DNA of 47,654 bases from Thermoanaerobaculia bacterium (lineage in GTDB: Bacteria > Acidobacteriota > Thermoanaerobaculia > Multivoradales > JAIOJS01). The first letter of the stretch is position 1, and each line of letters opens with the position of its first letter. The notes beneath the pieces were generated by a model, which saw nothing but the letters and a program-made list of their open reading frames with translations, searched no databases and had not been told where the DNA came from. Positions 1-47,654 of this stretch are shown here, one piece after another. Made by a program: the position numbers and the translations under genes. The DNA is taken from contig JAUIDB010000031.1 in assembly GCA_030429235.1 (NCBI GenBank), forward strand, positions 1 to 47,654, in the 5' to 3' direction.

Positions 1-1061
1 TGAAGGGAGTGATGTCCCCGTCGAGAACCCGGTCGGCGTCGCCCATCTCCTGACTGGTCCGATGGTCCTTGACCATGCGGTAGGGGTGGAGGACGTAGCT
101 ACGAATCTGCGAGCCCCAGGCGATCTCCATCTTCTCGCCCTCCAGCTTGTCCTGTGCTTCCTGTCGCTTGCGCATCTCGGCGTCATAGAGCCGGGCGCGG
201 AGTACCTTCATGGCGGTTGCGCGATTCTTGTGCTGACTGCGCTCGTTCTGACACGACACCACGATCCCGCTCGGGATGTGCGTGATCCGAATCGCCGACT
301 CGGTCTTGTTCACGTGCTGCCCGCCTGCTCCCGAGGCCCGGTAGGTATCGACCCGGAGGTCCTTGTCCTCGATCTCGATCTCGACATCGTCCTCGATCTC
401 TGGATAGACATAGATCGACGCAAAAGAGGTGTGGCGTCGGGCCGCGGCGTCGTAGGGACTGATGCGAACGAGTCGATGCACGCCGTTCTCCGCCTTGAGA
501 TACCCGTAGGCGTAGCTCCCCCGTACCGCAAACGTCGCACTCTTGATGCCGGCGTCGTCTCCGTCCTGCCGATCGATCATCTCGATTTCGAAGTCGTTCT
601 GCTCCGCCCAGCGGAGGTACATTCGCAGCAGCATCGCCGCCCAGTCCTGCGACTCGGTTCCTCCGGCGCCGGAGTGGACCAGGACGATCGCACTGGCCTC
701 GTCGTGCTCCCCCGAGAGCATGATCTGCAGCTCTAGCTTCTCGACGTTGGACTGGGCGCGGTCGAGAAAACCACGGGCTTCCGACTCATCTTCCCCCTCG
801 GCCAACAGTTCGGTCCAGGCCTCGAGTTCCTCGGCATCGCTGCGGACGCGCTTCAGGGACTCCAGCTGTCGCTCGAGGGCGCGGCGCTTCTGCAAGATCG
901 GCTTGCTCTTCTCCGGATCGTCCCAGAAATCCGGCGCCTGCATCAGGTGGTCGAGTTCGCTCAGCTGATTCTCTAGATCAGCTGCCTCAAAGATACCCCC
1001 GTATGGTCGTCAGCTGTTCGGCAAGTGTATCCATCTGCTGTCGCGTATCTGCACTGATCAT
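1..1061 (-). CDS. prfB: Peptide chain release factor 2 (RF2), programmed frameshift, 3' end cut by window
   Basis: RF2 recognises UGA and UAA and triggers peptide release on the ribosome. The ATG at 1059-1061 has a GAGGGG ribosome site that overlaps the lnt stop. A 24-codon first frame ends at an in-frame TGA (987-989). A +1 shift there opens the main frame, giving 353 visible residues; roughly 10-15 C-terminal residues lie outside the window. Visible motifs are HSGAGGTES (ester-bond domain side), the codon-recognition loop LVRISPYD at residues about 198-205, and SGAGGQHVNKT with catalytic GGQ at 246-248. The recognition tripeptide is SPY rather than the usual SPF. No single unbroken ORF covers this gene, so automated callers may split or miss it. 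It is the last gene of the minus-strand run after lnt, with a 14-nt gap. Confidence 0.96.
986..1001 (-). promoter_or_regulatory. prfB: prfB +1 programmed ribosomal frameshift site
   Basis: Read on the minus strand the site is CGGGGGTATCTTTGAG: an internal Shine-Dalgarno-like GGGGG, then TAT, the slippery CTT codon and TGA as codon 25. Slippage of the CTT tRNA by one base reads GAG-GCA-GCT and continues the RF2 frame. This matches the known autoregulatory element in which low RF2 slows TGA termination and favours the shift. The short first peptide and the spacing of SD, CUU and UGA are as in Escherichia coli, where the stop is codon 26. Confidence 0.95.
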
Positions 1062-1075
1062 CGGTTCGTTCCCCT

Positions 1076-2656
1076 CTAGTCAGCGCGCGATCTTAACAGA
1101 GGCACCCCCCAACTCAGGAGCACGATCAGCCCAGCGAAGGTAGGGATCAGAGCCGGAAGCCGACTGTAGAGTCCCAGATCCCGACGACCACGAACGCGAA
1201 CCGAGATCACTCCCTCCTCGCCCACTCCCAGGGTATCGACCAGCTGCCCCCTGCCGTCGATCACTGCCGACACCCCGGTGATCGCGGCTCGTACCAGGGG
1301 ACGACGGTTCTCGGCCGCTCGAAACCGTGCCGCTCGTAGATGCTGCCAGGGCGCCGAGCTGTCGCCATACCAGGCATCGTTGGTCAGCGTGGCCAGCACG
1401 GTGGCCCCCTGTTGCACGGAGGCCGCCACCTCCGAGTCGAAGGTCACTTCGAAGCAGATCGCGGTTCCGATCTCCTCGCCCGCCCAGGGCAGAAGTTCGA
1501 TGCCTTCGGCCGCCTCGTACTGACCCGCGTTCCTCGCCAGCGAGTCGATGAAGGGGAACAACCCGCGCAGGGGGACATACTCTCCGAACGGTACGAGTCG
1601 TCGCTTGTCGTAGCGCCCGGCGGCTCCCGACGGCGTGACCAAGTAGGCCGAGTTGTAGGGTCCCGCTTCGGTGTCGGTCGTCGAGTTGAAGAGCACCGAG
1701 CAACCGCGCCGGGTGGTGCGTTCGACGACCTGGCGCAGGGCCGAGTCTCGGTCCCACTGCAGGGGCCAGCCCGCACTCTCCGGCCAGACCACCAACGCGC
1801 CGGGAGCATCACAAGCCTCGGCCGACATCGAAGCGAGCCGTTCGATCTCCTCGAAGGTCAGGGAGTCCACCACCAGGCGGTTGGGAATGTTCGGTTGAAC
1901 CACGCGCACCTCGCCCCCGCCACCACTCGGCACGAGTCGGTCTTCGGCTCCGCCCCATCGACCTCCGAGGATCAGCAGCAGGGCCACCACCGGGAGAGCC
2001 GTGGCTCCCCGCAATCGAGTGTTCTGGCGACAGAGTTGCAGCACAGCGACATTGGCGAACACTACGATCCAGGACACGCCCAGGGAGCCGATCCAGGCCG
2101 AGAGCGGCAGACTGCCGGGCACTTCGATCACGGCATACGCGGCCAGGTTCCAGGGGAAGTCCGACACCACGCCTCGCAGCCATTCGAGCACGGTCCAGAG
2201 TGAGGGTACCGTCAGCAATCGTGACCAGCCTCCGCGCTGCCAAAACCGAGCTCCGACCCAGCCAAAAAGCGCCCAGTAGGAACCGAGGTAGAAGCCCACC
2301 CCGATCATCAGGGGCCAGGCCAAGGCCACGGGAATCGCTCCATAGTCGACCAGGGTCGGCACGATCCAGGGGATCGCCGCGACCCAGAAGACCGCTCCGT
2401 ACACCCAAGACCAACGACCGGGTCGCTTCGACTCGAGCAGAAGAAGGAGCGGTATCAGCGCCAGCCACGGCGACCAACGCAGCGCTTCAGCCTCGAACTG
2501 AAGGCTCCAGATCCAGCCGCCACCGACCGCCAGGCCCAGTGCGCCCCAACCAGTCAGGAGCCGAGGGTTCGGAGGAACCTCAGCCGTTCTCTTCTTCACC
2601 GTACGGCTATTCGGCGCTGGTGATCCAGGTATCGACCTGAAGCTCTCGCCGGACAC
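1076..2656 (-). CDS. lnt: Apolipoprotein N-acyltransferase
   Basis: Lnt adds the third acyl chain to the N-terminal cysteine of lipoproteins in the inner membrane. The 526-residue product has several N-terminal membrane segments (about residues 35-230) followed by a periplasmic nitrilase domain. The Glu-Lys-Cys triad is visible: E293 in VWPESAGWP, K351 in YDKRRLVPFGEY and C401 in GTAICFEVTF. The GTG start at 2656 overlaps the end of the SPOR gene by 50 nt. A second in-frame GTG at 2599, just after the SPOR stop, would remove 19 non-conserved residues and is equally possible; neither has a strong ribosome site. The gene ends 14 nt before prfB. The two lipoproteins or exported proteins nearby are potential substrates of the same pathway. 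Confidence 0.95.
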   Translation of the reverse strand: MSGESFRSIPGSPAPNSRTVKKRTAEVPPNPRLLTGWGALGLAVGGGWIWSLQFEAEALRWSPWLALIPLLLLLESKRPGRWSWVYGAVFWVAAIPWIVPTLVDYGAIPVALAWPLMIGVGFYLGSYWALFGWVGARFWQRGGWSRLLTVPSLWTVLEWLRGVVSDFPWNLAAYAVIEVPGSLPLSAWIGSLGVSWIVVFANVAVLQLCRQNTRLRGATALPVVALLLILGGRWGGAEDRLVPSGGGGEVRVVQPNIPNRLVVDSLTFEEIERLASMSAEACDAPGALVVWPESAGWPLQWDRDSALRQVVERTTRRGCSVLFNSTTDTEAGPYNSAYLVTPSGAAGRYDKRRLVPFGEYVPLRGLFPFIDSLARNAGQYEAAEGIELLPWAGEEIGTAICFEVTFDSEVAASVQQGATVLATLTNDAWYGDSSAPWQHLRAARFRAAENRRPLVRAAITGVSAVIDGRGQLVDTLGVGEEGVISVRVRGRRDLGLYSRLPALIPTFAGLIVLLSWGVPLLRSRAD

Positions 2657-3320
2657 GAGCTGCTACCGCCTCGGCCTGGCGCCGTTCGTCGAAGGGTCCG
2701 ACCCGCACGCGGTACATGGTGTCTCGCCCCACTTGCACCGGGGACAGTTGCGCCGCGAAACCCTTCGCCTGGAGCCGGGTCAACAGACGCCGAGCCTGGG
2801 TCTCGTCCCGCGACGAGAAGACCTGGATGACTACGGGTCCGGCGGCCTCGGCCTCCGCTGGAGCATCGGTCGTGGCGGTGGGCACCTCTTCGCTGGACTC
2901 GGCTGGCTGGGGAGTCGGCTCGACCGGGGCGGTTTTGCGGGGCGCTTCCTGTGGCTCCACGGCAGCCTCAGGCTCCACCTTGGGCTCGACTCCGAGGTCC
3001 TGGGCCAGGGTCGTCTCTGGGTCCGGCTCGGCCGCGATCCTCGCCAAGTCGGGTCGGGCTACCGGCTCCGGACGTTCGCCGTTGCGCTGAAAGAACTCGA
3101 ACTCCTCCGGCTCCTCGCGCCCTTCGGTCACCGCCGCCAGCTCCACGGGTCCCTCGGCGGCCACGGGCTCGGCGTCGGCCGAGGTCGGTTGCCCCCGCCC
3201 CACCCAGACGCCTCCGAAGAAGGCTCCGAGCACCGAGACCAGGAGGATGACGAAGGCCACCATCACCTGCCGGTTGGTCAGGGCGATTTCGTAGTAGCTC
3301 GACTCGTCGACGTTGCTCAT
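2607..3320 (-). CDS. Membrane-anchored SPOR-domain protein
   Basis: SPOR domains bind denuded peptidoglycan glycans, often at the division septum. The 237-residue protein has a short cytoplasmic N-terminus, one membrane segment at about residues 19-43, a long Pro/Glu/Ala-rich periplasmic linker (about 45-155) and a C-terminal SPOR domain (about 158-235; VIQVFSSRDETQARRLLTRL and YRVRVGPF are typical). This is the FtsN/DedD-like layout, but FtsN-specific motifs are not evident, so no gene name is given. It follows the slipin gene by 31 nt and overlaps the start region of lnt, so it is probably cotranscribed with envelope genes. Confidence 0.9.
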   Translation of the reverse strand: MSNVDESSYYEIALTNRQVMVAFVILLVSVLGAFFGGVWVGRGQPTSADAEPVAAEGPVELAAVTEGREEPEEFEFFQRNGERPEPVARPDLARIAAEPDPETTLAQDLGVEPKVEPEAAVEPQEAPRKTAPVEPTPQPAESSEEVPTATTDAPAEAEAAGPVVIQVFSSRDETQARRLLTRLQAKGFAAQLSPVQVGRDTMYRVRVGPFDERRQAEAVAARVRRELQVDTWITSAE

Positions 3321-3351
3321 TCTGCTCTTTCTCTAACCACTCGCGCCAAGG

Positions 3352-4185
3352 CTACTCGGCCTCGGGCTCAGAGTTGGATCCCGGGTTCGGTGCGGAAGCT
3401 CCCTCCGCCGGAGCCGGCGCCACGGCTTGTCCCAGACGTTTGAAGGCGTCGAACATGTCGATCGGAATCGGGAAGACGATCGTCGAGTTGTGTTCGGCCG
3501 AGATCTCGGTCAACGTCTGGAGATACCGCAGCTGCAGGGTGGTCGGGTTGGACGAAATGACGTGCGCGGCGTTGGTCAGCTGCTGTGACGCCTGGAACTC
3601 ACCCTCGGCGTGGATGATCTTGGCCCGCTTCTCACGCTCCGCCTCGGCCTGACGCGCCATCGCCCGCTGCATCTCGCTGGGCAGATCGACGTGCTTGACC
3701 TCCACCATCGCTACCTTAATACCCCACGGGTCGGTATGGCTGTCGATGATCTCTTGCAGCTGCTCGTTGAGCCGATCGCGCTCAGCGAGAAGGTCGTCCA
3801 GTTCGGCCTGGCCCAACACCGAACGCAGGGTCGTCTGGGCCAACTGACTGGTGGCGAAGAGGTAGTTCTCGACCTCCACCACCGCCTTCAAGGGATCGAC
3901 CACCCGGAAGTAGACCACGGCGTTCACCTTCACCGAGACGTTGTCGCGCGTGATGATGTCCTGGGGTGGGATGTCGTGCACCACGGTCCGCAACGACACC
4001 CGCATCGCCTTGTCGATGAACAGGAACACGAAGCAAACTCCCGGTCCCTTGGGGGCTCCTACCAGACGTCCCAGGCGGAAGACCACCAACCGCTCGTATT
4101 CCTTGACCACCCGAATGCTGAGCAGCAGGTAGAGCACCAACGCCACCGGCAAGAAGGCAACTGCACATCCGATTCCTGGACCCAT
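3352..4185 (-). CDS. Slipin (stomatin/SPFH-family membrane scaffold)
   Basis: Slipins form oligomeric membrane scaffolds and are functional partners of NfeD proteases. The 277-residue protein begins with a hydrophobic segment (about residues 5-25), then the SPFH/band-7 domain ([25 protein letters not shown]-like region, [15 protein letters not shown]) and an Ala/Glu-rich helix ([20 protein letters not shown]). The C-terminal hydrophobic stretch NSTIVFPIP corresponds to the region that archaeal NfeD cuts in its slipin partner. An AGGGG ribosome site precedes the ATG. The gene lies 56 nt downstream of nfeD, the conserved gene pair. The Pro/Ala/Glu tail after residue 255 is low complexity. Confidence 0.94.
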
Positions 4186-4241
4186 GATTTCCCCTGACCT
4201 CTCTCCGACTCCGCTCTCGGGCGGGATCGGCTTCTGTGATC

Positions 4242-5669
4242 CTACGTACGCGGTAACGGTCGGACGCGCAGGTTCATTCCCTCGACGGCGACCACCTCGA
4301 CCTCACTCCCCGAGTCTACCGTCTCTCGTCCGAGCTCGGTGGGTTCGAGCATCGCATCCCACAGCTCTCCGTGGACGAACACCTTCCCCCGCGGATCGAT
4401 CGGTGTCCGCACGGTTCCGACCTTCCCCACCAGTCCCTCGAGCCCGGTGGCGATCCGCGTGCGGTGCGTCTTGACGACCAGCGTCATGGCGAACAGGGCC
4501 ATCACTGCGACCCCTCCCGCCACCGCGTAGACCAACGAACGGCTCACCTGCAGTGCTGGATCGGGGCTCTTGAAGAGCATCAGTGACCCCGTCACCAGGG
4601 CGATGACCCCTCCCATGGTCAGGATCCCCATACTGGTGACCTTGATCTCCGCCAGGAAGAGCAGAATCGCCAACAGGATGAGCGCCACGCCGGCGTAGTT
4701 CAACGGCAAGACGGACAGGGCGTAGAAGCCGAGGATGAGGCAGATCGCTCCCACCACTCCGGGCACGATCACCCCGGGGTTCGCAAACTCGAAGTAGAGC
4801 CCCATCATCCCGATGGAGAGCAGGAGGTAGGCGATGTTGGGATGCGAGATCACCGACAGGAGCTTCTGCACGGGGGTCATCTCGAGTCGACGAACCGCCG
4901 CCTCGAGGGTCGCAATCTCGATCGGCTCCTCGTCGGGCCGAACGATCTGCCGCCCATCGATCTCGGACAGTAGTGCCTGGAGCGAGGGAGCGACCAGGTC
5001 GATCAAGCCCTCCTCCAAGGCTTCGTCGGCTGTGAAGGAGCGGCTCTCGAGCACAGCCGCTTCCGCCAATTCCACATTGCGGCCGTTGCGGCGGGCCAGC
5101 GACCGCATGTTCGCCGCCGTGTCCTCCTCGACCTTCTCTCCCATATGTCCCTCGATATCTTCGCCTCCGCCCCCCACCGGATGCGCTGCCCCGGTATTGG
5201 TTCCAGGCGCCATAGCCGCCACGTCGGCCGACATGAGCAAGAAGAAGCCGGCGGAAGCCGCGTGGGCCCCACTGGGAGACACGTACACCACGATCGGGGT
5301 TTCCGCCTCCAGCATCGCGCTCGAAATCTCACGCGTGGCGTCGAGCATGCCCCCTGGCGTGCTGAGTTCGATCACCAGAGCCGCCGCATCGACAGCGTCG
5401 GCCTCGGCGATCGACTCGGTGACGAACTCGGCCGCCACGGTATGGATGACCCCGCTGACCTCGATCACTAGGACCTCGGGCTTGGGGTCGGTGCCCTCCT
5501 CCATCTCGTCCGCTTCAGTGCCTTCGGCCGCAACCTCTGCGCTTTGCGAAGGCTCGTTGGCCTCCTCGGCGGCGTCAGCTCCCCCAATCGGTTCGGGGGT
5601 TTGCGCACTGACCACGGCGCCGAGGCAACCCAGAAGTAGGACTAGCAGGGCGATGGTCTTACGCGACAT
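4242..5669 (-). CDS. nfeD: NfeD-family membrane serine protease (long form)
   Basis: This is a long NfeD: a ClpP/SppA-class periplasmic protease fused to membrane segments and an OB-fold. From the ATG at 5669 (GGAGAG ribosome site; an upstream TTG at 5681 is less likely) the order is signal peptide (about 1-22), acidic linker, protease domain (about 60-250), four hydrophobic segments (about 285-405) and a C-terminal OB-like NfeD domain (about 410-475). The Ser-Lys dyad fits S139 in HAASAGFF and K179 in MGEKVEE, as in archaeal 1510-N. The gene precedes slipin, its expected partner and possible substrate. Together they probably act in membrane quality control. Confidence 0.93.
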
Positions 5670-5717
5670 GTTGCTCTCCAACGGTCATTTAGGTCCTATC
5701 CCGCTCCATCAACCGCT

Positions 5718-8102
5718 TCACTTCAGGTCGAGTTCACGCGTCACGGGCGGCAAACAGCGTGTGTCGTCGCACGGCTGATACGTCAGCCGTAGGCCACCAC
5801 CGCGCGCGGCATCGGGCCACCTTCCCGTCAGGCGAAGACTATCCTGGTAAACGTCGATCTCGTCCTCGGCGAAAGAGAACCGAAAGGACTCGCCTCTCGG
5901 GTACTCCACGTCCAGGGACTCTCCGGACTTCCCAACCAGGGAGGTCGGGATCAAATATTCCAACGAGGCGGGGTTGGCGTTGATGTGCCACCCGGCCTGG
6001 ATCTGCAGTTCGACTACGAACGAACCTTCGGTGTCGCCCGACCGCAGCCGGGCGGTCACCACGCTCTCGGCCAGTTCGGCCGCAGCCCCACGGCTCGGCT
6101 CCTCGCCGGTGGGCCGTTCGCTCGGGCTTTCGGGTACTCCCCCCTGGAACCGCTGGGCGGCCAGACTCAGCGAGCGCAACGCTTCGGGGGCTCGGGCGAT
6201 GGTTGGACCGAAGGCCCGCAGACTGCGCTCGGCTTCCTCGCGGTACTCCGTCTTACCGGTACGGCGCGCCAGCTCGAGCAGATTCCACACCGCGACGCCG
6301 TTGGCCGACGGCACCGCGCCATCGTACGGGTCGCGGCTGCGAAACAGCACGTCGTCGCTTTCGGCGGCCACGAAGAAGCCCCCCTGCGGCGCCCCCAGAC
6401 GAACCGATTGCTCAGCCACGAGTTGAACTGCCGCCTCGAGCCACTCGCTCTTGCCGGTCGCCCGGTGGAGCGCCAGCAATCCGTGCGTCAGGTAGGCGTA
6501 GTCCGCCAGGAAGGCATCGATCTTCGCGGCCCCATCTCGGTACGCGTGCCGCAAGGGATTCCGGTCCTCGCCGACTCGCGACCATAGGGTATCGAGAACG
6601 AACCGAGCGGCCGCCTCGGCCCGCGCGATCATCTCGCCGTCGTCGAAGACCCGACCGGCCTCGGCCAGTCCCGCGATCGCCAGACCATTCCAATCGGCCA
6701 GGATCTTGTCGTCTGTCAGCGGGCGCTCACGGCTACTCCGTGCCGCCAGCAGAGCCTTCCGCAGCGGCCCGATCTCCGCCAAGAGCTTCTTGCGCGTCGT
6801 AGAGTGCGCGGCGGCGTACTCTTCGAGGGTTCGAGGAAGGTGGAGCACGTAGTGGGTTCCCTCGAAGAAGGGTTCACCGTCAAACCCTAGGATCGGTGCG
6901 AGTCGAGCGCTGTCCTCGGCCCCGAGCGCTCGGTCCAGCTCCTCCCGCGTCCATACGTAGAACGCCCCCTCGTGGGCGTTGGTCTCGGCATCGATGGCGC
7001 TCCAGAAGCCACCGGTCTCGTCGAGCATCTCGCGTACGAGGAACTCGACGGTCTCGACGGCGATCCGGTGCCACTCCGGATCCGGGTCGAGTTCATAGGC
7101 CCGAGCGTAGATTTCCAGCAGGAGGCCGTTGTCGTACAGCATCTTCTCGAAGTGCGGCACCTTCCACTCTCGATCCGTGGCGTAGCGATGGAAGCCACCC
7201 CCCACCTGATCGTAGAGCCCACCTCGGGCCATCTCGTCGAGCGTGGTGTGCAACATCTCTCGCGCGGTGGGGTCCGTCTCGGCCATCTCCAGCAGGAGGA
7301 GGAGGTTGGCCGGGGTGGGAAACTTGGGCGCGCCGGCGAATCCTCCCCATTCGGCGTCGAAACGACGCTCCAGATCGGCCAGCGACTGGCGTGCCGCCCC
7401 GAGCGGAATCTCCCCCGGTTCCCCGATGTCCTCCAGGTAGCTCTCCAGACGCTCTGCGACCGCCTCGGCCGACCGTACGGCTTGCGGGCGTTGATCGCGC
7501 CACGCCCGAGCCACCGCCGTTAGAACCGTGGGAAACCCGGGCCGTCCGTAGCGGTCCTCGGGGGGGAAGTAGGTTCCGCTGTAGAAGGGCTTGAGATCCG
7601 GTGTGAGGAACACCGAGTTGGGCCAGCCTCCCTGGCCGGTCATGATCTGGGTCGCCGCCATGTAGATCTCGTCGAGATCGGGTCGTTCCTCGCGATCGAC
7701 CTTGATGTTGATGAACAGCTCGTTCATCAGGGCTGCGGTCTCCCGGTTGGCGAAGGATTCGCGCTCCATGACGTGGCACCAGTAGCAGGACGAGTATCCG
7801 ACCGACAGGAAGATCGGCTTCCTCTCCTCGCGGGCTCGCGCTAGAGCCTCCGGTCCCCACGGATACCAGTCGACCGGATTGAACTGATGCAGCAGCAGGT
7901 AGGGACTGGTCGAACCGCCCAGCCGGTTGGGCTCGGACCTCGACTCCCCAGGAGCGGCGGTGGATTCACGATCTACGGACGACATGGGGGTCTCCAGGGG
8001 GAAGTGGGCAACGGCGAGGCTGCCACTCATCAGTACGAGCGAACCCCTCAGTACGAACGAAGTCCAGGCAGTCAACCAGAGGAGGTGGCGGCCAAGGCCC
8101 AT
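5718..8102 (-). CDS. DUF255/YyaL-type thioredoxin-fold protein with C-terminal DsbD-alpha-like domain
   Basis: The 794-residue protein has a hydrophobic N-terminus (about residues 8-33, a signal or anchor), a DUF255 thioredoxin-like domain with C106-Y-W-C109 in GYSSCYWCHVMERES, then an alpha/alpha-barrel region of the N-acylglucosamine 2-epimerase/cellobiose epimerase fold (VGGGFHRYATD, KMLYDNGLLLEIYA, DDKILADWNGL). This is the SPATA20/YyaL family, whose reaction is unsettled. Unusually, residues about 675-794 form an extra domain resembling the N-terminal domain of DsbD, ending with C778 and C783 in YQPCDDTRCLPP. The two Cys pairs could exchange electrons; that is inference. The gene lies 48 nt before nfeD, with only a weak ribosome site. 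Confidence 0.88.
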   Translation of the reverse strand: MGLGRHLLWLTAWTSFVLRGSLVLMSGSLAVAHFPLETPMSSVDRESTAAPGESRSEPNRLGGSTSPYLLLHQFNPVDWYPWGPEALARAREERKPIFLSVGYSSCYWCHVMERESFANRETAALMNELFINIKVDREERPDLDEIYMAATQIMTGQGGWPNSVFLTPDLKPFYSGTYFPPEDRYGRPGFPTVLTAVARAWRDQRPQAVRSAEAVAERLESYLEDIGEPGEIPLGAARQSLADLERRFDAEWGGFAGAPKFPTPANLLLLLEMAETDPTAREMLHTTLDEMARGGLYDQVGGGFHRYATDREWKVPHFEKMLYDNGLLLEIYARAYELDPDPEWHRIAVETVEFLVREMLDETGGFWSAIDAETNAHEGAFYVWTREELDRALGAEDSARLAPILGFDGEPFFEGTHYVLHLPRTLEEYAAAHSTTRKKLLAEIGPLRKALLAARSSRERPLTDDKILADWNGLAIAGLAEAGRVFDDGEMIARAEAAARFVLDTLWSRVGEDRNPLRHAYRDGAAKIDAFLADYAYLTHGLLALHRATGKSEWLEAAVQLVAEQSVRLGAPQGGFFVAAESDDVLFRSRDPYDGAVPSANGVAVWNLLELARRTGKTEYREEAERSLRAFGPTIARAPEALRSLSLAAQRFQGGVPESPSERPTGEEPSRGAAAELAESVVTARLRSGDTEGSFVVELQIQAGWHINANPASLEYLIPTSLVGKSGESLDVEYPRGESFRFSFAEDEIDVYQDSLRLTGRWPDAARGGGLRLTYQPCDDTRCLPPVTRELDLK

Positions 8103-8133
8103 GCGAGAAGCCTATCAGTCCCGCACCCGACAG

Positions 8134-9504
8134 CTAGAGAAGAACGAGGCACAGCGCCGAGATCGCTAGCGCGCCGGCGAGGTTGAGTCGCAGACCCTCT
8201 CGCGCCATGGCCCGGGTGCTCACTCGACGGGTGCCGTAGACGATGGCGTTGGGTGCCGTCGCCACCGGCAGCATGAACGCGCAGCTCGCCGAAAGTACCG
8301 CGGGAATCATCAGTCGAGCGGGGTCGATTGCGGCCGCGATTCCGGCGGCGGCGAGGATCGGCATCAAGAGGGTCGAGGTCGCAGTGTTGCTGGTGACCTC
8401 GGTGAGGAAGGTGACCCCGAGACAGAGCCCGAGGAACATCGCGAAGGGCGGTGCCTCGGCGACGAACGCCAGGGCGCCTCCGAGCGCCGCCGACAGACCG
8501 GTCGCCTCGAAGGCACGTGCGATGGCGATGCCACCACCGAAAAGGATCAAGAGCCCCCAGGGGATCTTGCGTGCCGTTTCCCAGTTTAGGAGCCGCTCAC
8601 CCTCTCCATCCGGTAGCAGAAAGAGAGCGATCACCGCGACGAAGGCGACCGTGCTGTCGCCGGCCGTGTCGATTCCGAACCAGGAACTCCACCCGCCCCA
8701 GGGTGCGGTGCGACCCATCCAGGCCAGGGCGGTCACGACAAACACCGCCAGGACCCGAACCTCGGGAGTTCGCCAGGCTCCCAAGGGCGGCAGGTCGATC
8801 CGGTCGCCGGACCGCAGCCGACGGGTGAGCAGAAACCAGGCGAGCGGCAAGAGCACGGCGACCACCGGAACCCCGATCTTCATCCAGTCGAGAAAGCCGA
8901 ACTCGATCCCGGTCACCTCCTGGTAGATCCCCAGGAAGATCACGTTGGGTGGCGTCCCCACGGGCGTCCCCAACCCCCCGATGCTGGCGGCGTAGGCGAT
9001 GCCGAGCAGCAGGGGAACGCGCAGTTGGTCCTCCGCGTCCCGTTCGAGGACGGCCAGCGCGACCGGCATCAGCATCAGGGTGGTCGCGGTGTTGGAGACC
9101 CACAAACTCAACAGCGCGGTCGCGAGCATGAACGCGAAGACCAGGGACCGATGACCACGGCCCCCCACGAGCCGGACGAGTCCGAGGGCCACGCGGCGGT
9201 GTGCGCCGCTCTTCTCCATCGCGGTGGAGAGCACGAACCCGCCCAGCAGAAGCAGAATCAACGTATGACCGTAAGCGGTCGCGACCTGCTTGTGATCCAG
9301 GACTCCGAGCAGCGGAAAGAGGGCGAACGGCAGCATCGAGGTGACCGGTATCGGAATCGGTTCGGCGATCCACCACGCGGCGCACCAGGCAGTCACGCCG
9401 GCGGTCCCGGCGGCGGTGGGTTCGAGGCCGAGAAGGGATCCCGCTCCCCCAACCAGGACTGCGAGGGTTGGCCCGCTGGCGAGCTTCCAGCCAGTGATCG
9501 TCAA
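8134..9504 (-). CDS. DASS/SLC13-family divalent anion:Na+ symporter
   Basis: This inner-membrane transporter of 456 residues has about 11 hydrophobic segments in two repeats. Each repeat carries the DASS family SNT signature that binds sodium and substrate: S137-N138-T139 in WVSNTATT and S372-N373-T374 in EVTSNTATSTLL. Family members move dicarboxylates, citrate or sulfate, and the exact substrate cannot be read here. The start is TTG at 9504, the only usual start codon after an in-frame stop 18 nt upstream. The gene follows pssA by 21 nt and precedes the DUF255 gene by 31 nt, so cotranscription is likely although no functional link is obvious. Confidence 0.92.
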   Translation of the reverse strand: MTITGWKLASGPTLAVLVGGAGSLLGLEPTAAGTAGVTAWCAAWWIAEPIPIPVTSMLPFALFPLLGVLDHKQVATAYGHTLILLLLGGFVLSTAMEKSGAHRRVALGLVRLVGGRGHRSLVFAFMLATALLSLWVSNTATTLMLMPVALAVLERDAEDQLRVPLLLGIAYAASIGGLGTPVGTPPNVIFLGIYQEVTGIEFGFLDWMKIGVPVVAVLLPLAWFLLTRRLRSGDRIDLPPLGAWRTPEVRVLAVFVVTALAWMGRTAPWGGWSSWFGIDTAGDSTVAFVAVIALFLLPDGEGERLLNWETARKIPWGLLILFGGGIAIARAFEATGLSAALGGALAFVAEAPPFAMFLGLCLGVTFLTEVTSNTATSTLLMPILAAAGIAAAIDPARLMIPAVLSASCAFMLPVATAPNAIVYGTRRVSTRAMAREGLRLNLAGALAISALCLVLL

Positions 9505-9525
9505 CCGGCCCGCCCCAATCGCACG

Positions 9526-10236
9526 TTAGCCGACCTCTGCCTGGGTGACGAGGGAGCGGTCCTCGCGCCGAGCCGCGACGAAGATCACGGCGTTCCAGAC
9601 GTTCCACCAGATGGCGGCGGTCCAGGACGGCTGCACGACCAGCCAGGTGTAGTTGATCAGTCCGATGAACAGCAACAGGGTGACGGTCGACCCACCGCGA
9701 AACTCTGGGAGCCGCAACGTCGACACCATGAACGCGGCCATCGCCAGCACGGTGGCCACGGCGCCCCAGAGCGGCATCTGATCGCGCAGCAGGGCCAGAG
9801 CCATTAGATAGCCGGCCGCCGCCGGCACCGGGAGTCCGAGGGTACGACCGGTCTTCCGATGGGAGTCCGAGACTACGTTGTAGCGTCCGAGCCGAAACAC
9901 CGCGGCGAACACGTAGGCCAGCACCACCAGCATCCCGACCCCGCCGAGCTCTCGGAGAATGGCTCGGTAGGCGAGAAACGCCGGCGCGATCCCGAAGCTG
10001 ATCGCGTCACTGAGGCTGTCGAGTTCCATGCCGAGGCGGCTCGTGGCCTGGAAGTGGCGCGCCAGCCGTCCATCTGCCATATCGAGCCAGACCGCGGCGT
10101 AGAGAAAGTAGACCGCGAGATCGATGTGGCCCTCGGTCGCGGTCAGCATGGCGGCGAAGCCGCAGGCGATGTTGGCCGCGGTGGCGGTGCAAGGGATCCA
10201 GGCCCGTGGCGGGAGGAGCGGACCGTCTGCGGTCAC
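9526..10236 (-). CDS. pssA: CDP-diacylglycerol-serine O-phosphatidyltransferase
   Basis: PssA joins CDP-diacylglycerol and serine to make phosphatidylserine, the precursor of phosphatidylethanolamine. The 236-residue membrane protein has the full CDP-alcohol phosphatidyltransferase signature: D55-G56, A59-R60, G69, D73 and D77, with exact family spacing. Several hydrophobic segments follow. The conserved serine-specific flavour is suggested by the length and by GRTLGLPVPAAAGYL. The GTG start overlaps the stop of the upstream hydrolase gene (GTGA), so translation is coupled. No phosphatidylserine decarboxylase gene is adjacent. Confidence 0.93.
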   Translation of the reverse strand: MTADGPLLPPRAWIPCTATAANIACGFAAMLTATEGHIDLAVYFLYAAVWLDMADGRLARHFQATSRLGMELDSLSDAISFGIAPAFLAYRAILRELGGVGMLVVLAYVFAAVFRLGRYNVVSDSHRKTGRTLGLPVPAAAGYLMALALLRDQMPLWGAVATVLAMAAFMVSTLRLPEFRGGSTVTLLLFIGLINYTWLVVQPSWTAAIWWNVWNAVIFVAARREDRSLVTQAEVG

Positions 10237-11198
10237 GCCGTACCCTCCTCGATCCAGCGAAGAATCTGTCCTTCGAGCCCTCGGCGCCCGCCGAATCCCA
10301 GGTCGAGATCCTCGGGGAACGCGACATGCCCGCCCGTCGGCACCCGCCGCACTTCCAGCCGGCCGAGCTCCCCCTCGAGCACCGAGTCCAGGGCCTCGGG
10401 AGGAACCATCGGATCACGATCGCTGGCCACCAGGAGGGACGGGATTGTCAGCGCGTGCAGACGCGACGCCACACTCATCTGGCGGTAGTAGTCTTCCGGG
10501 CTCTCGAAACCAAAGCGGGGCACCACCGTCAGTCGATCCCACTCTCGAATCGTCTTGGCCGCCAGGACCTCGGCCAGCGGGGTCTCGAGTTCGCGCCGTT
10601 CGGCCACCGAGCGATAGATCCGACGAAGTCGTGTGAGGATGTACTGCCGATAGAGCCAGCGGCCGGGCCGATCGAACGCCTGCTGAGCCGCAGCGAGATC
10701 GAGGGGCGAGCAGACCGCCGTGACCGAAGCCACCCGAGCCGCGGGCGACTGCGACGCATACCGCAGAGCGACGTGTCCCCCCAGGGAGTAGCCGAGCAGG
10801 TGGATTCGCCGGTACGGAGCCAGTTCGTCGCTCGCCAGCGCGGCTTCGAGATCGGCGGTCAAGCCGGCGTGGTAGATGTCCTCCCCGCGCAGATCCGACC
10901 CCCGCATCTCGAGCAGGAGATAGCCGTAGTCGTGAGCCGCCAGGGCGGCGGCCGCCCGCGGCATGTAGTGGCTCTCGGAGGATCCCCCCAGGCCATGAAC
11001 GACGACCACGGCCTCGTCCCGCTGGCGGGCCGGCCGGAAGTACCCGGTCACCCGCACCGTGCCCCAGCGCTGGTCCGGCACCTCGACGCTCCAGGGCCGC
11101 TCGTCGGTCCGCGGCTCTACCGGCCTCGTCGTGGCTGCCGTCGAACGCAGGGCGTGTCGCACCCGCGGCGCGATCGTCCAGAGATGTCCCCGCCACAC
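10233..11198 (-). CDS. Alpha/beta-hydrolase (YheT-like)
   Basis: This 321-residue serine hydrolase has the alpha/beta fold. The oxyanion region is VVVHGLGGSSESHY, the nucleophile is S138 in LLGYSLGGH, the acid is D260 or D262 in VASDRDPMV, and the base is H291 in GGHVAFPEDL. The layout resembles the YheT/EMB8 group of predicted esterases. The GTG start lies 4 nt after the bioF stop, and its own stop overlaps the pssA GTG, so it sits in a translationally coupled chain. Because no bioH is visible, it could fill the pimeloyl-ACP methyl ester esterase role, but it could equally act in lipid metabolism. The substrate is unknown. Confidence 0.88.
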   Translation of the reverse strand: MWRGHLWTIAPRVRHALRSTAATTRPVEPRTDERPWSVEVPDQRWGTVRVTGYFRPARQRDEAVVVVHGLGGSSESHYMPRAAAALAAHDYGYLLLEMRGSDLRGEDIYHAGLTADLEAALASDELAPYRRIHLLGYSLGGHVALRYASQSPAARVASVTAVCSPLDLAAAQQAFDRPGRWLYRQYILTRLRRIYRSVAERRELETPLAEVLAAKTIREWDRLTVVPRFGFESPEDYYRQMSVASRLHALTIPSLLVASDRDPMVPPEALDSVLEGELGRLEVRRVPTGGHVAFPEDLDLGFGGRRGLEGQILRWIEEGTA

Positions 11199-11202
11199 CG
11201 CG

Positions 11203-12375
11203 CTATTGTGGCACAGGCGAGCGAAGCCCCACGAGGAGGGCGGCCAATTGCTCTACCTCCTCCGCGGTGTGGGCGGCCGACAGCGTGAAGCGAAGCCGAG
11301 ACGTCCCGACCGGTACCGTGGGAGGCCGGATCGCCGGAACCCAGAAGCCACGGCGGCCGAGTTCGCTCGCGAGTTCGAGAGCTCGCGACTCCCCACCCAC
11401 CTGCCAGGGAACGATCGGTGACACCGTGGGTTGTCCCAGGGCCTTCGCCACCCGCTGCGCGAAATCCAGGACACGGCTCGCCAACTCGGGCTCCCGCTGC
11501 CGCACCGCCAACGCCTCGCGCGCGGCAGCGACGGTCGGCAACGGCAGCGCCGTGGAGAAGACGAACGGGCGCCCGGAATTGAGAAGCCACCGCCGAAGCC
11601 GTCTCGAACAAGCCACGAACCCACCCTGGGCACCAAAGGCCTTGCTCAGAGTACCGACCTTGATCTCCACGCGATCGCCCACCCCTGTCAACTCGGCCAC
11701 TCCCGCCCCTCGACGGCCGAAGACCAGCGTGGCGTGGGCTTCGTCCAGCAGCAGCCAGGCTCCGTAGCGCTCCTTCAACTCGACGAGTCCCCGTAGCGGC
11801 GCGAAGTCGCCATCCATGCTGAACAGGCTGTCCGACACGATGAGTCGCCGCGGACTCTGGCAGGCTTCCAGCTTGGCGGCAAGGTCTTCCAGATCGGCGT
11901 GGCGGTAGACGACCACCTGCGTACCGCGTCGGTCAGCGAGGCGGCAACCATCGATGATCGAAGCGTGATTCAGGGCGTCGGAGAAGATGGTCAGATCCGG
12001 ACCGGCGAGCGCGGCCAACGTGGCGCTGTTGGCCGCGTAGCCGGTGGGAAAGAGAAGGACCGCCTCACTCTGCTCGAGCTCCGCCAATGCCTCCTCGAGT
12101 TCCTCGTGCTGCTCGGTGTAGCCACACACCAGGGCTGAGCCTCGAGGTCCCATGCCCCAGCGCAAGGCCGCCTCGGCAGCCGCCTCCCGGACCGCGGGAT
12201 GCTGCGACAGGCCGAGATAGTCGTTGGTCGAAAAGAGCACCATCGAGCGCCCCTCCACCGTGGCCCGGGTGGCCCCACTCGCCGCGAGCGACCGCAGCTG
12301 GCGCACCCGCCGCTCGTTCCGACGCCCCTCGAGGCTCCCGACGAGCCAACCACCCCACGGATCTGATTCCGCCAT
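11203..12375 (-). CDS. bioF: 8-amino-7-oxononanoate synthase
   Basis: BioF condenses pimeloyl thioester with alanine, using PLP, to form KAPA, the first ring-building step of biotin synthesis. The 390-residue protein has the alpha-oxoamine synthase features: NDYLGLSQHP, H137 in SDALNHASI stacking on PLP, D211 and H214 in LLLDEAHAT, and the Schiff-base lysine K245 in GTLSKAFGAQGG. It is separated from the other bio genes by two nuclease-fold paralogues but stays on the same strand. The ATG at 12375 has AGGCAGG immediately upstream, closer than ideal. Confidence 0.96.
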   Translation of the reverse strand: MAESDPWGGWLVGSLEGRRNERRVRQLRSLAASGATRATVEGRSMVLFSTNDYLGLSQHPAVREAAAEAALRWGMGPRGSALVCGYTEQHEELEEALAELEQSEAVLLFPTGYAANSATLAALAGPDLTIFSDALNHASIIDGCRLADRRGTQVVVYRHADLEDLAAKLEACQSPRRLIVSDSLFSMDGDFAPLRGLVELKERYGAWLLLDEAHATLVFGRRGAGVAELTGVGDRVEIKVGTLSKAFGAQGGFVACSRRLRRWLLNSGRPFVFSTALPLPTVAAAREALAVRQREPELASRVLDFAQRVAKALGQPTVSPIVPWQVGGESRALELASELGRRGFWVPAIRPPTVPVGTSRLRFTLSAAHTAEEVEQLAALLVGLRSPVPQ

Positions 12376-12543
12376 CCTGCCTAGTGCCCTGGACAGGTCC
12401 TTTGCGGTGGTGAGCAGTGCGGGGATCTCGCGGCTGCCAAGGCTCTCTCCCCCGGGGCGAGGGGGCTTTTGACCAACCAGCGCAGCGCGTCCGAAGACGA
12501 GCCGGCCCGCGGACGACGGTAACGAACTAGCTGCATGGGAACC
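12376..12543. other. Intergenic gap before bioF
   Basis: This 168-base gap separates the first nuclease-fold gene from bioF. A GC-rich hairpin (CCCCC at 12449-12453, GGGGG at 12461-12465) is followed by TTTT only in plus-strand orientation, where there is no upstream gene. I see no clear promoter, no BirA-type operator and no ORF with family resemblance. A bioF promoter may lie here, but I cannot identify one. Confidence 0.4.
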
Positions 12544-13266
12544 CTAGTTCTTGACCGGGTAGAACCAGTCTTCCTCGAGAGGGCGGAGGTTGGGATTTGC
12601 GGAGAGGCTCGTCGCGTTGGCTTCCTGAATCATCGACTCGAGGGTCAACAGAAAGAAAACCAGTTCGGGCGGGATGTCGTCCGAAGTCTCGCTGTCCGCC
12701 AATCGACCGACGTCCACGGTGCGCCAAAGATCGGATTGATGGGTTGAGTGCCCCCCATCGTGCATGCCCCGCCGCTCTCGGCGAGCCTCGCGCTCGGCCT
12801 GACACACGGCTTCCCCGTGGATTCGAGTCTGGGCAGTCGGACGGTCGCAGACTCCGAGCCCGTTCAGCGTCAGCCACTCCGCGAGATCGTCGGAGGGCTG
12901 TCGCAGATCGAACACGGGTTCCAGCGGCTGATCCTGGTCGCGATAGACCGAGGCCCGGATCATCGTTCGTCCCTGCGACTGCCAGCGAGCCACGACGCGA
13001 ACCCGGTGCTCCCGGAGCAAACGCCGGACCGCGTCGCGAGCGTCCGTCCCGCGGTACTCGCCGGCGCCTCTTCCCGAGGGAGGTTCGGGGGCCCACACGC
13101 CCGCCAAGAACCACTCCGCCCGCCAACTGCCCTGCTCTACGAGAAAGTGGCCGGCCGACAGCACTTCGATCGAGAGCGTGGAGCCCTTGCCGATCTCCTG
13201 TCCCGAAAGGGACCCGGCGAAGGCGGCCAAGCCCACGACCACGAGAAGACTCCTCAAGCGCTTCAT
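12544..13266 (-). CDS. Exported degenerate SNase-fold protein, paralogue 1
   Basis: This protein of about 240 residues has a signal peptide (MKRLRSLLVVVGLAAFAG) and a region that follows the staphylococcal nuclease layout: VWAPEP in place of VDTPET, DARDAVRRLL helix, GRTMIRASVYRD strand, AEWLTLNGLGVCDR helix, and AEREARRERRGMH in place of the usual final helix. Of the SNase catalytic residues, the Glu of APE and the Arg of GR may remain, but the first Arg is Phe and the Asp is Trp, so nuclease activity is doubtful. C142 and C157 (counted from the GTG at 13272) are conserved in the next gene. The ATG at 13266 is chosen; GTG at 13272 is possible. The C-terminal 65 residues are unrecognised. Confidence 0.7.
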   Translation of the reverse strand: MKRLRSLLVVVGLAAFAGSLSGQEIGKGSTLSIEVLSAGHFLVEQGSWRAEWFLAGVWAPEPPSGRGAGEYRGTDARDAVRRLLREHRVRVVARWQSQGRTMIRASVYRDQDQPLEPVFDLRQPSDDLAEWLTLNGLGVCDRPTAQTRIHGEAVCQAEREARRERRGMHDGGHSTHQSDLWRTVDVGRLADSETSDDIPPELVFFLLTLESMIQEANATSLSANPNLRPLEEDWFYPVKN

Positions 13267-13317
13267 ACTCACGACGTCTCTTGTACCCAGTTCCTGGACC
13301 TCCGGTCATCCGACCGG

Positions 13318-13355
13318 TTCGTCGACCAAAGACTAATTCATCGACCTAAGACTAG
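13318..13355 (-). repeat. Tandem pair of 19-bp direct repeats
   Basis: Unit 1 (13318-13336) is TTCGTCGACCAAAGACTAA and unit 2 (13337-13355) is TTCATCGACCTAAGACTAG on the plus strand; 16 of 19 bases match. The pair lies in the 119-base gap between the two nuclease-fold paralogues, about 50 bases upstream of the start of paralogue 1. A paired protein-binding site or a small slipped duplication are both possible. Confidence 0.6.
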
Positions 13356-13385
13356 CAGATTGAGCCGGCTCCCCCACCCAAACGA

Positions 13386-14099
13386 CTAGTCGATCGGGGG
13401 CAGATACTCGAGATGGTCGGTGCGCGTCCACCAGGTCCCCGGCTCCGAGTCCTCCTCACTGATGGCCTCCTGATCCGCCGAATCTGGTGAGCCCTCTGCT
13501 GGTTGAGGGAGCCCCAGGATCTCCACTGCCGCCGCCTTGACCCCCGGCTCACCCAGTGCCAAACCGTGCATCCCCAGCCGCCAGCGCCGGGCCTGGCGCT
13601 CGGCCCGACAGATGGCATCTGCTTGCACCGGGTCCAGAGCCGTGGTTCGATCGCAGAGAGCCAGCCCGTGGCGAGCCAGGAAGACTCCGAGGTCCTCACG
13701 CGCACCGGCCCCAGGCCTGCCGTCGAGATCTCGAGGTGGCCGCACGACCAGCTGAGCGACGCGGTCGCGTCCCTCGGGCCTTCGATGGCGCCGAACTTCC
13801 AGGCGGTCGGCCGCGAGCAGCCGGCCTACCACTTCCCGTCCCAGTCTCCCTGTGTCCTCAGCGGGCCGGGTACCAGGTCGGGGCGTGGCTACCCAGATCC
13901 CCGCCACTCTCCAAGTCTCGGCTGCGGCCTGATCCGGTGCCCCGCTGACCACCGGCACCCGCAGCAGGCCAGCGTGGACCACCCGGGTTCCTCTGGGCAG
14001 GGGCTGGCTCGCCCCCGGTTCCCTGGCCGCCGCAGCTCGTACCCCGAGCACGATGTGCAGAAGGAACCAACCCCACCACCAAATCCCGGTTCGTCGCAT
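13386..14099 (-). CDS. Exported degenerate SNase-fold protein, paralogue 2
   Basis: This 237-residue protein is a divergent paralogue of the next gene downstream. It has a signal-like N-terminus (residues about 5-25) and the same order of elements: WRVAGIWVATP, GREVVGRLL helix, GRDRVAQLVVRP strand, LGVFLARHGLALCDR helix and C-x-AER-x-ARR-x-R-x-GMH. C149 and C164 keep the 15-residue spacing seen in paralogue 1. The SNase Arg/Asp/Glu set is mostly replaced; only the Arg of GR seems kept. The C-terminal tail is acidic and ends in an aromatic-rich segment (TWWTRTDHLEYLPPID), as in paralogue 1. GGAGG precedes the ATG by 9 nt. It follows bioD by 69 nt. Function unknown. Confidence 0.7.
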   Translation of the reverse strand: MRRTGIWWWGWFLLHIVLGVRAAAAREPGASQPLPRGTRVVHAGLLRVPVVSGAPDQAAAETWRVAGIWVATPRPGTRPAEDTGRLGREVVGRLLAADRLEVRRHRRPEGRDRVAQLVVRPPRDLDGRPGAGAREDLGVFLARHGLALCDRTTALDPVQADAICRAERQARRWRLGMHGLALGEPGVKAAAVEILGLPQPAEGSPDSADQEAISEEDSEPGTWWTRTDHLEYLPPID

Positions 14100-14168
14100 G
14101 ACTTCCGTCCTCCGTTGACTCTGGTTGATTCCAGAGTGCCCAGGAGTACGGAAGGCCGTCCTCAGACC

Positions 14169-14870
14169 TTACAGAGGCTCCGCTTCAGAGGCGCACCGAG
14201 GTCTCGCTGAGAGCAGGGGCAGTACGTTGCGTAGGTGACCGGCCGCCTCCGCCTCGCTGCACCGAGGGAGCGGCACGATGGGTACCGCTAAGCGACGCTC
14301 CAGTTCTTCCTGATTCCGGCCGGTCGACGCGTCGGGCTCCCTGGGCGCACTGAGCACGACGGCGACCACGCCCGCGCCGCTCCGATCCAGCGCCTCCACG
14401 GTCAGCAACACCTGGTTCAGCACTCCCAATCGGTCGGCCGCCACCAACAGGACCTCAGCCCCCAGAGAGCGGACCAGATCACGGGTATCGGCAGTATCGG
14501 TCAACGGTGACAGAAGTCCCCCTGCTCCCTCGACCAGCACGAGGTCGGCGCCGTGAGCGTGGTCGCGAATCGCCTCCAACCAGGACTCGAGAGAGAGTTC
14601 GACCGAGACCGCTCGAGCCGCCACCGGCGGCGCGACCGCGGGGCCGAAACTCTGCAGCGCCTCGTGCGGGGCCGACTGACCGGTGGCCGCGGCCAGGCGA
14701 CTTCCATCACGTTCCTCCGGGGTCAGCAGATCGCAACCGCTCTCGACGGGCTTGATCGCCACCACGCGTCGGCCGGCGGCGACGGCCGTCCGGGCCAGGG
14801 CGCAGCCGACGAACGTCTTGCCAATCTCGGTGTCGGTCCCGGCGACGACCAGAAAGCGTGTTCCGCTCAG
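14169..14870 (-). CDS. bioD: Dethiobiotin synthetase, probable CTG start
   Basis: BioD closes the ureido ring of dethiobiotin from diaminopelargonate, CO2 and ATP. The 233-residue product has the P-loop GTDTEIGKT starting at residue 11, the substrate lysine in IKPVESG, and VEGAGGLLSPL. The frame has no ATG, GTG or TTG for more than 100 nt upstream, and none between the bioA stop and the P-loop. The CTG at 14868-14870 gives a normal N-terminus, overlaps the bioA TGA as CTGA, and has GAGG 7 nt upstream, so I place the start there. A longer reading from 15233 would bury 120 residues inside bioA and is unlikely. Confidence 0.92.
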   Translation of the reverse strand: MSGTRFLVVAGTDTEIGKTFVGCALARTAVAAGRRVVAIKPVESGCDLLTPEERDGSRLAAATGQSAPHEALQSFGPAVAPPVAARAVSVELSLESWLEAIRDHAHGADLVLVEGAGGLLSPLTDTADTRDLVRSLGAEVLLVAADRLGVLNQVLLTVEALDRSGAGVVAVVLSAPREPDASTGRNQEELERRLAVPIVPLPRCSEAEAAGHLRNVLPLLSARPRCASEAEPL

Positions 14871-16258
14871 CCCAAGACCTCGCGAATCCCATGTTCGACC
14901 GCGTCGACCAGTTGATCGGTCTGCCGCCGACTGATGGTGATGGGCGGCATCAGGACGACGACGTCCCCCAGCGGCCGGAGGAACACCCCCCGGTCGCGCG
15001 CGGAACGGCAGACGCGAGGCCCAACGCGATCGGCCGCCGGGAAGGGTTCCTTGGTCTTGCGGTCCGACACCAGTTCGATCCCGACCGCCAGCCCGTACTG
15101 GCGGATCTGTCCCACCGCCGGCCGCGACCTCAGCCGATCGAGCGCACGACGCAGGTAGTCGCACTTGAGCGGCAGCCCCTCGAGAAGCCGTTCGTTCTCG
15201 AGTACGTCCAGGGTGGCGAGAGCGGCAGCACAACCGAGAGCGTTCCCGGTGTAGGTGTGTCCGTGGAAGAAGGTGCGACCGGCCTCCGGTGCGCCGAGGA
15301 AGGCCTCGTAGATCTCCTCGGTCGCCAGCGTGGCGGCGAGCGGGAGGTAGCCACCGGTCAGGCCCTTGGCCAGGCAGAGGAGGTCGGGCACCACGCCCTC
15401 TCGCTGGCAGGCGAAGAGCGATCCCGACCGTCCCATTCCCACCGCTACCTCGTCGAAAATCAGGAGAGCTCCCACTTCGCGAGTCACCGACGCCAGTCGC
15501 TCCAGGTATCCCTCCGGATACGTGAGGATTCCCGCTGCGCCCTGGAAACCGGGCTCGACGACCACAGCGGCGAGTCGCTGCCCTTGCTCGCGGATGGTCC
15601 GCTCCATGACCTCCGTGCAGTGCCTTTGGTAGGTCGGTGCGGTGAAACCCTCGGGCCAGCGGTAGCCAGTGGGCGACGGAACCCGTACGACGTCGAAAAG
15701 CAGCGGCCCGAACCGACGATGGAAGAGGTCGATCCCACCGAGCGAGACCGAACCCACCGTGTCGCCGTGGTACGCCTCGGAGAGGCCCAGGAACAGCTTG
15801 CGCTCGGACTGCTCTCCCTCGGCGTGCTGCTGCCAGAACTGCAACGCCATCTTCAAGGCCACTTCGACGGCCGTCGAGCCGCTGTCGGAGTAGAAGACGC
15901 GGGTCAACGGATCAGGGGCCAACTTCGCGAGCCGGCGGGCCAACCGGATCGCCGGTACCGAACTATTGCCCAACAGAGTCGCATGGGCGATCTGATCGAG
16001 CTGGCTCCGCACCGCGCTGTCGATCTCCGGCCGGCGATGCCCTAGCAAGTTGCACCACAGAGAGCCGACGCCGTCGAGGTATCGCTTGCCGTCCACATCG
16101 ACGAGGTAGCAACCCTCGCCCGACGCGATCAGCAGGGGCTCCTCCTCCCGGTACACCGACTGCGGCGTGAACGGGTGCCAGAGGTACCGATCGTCCCACT
16201 GCTCCAGTTGGTGGCGATCCCAGCGCGAGGGCACACGATGGGACCGCGTTTCAGCCAT
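14867..16258 (-). CDS. bioA: Diaminononanoate aminotransferase (BioA/BioK type)
   Basis: This class III PLP aminotransferase (463 residues) converts KAPA to 7,8-diaminononanoate. The PLP lysine is K298 in LCLAKGLTGGYLP, the cofactor aspartate D269 in IFDEVAVGMGRSG, and SDSGSTAVEVALK binds phosphate. The active-site lid motif is WHPFT (F30), where S-adenosylmethionine-using enzymes such as E. coli BioA have WHPYT. Segments such as TFFHGHTYTGN, KTKEPFP and RPLGDVV resemble the Bacillus BioK that uses lysine as donor. The ATG overlaps the bioB stop by 8 nt, and the stop overlaps the bioD CTG, so the three genes are coupled. Confidence 0.94.
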   Translation of the reverse strand: MAETRSHRVPSRWDRHQLEQWDDRYLWHPFTPQSVYREEEPLLIASGEGCYLVDVDGKRYLDGVGSLWCNLLGHRRPEIDSAVRSQLDQIAHATLLGNSSVPAIRLARRLAKLAPDPLTRVFYSDSGSTAVEVALKMALQFWQQHAEGEQSERKLFLGLSEAYHGDTVGSVSLGGIDLFHRRFGPLLFDVVRVPSPTGYRWPEGFTAPTYQRHCTEVMERTIREQGQRLAAVVVEPGFQGAAGILTYPEGYLERLASVTREVGALLIFDEVAVGMGRSGSLFACQREGVVPDLLCLAKGLTGGYLPLAATLATEEIYEAFLGAPEAGRTFFHGHTYTGNALGCAAALATLDVLENERLLEGLPLKCDYLRRALDRLRSRPAVGQIRQYGLAVGIELVSDRKTKEPFPAADRVGPRVCRSARDRGVFLRPLGDVVVLMPPITISRRQTDQLVDAVEHGIREVLG

Positions 16259-17306
16259 GAGCCTCGACCGACACGGCGACGAATCCCGCTTGTTCGATCA
16301 TCCGGGCATCGTCCGAGGGCTCTGCTCCTGGCGTCGTCAGATAGCCGTCGGTGAACATCGAGTTTGCGATCCACAGAGCGAGCGGTTGCAACGTCCCCAG
16401 ATTCGCCTCGCGCCCCCCGGCGACCCTCAGGTCCACCTCGGGAAGAGCGAACCGAAACATCGACAGACCCCGCAAGCACTGCTGAGGCGTCAGTCGAGGA
16501 CGATCTCCCAACGGGGTGCCCGGCCGCGGGTCCAAGAAATTCACCGGCACCGACTCGACCCGCAGTTGGCGCAGTGCGAGCGCGAGATCGACCCAGTCTT
16601 CGGTCTCCTCGCCCATCCCGAGGATTCCCCCACAGCAGGCCTCCAGGCCGGCGGCGCGGGCCGCCTCGACGGTCCGCCAGCGATCGAGGAATCCGTGGGT
16701 CGTACAGAGTTCCGGGAAGAATCGTTCCGAGCTCTCCAGGTTGTGGTTGTAGCGGTCGACGCCGGCGGCAGCGAGTCGCTCCGCCTGTCCCTCGGCCAGC
16801 AATCCGAGCGACGTGCAGACCTGGAGGTCGTAGCGCTGCTTGATCCGTCGCACCGCTTCACAGACCGTCTCGAGTTCGACTTCGGAGGGTCCTCGCGTGC
16901 TGGTCACCATACAGTAGGTCGCGGCCCCCATGGCGGCGGCTCGTTCCGCACCGGCCACCAGTTCTTCGATCGACTGCATGCGGTACTGAGGCACCTCGGC
17001 ATCGAAGTGAACCGACTGGCTACAAAACGAACAGTCCTCGGGACAGGTGCCCGAGCGCGCGTTTTGGAGCACATGGACCCGAACTCGGTTGTCGTGGTGG
17101 TGCCGGCGCACCCTCGAGGCCGCCTGTACGAGCGCTAGCAGCTCGTCGTCGGAGGACCTCACGACCTGGAGGCCCTGCTCGCGCGTCATCGGGGTACCCG
17201 CTAGCACCTGCTCGGCGAGTTCGGCCCACCGCAAGAGCGGGTGGGTACAGGGGTCGGAGGCCGAGACCGGATCGCGAGTTCCGACGGAGGTAGCCAGTGT
17301 TTCCAT
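16251..17306 (-). CDS. bioB: Biotin synthase
   Basis: BioB is a radical SAM enzyme that inserts sulfur into dethiobiotin. In this 351-residue protein the 4Fe-4S cysteines are C88, C92 and C95 (GTCPEDCSFCSQS). The auxiliary 2Fe-2S ligands are C132 (ATYCMV), C164 (LQVCTSLG) and C224 (EACCGGILGMGE), with the unusual arginine ligand in RVAGGREANLG. An N-terminal extension of about 25 residues precedes the conserved core. The gene leads the bioB-bioA-bioD block and overlaps bioA. The upstream 124 bases show no BirA or BioR operator that I recognise; a distant AAGGA ribosome site is present. Confidence 0.96.
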   Translation of the reverse strand: METLATSVGTRDPVSASDPCTHPLLRWAELAEQVLAGTPMTREQGLQVVRSSDDELLALVQAASRVRRHHHDNRVRVHVLQNARSGTCPEDCSFCSQSVHFDAEVPQYRMQSIEELVAGAERAAAMGAATYCMVTSTRGPSEVELETVCEAVRRIKQRYDLQVCTSLGLLAEGQAERLAAAGVDRYNHNLESSERFFPELCTTHGFLDRWRTVEAARAAGLEACCGGILGMGEETEDWVDLALALRQLRVESVPVNFLDPRPGTPLGDRPRLTPQQCLRGLSMFRFALPEVDLRVAGGREANLGTLQPLALWIANSMFTDGYLTTPGAEPSDDARMIEQAGFVAVSVEAHG

Positions 17307-17430
17307 ACTACGTAGACGTCCTTGTCGAGAAACTGTGATTGGGAGGTCGAACGTGGCACCCGCGCAGCCGCTCGACGACGCTGCGGATCCTACCGCGAAC
17401 CCCCTTGCCAGGGCGTTCGGAACCCGGAAT
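17307..17430. other. Gap between the M48 gene and bioB
   Basis: This 124-base segment upstream of bioB may hold the biotin operon promoter, but no convincing -35/-10 pair stands out. The BirA consensus (TTGTAAACC with its inverted partner) is absent. A ribosome site AAGGA lies 12 nt before the bioB ATG. Confidence 0.35.
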
Positions 17431-18897
17431 CTAGGGCTCGGGAAGCTCTCCGCCTACGACGCGCTTCATCAGGGTGCCTGCCGGCAGGACCTCTTCCGCC
17501 GACGCACCGTTCAGAATGGCGAGCCGGGTCTTGTCCAGGCTCGATGGGTACTGCTCGGCGAAGTCCGACAGGCTCATGGCACGAGGAAGCTCGACGATCT
17601 CCAGGCGCTTCGGCTGCACCTCCAGATACCGCCGCTCGGTCAGTTCTCGGAAGCTCCGCAGGGCGGCGATCACGGGGCGGCTGCGACTCCGCCACCCGGC
17701 CTCGGTCGAGTACCCGAGAAGACGGAGTGTGACCCCGCGGTGTTCGAGGAATCCCACGGCTCCGTAGAGCCGACCGCCCCCCTGCTCTGACAGGGCCGTG
17801 CGGAACTGACGTAGCCCGTGGCCGAGCGTTCCTCCCGCCTCGATCCCTTCGTCGGCCAGGAAGCGGTCGCGTGCCTCGCTAGCCGACCCCTCGGCCAGCG
17901 ACAACACCACGATGGCATCTCGTTCCGGATGGATCGCCCCAACCTGCTGTCGCTGGTTGACCACCTGCCACTCCTGGGGAAAATCCAGACGAAACGCCAG
18001 GTCGGGATGGTAGAACGTGCGGCCGACGGTATATCCCTCTCGGGGATTGGTGCCAAACACGAGGCCATCGAGCCGCTGCAGGTAGGAGGCTCGCTCCACC
18101 CTGCCCTCGCGTTGTTCGATGGGCAGTGCGGCGACGGCGTCGCGCAGGGACTGGGCTCGGGCGCCCGGGTCGGGATGGGTGGACTGCCAGGTCGGGATCC
18201 GCCCGCCATTCGCCGCCTGACTCAGCCGGTCCAGCGTGGCGAAGACCTTCGGCATCTCGCGAGGGTCGTAGCCTGCCCTTCTCAGGTACCGCAGGCCCAG
18301 TCGATCCGATTCTCGTTCGTCGTCGCGACCGAACTTGAGAAAGGCCAGCTGCAGTCCCCCTCCGAGCAGCCCGCTCCACTCCCGAACCTCGCGGCTACTG
18401 ACTGCCGCCACCCCGAGCCCGAGGCCGGCGAGTTGCGCTCGGCTCATCTGCTCGACGCCGTGGCGGCCGGTGACGTGGCCGATCTCGTGTCCCAGGATGC
18501 CGGCGAGTTCTGCTTCCGATCCAACGTGCGCCAGAATGCCGCGCGAGAGATAAATGAACCCTCCGGGAAGGGCAAAGGCGTTGACGATCGGATCGTCGAC
18601 TACCGAGAAGGTCCACGGTAGGTCCGGGCTCTCACTCGTCGCCGCCAGGCCGAGCCCCACCTCTTGAACCCAGCTCTGCAGAGCCTCGTCCGGCACGAGA
18701 CCGAACTGGGCGAGCACCTGGGGATGGCTCTCCCGGCCCAGGGCGATCTCCTGCTGCAACCCGATGAGGGAAAGCTGCCGCTTGCCCGTGGCCGGATTGG
18801 TCGAGCACCCGAAGGCGGCCCACGCCAGTCCCAGGGCTGCGACCGCGACCCCGAGCCCGTTCCTGCTCCTTCCGCGAACTCCGCTCTGACTCGTCAT
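17431..18897 (-). CDS. M48-family zinc metalloprotease lipoprotein (BepA-like) with C-terminal LysM-like region
   Basis: The 488-residue product starts at the ATG at 18897 with a lipoprotein signal: hydrophobic stretch then the lipobox AFGC with C31. The M48 core has H137-E-I-G-H141 in ILGHEIGHVTGRHG and the third zinc ligand E196 in DERESDRLG. Residues about 70-265 form the protease; the last 70 residues (about QPKRLEIVELPR onward) look like a LysM-type domain. Similar periplasmic lipoproteins (BepA/YggG/LoiP) handle misassembled outer-membrane proteins. Longer readings of this frame to 19530 run antisense through the ligase gene and have no family support. A TATAGT hexamer lies 7 nt before the ATG. 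Confidence 0.93.
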   Translation of the reverse strand: MTSQSGVRGRSRNGLGVAVAALGLAWAAFGCSTNPATGKRQLSLIGLQQEIALGRESHPQVLAQFGLVPDEALQSWVQEVGLGLAATSESPDLPWTFSVVDDPIVNAFALPGGFIYLSRGILAHVGSEAELAGILGHEIGHVTGRHGVEQMSRAQLAGLGLGVAAVSSREVREWSGLLGGGLQLAFLKFGRDDERESDRLGLRYLRRAGYDPREMPKVFATLDRLSQAANGGRIPTWQSTHPDPGARAQSLRDAVAALPIEQREGRVERASYLQRLDGLVFGTNPREGYTVGRTFYHPDLAFRLDFPQEWQVVNQRQQVGAIHPERDAIVVLSLAEGSASEARDRFLADEGIEAGGTLGHGLRQFRTALSEQGGGRLYGAVGFLEHRGVTLRLLGYSTEAGWRSRSRPVIAALRSFRELTERRYLEVQPKRLEIVELPRAMSLSDFAEQYPSSLDKTRLAILNGASAEEVLPAGTLMKRVVGGELPEP

Positions 18898-18988
18898 GCT
18901 TGGAACTATATCCGGACGAAGCCTCGCTCGACCGGAAGACACCGGCTGGCACTTGCCATGGACGACGGTAGGAGCGGACAATGCAGAC
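18898..18988. promoter_or_regulatory. Divergent promoter region between M48 lipoprotein and ligase operon
   Basis: This 91-base region separates divergent genes. On the minus strand TATAGT matches five of six -10 bases, only 7 nt before the protease ATG, which would give an almost leaderless mRNA; no good -35 is seen. On the plus strand AGGAG at 18969-18973 lies before the proposed ligase GTG, at a long spacing of about 15 nt. Confidence 0.3.
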
Positions 18989-20392
18989 GTGTCGAGAATC
19001 GTCCAGGCTTTCCACCAACATGCAGCCCGGCGCGCCGAGCAGGAAGCCCTCGTGGCTACCGCGGACGGGTGCCGTCTCTCCTTCGGGCAGATGGCAGAAC
19101 GAGTCGAAGCCTGGGTGCGGTGGGCGGACCACCTACCACCGGGCCCCATCGGGGTCGCCACCGGCAACTGCGCCGCCTTCGTCGAGCTCTTCCTCGCCCT
19201 CGCTCGGCTCGGTCGACCGATGGTCAGCCTGGAACGGGCCACGAACCTGGTCGACCTGGACCGGCGAGCGGCCGCACTCGGATGCACCGTGGTGCTCCAT
19301 CGACTCGAAGTCGCTCCCCCTCGAGACGAGACGGCCGGTGCCCCCGTTGCACCCGGCGCCCCGGATCCGAGAATCGCGGTGCGCCCTCTCGACTCGTCGG
19401 CTTCGGCGCCCGTGCCTCCGCCGGGCACCGTCCTGGTCAAACATACTTCGGGCAGCACGGGTGAACCCCTGGGACTCTGTCTCGGCGAGGACTCGCTGTT
19501 GGCCGGTATCGAACAGATCGGACGCGGCATGGCGTTGACCGAGACCGACCGCGTCCTGCTGGCAATTCCTCTCAGTCACTCCTACGGTTTCGACAACGGG
19601 GTCCTGTCGCTGGCCGTGCTCGGCACGCCTCTCATCCTCGAGGCTTCGACCTATCCGCACTCTCTGCTCCACTCCCTGGCCGTCGAACGCGCTACCTTCC
19701 TGCCGGTAGTCCCACCTCTGGTGCACTTTCTCAGTCAGAGCGACTGGCCCGAGAAGCACCAGCTGCGGACCGTGATCTGTGCCGGAGGGAGGCTCGAGCC
19801 GGAGTCTGCCCAGAGGTTCCGAGAGCGTACCGGTCTACCGATCCACCAGTTCTACGGCTCGACCGAGACCGGCGGGATCTCCTTCGAGCGGTATCCCGAA
19901 CACCCCGACGCGGTGGGAACGGTGGGCCATCCTCTGCCGGGAGTCCGGATCGAGTTGGGCGAGGAAGGCCGCGTCGTGGTCCACTCCGCCGCCAACCACG
20001 GTGGCGTCTTGGGAGAAGCGACGGTCCTCGATCCAGGCCCAGTGGTCGTGGGAGACCTGGCCGAATGGACGCCCCAGGGCCGGCTGCGCATCGTCGGGCG
20101 CGCTGCCGATTTCGTCAACATCAGCGGCCGACGCTTGTCGATCGCTTCGATCGAGCGTTGCCTGAATGCCCTCCCGGGCATCGACGGCGCCGCCGTCCTC
20201 GCCACCGACGATCCGGTGCGAGGCGAACGGCTGGTCGCCTTCGTCGTCGGTGAACCGCACGCACTCGGAGCGACCGATCTGCCCATCGGACTCACTCCCC
20301 GCGACCTACGACCGATCGCTGCACTGCCGTACACCGAGCGAGGCAAGCTCGACCGGCGAGCCCTCCGACAGTGGGTGGGAGCCGACCGATGA
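18989..20392 (+). CDS. Adenylate-forming acyl/aryl ligase (AMP-binding family)
   Basis: Enzymes of this family activate carboxylic acids as acyl-AMP and pass them to CoA or a carrier protein. The product (467 residues from the GTG at 18989) starts like other members (SRIVQAFHQHAARRAEQEAL). It has the P-loop HTSGSTGEPLG (residues about 152-162), the aromatic/adenine motif FYGSTETGG, the GD of VVVGDLAEW and the catalytic lysine in PYTERGKLDRRAL. An ATG at 18896 is in frame but would overlap the divergent lipoprotein start and adds 31 residues without family resemblance. It is the first gene of a coupled operon with two ketosynthase-type genes, so it may supply a starter acyl group. Substrate unknown. 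Confidence 0.88.
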   Translation: MSRIVQAFHQHAARRAEQEALVATADGCRLSFGQMAERVEAWVRWADHLPPGPIGVATGNCAAFVELFLALARLGRPMVSLERATNLVDLDRRAAALGCTVVLHRLEVAPPRDETAGAPVAPGAPDPRIAVRPLDSSASAPVPPPGTVLVKHTSGSTGEPLGLCLGEDSLLAGIEQIGRGMALTETDRVLLAIPLSHSYGFDNGVLSLAVLGTPLILEASTYPHSLLHSLAVERATFLPVVPPLVHFLSQSDWPEKHQLRTVICAGGRLEPESAQRFRERTGLPIHQFYGSTETGGISFERYPEHPDAVGTVGHPLPGVRIELGEEGRVVVHSAANHGGVLGEATVLDPGPVVVGDLAEWTPQGRLRIVGRAADFVNISGRRLSIASIERCLNALPGIDGAAVLATDDPVRGERLVAFVVGEPHALGATDLPIGLTPRDLRPIAALPYTERGKLDRRALRQWVGADR

Positions 20393-21633
20393 CGGACTCG
20401 ATGCGCGATCGCGTCGTCGTCACGGGAATCGGCTCCGTGACCGGCTACGGGGCCGGGACCGATGCCCTCTGGCGCGGCCTGCTGTCGGGGCGTCCGGCCA
20501 TTCGACCGATCGCACGATTCGATCCGAGCTCCCACCGCACGCAGCTGGCGGCGGAAGTACCACCGCCTCTGGGCAAACCCCTCGATCCCCGTTCCGCGCC
20601 GTCTTCCGGTCGGCGCGAGCGCTGGACCCTCTGCGATCGGTTCGCCCTCGCGGCCGCGAAGGAAGCGTGCGCCCAGGCCCGACTGGAGATCGGACCCGCC
20701 ACCCGGGCCGCGGGAGTCTTCTTCGGCAGTAGCACCGGCGGCATGCTGGAGTCTGAGTGGTTCTACGCCCGTCTCACCGGCCTGAGCGGAGGACGCGCAC
20801 CGCTGTCCTGGGTCCCGGCCCAGCAGTACAACGGCCCCGGAGACGCGGTCGCTCGTCTGCTCCAGGCGCAGGGACCGGTGGAGACGCTCTCCTCGGCCTG
20901 TACCTCGGGCGCGCTGTCGGTCCTCGAAGCCTACGATGCCCTCCGCAGCGGCGAGCTCGACCTGGCTCTGGCCGGTGGGTCCGACTCGCTCTGCCAGCTG
21001 ACCCACGCTGGATTCAACTCCCTCCGTGCCGTCGATCACGACCCCAGTCGCCCCTTCCGTGAGGATCGCGCGGGGCTGACGCTGGGAGAAGGCGCCGGCG
21101 TCCTGGTCCTCGAAACCGCTCAACACGCGGCGCGACGCGGAGTACCGGTCCTGGCCGAACTGCTGGCCGGAGCGTCGACCTGCGACGCCCACCACATGAC
21201 GGCGCCCGCCCCGGACGGCGGCGGGGCGGCACGCGCCATCTCGCAGACCCTGTCGGAGGCCGCGGTCGAGGCTGGTGAGGTCGACTTCGTGTCGGCTCAC
21301 GGCACCGGTACCCCTCTGAACGACGCGGCGGAATGGCAGGCTCTGGCCTCCGTGTTCGGCGAGCGAGCCGGCGACCTCCCCGTGACGTCGATCAAGGGGA
21401 GTATCGGCCACCTCCTCGGGGCCGCGGGCTCCATCGAGGCCGTGGCCACCGTCCGCTGTCTGCGCGAAGGGAAGGTCCATCCCACTCCGGGCGAAGGGTT
21501 GGTCGATCCGGAGGCACCCGTACGTTTGGTACGGCAGCCCCTGGAGAGCAGAGACCTGGCAGTGGGGCTCTCGATCAATCTGGCGTTCGGCGGCTCGAAC
21601 GCCGCCCTCCTTTTCCGGAAGGGTCCAGCATGA
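20389..21633 (+). CDS. Beta-ketoacyl synthase (KS-alpha/FabF-like), complete active site
   Basis: This 414-residue condensing enzyme extends acyl chains by decarboxylative Claisen condensation on an acyl carrier protein. The triad is complete: C171 in LSSACTSGAL, H304 in SAHGTGTPLND and H341 in IKGSIGHLLGAAGS, with K336 also present. The ATG overlaps the ligase stop (ATGA), and the stop overlaps the next gene (ATGA). A FabF-like housekeeping role is less likely than a specialised one, because the pair of KS genes is linked with an adenylating enzyme and no ACP, KR or DH gene is near. Confidence 0.93.
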   Translation: MTDSMRDRVVVTGIGSVTGYGAGTDALWRGLLSGRPAIRPIARFDPSSHRTQLAAEVPPPLGKPLDPRSAPSSGRRERWTLCDRFALAAAKEACAQARLEIGPATRAAGVFFGSSTGGMLESEWFYARLTGLSGGRAPLSWVPAQQYNGPGDAVARLLQAQGPVETLSSACTSGALSVLEAYDALRSGELDLALAGGSDSLCQLTHAGFNSLRAVDHDPSRPFREDRAGLTLGEGAGVLVLETAQHAARRGVPVLAELLAGASTCDAHHMTAPAPDGGGAARAISQTLSEAAVEAGEVDFVSAHGTGTPLNDAAEWQALASVFGERAGDLPVTSIKGSIGHLLGAAGSIEAVATVRCLREGKVHPTPGEGLVDPEAPVRLVRQPLESRDLAVGLSINLAFGGSNAALLFRKGPA

Positions 21634-22793
21634 GCCGGGCGAGCGCCTCCGATGCGATCGTCGTCACCGGATTGGGATCGGTCCTCTCCGCCGGCGCGGG
21701 TCGCCAGGCTCTCAGCGAGGCGCTCCAGCGCGGCGAACCCACCGTGCAACCGATCGAGCCAGTGACCGGCTTCCACCTCCCCGGCGCCTCCCGACTCGCG
21801 GCCCTGGCCAACCACGTCGATCTGACACCCTGGCTCTCCCGGCGCGCCGCACGCCGCATGAGCCAACCGAGCCGCTACGCCGTGGCTGCCGGCCGCATGG
21901 CCATAGAAGCTGCGACCCTGACGCCCGAAGAGATCGCGCAGGGAGACACCGCGGTGGTCCTCGGTACGGCCTTCGGAACGGCCCGCTTCGCCGAGGCCCT
22001 GATCGACGACATCCTGCGCCGCGGCCCGGAGTCGGCCTCTCCCTTCCACTTCTCCGAGAGTGTCGCCAACGCCCCCTCGGCTCAGGTCGCCATCGCACTC
22101 GGTGCGCGGGGAGCGAATGTCGCGGTGACCCAGCGTGAGGCCAGCGCTCTGCTGGCGGTCGCCGCCGGCGCGCGCGAGGTACGGCTGGGGCGGTCGCGCT
22201 GGGCGCTGGCCGGAGCCACCGACGAGATCAATCCCCTGGTCCATGCCGTCCTCGGCCGCTTCGGAGCGCTGGCCGATCCCGCCCCAAACGGCAGGGAAAC
22301 GGCGCGTCCGTTCGCCCCCGATCGCAGCGGTTTCCTGGCCGCCGAGGGGTCCGCCATCCTCGTCCTCGAAACCGAGAACTCGGCCCTCGAGCGCGGCGCG
22401 GAGAAGCTGGTCCGTCTGCGCTGCGCGGTCCGTGCCTTCGATCCGACCGCGCCTCCCCACGACTGGGGATTTGGCCACGCGGAGCTGGTCGGGCGGCTGC
22501 GGCGCGGCCTCGAACGCGCGAACTTGCAGCCCTTCGACATCGACCACGTAGTTTCGGGAGCCTCCGGCGCGCGGCGGGGAGACCAACTCGAGCGGGAGAT
22601 TCTCGACGCTCTCTTCGCACCCCGGCAGGTCCCGGACATCTCGACTCCCAAGTCCATCGTGGGCGAGTTCGGGGGTGGCGCGTTGGCGGCAGCGGTCGAA
22701 ACCGTCGCCGCCACCGGGGGACCTCGACGAGCCCTGGTTTCGGCCCTGGCGGCCGGCGGCGCCGCCGCGTGGCTCGTCCTCGAACGTCCGTGA
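21630..22793 (+). CDS. Ketosynthase-like protein lacking Cys and His, chain-length-factor-like
   Basis: This 387-residue thiolase-fold protein is the partner of the preceding ketosynthase. Where the catalytic Cys belongs it has Q168 in VAVTQREAS. The first His region reads VSGASGARRGD and the second reads PKSIVGEFGGG, so both His are lost, while the lysine is kept. A Gln for Cys change is the hallmark of type II polyketide chain-length factors (KS-beta) and of loading KSQ domains. By analogy it may form a heterodimer with the upstream KS, set chain length or decarboxylate malonyl-ACP to prime it; this is inference. ATGA and GTGA overlaps link it to both neighbours. Confidence 0.85.
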   Translation: MSRASASDAIVVTGLGSVLSAGAGRQALSEALQRGEPTVQPIEPVTGFHLPGASRLAALANHVDLTPWLSRRAARRMSQPSRYAVAAGRMAIEAATLTPEEIAQGDTAVVLGTAFGTARFAEALIDDILRRGPESASPFHFSESVANAPSAQVAIALGARGANVAVTQREASALLAVAAGAREVRLGRSRWALAGATDEINPLVHAVLGRFGALADPAPNGRETARPFAPDRSGFLAAEGSAILVLETENSALERGAEKLVRLRCAVRAFDPTAPPHDWGFGHAELVGRLRRGLERANLQPFDIDHVVSGASGARRGDQLEREILDALFAPRQVPDISTPKSIVGEFGGGALAAAVETVAATGGPRRALVSALAAGGAAAWLVLERP

Positions 22794-24274
22794 CGCGACC
22801 TCGTTCTCCGGCCAGTGCGCCCCCACGTCGCGCCGGGGTGCTACTGCACCCGACCTGCCTACCAGCGTCGACGACCGACGGAACCCTGGGATCCGACGCC
22901 TTCCGTTTCGTCGACTGGCTGACCGCCCACGGCCAATCCGTCTGGCAGATCCTGCCAGTAGGTCCCCCAGGGTTCGGCGGTTCGCCCTACTCCGCCCACG
23001 CCTCCCACGCGGGCGACCCCAGTTGGGTCTCGCGCAGCGGCTTGGTCCGACTCGGCCTACTGGAGCCAGAAGGTGGTGGATCGCTGGCCGACGCTCGTCG
23101 CGAGTCCTGGGAGCGCCATCGCCGGGCCCCCACCACCGCCAGTACTCACGCCGTGGCCAAGCTACTGGACATCAGGACCCGCCGCGAGGAGCTAGAAGAA
23201 TGGGGGCTCTACGCAGCCCTCAAGGAGCGCTACCGGGGTGCGAGCTGGGTCGCGTGGCCGAGCGACCTCCGAGCCCGAAACCGCCCTACCCTGAAGGCGG
23301 CCCGCCACGAGCTACGGCACGAGATCTCCTACCACCTTTTCCTCCAGGCGATGTTCGAGGAGCAGTGGTCTCGCCTGCATCGCTACGCTGCCGATCGAGG
23401 AGTCGACCTGTTCGGTGACCTCCCCCTTTATCCGGCACTCGACAGCGTCGATGTCTGGTGCCATCGCGAGCTCTTCCACGTCGACGACCACGGGCACACG
23501 ACCGAGTGCGCTGGCGTTCCCCCCGACGACTTCACCGACGAGGGTCAACTGTGGGGGCAGCCGACCTTCCGGTGGGCAGCCCACGCCACGAACGGCTACC
23601 GCTGGTGGAATCGCCGAGTCTCCGCTCAGTTCGAGAGGTTCGACCTCCTGCGCCTCGACCACTTCCGCGGCCTGGTCGACTACTGGGCGATTCCGGCCAC
23701 CGCCGCTACCGCCGCCGAGGGCAGCTGGAAACCCGGTCCGGGTCGCGAATTGTTCGACGCCCTGACCAAACCAGAGGAGCCGCTGCCGCTCGTGGCCGAA
23801 GACCTCGGAGTGATCACCCCGCAGGTCGAGGAGTTGAGACGCTCTCTGAAACTCCCTGGGATGCGTGTCCTCCAGTTCGCCCTCGACGCGGACTCGCCGC
23901 ACCGACCCGAACGGATCGCAGAGGACCACGTGGTCTACACGGGCACCCACGACAACCCTCCCACCCGGGCCTGGTATCAAGACCTCGGTCCCGCAGACCG
24001 CCGGCGGGTCCGACTTCTGACCGGGGGCCACGGCCGCCGAGCGCACCGCGAGCTGGCCAACGTCGCCTTCGCGACGGAAGCACGCTTGGCGATCCTTCCG
24101 CTCGCCGACGTTCTCGGGTTACGGCACGAAGCGATCTTCAACCGGCCGGGGACGCTCGACGACAACTGGAATTGGAAGCTGTCGCGCTGGCCCCGCCCCG
24201 AGGCCACAGAGTGGCTGAACGACCTGACCTCCACCAGCGGCCGCGGTCTCGAAGCTCAGCTTCCGCGAGGATAG
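22790..24274 (+). CDS. malQ: 4-alpha-glucanotransferase (amylomaltase, GH77)
   Basis: MalQ transfers maltooligosaccharide units between alpha-1,4-glucans. The 494-residue protein begins near the family motif RAGVLLHPTCLP and keeps WQILPVGPPGFGGSPYSAHA. The catalytic set is present: nucleophile Asp in LLRLDHFRGLVDYW, acid/base Glu in VAEDLGVITP and the stabilising Asp in GTHDNPPTRAWY. The GTG at 22790 overlaps the KS-like stop (GTGA) and is chosen over an in-frame ATG at 22769 inside the upstream gene. Its coupling to ketosynthases is unexpected: simple cotranscription or a glycosylated product are both possible. Confidence 0.94.
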   Translation: MTRPRSPASAPPRRAGVLLHPTCLPASTTDGTLGSDAFRFVDWLTAHGQSVWQILPVGPPGFGGSPYSAHASHAGDPSWVSRSGLVRLGLLEPEGGGSLADARRESWERHRRAPTTASTHAVAKLLDIRTRREELEEWGLYAALKERYRGASWVAWPSDLRARNRPTLKAARHELRHEISYHLFLQAMFEEQWSRLHRYAADRGVDLFGDLPLYPALDSVDVWCHRELFHVDDHGHTTECAGVPPDDFTDEGQLWGQPTFRWAAHATNGYRWWNRRVSAQFERFDLLRLDHFRGLVDYWAIPATAATAAEGSWKPGPGRELFDALTKPEEPLPLVAEDLGVITPQVEELRRSLKLPGMRVLQFALDADSPHRPERIAEDHVVYTGTHDNPPTRAWYQDLGPADRRRVRLLTGGHGRRAHRELANVAFATEARLAILPLADVLGLRHEAIFNRPGTLDDNWNWKLSRWPRPEATEWLNDLTSTSGRGLEAQLPRG

Positions 24275-24341
24275 TGCGCCCTCCGGGAGCCTCGTTGCGC
24301 TCCTCGCACCGCGCACCGCGACGAAGCCTTCCCTGGGGAAA

Positions 24342-25742
24342 CTAGACTCGGTGGATCTTCATCAGGTTCGTCGAGTTGCGATGGTTCGGCGGCACCCCGG
24401 CCACCATGATCGTCCCTTCACCGGCGGCGCAGATCCCCGCCTCCAGGAGCCGTCGACCAGCCGCCGCGATCATCTCGTCGGTCGATTCGAGTCGACCCAT
24501 CAGCATGGGTTGCACTCCCCAGTAGAGAGCCATCCGGCGGCAGGTCCGCTCCTCCGGAGTGAAAGCGATGATCCGAGCCCGGGGGCGGTACTTCGAGAGC
24601 AACCGCGCCGTACTCCCCGATTCGGTGAAGGCGACGATCGTATCGATCTCCAATGAGGTCGCGGTATCGACTGCGGCCTTGGCGATGGCCGAGGGAAAGC
24701 GATCAGCCTCGTGCAGCAGATGATCGATCGGCCCCTCACCCAACCCCGATTCGGCTTCGCGACAGATGATGTCCATCACCTCGACCGCCCGCGGGCCGAA
24801 CTCTCCAACCGCCGTTTCCCCCGACAGCATCACGGCGTCGGTCCCACTCGCCACCGCCGTGGCCACGTCTGTGACCTCGGCGCGGGTCGGCCGGTAGGCC
24901 TGGGTCATCGACTCCAACATCTCGGTCGCGGTGATCGAGACCCGGCCCGAGGCGTTGGTCCGATCCAGAATGTCTCCCTGTACTCGAGGGATCTGCTGCA
25001 GAGGCAACTGCACGCCGAGGTCACCGCGTGCCACCATGGTTCCGTGCGACAGAGCCAGTAGTTCGTCGAGCCGCTCGTAGCCGGCTCTCAACTCGATCTT
25101 CGCGATGATCGGGGTATCGGGAGCCACCAGGGCTGTTACCTGTTCGAGATCCGATCGGTTGCGGACGAACGAAGCCGCCACGTAGTCCACCTCGAGTTCC
25201 CGACCGAAGGCGAGGTCGGCGCGGTCCTTCGCCGAGAGCAGGTCCATGCGAAGCTCCGAACTGGGGAAGGCCACCCCCTTGCGATCGCCGAGCACTCCCC
25301 CCTGCTCGACCCGCGCCACCAGGGAGTCCTGCCCCACCGACACCACCCGCAGCCGGATGCGACCGTCGGCCAGGAGAATCGAATGGCCAGGAGCCAGGTC
25401 CTCGAGAAGATACGGGTAGTCGATCCGAATCGTGCCGGGTTCAGCCAGACCGCCGCCACTGGCTATGACGAACTCGTCTCGGCGCTCGACCGCGATCTCC
25501 CCTCCGGGAAAGAGACCGGTACGGATCTTGGGGCCCTGGATGTCTTGCAGCAGAGCCACCGTCCGGCCCTCCTCCTCCGCCGCCTGCCGCACCCAGTCGG
25601 CGAACCTCCGATGCGTAGCGTGGTCACCGTGCGAGAAGTTGAGCCGAGCGACGTCGACACCGCTCCGCACCAGTTCTCGGACTCCGGCGAGACTCTCGCA
25701 GGCTGGCCCCATCGTCGCGATGATCTTGGTCTTGCGTTGCAC
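24342..25742 (-). CDS. pyk: Pyruvate kinase
   Basis: Pyruvate kinase makes pyruvate and ATP from phosphoenolpyruvate in the last step of glycolysis. The 466-residue product has RKTKIIATMGPA at the N-terminus, RLNFSHGDH (R33, N35), IQGPKIRTG, the catalytic K215 with E217 in IIAKIEL, D241 in MVARGDLGVQL, and SGETAVGEFGPRAVEVM. The C-terminal domain is present (VAFTESGSTARLLSKYRP). The GTG at 25742 has GGAGG 9 nt upstream and fits family N-termini; a longer reading to 25802 adds 20 non-conserved residues. The gene is convergent with malQ (67-base gap) and divergent from the pilin operon. Confidence 0.96.
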   Translation of the reverse strand: MQRKTKIIATMGPACESLAGVRELVRSGVDVARLNFSHGDHATHRRFADWVRQAAEEEGRTVALLQDIQGPKIRTGLFPGGEIAVERRDEFVIASGGGLAEPGTIRIDYPYLLEDLAPGHSILLADGRIRLRVVSVGQDSLVARVEQGGVLGDRKGVAFPSSELRMDLLSAKDRADLAFGRELEVDYVAASFVRNRSDLEQVTALVAPDTPIIAKIELRAGYERLDELLALSHGTMVARGDLGVQLPLQQIPRVQGDILDRTNASGRVSITATEMLESMTQAYRPTRAEVTDVATAVASGTDAVMLSGETAVGEFGPRAVEVMDIICREAESGLGEGPIDHLLHEADRFPSAIAKAAVDTATSLEIDTIVAFTESGSTARLLSKYRPRARIIAFTPEERTCRRMALYWGVQPMLMGRLESTDEMIAAAGRRLLEAGICAAGEGTIMVAGVPPNHRNSTNLMKIHRV

Positions 25743-25864
25743 TGATTCGATCCTCCAAGGGTGCCGCTCGCCGGCGATTTGCCGAGTAGACCACGGCCCC
25801 AAAACGCGGCAGTAACCTACACGAAAACCGGCACCAATAGTGTCTCATCTGTGAAGCAGTTCAC

Positions 25865-25894
25865 TTGACAGAACGACTCCTCACGCCTGACAAT
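25865..25894 (+). promoter_or_regulatory. Sigma70-type promoter of the minor pilin operon
   Basis: A perfect -35 TTGACA (25865-25870) is followed by an 18-base spacer and GACAAT (25889-25894), which matches four of six -10 bases. Transcription would begin near 25901, leaving a leader of about 80 bases before the pilin ATG. Within that leader CCGAC and GTCGG (25938-25953) form a small inverted repeat. An AGGAG ribosome site lies at 25967-25971. The rest of the 239-base gap to pyk shows no gene. Confidence 0.5.
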
Positions 25895-25981
25895 AGAACA
25901 GGAAAAAATCGAATTCGCACCGATGGTTACGTCACTCCCGACACCTAGGTCGGAATCGATCAAGACAGGAGATGACAGTGC

Positions 25982-26713
25982 ATGCGTAGGGGGTCTCGAG
26001 CAGTCGTCAGCGGGAGTCGGCATCAGTCAGTAGCCGGCCCAGAGGGAGGCTCGCGGTCGGCCCGCGAGACCCCGATGCCCCGTGCCCTCTCGCAGCGCCA
26101 GGCGGGCTTCACGATGCTGGAGATCCTGGTGGTCCTGGCGATCCTCGGCATCCTTGCACTCTTCACCATGCCGATGCTGCAGCGAATGATCATTCGTTCG
26201 CAGCTCGAGGCCATGGGACGCGAGACCGTGACCTTCCTTCGTTCCGCGCGCCTCGAAGCGATCAAGAACAGCGCTCCCGTGGTGGTGAACCTCAACACGG
26301 CGACCGGCGAGGTCTCGGCGTTTGCCGACATCAACGACGCACTGGGCAACCCGGGAATCGACCTGCTCTACAACCCGCAAGGCGGAGCACCCCCGGGAAC
26401 CACCGACTACATCGTAGTGCCGACCCAGACGCTGACCAAGAACGCCTCCTTCGGCGGACCCGCCGGGGACGCGGCCGCCGTGACCGGGTTCGCCGGCATC
26501 GCCCCCAACTACTCCATCGTCTTCAACGCCGACGGAACGGTATCCAGCGAGGGGACTCTCCGGTTCGGTGACACGCGAGAGAACTACCTCCAGGTCGCGG
26601 TGGGGCCCCGCACCACCGCCCGCGTGAGGATCCTCAAGTGGGATCGCGACGACAGCATCTGGCACCCCCGTGCTCGGGAGACCGGTGGCGTTACCTGGGA
26701 GTGGTACCTATGA
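25982..26713 (+). CDS. Type IV minor pilin / pseudopilin (FimT/GspH-like)
   Basis: This prepilin-type protein (243 residues from 25982) has the peptidase cleavage site AG/FTMLE (G42/F43) with Glu at +5, followed by a hydrophobic helix EILVVLAILGILALF and a GspH/FimT-type beta-rich head. The ATG at 25982 has AGGAG 10 nt upstream but gives a 42-residue leader, long for a pilin. The ATG at 26075 would give an 11-residue leader with a weak ribosome site and may be the true start. Its stop overlaps the ATG of the next gene. Minor pilins of this kind prime pilus assembly at the inner membrane. Confidence 0.9.
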   Translation: MRRGSRAVVSGSRHQSVAGPEGGSRSARETPMPRALSQRQAGFTMLEILVVLAILGILALFTMPMLQRMIIRSQLEAMGRETVTFLRSARLEAIKNSAPVVVNLNTATGEVSAFADINDALGNPGIDLLYNPQGGAPPGTTDYIVVPTQTLTKNASFGGPAGDAAAVTGFAGIAPNYSIVFNADGTVSSEGTLRFGDTRENYLQVAVGPRTTARVRILKWDRDDSIWHPRARETGGVTWEWYL

Positions 26714-27261
26714 AGCGAACCTCGATTGCCTTCGGTCGCGATTCCCAGGGTGGGATCAGCCTGATCGAGACCTTGATCGCCATGCTACTCCTGAGCTTCA
26801 TCGCGATCGGGTTGCTCCCGCTGATGACGCGTTCGGTCCAACAGAACAGCCAGGCCGGGGCCTACTCCACCAGCACCAACTGGGCTCGCTCCAGCATCGA
26901 GGATCTCTCGCAGATCGCATTCGAGTCCCCACGGATCACGATTCCGGGTGGCTCGACCAGTCTGACCATCACCGAGGTCTGGCAACCCTCGACCAGCACC
27001 TGGGTCACTCCGCCCCTGGCTCCGGCGATTCCAGCCGCCCCCACCGACCTCGAGAATAATCCCTGGCAAAGGACGATCGTGGTCGAACAGTTCGGCATGG
27101 GTGATCTGGAAGACAACGGCGTCCTGGACAGCCCGCTGGACGGCTCGACGATTGCTCTCTTCGTGCAGATCAAACGGCTGCGCGTGACGATCCAACGGCA
27201 GTCCAACCGGATCCTCGACGGCACGCCGCCGATCACCATCGATTACATCAAGACCCTGTAA
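26710..27261 (+). CDS. pilV: Type IV minor pilin, PilV-like
   Basis: The 183-residue product has a short leader ending GG/ISLIE (G15/I16) with Glu at +5 (E20) and the helix TLIAMLLLSFIAIGLLPLM. The position after the FimT-like gene, the length and the head region fit PilV, the second minor pilin of the usual fimU-pilV-pilW-pilX-pilY1 order. The ATG overlaps the previous stop (ATGA), showing translational coupling. The head is Thr/Pro-rich and has no cysteine pair that I can see, unlike many PilV proteins. Confidence 0.86.
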   Translation: MKRTSIAFGRDSQGGISLIETLIAMLLLSFIAIGLLPLMTRSVQQNSQAGAYSTSTNWARSSIEDLSQIAFESPRITIPGGSTSLTITEVWQPSTSTWVTPPLAPAIPAAPTDLENNPWQRTIVVEQFGMGDLEDNGVLDSPLDGSTIALFVQIKRLRVTIQRQSNRILDGTPPITIDYIKTL

Positions 27262-27280
27262 CGAAAGAGCCTACGACGCC

Positions 27281-28498
27281 ATGCGACCTCGACTCGTGCC
27301 TCTACGCATCACGAAAGTCCTGCCCTCGAAAGAGGCAGGCTTCACCCTGATCGAGATGATCGTCACGCTGCTCGTGTTGTCCATCGTACTGGTCTTGACC
27401 CTGACGCTGTTCGACACCAACACCCGGTTGGCGCAGGTTCAGACCAGCGTTTCCGATCTGCAACAGAATCTTCGCTCCGCCCAGCAAGTCATCGTTCGCG
27501 ATCTGCGCGCCGCCGGCCGCGGAGCACTGCCCCAGACCCAGTTTCCCGGCACCGTCGGGGGCAATCCCATCGAGGCAATCAGCGTCATCAACAACGTACC
27601 GGCGAGCACCTTCATCGACCCGGGGAACTCGATCCCCGTCCTGGAGGGTACGGACATCCTGGTCGTTCGCGGAGCGCTCAACCAGCCGGTCTGGATGGTC
27701 GCCAAGGACACCGGCGGCTTCACTCGGGACACGGGAAGCGGCAACGGCTCCCTCACGGTCTCCAACACCTCGCTTCCCGGATTCAACATCCCACAATCGC
27801 TGACGGCCCTCACCGATGCCATCAACGCCAACCGGCAGGAGCGCATCGTCCTGGTGAGCGAGGTAGGAGACGAGTTCACCCAGGTCGTAACCCTCGACCC
27901 GGGATCGAGCGCGATCTTCGCTGACTCCGTGCTCCTGGCGTTCACCAGCCCGGCTGGGACCTGGGGAGAGCAGTTCCGTGGTGGTGCGTTCTCCTACGTG
28001 TCCATGGTCGAGGAGTACCGCTACTTCATCGAGGACCGCCGTGCTGTCGCCGGCGACGGTGGTTCGAGCTTGCGGCCCCGCCTGGCTCGGGCCCACGTGC
28101 TCGCCGGTTCCAATACCCCCTACGCGGGGGTCGCCGCGAACTGGAACCGCGAGGTAGCTGACGAGATCGCCGATCTGCAAGTCGCCCTGGGTATCGACAC
28201 CAACGGAGACGGCGCGCTGCTCGACACTCAAAACGAGACCGACGAGTGGCTGTTCAACCATGCCGCCGACGACGCTTCAGTGGCGGGTGGTTGGAACGGG
28301 AATCCACTGTTCTACGTGCGCCTCTCGACGTTGGCCCTGGCTGAGCGACCCGATCGGCGCTTCCGTGCCCCGACCTTCGCCGCCCTCGAAGACCACGCCT
28401 ACACCACCGGCACGGGCGACCTGCTCAACGGTACCGATCGGCGCCTGTACCGCCGCCGCTGGATGCAAACCAACGTCGACCTACGGAACCTCTTCTGA
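27281..28498 (+). CDS. pilW: Type IV minor pilin, PilW-like
   Basis: At 405 residues this is a large prepilin. The leader ends EAG/FTLIE (G20/F21) with Glu at +5 (E25), then the helix MIVTLLVLSIVLVLTLTLF and a conserved QNLRSAQQVIVRDLRAAGRG segment typical of PilW-type proteins. The long head contains a segment near residues 305-320 (ALGIDTNGDGALLDTQ) that looks like an Asp-rich calcium-binding loop; that is inference. It starts 19 nt after pilV and ends 9 nt before the pilX-like gene. Confidence 0.88.
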   Translation: MRPRLVPLRITKVLPSKEAGFTLIEMIVTLLVLSIVLVLTLTLFDTNTRLAQVQTSVSDLQQNLRSAQQVIVRDLRAAGRGALPQTQFPGTVGGNPIEAISVINNVPASTFIDPGNSIPVLEGTDILVVRGALNQPVWMVAKDTGGFTRDTGSGNGSLTVSNTSLPGFNIPQSLTALTDAINANRQERIVLVSEVGDEFTQVVTLDPGSSAIFADSVLLAFTSPAGTWGEQFRGGAFSYVSMVEEYRYFIEDRRAVAGDGGSSLRPRLARAHVLAGSNTPYAGVAANWNREVADEIADLQVALGIDTNGDGALLDTQNETDEWLFNHAADDASVAGGWNGNPLFYVRLSTLALAERPDRRFRAPTFAALEDHAYTTGTGDLLNGTDRRLYRRRWMQTNVDLRNLF

Positions 28499-28507
28499 GA
28501 TCTGCCC

Positions 28508-29128
28508 ATGAGCCAACAAACCGCACCCACACCGCACCTCCGAGCGAACTCCGAGCGGGGTTCTGCCTTCGTGATCACCCTCCTGTCCATGGTGGTGCTC
28601 GGGATCATTCTGCTCTCTCTCTCGGTCATCACGGAGACCGAGCGGCAGATCGCCACCAATGAGCTCATGTCGAACCGCGTCCTGTACGCGGCCGATACCG
28701 GCTTGAACCTCGCCATCGCCCGCGCGCTCACCGTGGGGAGTACCTCCGGCAGCAACAACCCCGCCAACCCCCAACCGATGAACTTCTTCGTGCCCGAGGC
28801 GACCCTGGCCGGGGCGGCCCGCGGCCAACAGATCACCGTGACGCCCTTCTTCCCCCTGCGCGCTTACTACTGCGGAGGGTGCAACGCCGACCTCGGTACC
28901 GACCCCTACTACGTCGTCAACCACGCCGTCTCCTCCACCGCGACGCGCGTGACCTGGACCGGCGCGGCCACGACGCCGCCCGCCACCGCCAGCCGCCTCG
29001 CCAGCAAGCAGACCTACTTCCAGGTCGGTTTCTCGCCTTGGCACCAGCCATCGATCGATGCGATCAACCCCAACAATGACTACAGTGCGATCTCGCAGGA
29101 TACCAAGGGCGTCCACCAGGCTCCCTGA
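28508..29128 (+). CDS. pilX: Type IV minor pilin, PilX-like
   Basis: The 206-residue product has the PilX layout: short basic leader, RG/SAFVI cleavage-like site (G18/S19), a hydrophobic helix TLLSMVVLGIILLSLSVI and the family segment ETERQIATNELMSNRVLYAADTG (here split across about residues 44-68). The +5 Glu of most pilins is absent (Ile23), as is common in PilX proteins. A Cys pair (YYCGGCNADLG) lies in the head. The gene sits between pilW and pilY1, its usual place. GAG shortly upstream of the ATG is a weak ribosome site. Confidence 0.86.
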   Translation: MSQQTAPTPHLRANSERGSAFVITLLSMVVLGIILLSLSVITETERQIATNELMSNRVLYAADTGLNLAIARALTVGSTSGSNNPANPQPMNFFVPEATLAGAARGQQITVTPFFPLRAYYCGGCNADLGTDPYYVVNHAVSSTATRVTWTGAATTPPATASRLASKQTYFQVGFSPWHQPSIDAINPNNDYSAISQDTKGVHQAP

Positions 29129-29233
29129 CCAGCTTTTCCTTCGCCCCTCTAGCGGCCCGCGGGGCCGGAGCGGTCTCATCAGCTCCTTGAAACAGCTACC
29201 CAGTCACTTCCACCTCTTGATCGGGAAGAAGCC

Positions 29234-32200
29234 ATGAAGAAGTACACCCTCTGCCTCAGCCTCCTGCTCGGTTTCGGGCTCCTCGCGTCTCCGGGTCTGC
29301 CCGATGACCGGGATTTCGTGCGAACCTCGGCCGAGGATCCCTACTTCTTCATCATCTTCGACGTCTCCGGTTCGATGAACTGGACGGGAAGCTACGCCGC
29401 CTGCTCCGGCGGCGACTGCATCGCCCCGATGAGCGGCGACGATCCCCTTTCGAAGTTCCACCAGGCGAAACGGGCGATCTACGAGGCGCTCGAGGGCGCC
29501 GAGAACGTCAATTTCGGCTTCGCCACCTACAACCAGGACAGTCTGCGCGTCACCCACAAGCACTTCCGCTACGTGGCCCAGAACGACGGACCGTCCGTGA
29601 GTGGATCCCCGAACAACTTTCCCCGAAATCGAGCCGTCGAGACGTTCGGTCCGGCGTTCAGTCCGTTCTGCGACAACGGGGGCGGCGACAACAACATCGG
29701 TTGCTACCCCAACTGGCCGGCTGATGTGGCTGATAGTTCCGACGGCTACTGGGAGCGCGAGCGCGTCTTGCGACTCCCCAAACCAACTCCCAGCAACTAC
29801 TTCTACATTCGCACCAGCAACGGCACTCGCTACCGGATTCGCTACGAAATGGAAAACGGCACGCAGGTCGGTGACGACAACATCGATGTGCGGGTGACTC
29901 GACGACGCTGCACGGGATCCAACAACCAGTGCAACAATGGTGGTACCGAGAGTGCCATAGTCCGGTATCGACGCCAGGCCCTGACTCTCCCGGCGCCAGG
30001 ACCGGGAGAGCCACCGATCTTCGACGAGTTCCTGCATTGGGACAACGGCGTGCGGCGCGGACCGACGCAACGGGGATACTTCAGCCAGAGCCAATCCTCT
30101 GACATGGGTGTCTCCAACACCTGTGCCGGCTGGGACGGCAACGGCGACTCCAGCTCCGACGACTATTCCGGCTACAACATCCGCTACCCCACCGTTCCCG
30201 GACCGGATCACGCCACCCTCACCTACGGCGACGTCATTCCGCTGAGTTGGAGCGACAACCACAAGGACGACATCCTCAGTCGCTTCGCTCCCACCCCCGG
30301 AATCTACGGTGCGGCGCCGTACTATGAAGACTTCCAAACCGGCGGGCGGAACTACCTGCGGCTCAAGGATCCCAACCTACGGCCGACAGTTCCCCACGGC
30401 TCGACCCCCCTCGCCAAGTCGATGCGTGACTTCCGAAACTGGGTCGACACCTGGTCCACCATCGCAGCGACCAACGACCCTGACTTCGGTTGCCGTCAAC
30501 GCTATCTGCTGATCATCACTGACGGTGCCGACACCTGTGGCGACGCCAATGAGTGCACCATGGCCACCCATCTGCGAAACCGCGGCTTCCTGACCTACGT
30601 GATCGGCTTCGGCCTCACCGGGGGTCCCGCCACCTCCCTGAACTGCATCGCGACCAACGGCGGTACGGGTTCACCCCTGCTGCCCCAGGACGGGGCCGCC
30701 CTGAGTGCCGCCATCACCGACATTCTCAACCAGGTCAAAGAGGCTTCGCGTTCCTTCGCTTCGGCCGCGGTCCCATCCGTCGATGCGAGTTCCGACGACG
30801 CGATCTACCTGACGGACTTCACCCCGATCTCGACCGAATCGACCTGGAACGGTCGCCTCGACGCGTTTCTGAAGCCGCTGCCGCTCACCCCAGCCGGCAT
30901 TCCGGACCGCGCCGTCGCCTGCTCCGGCGGTCTGACCTCTCGATGCCACCTCTGGGAGGCCGGTACCGCCATGCTGACCCAGGCCCCGACGCCCGCCGAA
31001 GTCGCAGGTGGCAACCTCCGTCTCGGGCTCAGCCCGACCCAGCGGCGGGTGTTCTATCCCCACGCAATCGACTACTCCCTGCGCCTCTTCGAGCCGCCGT
31101 CGAACGTCCTCGACTGGCCGCCGCTACTGCAGGATCTCGGGTTTGCCAACACCAACCCGGCGGGCCCCGGGGTATTGCCACGGGCCCGCGCCATCATCGA
31201 AGAGACGCTGGTTCAGAAGCACGCCGACATCCCGATCGATCCGGACAACCCGCTCTCCCCGACCATCCCCATCGACTACATCCTGGGTGACGTGTTCCAT
31301 TCCGATCCGGCAATTCTCCAGAACCCCAATGACTTCAACAAGTTCGCCTCGAACCTGTTCTCGACGGGCGATCCCTGCGATCTCACCGTGTCCTCCGATC
31401 GCGGCTACCGCTGCTTCGCCCAGAAGTCACGCTATCGCCGCAAGTACGTGATCGCCGGCGCCAACGACGGCCAACTGCACTTCTTCAACGCGGGAATCGT
31501 CGATACTTCGACCCTGCAGTTCGACAACGGAGATGGCTCCGAGGTCTTCTCGTACATCCCGCGGATGGCCTTGCCAATCATCCGCGACATCGCCGAAGCG
31601 AACACTCACATCTACGGAGTCGACGGCGCGGTCACCTTGGAGGATGTCTACATCCATCCCCGCGTTGGCTCGGCTGGCGTAGTCGATCCCACGCTGCGAG
31701 AGTGGCGCACGGTTGCAGTGGGGGGCCTCCGCGAGGGCGGACTCAAACTGGGTGGCGACATCGTTCAGATGCCCGAAGCCGCTTCGGCCTTCGCCGAGGA
31801 TGTGCGAACGGGATACTACGCTCTGGACATCACGCAACCCGATCCGTTGACCCATCAGGACGACGGCACGCCGGCGGAACGGTTCGAGCCGGACACTAAC
31901 CCGGTTCCAGGCTGTCTCGTAACCGATGGAGTTACGATTCCTGCCGGCTGCGGACCGGTCCCCTACCCCGCACTCCTGTGGGAGTTCCTCGACGTCAACC
32001 CCGCCACCGGGGAACCAATGGACGAGGATCCGGTACCCAACGGACATGGTGACCTCGGCCAACCCTGGTCCAAGCCGATCGTGACCGGGTTGCAGGTGAT
32101 CGAAGGTGGCAACCTCGTCACCAAGAGTGTCGCCATCGTCGGGGGCGGACTCGATCCCCACAACAAGACCTCGGCAAACCCCGACCAGGGGAACTGGATC

Positions 32201-33307
32201 TACATGATCGACATCGAGACCGGAGAAGCGATCTACAAGCGCCGCGTGCTGGGCTCTGTGCCCAACCTCACTGCGCTCGATCGCGATATCGACGGTCACG
32301 TAGACACTATCTACGCGGGCACCACCGCCGGACGGCTCTACAAGATCGACGTCTCGACGCCGCAACCCCTGGCGACGCCGGCGACGCCGCCGGTCGACGT
32401 TCTCGGCATTGCTCATCCCTCGGTCTCGCGGGTCCTCGCCAGTGAATGGGAACCGTTCGCCATCTTCGAAACCCATAACCACCAGCCAATCTACCTCCCG
32501 CCGCGCATCATCTACGAGGCTCGGGTCGGTAAGTTCGCGGTTGGTTTCGGTACCGGAGACCGTCAGGACTTGTGGAACGAGGACGGCGAGCCTGGACGGT
32601 TCTACCTGATCCTCGACGATACCTACGTGGCCAGCGACGTCACGCTACCCTTCGACGAGACCGAACTCTACGGCTTCGACCCCGGAGATCCACCCCTTCT
32701 CGTGGCGGGTGCGCCACCCAACCTACTCTCCAATCCAGAGTTGGTCGATGTCAACAACCGACCGGGTTGGTATCTGCGCTGGGATCCCGACGAGCGGATG
32801 ATCACGGTGCCGTTTGCCTTCAGTGGCGTACTGATCTTCAACAGCTTCCAGCCGGACATCCTCCAGGTTGGCACGGGTGGCACGGTGGCCTGCGCGCGCA
32901 CCGGAACCACCGGCAACTTCCTGGTTCTGTTGGAGAACGGCAATCCCCTCATCGATCTCGATACCTCGGATGCCGATATCGACCGGGTCCGCCGCATCAC
33001 CGGCTTCATCGCCGCGCCGTACGTCGAACAGACCGCGACTGCCAACAGCGACAGCGGTGGCAGCGGCGGCGGCGGCGGCGGCGGTGCCGGCGGCAGTGGA
33101 GGCGGCGGGGGAGCGAGCGGTGGCACCGACTGCCAGACCGATCCCCTCCTGGTGGCGGCAGCACAGCAGTTCCGCGACCGTGCCCCGCAGGGAGCGAAGT
33201 TCGGCAACTACCTGTTCCGTCTCGGAATGTCGAGTGAGACCGGTGAGCAGATCGGCGCCGCCTGTGTTCCGATCGCGGTGAACCTCCGAAACTGGAAGGA
33301 AAACTAG
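29234..33307 (+). CDS. pilY1: PilY1-like pilus tip adhesin / assembly factor
   Basis: PilY1 proteins sit at the tip of type IV pili, promote extension and act in adhesion or surface sensing. The 1357-residue protein has a signal peptide (residues 1-about 20), a von Willebrand A domain with the metal site D43-V-S45-G-S47 and later CGDANECTMATHL within the same domain, and a C-terminal beta-propeller (about 700-1260) with AGANDGQLHFFNAG and a calcium-type loop DRDIDGHVD near residue 1015. A Gly/Ser-rich stretch at about 1274-1296 precedes a final 60-residue tail with cysteines. GGGAAGAAGCC precedes the ATG. The 105-base gap after pilX shows no clear terminator. Confidence 0.93.
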   Translation: MKKYTLCLSLLLGFGLLASPGLPDDRDFVRTSAEDPYFFIIFDVSGSMNWTGSYAACSGGDCIAPMSGDDPLSKFHQAKRAIYEALEGAENVNFGFATYNQDSLRVTHKHFRYVAQNDGPSVSGSPNNFPRNRAVETFGPAFSPFCDNGGGDNNIGCYPNWPADVADSSDGYWERERVLRLPKPTPSNYFYIRTSNGTRYRIRYEMENGTQVGDDNIDVRVTRRRCTGSNNQCNNGGTESAIVRYRRQALTLPAPGPGEPPIFDEFLHWDNGVRRGPTQRGYFSQSQSSDMGVSNTCAGWDGNGDSSSDDYSGYNIRYPTVPGPDHATLTYGDVIPLSWSDNHKDDILSRFAPTPGIYGAAPYYEDFQTGGRNYLRLKDPNLRPTVPHGSTPLAKSMRDFRNWVDTWSTIAATNDPDFGCRQRYLLIITDGADTCGDANECTMATHLRNRGFLTYVIGFGLTGGPATSLNCIATNGGTGSPLLPQDGAALSAAITDILNQVKEASRSFASAAVPSVDASSDDAIYLTDFTPISTESTWNGRLDAFLKPLPLTPAGIPDRAVACSGGLTSRCHLWEAGTAMLTQAPTPAEVAGGNLRLGLSPTQRRVFYPHAIDYSLRLFEPPSNVLDWPPLLQDLGFANTNPAGPGVLPRARAIIEETLVQKHADIPIDPDNPLSPTIPIDYILGDVFHSDPAILQNPNDFNKFASNLFSTGDPCDLTVSSDRGYRCFAQKSRYRRKYVIAGANDGQLHFFNAGIVDTSTLQFDNGDGSEVFSYIPRMALPIIRDIAEANTHIYGVDGAVTLEDVYIHPRVGSAGVVDPTLREWRTVAVGGLREGGLKLGGDIVQMPEAASAFAEDVRTGYYALDITQPDPLTHQDDGTPAERFEPDTNPVPGCLVTDGVTIPAGCGPVPYPALLWEFLDVNPATGEPMDEDPVPNGHGDLGQPWSKPIVTGLQVIEGGNLVTKSVAIVGGGLDPHNKTSANPDQGNWIYMIDIETGEAIYKRRVLGSVPNLTALDRDIDGHVDTIYAGTTAGRLYKIDVSTPQPLATPATPPVDVLGIAHPSVSRVLASEWEPFAIFETHNHQPIYLPPRIIYEARVGKFAVGFGTGDRQDLWNEDGEPGRFYLILDDTYVASDVTLPFDETELYGFDPGDPPLLVAGAPPNLLSNPELVDVNNRPGWYLRWDPDERMITVPFAFSGVLIFNSFQPDILQVGTGGTVACARTGTTGNFLVLLENGNPLIDLDTSDADIDRVRRITGFIAAPYVEQTATANSDSGGSGGGGGGGAGGSGGGGGASGGTDCQTDPLLVAAAQQFRDRAPQGAKFGNYLFRLGMSSETGEQIGAACVPIAVNLRNWKEN

Positions 33308-33343
33308 TCCCGAATCGGGCCGAGTAGCGATCCTGCTGCTCTT

Positions 33344-33394
33344 CGCCCGGCGGTTCCGGCCCGCTGCTTCGTAGCGCGCTAGGAACGCCGGGCG
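33344..33394. repeat. Inverted repeat at convergent gene ends
   Basis: CGCCCGGCG (33344-33352) pairs with CGCCGGGCG (33386-33394), with a few more pairs if one bulge is allowed; the loop is 33 bases. It lies between the pilY1 stop and the sulfotransferase stop, with the right arm inside the last codons of the latter. It might act as a bidirectional terminator, but there is no T tract. Confidence 0.3.
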
Positions 33395-34884
33395 AGTTTC
33401 TTCAGCACTCGCCAGATCGGGCGTGCCAGGGGCACCCGGCGGAACAGGGCCACCTTGGCCTCCAGCCGCTTTGCGTGGGCCTCGAGATCCTCCAGTCGGA
33501 GCCGGAGCGCGCCCTCTGCGGCCATCGCCTGGTCACGCTCACGCTGCAGGCGTTCCATCCGCTCGCCACGTTGCTGGCGCAGGGCGACGACCTCGGCCTC
33601 GAGCGCGTGGGTCTTCGACCTCTCACGCTCCATCGCGTCGGCCAACTCTGCCTGGCGGAGCTCAGCCGCGCGACACTGTGCCTCCAAGGCTTCCCTAGAC
33701 TCTCGGAGTGAGCGCGCCGCCGCGGCGCGCTCCTCGAAGGCCTGGTGGAGGGGAACGGGGGACGACGACGGCGACGCCTTGTGATGCAGGGCATCATCGA
33801 GCACCTGGAGGATCCACTGCATCGCCTGGTCCTGATTGGCGCCAGCCGCTTGCAGGCCCTGCTCGAGTTCCCGACTCCACCGTCCGAGGTCGTCCAACTC
33901 TCTGCCCTTGGCGGCGAGCTCCTCCTCCACCCGAAACCCCCAGCTCTTCGTGGCTTCCAGTTCGTCCAAGTGGCCATCTCGCTCGACGGCTGCTCGCAAC
34001 CTCTCGTCCTCGTACTCCTCGACCCAGTCCAGCTCCGACAGGTCCCGTTCGAAGTCGGTCCGCAGGAGGTCCAGTCGGTCTCTCGGCGGGGACACCCTGC
34101 TGTGTTTCGCCGTCGCTTCTCTCAACAGTCGAAACACCTCGACCGCAGTGCCCTCTCCGACTCCGTCTTCACGATAGTGGTTCCTGAGATCCGCCATCAA
34201 GAAGGCCTCGACCTCGGCCTCCGCCACGCCCGTCGGTTGGAGTCCGTCCAGTTCCAGCGCGGCGCCGAGTTGCGCCACCAGGGCCCGCCAGTCTTCGAGC
34301 AGGGAGCCGAAGGTAGCCACGGTGCGTGGAAAACTCCGGGTCGTCCTCTCCGATTCGAGGACGTAGCGCAGCCAGAGCGCCTCGGCACGGCACCGGCCAA
34401 TCTGGTCGCGACGTGCGAGCGAACCGCTGACCTCGACCGGATGCCGGAGCGAGAGGACACAGCGGACCCGCCAGCCGGCGCGGACCGCGGTCTCGGACCA
34501 GAACGGCATCAGCCGGCAGAGCCGAGGGTCTTTGAGCACCGCCAAGGAGCAACCCTCGAAGCTTCGGGCCAGGAAGTCCGTCGCATCCGACCGGTACATC
34601 TCGAGTCTCGCCGGGGTCAGAGTCTCGTTCGGGTCGGGTGTCGGTCGCACGTCACCCCAGGTTCTTCCCAGGTCGACGAGCAGAGCATCGTTGATCCTCG
34701 CCATCTCGATCGACTCCCAGAAGCCCCGCGGATTGGATTCCGGGTTCGCCGGCATCAGGTCCGCCGGCAGGGCCGCACCCAACAGATTGAGAACCCTCGT
34801 CAAAGCCGAGGTTCCCGAACGATGCATACCGAGCACGAATACGAGGTCACGCGATGCGGAATCTTGTGGTGGTCGAGAGGTCAT
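33379..34884 (-). CDS. Sulfotransferase-family protein with long C-terminal coiled coil
   Basis: Sulfotransferases move sulfate from PAPS to a hydroxyl or amine. In this protein (about 501 residues from the ATG at 34884) the 5'-phosphosulfate loop is G19-MHRSGTSAL and the 3'-phosphate site is LSLRHPVEVSGSLARR (R147, S153/S155). The catalytic domain ends near residue 310. The rest is charged heptad-rich helix (about 330-480), closing with a basic tail KKLARRS. Such proteins are often found with surface polysaccharide genes, but none are adjacent. Longer readings upstream (to 35016) lack family support; the ATG at 34905 is possible. The ribosome site is weak. Confidence 0.82.
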   Translation of the reverse strand: MTSRPPQDSASRDLVFVLGMHRSGTSALTRVLNLLGAALPADLMPANPESNPRGFWESIEMARINDALLVDLGRTWGDVRPTPDPNETLTPARLEMYRSDATDFLARSFEGCSLAVLKDPRLCRLMPFWSETAVRAGWRVRCVLSLRHPVEVSGSLARRDQIGRCRAEALWLRYVLESERTTRSFPRTVATFGSLLEDWRALVAQLGAALELDGLQPTGVAEAEVEAFLMADLRNHYREDGVGEGTAVEVFRLLREATAKHSRVSPPRDRLDLLRTDFERDLSELDWVEEYEDERLRAAVERDGHLDELEATKSWGFRVEEELAAKGRELDDLGRWSRELEQGLQAAGANQDQAMQWILQVLDDALHHKASPSSSPVPLHQAFEERAAAARSLRESREALEAQCRAAELRQAELADAMERERSKTHALEAEVVALRQQRGERMERLQRERDQAMAAEGALRLRLEDLEAHAKRLEAKVALFRRVPLARPIWRVLKKLARRS

Positions 34885-35170
34885 GGGTAGGCGGCAGCTT
34901 AGCATCGCACGACCCGGATGGAGGGCTGGATCCCGCCGCCCGAGTTCCGGCACCCGAACCGCGATCGACGCAGCGCCGTCGTTGCGCCGGTACCGCCGAA
35001 TCGGTAGAGTCGCCATCGGTAGTATCGTCCCCTAGACCCTCCGTGCGACCCCGGAATGAGGTGTTTAGGCTGAACGCGTCCTCAGCGGCGCGGACGGACT
35101 CCGGCAAGACCAACTCGTGGGATGGCGAGTCCGGCGCACCCAGACCCCGCCGGCAGAGAGGAAACCCCGC
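34885..35170. other. Divergent gap between sulfotransferase and aceE
   Basis: This 286-base region must carry promoters for both divergent genes. I find no convincing -35/-10 pair, operator or small gene. A GAGG ribosome site lies about 10 nt before the aceE ATG. Confidence 0.4.
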
Positions 35171-37858
35171 ATGACTCAGTACGGAAGCTTCAAGTGGTAT
35201 AGCGAAGTCGGCCCCGACTCCGATACGTCGGAGACCGAGGAGTGGCTCGAGGCCTTCGACAGTGTCGTCGATACTGTAGGACCCGAGCGAGCCCGATTCC
35301 TCCTGAAGAAGCTGATCGAAAGGGGCTACCACCAGGGAGTTCGACTGCCGTTTACGGCCAATACCCCGTACATCAACACCATCCCCCATGACCGACAGCC
35401 CGAGTATCCGGGAGACCGGGCAGTGGAACGGCGCATCAAGAGCATCATCCGGTGGAATGCCATGGCGATGGTGGTGCGAGCGAACAAGCTCAGCGACGGC
35501 ATCGGCGGCCATATCTCTACCTATGCGTCGGCCGCCACGCTCTACGAGGTGGCGTTCAACCACTTCTTCCGCGGTCGGGGCGAGAGCGGTTTCGACGGTG
35601 ATCTCATCTACTTTCAAGGTCACGCCAGCCCGGGGATCTATGCCCGCGCCTTCCTCGAGGGTCGACTCTCGGTGGAACGACTCGAGAACTTCCGCCGAGA
35701 GCTCTCGGGCGGGCTCTCGTCGTACCCCCATCCCTGGCTGATGCCCGACTTCTGGGAACTCCCGACGGTGTCGATGGGGCTGGCTCCGATCTCAGCCATC
35801 TACCAGGCTCGATTCAACCGCTACCTACAGAACCGAGGCCTTCTGGAGGCTTCGCAGCGCCACGTGTGGGCGTTTCTCGGCGACGGCGAGACCGACGAGC
35901 CCGAGACTCTGGGGGCCATCACCCTGGCTTCTCGCGAGCATCTCGACAATCTGATTTTCGTGATCAATTGCAACCTCCAGCGGCTCGATGGCCCAGTCCG
36001 CGGGAACGGGAAGATCATCCAGGAGCTCGAGACCGTGTTCCGCGGCGCCGGTTGGAACGTGATCAAGGTGATCTGGGGAGACGACTGGGATCCCCTGCTA
36101 GAGGCCGATACCTCCGGGCTGCTCGTCAAGCGCATGTCCGAGGTCGTCGATGGTCAGTTCCAGAAGTACATCGTCGAAGATGGCGCGTACATCCGGCGCG
36201 ACTTCTTCGGCAAGTACCCCGAAGTCGCCGAGTTGGTCAGCCATCTGAGTGACAGCCAACTCGAGAAGCTGCGCCGCGGAGGTCACGACCCGGCCAAGGT
36301 CCACGCGGCCTTCGCGGAAGCGGTAGCCCACGAGGGGTCGCCCACCGTAATCCTGGCCAAGACCGTGAAGGGGTACGGCCTCGGTGAGGCCGGCGAAGGC
36401 CGCAATGTGACGCATCAGCAGAAGAAGCTCAACGAAGAGGAGATGCGGCATTTCCGGGACCGTTTCGACATTCCGATCCCCGACGCCGATGTCGCGGCCG
36501 CCCCCTTCTACCGACCCGCTGAGGACAGTATCGAACTCGAGTACCTGCGAGAGCGGCGACACGCTCTCGGCGGTTTCGTACCGACCCGGAAGGTCCAGAT
36601 CCAAGGTCTCGATACGCCGCAGCGGGAGTTCTTCGGCGAGTTCTACACCGCCGTCGACCGTGAGGTCTCGACGACCATGGTCTTCGTGCAGATGTTGCGT
36701 TCACTGCTCAAGGACGAGGAGCTGGGTCCGCGTATCGTTCCCATCGTTCCCGACGAGGCCCGGACCTTCGGCATGGAGTCTCTCTTCCGTCAGTACAAGA
36801 TCTACGCTTCGCAGGGCCAGCTGTACGAGCCGGTGGACGCCAAGATGCTGCTGTCGTACAGCGAGGCTCGCGACGGGCAACTGCTGGAGGAGGGCATCAC
36901 CGAGGCCGGTTCGATGGCCTCCTTCACCGCGGCCGGTACCTCCTACGCCAGCCACGGACTGGACATGATCCCGTTCTTCATCTTCTACTCGATGTTCGGG
37001 TTCCAGCGAATCGGCGACCAGGCCTGGGCCTTCGGCGATCTGCGGGGACGGGGCTTTCTCCTCGGAGCTACCTCGGGACGAACCACCCTCAACGGCGAGG
37101 GCCTGCAGCACGAAGACGGGCACTCGCATGTCCTCGCGAGCACCGTTCCGAATCTCGTCACCTACGATCCCGCCTTCCACTACGAGGTCGCGTTGATCAT
37201 TCAGGATGGTCTCCGGCGGATGTACCAGGAGCGGGAGGACATCTACTACTACATCACCCTCTGCAACGAGAACTACACCATGCCCGCCATGCCCGAAGGG
37301 GTCGAAGAGGGCGTGCTGCGGGGTCTCTACCGGTTCCGCCCCGGGAGCGGCGCGTCGGCCTGGCCGCGCGCCCAGATCCTGGGTAGCGGGTCCATGTTGA
37401 ACGCCGCGCTGCGGGCGCAGGAGATTCTCGCCTCGGATTTCGAGATCAACGCCGACGTTTGGAGCGCTACGAGCTACAAGAACCTCCGCTACGACGCCTT
37501 GGAGGCGGAGCGCTGGAACCTACTCCACCCCGACCAGGAACCTCGGGTTCCGTACGTGACGCAGCTGCTGTCCGAAACGGAGGGACCCGTCGTCGCGGTC
37601 ACCGACTACATGAAGATCGTTCCCGACCAGATCTCCCGCTGGGTCCCCAACGACTTCCACCCTCTCGGCACCGACGGTTACGGTCGTAGCGACACGCGCG
37701 AAGCACTCCGTCGCTTCTTCGAGGTCGACGCAGAGTCGATCGTGGTCGCGGTTCTCCACCGACTGGCTCGGACCGGCGCGATCCCCTCGACCTTGCCCGC
37801 CCTGGCCATCCAACGATTCGGTATCGATCCCGAAAAGGTCAATCCCCTCTTCAGCTGA
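35171..37858 (+). CDS. aceE: Pyruvate dehydrogenase E1 component, homodimeric type
   Basis: AceE is the thiamine-diphosphate enzyme that decarboxylates pyruvate and acetylates the lipoyl E2 subunit. The 895-residue product has the usual length and N-terminus (DSVVDTVGPERARFLLKKL), the ThDP/Mg motif GDGETDEPETLG (about residue 237) continuing to INCNLQRLDGPVRGNGKI, and the C-terminal half with EGLQHEDGHSH. The ATG at 35171 has GAGG about 10 nt upstream and replaces an 18-residue longer reading. The E2 (aceF) and E3 (lpd) genes are not adjacent on either side. The gene is convergent with rsgA (31-base gap). Confidence 0.96.
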   Translation: MTQYGSFKWYSEVGPDSDTSETEEWLEAFDSVVDTVGPERARFLLKKLIERGYHQGVRLPFTANTPYINTIPHDRQPEYPGDRAVERRIKSIIRWNAMAMVVRANKLSDGIGGHISTYASAATLYEVAFNHFFRGRGESGFDGDLIYFQGHASPGIYARAFLEGRLSVERLENFRRELSGGLSSYPHPWLMPDFWELPTVSMGLAPISAIYQARFNRYLQNRGLLEASQRHVWAFLGDGETDEPETLGAITLASREHLDNLIFVINCNLQRLDGPVRGNGKIIQELETVFRGAGWNVIKVIWGDDWDPLLEADTSGLLVKRMSEVVDGQFQKYIVEDGAYIRRDFFGKYPEVAELVSHLSDSQLEKLRRGGHDPAKVHAAFAEAVAHEGSPTVILAKTVKGYGLGEAGEGRNVTHQQKKLNEEEMRHFRDRFDIPIPDADVAAAPFYRPAEDSIELEYLRERRHALGGFVPTRKVQIQGLDTPQREFFGEFYTAVDREVSTTMVFVQMLRSLLKDEELGPRIVPIVPDEARTFGMESLFRQYKIYASQGQLYEPVDAKMLLSYSEARDGQLLEEGITEAGSMASFTAAGTSYASHGLDMIPFFIFYSMFGFQRIGDQAWAFGDLRGRGFLLGATSGRTTLNGEGLQHEDGHSHVLASTVPNLVTYDPAFHYEVALIIQDGLRRMYQEREDIYYYITLCNENYTMPAMPEGVEEGVLRGLYRFRPGSGASAWPRAQILGSGSMLNAALRAQEILASDFEINADVWSATSYKNLRYDALEAERWNLLHPDQEPRVPYVTQLLSETEGPVVAVTDYMKIVPDQISRWVPNDFHPLGTDGYGRSDTREALRRFFEVDAESIVVAVLHRLARTGAIPSTLPALAIQRFGIDPEKVNPLFS

Positions 37859-37889
37859 CGCTCTACCGAAGGAGAGGCGGTCCGAGGGC

Positions 37890-39014
37890 TTAGTCCCAAC
37901 GGCGCTTCGGGTGCTTCCGCATCGCCTTGTGGATCTCCTTCCAGCGCCGCTTCGTGTTGCTGCGAGCCTGTACGTCCGTGCGAGCTCGCTGAGCAGCCTG
38001 TTCCTTCTCCAGCTCCTGATAGTGGGCGAAGCGAGAGGCGTCGAGATCGCCCTCTTCGACCGCCGCCAGGACCGCACATCCCGGCTCCTGCCGGTGCGTA
38101 CAGTCACCAAACCGGCAACCGGCCGCCAGTTCTTCGATGTCGTTGAAGGCGCGCGCCAGACCTGCCGCGGCGTCGAAACCCGCCACCTCACGAATCCCTG
38201 GGTTGTCGATCAGCAACGATCCACAAGGCAGCCGCAGAAGCTCCCGGTGCGTCGTCGTGTGTTGGCCCCGATCGTCGCGTTCTCGAACCTCTCCGGTGCG
38301 GGCCACCTCGTGCCCAGCGAGCTGGTTGATCAAGGTCGACTTGCCCACCCCCGAGGAACCGATCAGGGCCACGGTCTGCGCCGGGATCAGGTAGGGATCG
38401 AGGACCTCGATCTCTCGGCCCTCGAGCGCCGACAGCCCGACCACGGGGGCTCCAGCGCTGACCGCTTCGGCGGCGGCCCGTTTACCCTCTGGATCGGGGG
38501 CCAGGTCCAGCTTGTTGAGGACTACTACGGGCTGGGCTCCGCCATCCCAAGCCACCACCAGCAGCCGCTCGAGGCGGCGAAGATTGAAGTCGCCGTCCAT
38601 CCCCATCACCACGAAGACCGTGTCGACGTTGGCAGCGATGGTCTGGCGGTGGGTAGCCCGGCCCGCTCCCTGCCGCGCGATCACCGTCTGACGGGGTAAC
38701 ACCCCTTCGACGATCCCCGGATCCTCGCCTTCGCCCGGACTCACCACCACCCAGTCTCCGACCACCGGTTGCTCGGCCCGGGGCGCGTTCAGGATCCTTC
38801 CCGGGACTCGGGCCTGCAGCTCTCCGGCCTCAGCCGCCAGGAACAGCACTCCGCGTCGTTCGGAGAGGACCCGCGCACACAACGTGCCCGCGATCGACCA
38901 CTCGGCGTAGGCTCGGGAGAACTCCTCTCGCCAGCCCAGGGCTTCTAGGCTCGGCGCCACGGCCGAACGCTCTTCACTCACATCTTCACTGTCTACCGAT
39001 TCATCCGAGCTCAT
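37890..39014 (-). CDS. rsgA: Ribosome small subunit-dependent GTPase A
   Basis: RsgA checks and matures the 30S subunit. The 374-residue protein has the circularly permuted GTPase order: G4 NKLD (167-170), G1 GSSGVGKS (219-226) and G3 DNPG (270-273), between an N-terminal OB domain (about 40-120) and a C-terminal zinc domain with C300, C305, H307 and C313. A short basic tail (KRRWKEIHKAMRKHPKRRW) is typical. The ATG at 39014 has GGAAGG 10 nt upstream; a reading from 39185 adds 57 unrelated residues. It lies 128 bases downstream of the ATPase gene on the same strand. Confidence 0.95.
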   Translation of the reverse strand: MSSDESVDSEDVSEERSAVAPSLEALGWREEFSRAYAEWSIAGTLCARVLSERRGVLFLAAEAGELQARVPGRILNAPRAEQPVVGDWVVVSPGEGEDPGIVEGVLPRQTVIARQGAGRATHRQTIAANVDTVFVVMGMDGDFNLRRLERLLVVAWDGGAQPVVVLNKLDLAPDPEGKRAAAEAVSAGAPVVGLSALEGREIEVLDPYLIPAQTVALIGSSGVGKSTLINQLAGHEVARTGEVRERDDRGQHTTTHRELLRLPCGSLLIDNPGIREVAGFDAAAGLARAFNDIEELAAGCRFGDCTHRQEPGCAVLAAVEEGDLDASRFAHYQELEKEQAAQRARTDVQARSNTKRRWKEIHKAMRKHPKRRWD

Positions 39015-39142
39015 CGCGAGCTGACCTTCCTCTCTCAGTGTTCTCTGGTCGACGCAACGCCCAGACCGCGCGGCGACGCGATACGGCGGAGATTCGTCGT
39101 TCGATGGAGAGGGGCTCAAACAATCATCAGCGACCGATGTTG

Positions 39143-39757
39143 TCAGAAGTCGGCGACCGCGGCAACCAGGCAATTCGCCCGACACTCGGGAGCGTGCGCA
39201 TGGTAGTCGTAGAGCTCCCGAAAGGCCAGGCGCAGGTCGCCGTGGTGGCGCTGGTAGAGCTCGTCAGCCGAAGGCTGGGCACAGGAATCTCCAGGGTGCA
39301 GTTCCGACATCAGGTCGCGGAGCAGCTCCACCGACGTCTCGCAGCGATAGACCGTGGGCAAGAGCCCGGCGCGGTGCGAGGTGATGAGTACACCACCCGC
39401 CGTCGCCGCGGCCCGCCGAAAGCGGAACCAACTCCACCGAGAGAGAACCTCGGCCCCATCCAGCACCACCAGGTCGGTTGGGCCAAGTTCGTGGAGGAGA
39501 CGATCCTTCAGGTCGCTCGGCAGGTTCCGGTCACCGCTGCGCAGCATGCCGTGCCGAATGGACCAACCGCGGGACGCGAGGCGGGGCAACAACTCAGCCA
39601 AGAGGGTCGACTTGCCATGACCGTGGTTTCCCACCAGAGCTCCGCGACTTCCCAGGGCGTCCCATTTCTCCAGGATCTCCTGGTGGCTCGCGGCGACGGC
39701 GCGAAACGACAGCTCGTGGACCCGTTGCACCCGATACGGATTATCCCGAGGCCTCAC
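39143..39757 (-). CDS. Small P-loop ATPase of unknown role
   Basis: The 204-residue protein has a Walker A loop LVGNHGHGKSTL (residues 41-52) and a Walker B strand DLVVLDGAEVL (D100), followed by a short sensor-like strand GGVLITSHRAG. The compact size and helical C-terminus suggest an AAA/STAND-like or DnaC-like ATPase, but I do not recognise the family. No membrane segment is seen. The GTG start at 39757 overlaps the end of the arrestin-like gene by 17 nt, so the two are coupled. The partner is presumably one of its operon neighbours. Confidence 0.75.
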   Translation of the reverse strand: MRPRDNPYRVQRVHELSFRAVAASHQEILEKWDALGSRGALVGNHGHGKSTLLAELLPRLASRGWSIRHGMLRSGDRNLPSDLKDRLLHELGPTDLVVLDGAEVLSRWSWFRFRRAAATAGGVLITSHRAGLLPTVYRCETSVELLRDLMSELHPGDSCAQPSADELYQRHHGDLRLAFRELYDYHAHAPECRANCLVAAVADF

Positions 39758-40154
39758 CGCTTCCCGCTCCCGCTGCGGACTTGTCGGGATCGACCGAGCT
39801 CACCCGGACCTCACGTTTCTCGGGACCGATCACGATCTCCAGACGCTCGGTGATGGCACCGGGATTGGCTACCAACTCGAGCGCCCAGACGATCGAGATG
39901 AGGGTCCCCGAGAAGCTGTAGGGCTGTCGCGGCAGGGTCAGTTCGAAGCGCTCCTCTCCTTCCTGAACCGCGGGTAGCTCTTTCGCCTCCGCGACACCTA
40001 CGTCTTGGTCTCCCTTGCCCAAGGTGTAGTAGAAGAGCCGCAGCTCCACCGACTCGGTCGGTTCCAGAAGCTGCCAGGAAACGGTTCCCGCCACCTGCTC
40101 TCCCGGCAGAAAGGACGCCCGGTCCCCGTCGAACTCGATCCTTAGTCGATTCAC
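39741..40154 (-). CDS. Small arrestin-like / Spo0M-like beta-sandwich protein
   Basis: The 137-residue product reads like an arrestin N-like domain: LRIEFDGDRASFLPGEQVAGTV at its start (G-E-x-V-x-G motif), alternating beta strands, ELTLPRQPYSFSGTLISIVW and a final strand before a flexible tail. Such domains bind other proteins, and no enzyme motif is seen. The GTG at 40154 has AGGAGGT at ideal spacing and overlaps the stop of the membrane gene (GTGA). It probably works with the membrane protein, whose C-terminal domain looks similar in fold. The assignment rests on sequence pattern only. Confidence 0.65.
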   Translation of the reverse strand: MNRLRIEFDGDRASFLPGEQVAGTVSWQLLEPTESVELRLFYYTLGKGDQDVGVAEAKELPAVQEGEERFELTLPRQPYSFSGTLISIVWALELVANPGAITERLEIVIGPEKREVRVSSVDPDKSAAGAGSGEASG

Positions 40155-41920
40155 GACGCACCTCCTGCTGCTCGAATCTCGATCGGATATTCGTACCCGA
40201 CGTCGGGCCAGACCCGAATCTCGCCGGCCAGTTTCAGAACCCACTCGATCTTGTTGTGGCCACCATCGAAAGAGTGCATGGTGTCGGGCGGTATCTCGAT
40301 TCGCACCTCACCCTGCCCCAGAGGCAGGCCCCGCTCCCTCTCCACGAGGATTTCGCGATGGAACGTGTCGGTCGCGGTATAGGTATTCGTGCCGCGCCGA
40401 TAGCGGGCCTTTTCTTGCCCCTCGAGGACCAGAGTGAACTTCGAGAGCCGCCCGGCCGAGCCGGTGAACTCCCAGCGCAAGATCGCGGCGCTGCCGACCT
40501 CGAGGCCTCCAGGCATCAGCACCAGTTTCGGTTTTGGGTTCCACATCGCCAGGAACTGATAGGGCACCGAGATCAGCAGGAGCAAGCCGACGAGTACGAA
40601 CGGGATGAGGAAGAGGATCAAGCAGCCTTCGACCACGCCCGACTTGTAGCTCGAATAGGCCTGCCAGACGAACACACTGATGATGCCGTTCCAGAACAGG
40701 CTGATGAAGAGCATCCCCCAGAACTTGGCCACGGGACCGGCGGTTGGTTCGAGCTCGAGTTGGTCGGTGGCCGACCGCAGAGAGCCGTCGCGGGTCGCGG
40801 CCTCGGTCGTCGCCGATTCGAACGCGGCCCCCAGCAGTTCTCGTGGCCGCGTGGTCTCTGCCGCGGCCGTCTGACGAGAGCTCGTGGCCCCCTTCTTGCG
40901 CCCCATGAAAAAGAGTGCGTAGCCCACTCCAACCAATCCCACGAGGGCAAACGGAAGGATGATCAGAGCGACCCAGAAGGGCGGCCCACTGCGTGAGATC
41001 ACCGCCGAGAGCGGGTCCTCGGGATCGACCCAACAGGAGACCGTCGAACCGGGTTCCAGGGAATCGACGATCGCCTGCTTCTTGTCGTAGCTGCTGTCCG
41101 AGCCGGTCGAGAAGTCGTAGCGATCCGAGCGGAGCGTCTGGCCCTCGTACTCGTAGGTGTAGAGCACCTCGATGCTGTAGGTCGTCGAATCGTCCCCCTT
41201 GTGCGACTCGACCCAACTGCGGTCGATCGTGCAGGGAACTTCGACCCAACTCCTGGCTTGGACCACCTGATAGTAGGGAACCAGTACGAACGGGATCAGA
41301 AAACCCAGCCCAAACGCGAGGAACACGCCGAAGAACAGGGCCAGGCAGCCTCGGCCCGCCCAGCGAGCGCTCTTCACCTTGCCCTCGGAGATCGACTGGA
41401 CCGCGCCCGCGCTCTTCTTTGCCTCCCATGGGTACCAGACCGCGATGATGCCACCCAGACCGGGGATGATGAAGGCAAAGGGAACGAGGAGAAAGAGGAG
41501 CCCCAAGAGGCTGTCGCGACGCAGCATGACTCGGTTTGGGTCATCCTCGTCGACGAAGCAGTGGGTCTGGACCCCCGGGGCGAATCGTGCCACCAGTCGT
41601 TGAGGTTCGGTAACGCTGTCCGAGCCATCGTACTTGCGCGTGTAGACGTCGGACCGGTAGTCCACCTCGTCCACCCGGTAGCGGTACGAAACCTCGAAGT
41701 GGTACGGCGCATCCGAACGCGACGGCCGGTCGACCGCTCGTGAGGCCTCGATCACACAGGGAACCTTGGACCAGGTGTAGCTCTCGACGAGTCGCCACGA
41801 GTCGATCACGACGGCCACCAGGGTGAACATGCCCATGATGAAGAAGATCGAGAGAAACAGGGTCAGGAAGATCTTCCCCGCCTTGCTCGACGTAGTACCC
41901 TGCCGTACGCGAACCTTCAT
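40151..41920 (-). CDS. Membrane protein with duplicated DUF3592 domains and C-terminal beta-sandwich
   Basis: The 589-residue protein has about six hydrophobic segments (about 18-40, 138-162, 191-216, 325-350, 405-425, 435-465). Two extracytoplasmic DUF3592 copies (about 50-135 and 225-315) share W-x2-VPC-x-I, V-x-Y-x-Y, RSD-x-Y and PG-x4-C-x-VD-x2-DP. A soluble C-terminal domain (about 475-585) is beta-rich (LVLMPGGLEVG, VRIEIPPDTMHSF) and may resemble arrestins. Function unknown. A strong AAGGAG site precedes the ATG. It leads a coupled trio with an arrestin-like protein and an ATPase and is divergent from the GH113-like gene (70-base gap). Confidence 0.8.
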   Translation of the reverse strand: MKVRVRQGTTSSKAGKIFLTLFLSIFFIMGMFTLVAVVIDSWRLVESYTWSKVPCVIEASRAVDRPSRSDAPYHFEVSYRYRVDEVDYRSDVYTRKYDGSDSVTEPQRLVARFAPGVQTHCFVDEDDPNRVMLRRDSLLGLLFLLVPFAFIIPGLGGIIAVWYPWEAKKSAGAVQSISEGKVKSARWAGRGCLALFFGVFLAFGLGFLIPFVLVPYYQVVQARSWVEVPCTIDRSWVESHKGDDSTTYSIEVLYTYEYEGQTLRSDRYDFSTGSDSSYDKKQAIVDSLEPGSTVSCWVDPEDPLSAVISRSGPPFWVALIILPFALVGLVGVGYALFFMGRKKGATSSRQTAAAETTRPRELLGAAFESATTEAATRDGSLRSATDQLELEPTAGPVAKFWGMLFISLFWNGIISVFVWQAYSSYKSGVVEGCLILFLIPFVLVGLLLLISVPYQFLAMWNPKPKLVLMPGGLEVGSAAILRWEFTGSAGRLSKFTLVLEGQEKARYRRGTNTYTATDTFHREILVERERGLPLGQGEVRIEIPPDTMHSFDGGHNKIEWVLKLAGEIRVWPDVGYEYPIEIRAAGGAS

Positions 41921-41990
41921 ACGATCTCCTTCGGAATGAACGAATCGGCGCTACGATATCACCGCCGTTGTCTCCACCAGGACCCCTCGA

Positions 41991-43082
41991 TTGCGCCGCT
42001 TGCTCCTCCTCTCGACCCTGTTGATCGCCTCGGTCAGCCTCGTGCTGGCCACGGACCGCTCGCCGGCCACGACCATCGCCGACACCCCCCTACCCGGCTT
42101 TCTGCGGGGCATGACTGTCTCCTGCCCTCGGTGGGGACCGATCTGGGGAGAACCCGCCATGCAGGAGAGCCTGCGCGAACTGCGAACGCTCGGGGTTCAG
42201 TGGGTTGCGGTCCACCCGTACGCCGGCGTGCGCCGCGACGGCTCGGTTCGGCTCCACCCGACCGCTGAAACCCCGTTCCTCGATCGTGCTGCCGCCTTCG
42301 CGGCGGCCGAAGGGATCGATCTCTTCTGGAAGCCGCACCTCGCCTACTGGGGCAGCTTCAGCTGGCGAGGCGCCATCCAGTTTCGCTCCGAGACGGAGTG
42401 GGAACGCTTCTTCGCGGGATATCGGGAGTTTCTCTTGGACCAGGCCCGGTTCGCCGAGCGCCACGGCTTGCCCCTCTTGGCCGTAGGTACGGAGCTCGAT
42501 GCCACGCTGCACCACGAAACGGCCTGGCGTGCGCTGATCGCCGAGGTTCGCTCGGTCTACTCCGGACGACTGACCTACGCCGCCAACTGGGATGCCTACC
42601 ATCGGGTTCCCTTCTGGGATGCCCTCGATCTGATTGGCATCCAGGCGTACTTTCCCCTCGCCGAGGAAGGAGCCGAGGTTACGGTCGAGTCGATCGACGC
42701 GGCCTGGGACATCCGCCTCGATGCCCTACGAACCTTCTCCCGGCGACTCGACCGCCCGATCCTCTTCACCGAGATCGGCTACGCCCGTTCTTCTCATGCC
42801 GCGAGCCAGCCCTGGCTGCCGGCCATGGATTCATCGGCTCAGACCCTGCAGGCTCGTCGCGTTCTACTCGACGCCGCTCTGCGCCACCTCCGCCCCCAGA
42901 ACGGCATCGCGGGGGCCTTCTGGTGGAAGTGGATGCCCGGCGAGGAACTGCGCGGCCACGACGGGGACTTCTCGATGCGCGACCCGGAAGCGCGGGCCGC
43001 GCTGCGAGGCAGTTGGGGGCAGCTCGACCGAGCATCTCAGAGACCGGGCCCCCAATCCGTCACTCCACCGACGCAAGACTGA
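41991..43082 (+). CDS. GH113-like glycoside hydrolase, exported
   Basis: This 363-residue clan GH-A enzyme has an N-terminal signal or anchor (RLLLLSTLLIASVSLVLA). The core begins GMTVSCPRWG; the acid/base is E168 in LLAVGTELD, the typical GTE motif, and the nucleophile is E261 in ILFTEIGYA. WKPHLAYW and GIQAYFPL are barrel strands shared with GH113 beta-mannanases and related proteins. The specificity cannot be fixed. The TTG at 41991 is the only usual start after an in-frame stop, with AGGA about 10 nt upstream. It is followed after 95 bases by a secreted nuclease. Confidence 0.83.
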   Translation: MRRLLLLSTLLIASVSLVLATDRSPATTIADTPLPGFLRGMTVSCPRWGPIWGEPAMQESLRELRTLGVQWVAVHPYAGVRRDGSVRLHPTAETPFLDRAAAFAAAEGIDLFWKPHLAYWGSFSWRGAIQFRSETEWERFFAGYREFLLDQARFAERHGLPLLAVGTELDATLHHETAWRALIAEVRSVYSGRLTYAANWDAYHRVPFWDALDLIGIQAYFPLAEEGAEVTVESIDAAWDIRLDALRTFSRRLDRPILFTEIGYARSSHAASQPWLPAMDSSAQTLQARRVLLDAALRHLRPQNGIAGAFWWKWMPGEELRGHDGDFSMRDPEARAALRGSWGQLDRASQRPGPQSVTPPTQD

Positions 43083-43177
43083 GTCCCAGGGCCCGAGCGC
43101 GCGACTCGCAGATGACTTAAACTCCCGGGATACAAGCCGCGCCAAGAAGGCCTTACCGTCCGTCGGAGGAAGCTGTT

Positions 43178-45577
43178 TTGCGATCTACGAGAGTCCTACC
43201 TACCATCGCCATCATTCTGCTGTTCGGCTTCCCTGCCCTCGGGCTGGCCGGCCCGACCTGTCCTCTGACCATCGACGAGATCTCCGATGTGCAGGCCTCG
43301 GTCGATGTGCTCTCCCCGACCGGCGCCTCTCTCTGTGACGGCGAGAGCGTGGCCCTGGACGGAATCGTCTACGCCGTGTTCCCCGACGTACCGGCGTTCG
43401 CTTTCGCCGACGACAGCGGTCCCTGGAACGGTCTCTACGCCTTCAGCGGCGCCGTCCCCCTGCCCGAAGTGGGAGATGACGTTACGGTCTCGGGTACGAT
43501 CGACGAGTTCTTCGGCGTCACCGAGGTCGTCGTCAGCGGCACCGTGGTTCACACCAGCGGCAATACGCCGTACAGCCCGACCTCGGTCTCGACCCTGACC
43601 ATCGCCACCGGGCAAACGACCGCCGAGGCCTACGAAGGGGTCTTCGTCGAGGTCGCCGCGGTGGAGATCACGGACGCTGACCTGGGATTCGGCGAGTTCG
43701 CCGTCGACGACGGCAGCGGCGCTACCCGAGTCGACGACCTCGGGCCCTACTGCTACCGCGCGGCGGAAGGAGTGGTCCTCGACGTCGTGCGCGGCATGCT
43801 GCACTACAGCTTCGACAACTTCAAGATCGAGCCCCGCACTGACTGCGACTTCCTGACCGGGGGCTGCGGGGCGGCCACGATGCAGAGCATCTCCGCCATC
43901 CAGGGCACCGGATTCGTGTCTCCGATGGCCGGCCAGTTGGTCGAGACGTCGGGAGAGGTCGTCGGCCTGTTCGAGGGCAACTATCCGGGATTCCAGTTCT
44001 TCGACGGTTTCTTCCTACAGGATCCCGTCGGCGACGGACAGGCTGCAACCTCCGACGGCGTCTTCGTGATCAGCGACACGGTACCCACGGTTGGCGACCT
44101 CCTCTCGGTCACCGGTTTCGTCAGCGAGTTCGGAGAGTTCGACGGTACCAACTGCACCGACGGATGCGTCACCATGATCTGCTCCATCGAACTCGGTCTA
44201 CCGGGTCCGCGGACCGCCGGCGGCATCACCCCCGGGACCTGGTCCCCACCGAGCGACGCCGATGGACTCTACGAATACCATGAGTCGAAGGAGGGGATGC
44301 TGATGACCATCCCCGGCTCCGCCAACGTGGTCGGCCCCACGAACTTCGGGGCGGTCTTCGTCGTCGACGATGCCCTGGGCGTCGATCGCGTCCTGCGAGC
44401 CAGCCCCGAACAGGGTAAGCAGGTGGGAGTCCGCAACTGGGAGGCGTTGGGTGATATCGGGGGCTCGGACCCCGACGACCTCATCGTCGGTTCGGTGATC
44501 GAGAGCGTGACCGGCCCCCTTACCGTCAGTTTTGGTGACCCTTTGATCATCACCCAGGCCAGCGGTCCCTGGTCCACCGTGAGCAGCGAACCGCTCCCCG
44601 CCTCGACTCCCGCCTGGAGTGCCGCCGAGGGTGAACGCTTCAGCGTCGCGACCCTCAACGTGCACAACCTCGATGCGGGCGACACGACCGGGGTCGCGAA
44701 GCTGGTCGAAACGGTGACTGCGATGGGCTGCCCGGCCTTCCTTGCCCTCCAGGAGGTCGATACGATCAGCACGATCTCGGGGGACGAGGACGAGGTCGTG
44801 TCGGCCATCCTGAGTGGACTCGCGGGTGAGGGGTGCGACTACTCGTTCACCAGCACCCATCCGGACCGTGGGGACCACGGTGTCGTCGCCCTCTGGCTCA
44901 CCGACCGGTTCACGGGTGCCACGGCCTCCAACCTGCAGGGTTGCTCGGTCAACGGCAGCCCCAGCAGTATCGACTACGATGACTTCTGCGACGCCTTCCC
45001 CGGAGAGTTCCCCCTCTTCTCCCGACGTCCCATCGTGGTCGAGGCCACGCTCGACACCACCTGTGGAACCGGCAGCTCGCCCCTCGAGGTGACCTTCATC
45101 GTGAACCACTTCAAATCACAGCTCGGAGGCGCTCCCTCGGATCAGCGACGACTCGAACAGGCGCAACTGGTGGCCAGCACCGTCGACGGGCTGCTCGCCG
45201 GTGGAACCGACCACGTGCTGGTCCTCGGGGACCTCAACGACTTCGAGGATTCCCCGACCCTGCTGGCGCTCACCGACACCGGCCCTCTCGACAACCTGTG
45301 GAGCGAGGTGGCCGAGGCCGACCGCTACAGCTACATCTTCTCCGGCGTCTCCCAGGTTCTCGACCACCAACTCGCCACCCCGGAGCTAGGGAACGAGCTT
45401 CTCGCCGTCGCTCCCCTGCACTTCAACGCCGACTACCCGTCGTTCGCCTACGGCAGCGACGCCGGCACTCCGTGGGCCCTCTCGGACCACGACCCGGTGG
45501 CGGCAACCTTCTCCGCCTGCGCCGGGGCGCTCATCTTCGCCGACGGCTTCGAAAGCGGCGATACCACGGCCTGGTAG
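43178..45577 (+). CDS. Extracellular nuclease/phosphatase (ExeM-like EEP family) with sorting-like tail
   Basis: The 799-residue secreted protein has a signal peptide (residues 1-about 24), two long beta-rich regions that look like OB-type domains (about 30-225 and 230-475), and a C-terminal endonuclease/exonuclease/phosphatase domain (about 487-780). The latter shows ATLNVHNLD, LALQEVD, IVNHFKS, the catalytic LGDLNDFEDSP (near 683) and LSDHDPV. ExeM/NucH-type enzymes with this layout degrade extracellular DNA. The C-terminus is IFADGFESGDTTAW, identical to that of the convergent M28 peptidase. The TTG at 43178 has GGAGG 8 nt upstream. The stop is 15 bases from the peptidase stop. Confidence 0.88.
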   Translation: MRSTRVLPTIAIILLFGFPALGLAGPTCPLTIDEISDVQASVDVLSPTGASLCDGESVALDGIVYAVFPDVPAFAFADDSGPWNGLYAFSGAVPLPEVGDDVTVSGTIDEFFGVTEVVVSGTVVHTSGNTPYSPTSVSTLTIATGQTTAEAYEGVFVEVAAVEITDADLGFGEFAVDDGSGATRVDDLGPYCYRAAEGVVLDVVRGMLHYSFDNFKIEPRTDCDFLTGGCGAATMQSISAIQGTGFVSPMAGQLVETSGEVVGLFEGNYPGFQFFDGFFLQDPVGDGQAATSDGVFVISDTVPTVGDLLSVTGFVSEFGEFDGTNCTDGCVTMICSIELGLPGPRTAGGITPGTWSPPSDADGLYEYHESKEGMLMTIPGSANVVGPTNFGAVFVVDDALGVDRVLRASPEQGKQVGVRNWEALGDIGGSDPDDLIVGSVIESVTGPLTVSFGDPLIITQASGPWSTVSSEPLPASTPAWSAAEGERFSVATLNVHNLDAGDTTGVAKLVETVTAMGCPAFLALQEVDTISTISGDEDEVVSAILSGLAGEGCDYSFTSTHPDRGDHGVVALWLTDRFTGATASNLQGCSVNGSPSSIDYDDFCDAFPGEFPLFSRRPIVVEATLDTTCGTGSSPLEVTFIVNHFKSQLGGAPSDQRRLEQAQLVASTVDGLLAGGTDHVLVLGDLNDFEDSPTLLALTDTGPLDNLWSEVAEADRYSYIFSGVSQVLDHQLATPELGNELLAVAPLHFNADYPSFAYGSDAGTPWALSDHDPVAATFSACAGALIFADGFESGDTTAW

Positions 45578-45637
45578 TCCCCGCGGCTTCGGCTACCAGG
45601 CGGTGGTGTCTCCCGACTCGAAACCATCCGCGAAGAT
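45533..45637. repeat. Inverted repeat formed by two identical C-terminal tails
   Basis: The last 15 codons of the plus-strand nuclease (45533-45577) and of the minus-strand peptidase (45593-45637) encode the same 14 residues and a TAG stop. They form 45-bp imperfect arms (35 of 45 positions pair) around a 15-base loop. Eight of the 14 sense codons differ, all synonymously. Any RNA crossing the junction could fold into a long hairpin. Confidence 0.85.
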
Positions 45638-46921
45638 GCCCCCTTGGATTCCGATCATGTCGGCCAGGGCGGCGACGTTCATCCGGAGGACCTGATACCC
45701 CATGTCCTGCGTCACGTGCTCGGGAAGGTCGCTGGAGCTGTGGTAGTGCGGATACTGTGACCAATCGTTCTCGATCGTCAGCAGCGCTGGCAGGCCCGCC
45801 TGGATAAAGGGGACGTGGTCGGAACCGAACGCGTTGAGCGTGGTGACGATGCGGAGGCTCGTATAGTGCGCCGCAGCATCGGCGTAGGGTGTGAGGAGCG
45901 ACGCGAACTCGTCCTCGGTCTCCAGGAGACAGTCGAGGTCGGAGTCTCCCGTGTACCCGATCATGTCCATGTTGAGCATGTGCACCACATGATCGTCGTC
46001 TCCCGATGCCTGCAACTCGTCGACCTGGTGGTAGCTGCCGTGAAGTCCCTGCTCTTCGCCCGAATAGCAGACGAAGACCAGAGTCACTGGCGGCGGTGCC
46101 GCGCTGAACACCCGAGCCATCTCCAGCACTCCCGCACAGCCGGTGGCGTTGTCCTCTGCTCCGGGAGAGAAACCTCCCCCGGTGGAGTCGTAGTGTCCGC
46201 CCACGATGTACCACTCGTCTGCACGTGTGGTGCCCACGAGCGTGGCGATCACGTTGTGCACGGTGTAGGTCGAGAAGCTGAACTCGTCCAGTTCCACCGA
46301 CAGGCCCGGCAGGGCGTCGAACTGGTCGAACAACCAGTCGCGTGCCACCACGATCCCCGGTCGGGTGCTCTTGCGATCCCAACCGGCCAACGTCTCGACG
46401 TCCGCGAACCAGCGGTCCCCGTCGATCGCCCCGACCAGGGCATCGATCGCCGGGTTGTAGGCACCTCGCTGGGTACCGGAGGCCAGATTGGAACCCAACC
46501 GCACCACCACCTCGTTCCAGGGCACCTCGAACCACTCGGTGTGCCCGTGCCCCAGCGGGAGGTCCGTGTACAGGTCCGCACTGGTGCGTGCGACCACCGC
46601 GTGGCGACCGCCGCGCGCCACAACCTCGGTCGAGCTATCGGTCAGCTGACGGTAGCCACGCACCAGGATCAGATCCGGCGCCGTGAACGAGGTCGCGACC
46701 GAGAGGGGGAAACGATCGTTCGTCGCCGCGAGCGTCTCCGTGGCACCACAAACCAGCAGGTCGCTCCCCAGTTCGAGCCATCGAGCTTCGGTGTCGGCCT
46801 GCCAGGCGACGAGTGATTCGTATCCCGCGGACTCGATGTCGTAGACACTACAAGACGGCTCCGCCTCCACCGTTCCGGTGGACAGGAGGACCGCCAACAG
46901 AATCAGGCTCGCTCTCGACAT
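45593..46921 (-). CDS. Secreted M28-family zinc aminopeptidase with sorting-like tail
   Basis: M28 enzymes are two-zinc aminopeptidases. The 442-residue product (ATG at 46921) has a signal peptide (SLILLAVLLSTGTVEA) and the zinc ligands in order: H and D of VGGHYDST, D of AEDNATGCAG with the catalytic Glu and ligand Glu in SGEEQGLHGS, D of MLNMDMIGY and the final H in SDHVPF. Residues about 30-190 form an N-terminal region without clear identity. The protein ends in IFADGFESGDTTAW. A reading from 47017 adds 32 non-signal residues. It is convergent with the nuclease, and the shared tail suggests the same export or anchoring route. Confidence 0.92.
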   Translation of the reverse strand: MSRASLILLAVLLSTGTVEAEPSCSVYDIESAGYESLVAWQADTEARWLELGSDLLVCGATETLAATNDRFPLSVATSFTAPDLILVRGYRQLTDSSTEVVARGGRHAVVARTSADLYTDLPLGHGHTEWFEVPWNEVVVRLGSNLASGTQRGAYNPAIDALVGAIDGDRWFADVETLAGWDRKSTRPGIVVARDWLFDQFDALPGLSVELDEFSFSTYTVHNVIATLVGTTRADEWYIVGGHYDSTGGGFSPGAEDNATGCAGVLEMARVFSAAPPPVTLVFVCYSGEEQGLHGSYHQVDELQASGDDDHVVHMLNMDMIGYTGDSDLDCLLETEDEFASLLTPYADAAAHYTSLRIVTTLNAFGSDHVPFIQAGLPALLTIENDWSQYPHYHSSSDLPEHVTQDMGYQVLRMNVAALADMIGIQGGIFADGFESGDTTAW

Positions 46922-47020
46922 GGCGCCTGACTCTACACTACTCGCTCCTGCGCCACCGTGATGAAGATCACAGGCCCAGCCGCAGGTACGCCGCTCGACA
47001 AACGGCGGATTCGCCAAGAC

Positions 47021-47654
47021 TCAGCCCGCCTCCGACAGGAACGGATGGACCCGGTTCCTCCCCCCCTGCTTGGCACGGTAGAGCGAAGCGTCGGCCGCCG
47101 AGATCAGTTCGGTCGCGGTCATCGCCTCACCGGGCTCGATCGCGCACAGGCCGATCGACAGGGTCGTCCGAATCCACTGTCCCTGGTCCGTGGTGAGTCC
47201 ACGCTCCTCCACCAGGCCCCGGACCTTCTCCGCCACCTGCTGGGCACCCTCCAGATCGGTCTCGGGAAGGACGATCAGAAACTCCTCGCCTCCGTAGCGC
47301 CCCACGAAATCCGTGCCGCGAAGCCCGGTGCGCAGAGTGTGCGAGACCCAGCGCAACACCGCATCGCCACTCAGATGACCGTACCGATCGTTGACCTCCT
47401 TGAAATGGTCGAGGTCGGCCATGCCGATAGCCAAAGGTCGGCCATGGCGGACTGCGCGCTGCAACTCGGTCTCGAGCGTCTCGAGAATGACCTCACGGCG
47501 GTAGAGGCCGGTCAGACTGTCGCGGGTCGCGGACTCGAACAGCCGCGCGTTGTCGAACACCGACACGACATGGTAGGCGAGTAGATTCAGTAGTTCGAGT
47601 TCCTCGGCCTGGTACTCCTCGCCCCCGACCTTGGGCCCCAGAACCAGCAAACCC
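47021..47654 (-). CDS. GGDEF diguanylate cyclase with N-terminal GAF, 5' end cut by window
   Basis: The visible 210 residues start in the last strand and helix of a GAF-like sensor (LLVLGPKVGGEEYQAEELEL) and continue into a full GGDEF domain. DSLTGLYRRE opens it; GRYGGEEFLIVLPE is the catalytic loop that makes cyclic di-GMP from GTP. RGTD five residues upstream fits the inhibitory I-site (RxxD). IGMADLDHFKEVNDRYGH holds a metal Asp. The frame stays open past the right edge, so the true start is outside. Cyclic di-GMP often controls pili, and a type IV pilin operon lies in this window, but a link is only inference. Confidence 0.94.
   Translation of the reverse strand, partial: GLLVLGPKVGGEEYQAEELELLNLLAYHVVSVFDNARLFESATRDSLTGLYRREVILETLETELQRAVRHGRPLAIGMADLDHFKEVNDRYGHLSGDAVLRWVSHTLRTGLRGTDFVGRYGGEEFLIVLPETDLEGAQQVAEKVRGLVEERGLTTDQGQWIRTTLSIGLCAIEPGEAMTATELISAADASLYRAKQGGRNRVHPFLSEAG

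Follow-up and report, generated by a model that had tools for sequence, protein, structure and literature searches.

The window, which is the whole stretch of 47,654 nucleotides that was analysed, contains two convergent genes for secreted enzymes whose products end in the same short peptide, so that the two tail-coding segments form a long inverted repeat. This arrangement raises the question of whether it is the peptide or the DNA that is maintained at this locus and, if it is the peptide, what protein might recognise it. The features concerned are as follows.

43178-45577, + strand: secreted, tail-bearing nuclease of the ExeM/NucH type (endonuclease/exonuclease/phosphatase fold, with a match to Exo_endo_phos; the ExeM/NucH model is also matched, with a score below its cut-off); signal peptide MRSTRVLPTIAIILLFGFPALGLAG
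45533-45577, + strand: C-terminal tail of the nuclease, IFADGFESGDTTAW, and stop codon; putative strand 1 of a split jelly-roll-like domain
45578-45592, no strand: spacer of 15 bp separating the convergent stop codons; loop of an incidental hairpin
45593-45637, - strand: C-terminal tail of the M28 peptidase, IFADGFESGDTTAW, and stop codon; end of the gene 45593-46921
45593-46921, - strand: secreted, tail-bearing M28-family peptidase (family assignment at E 2e-38), with its ATG at 46921; signal peptide MSRASLILLAVLLSTGTVEA
45533-45637, no strand: imperfect 45-bp inverted repeat made up of both tail-coding segments; absent as a conserved feature in the related gene pair described below

The convergent gene pair and its inverted repeat

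The sequence-only reading of this locus held that the two enzymes carry an identical tail encoded by largely different codons, and that their placement creates an imperfect hairpin of 45 bp. Each of these points was confirmed. Both proteins end in IFADGFESGDTTAW, and the two genes use the same codon at six of the 14 sense positions and differ only synonymously at the other eight. The hairpin is likewise real, with 10 nucleotide mismatches in 45 and a predicted energy of -60 kcal/mol as RNA. Orthologs of the nuclease and the peptidase (66% and 60% identity, respectively) are again convergent in Thermoanaerobaculia MAG_62 (L128), where tails are retained on both proteins (DGFESGDTTAW and DGFESGDATAWTQP). 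The palindrome in this second pair is decayed, as the spacer is 115 bp long and the arms mismatch at 14 of 42 positions. Because the tails persist in MAG_62 while the palindrome decays, the hairpin is considered incidental: the inverted repeat is a by-product of tail-to-tail gene placement, and it is the peptide that selection keeps.

The arrangement in the window is not unique, as further convergent tail-to-tail gene pairs are found at G018:C63:12096-12310 and G383:C173:8573-8775. Elsewhere in the window, positions 25982-33307 hold a run of ORFs that resembles a type IV pilus minor-pilin cluster, with several prepilin-like proteins bearing N-terminal segments of the GFTxxE type and, at the end of the run, a 1357-aa PilY1-like protein with a vWA-like start.

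Exported proteins that carry the tail

The occurrence of the tail was also probed across the 4.85-Mb genome to which the window belongs (G000). The back-translated core of the tail, GAYGGNTTYGARWSNGGN, occurs 90 times in this genome compared with 0 times for a reversed control pattern, and nearly all of the matches are in frame and located at the ends of long ORFs. There are 85 distinct tail ORFs with the consensus [ILV]F[ASV..]DGFE[ST]G[D..][TL]xxW. The Trp is the final residue in 38 of the 85, and in 80 the stop codon follows no more than five residues past the Trp, commonly as WSxxxP and stop. A search of the genome with a 17-column profile adds only a few tails beyond the 85, indicating that the core hardly varies. 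Outside the tail, mean column identity among the bearers is 7%, and these proteins match 73 Pfam families of the kinds usually seen among exported proteins, including beta-helices, FG-GAP, GSDH, M12, M28, S8, trypsin-like, Kelch, endonuclease I, GH44, and DUF1501. The exact peptide DGFESGDTTAW ends 22 proteins and is encoded by 22 different DNA sequences. The earlier suggestion that the peptide is under selection and is not a fresh DNA copy thus extends to the whole genome, as no two of these identical tails are the same at the DNA level.

A crude automatic test detects a signal peptide in 72 of the 85 tail ORFs compared with 57 of 168 other ORFs from the same regions, and restricting the starts to the first 60 codons gives 59 of 85 compared with 44 of 168 (p = 7e-11). 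By eye, about eight of the 13 tail ORFs missed by the automatic test also have a signal peptide. A proteome-wide search for tails of the FADGFESGD type therefore yields about 85 bearers, mostly with signal peptides, so that the tail is neither rare nor a property of cytoplasmic proteins. The tail had been interpreted as a sorting or secretion signal. What stands of this interpretation is that the tail is under selection and is used on secreted proteins throughout the genome, while a classical secretion or sortase signal is probably not involved. None of the Pfam and NCBIfam models match the tails, and a PDB search with the tail returned no match except a chance one of 6 residues.

In a few proteins the motif is internal or located near the N-terminus. 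Four loci (L157, L150, L247, and L332) have it right after the signal peptide and followed by unrelated sequence, a placement that may reflect position-independent action. One tailed DUF1501 protein (L198; G000 C13:154177) has a start, MTTRRGFITGCSAAVAAF, that resembles a twin-arginine signal, and Tat clients may therefore use the tail as well.

In the GTDB contig collection, 38 stretches contain the tail form in which the stop directly follows the Trp; one of these is titled only 'uncultured bacterium', and the rest are named as Acidobacteriota (Thermoanaerobaculia, 'Holophagae', and unclassified). Tails are present in 41 of 59 relatives, with a maximum of 143 per genome, and in 19 of 396 genomes of a sample of the phylum.

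An intact domain and its strand-less partner

Tail-poor relatives offer insight into the origin of the motif, as here it is followed by approximately 200 residues that can be aligned with one another across the phylum. The aligned loci (L145, L225, L229, L230, L238, L242, and L244) all have the motif at the start of this domain, as in the layout of L225, which is a signal peptide followed by QQIFADGFESGDTSAWSKARKPRGLDVSGNAARTGNFGLEIL...SGSFYLDDFQSFRTLSP. The Asp, Phe, Glu, and Trp residues that are invariant in the intact domains are also invariant in the tails, and in alignments the tail falls on strand 1 of these domains. The domain looks like a jelly-roll-type beta-sandwich that starts with the motif. 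Pfam and NCBIfam hold no model that matches the domain or the partner protein described below, and a PDB sequence search with the partner domain gave no significant match. With the motif included, the full domain weakly resembles xylanase C (4xup; E 0.012, with an i-Evalue of 5.2 for the best single stretch), which is only a hint. Four of the intact domains (L229, L238, L242, and L244) contain an early insertion of approximately 40-80 residues with ASGVQVEGTGAT-type repeats, which may be a second small domain.

Intact orthologs of tailed proteins exist (L145 and L242). The GSDH-like (glucose/sorbosone dehydrogenase-like) proteins of G000 (C23:54362) and G038 (L242) share 73% identity up to the end of the G000 protein, where the last residue is the tail Trp and the G038 protein continues through the domain. 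M12 proteases are found in three states: with the whole domain fused (G381), with the tail only and adjoining a partner gene (G013), and with the tail only and dispersed (G000). These proteases are 38-43% identical up to the tail (43% for G000 and G381).

When the motif is left out of the domain profile (A2), exactly one gene is matched in each of G000, G001, G036, G383, and G411. The product is a secreted protein of 215-241 aa in which strand 2 begins within about five residues of the signal peptide, and in every stand-alone partner checked from the tail-rich genomes the signal peptide leads directly into strand 2, leaving a candidate receptor that lacks one strand. The gene in the window's genome is as follows.

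G000 C62:68160-68808: partner gene, encoding a signal peptide and then the domain from strand 2 onwards

The G000 protein reads MKKTATIIGALSALLIGSAAMAQ, then NTVAVDQFV...FDDFQSFRTLAAP, and its counterpart in G411 reads MKRILLALAVLALAASFAGA, then DSLDVNATAALNG...DEFASFRTMAP; the typical partner has the conserved C-terminal end SFRTLAP, as in DEFASFRTLAP. Tails stop between the Trp and five residues past it, and partners start where the intact domain resumes. Since the end of the tail and the start of the partner coincide at this split site, the two together would rebuild the domain with a nick. The receptor that the sequence-only reading had to leave without a name thus has a strong candidate in this small, secreted, strand-less protein. 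Most partners, including that of G000, have no recognised anchor domain; the partners of G005, G028, and G030 are fused to SLH domains and that of G177 to a dockerin.

The tail and the partner also occur together. The partner, detected with its own profile (A3), is present in 28 of the 30 genomes of the order that have at least 10 tails. Across the phylum sample the domain is found in 15 of 19 genomes with tails compared with 3 of 377 others, for which the p value of 6e-21 is not corrected for phylogeny and is indicative only. Kinship was handled by counting genera alone, and the co-occurrence is partly phylogenetic, as 14 of the 18 genomes of the order that are tail-free by profile belong to one genus. 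The only one of these 18 with a partner is G013, in which the genes directly upstream of the partner gene encode two M12 proteases whose tails are divergent (FSDGFESGTMGSWQ and FSDGFEGGAVPGLWSGKTP, each followed by the stop). The partner was not found in the tail-rich drafts G024 and G035 (93% and 91% complete, respectively), in G050, or in the single-tail genomes G066, G202, and G074.

In tail-poor genomes the two genes often lie side by side. A tail gene adjoins a strand-less gene in G054, G025, G046, G010 (three loci), G409, G013, G030, G034, and G018, and this adjacency covers at least seven unrelated tail proteins. The DUF1501 neighbours in G054, G025, G010, and G046 form one orthologous family, making these four cases related; the other tailed neighbours are those at C72 and C160 of G010, the S8 proteases of G409, G030, and G034, the M12 proteases of G013, and an FG-GAP protein of G018 (C224), where the strand-less gene is a second domain gene. 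With 18-80 tails each, G018, G030, and G034 are not tail-poor, and the neighbour is one among many clients. The upstream neighbour of the strand-less gene carries the motif near its N-terminus in G381 and G235, and the strand-less domain genes of G229 and G405 have no adjoining tail gene. In tail-rich genomes the partner gene usually stands alone, with no convincing recurrent neighbours; in G000 the next two downstream genes carry the motif. The gene directly downstream (L278:8995-10994; G000 C62:68994-70993) has its motif, PLFADGFETGSTDAW, in a different, overlapping frame with no stop close by, which points to a frameshift or an assembly error in a tail gene.

A further arrangement is found in G010 (C35; L296:2902-4446, - strand), where one protein of 514 aa has the strand-less domain first and its own tail last, that is, a circular permutation. 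This protein could possibly form a head-to-tail polymer or a self-closed permutant.

A candidate natural split domain among alternatives and known systems

Based on these comparisons, it is proposed, with a probability of roughly two in three, that the tails belong to a natural split domain and are donated to one secreted partner, which would capture them non-covalently and gather them into one assembly, most probably on the cell surface. The domain would be divided over two secreted polypeptides, with approximately 85 proteins carrying strand 1 and the partner carrying the rest. The tailed protein and the partner would be exported separately and meet outside the cytoplasm, where the tail would insert into a groove of the partner and complete its fold by donor-strand complementation. 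It is from the split site that we infer this insertion, and the stability of the resulting complex is likewise presumed. All tailed proteins would be held by the one partner, a many-to-one arrangement that would serve display or retention, and attachment to the surface is suggested by the SLH- and dockerin-fused partners and by those relatives in which the whole domain is covalently fused to the protein. In its broader form the proposal describes a new display system of Acidobacteriota, in which one strand-less protein would capture approximately 100 unrelated exported proteins via a C-terminal strand of 11-16 residues, either at the cell surface or in polymerising assemblies, the latter being considered because of the permuted protein; this broader form is somewhat more likely than not.

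An unlikely alternative is that the tail acts as a linear signal for export or sorting that is read by a secretion system or processing enzyme and cleaved or exchanged during export, with the jelly-roll-like protein as an accessory. The C-terminal placement of the tail, 0-5 residues from the stop, and its many-to-one use on secreted proteins would fit such a signal. Haft and Varghese described for GlyGly-CTERM and rhombosortase that the genes adjoin where there is one target and are apart otherwise (PMC3237569), and the layout of tail and partner genes, adjacent where targets are few, follows the same logic. Against this, only one of the 85 tails is TM-like and none has two or more basic residues among the last six, the rhombosortase model has no match in G000, and T2SS-type secretins are found equally in tail-rich and tail-free genomes. 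A sorting signal also leaves unexplained why the tail is the very strand that the partner lacks, as well as the permuted protein. The known sorting tags were rejected on the absence of a TM helix and of Pfam or NCBIfam matches, and a link specific to T2SS on the secretins of tail-free genomes.

It is also rather improbable that the partner acts in the periplasm as a chaperone or export adaptor, capturing the tail transiently by strand complementation and passing the client to an outer-membrane exporter. The same pairing data would be expected here, and the lack of an anchor on most partners, together with their conserved end, is in agreement with such a role, but partners joined to SLH or dockerin domains, and the intact covalent fusions of relatives, favour lasting attachment. 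Far less credible is the view that the tails are functionless, decaying remnants of truncated C-terminal jelly-roll-like domains. While intact orthologs do exist, DGFESG..W is near-invariant in 85 paralogs with fully diversified codons, so that purifying selection is already seen; moreover, the stop is fixed 0-5 residues past the Trp, and the strand-less partner is retained in nearly all tail-rich genomes. Finally, a DNA or RNA element, whether a bidirectional-terminator inverted repeat or a repeat family inserting at gene ends, finds its strong predicted hairpin at this single locus, and is refuted by the 22 distinct tail DNAs and the decayed MAG_62 palindrome; most tail genes also lie outside convergent tail pairs.

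Donor-strand complementation, on which the split-domain proposal relies, is a known physical principle, but we know of no case in which unrelated exported proteins share a tag that works in this way. A literature search returned no description of such a tail and partner system, and the tail sequence occurs in none of the papers searched. The donor strand has been noted for FimG/FimF/FimH of the chaperone-usher pili (PMC3091844). As in these pili, an incomplete beta-sandwich with its own signal peptide would receive a strand from another polypeptide. In contrast to the pili, the putative clients of the split domain number in the dozens and are unrelated enzymes, beta-propeller proteins, or helix proteins rather than pilins, the strand is C-terminal, and no usher or chaperone is linked; by the Pfam, NCBIfam, and PDB comparisons, the domain and partner have no pilin-family sequence.

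The cohesin-dockerin system is similar in that many secreted enzymes carry a short C-terminal module to which a common receptor binds non-covalently, as would be the case here. The tag described here is only 11-16 residues long and corresponds to the strand that is lacking from the domain of its putative receptor, and the two systems are not homologous; no cohesin is found on the partners, and the dockerin occurs solely on the partner of G177. SpyTag/SpyCatcher is an engineered split CnaB2 domain, with a short strand as the tag and a catcher that lacks this strand. The division of a domain into these two parts is the same in the proposed system, which differs in being natural and genome-wide. 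If the proposal is correct, it would explain the display or retention of a large part of the exported enzymes in a largely uncultured group of Acidobacteriota, and would allow thousands of unknown proteins to be annotated by one rule, wherein a tail marks a client and a strand-less domain marks a receptor. It would also represent many-to-one sorting that needs no membrane protease and offer a natural pair of short tag and catcher that could be used like SpyTag.

The sorting tags GlyGly-CTERM, PEP-CTERM, LPXTG, and MYXO-CTERM (PMC3237569, PMC11980579) share with the tail a homology confined to the tag, many-to-one use, signal peptides on the clients, and gene adjacency mainly where targets are few. 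Unlike these tags, the tail has no TM helix or basic cluster, the one membrane protease compared, rhombosortase, has no match in G000, and the partner is a secreted putative beta-domain. Type IX secretion relies on a CTD of 70-100 aa and on SprA/PorV machinery. Tails of 11-16 aa are far too short for such a CTD; the SprA model (TIGR04189) has no match in seven genomes, and its control is likewise without a match anywhere. Among seven genomes compared with the rhombosortase model (TIGR03902), only the tail-rich G004 has matches over the curated cut-off. These are two rhombosortase-family genes (G004:C23:58363-58806 and G004:C43:242734-243213), and two tag systems may coexist in this genome.
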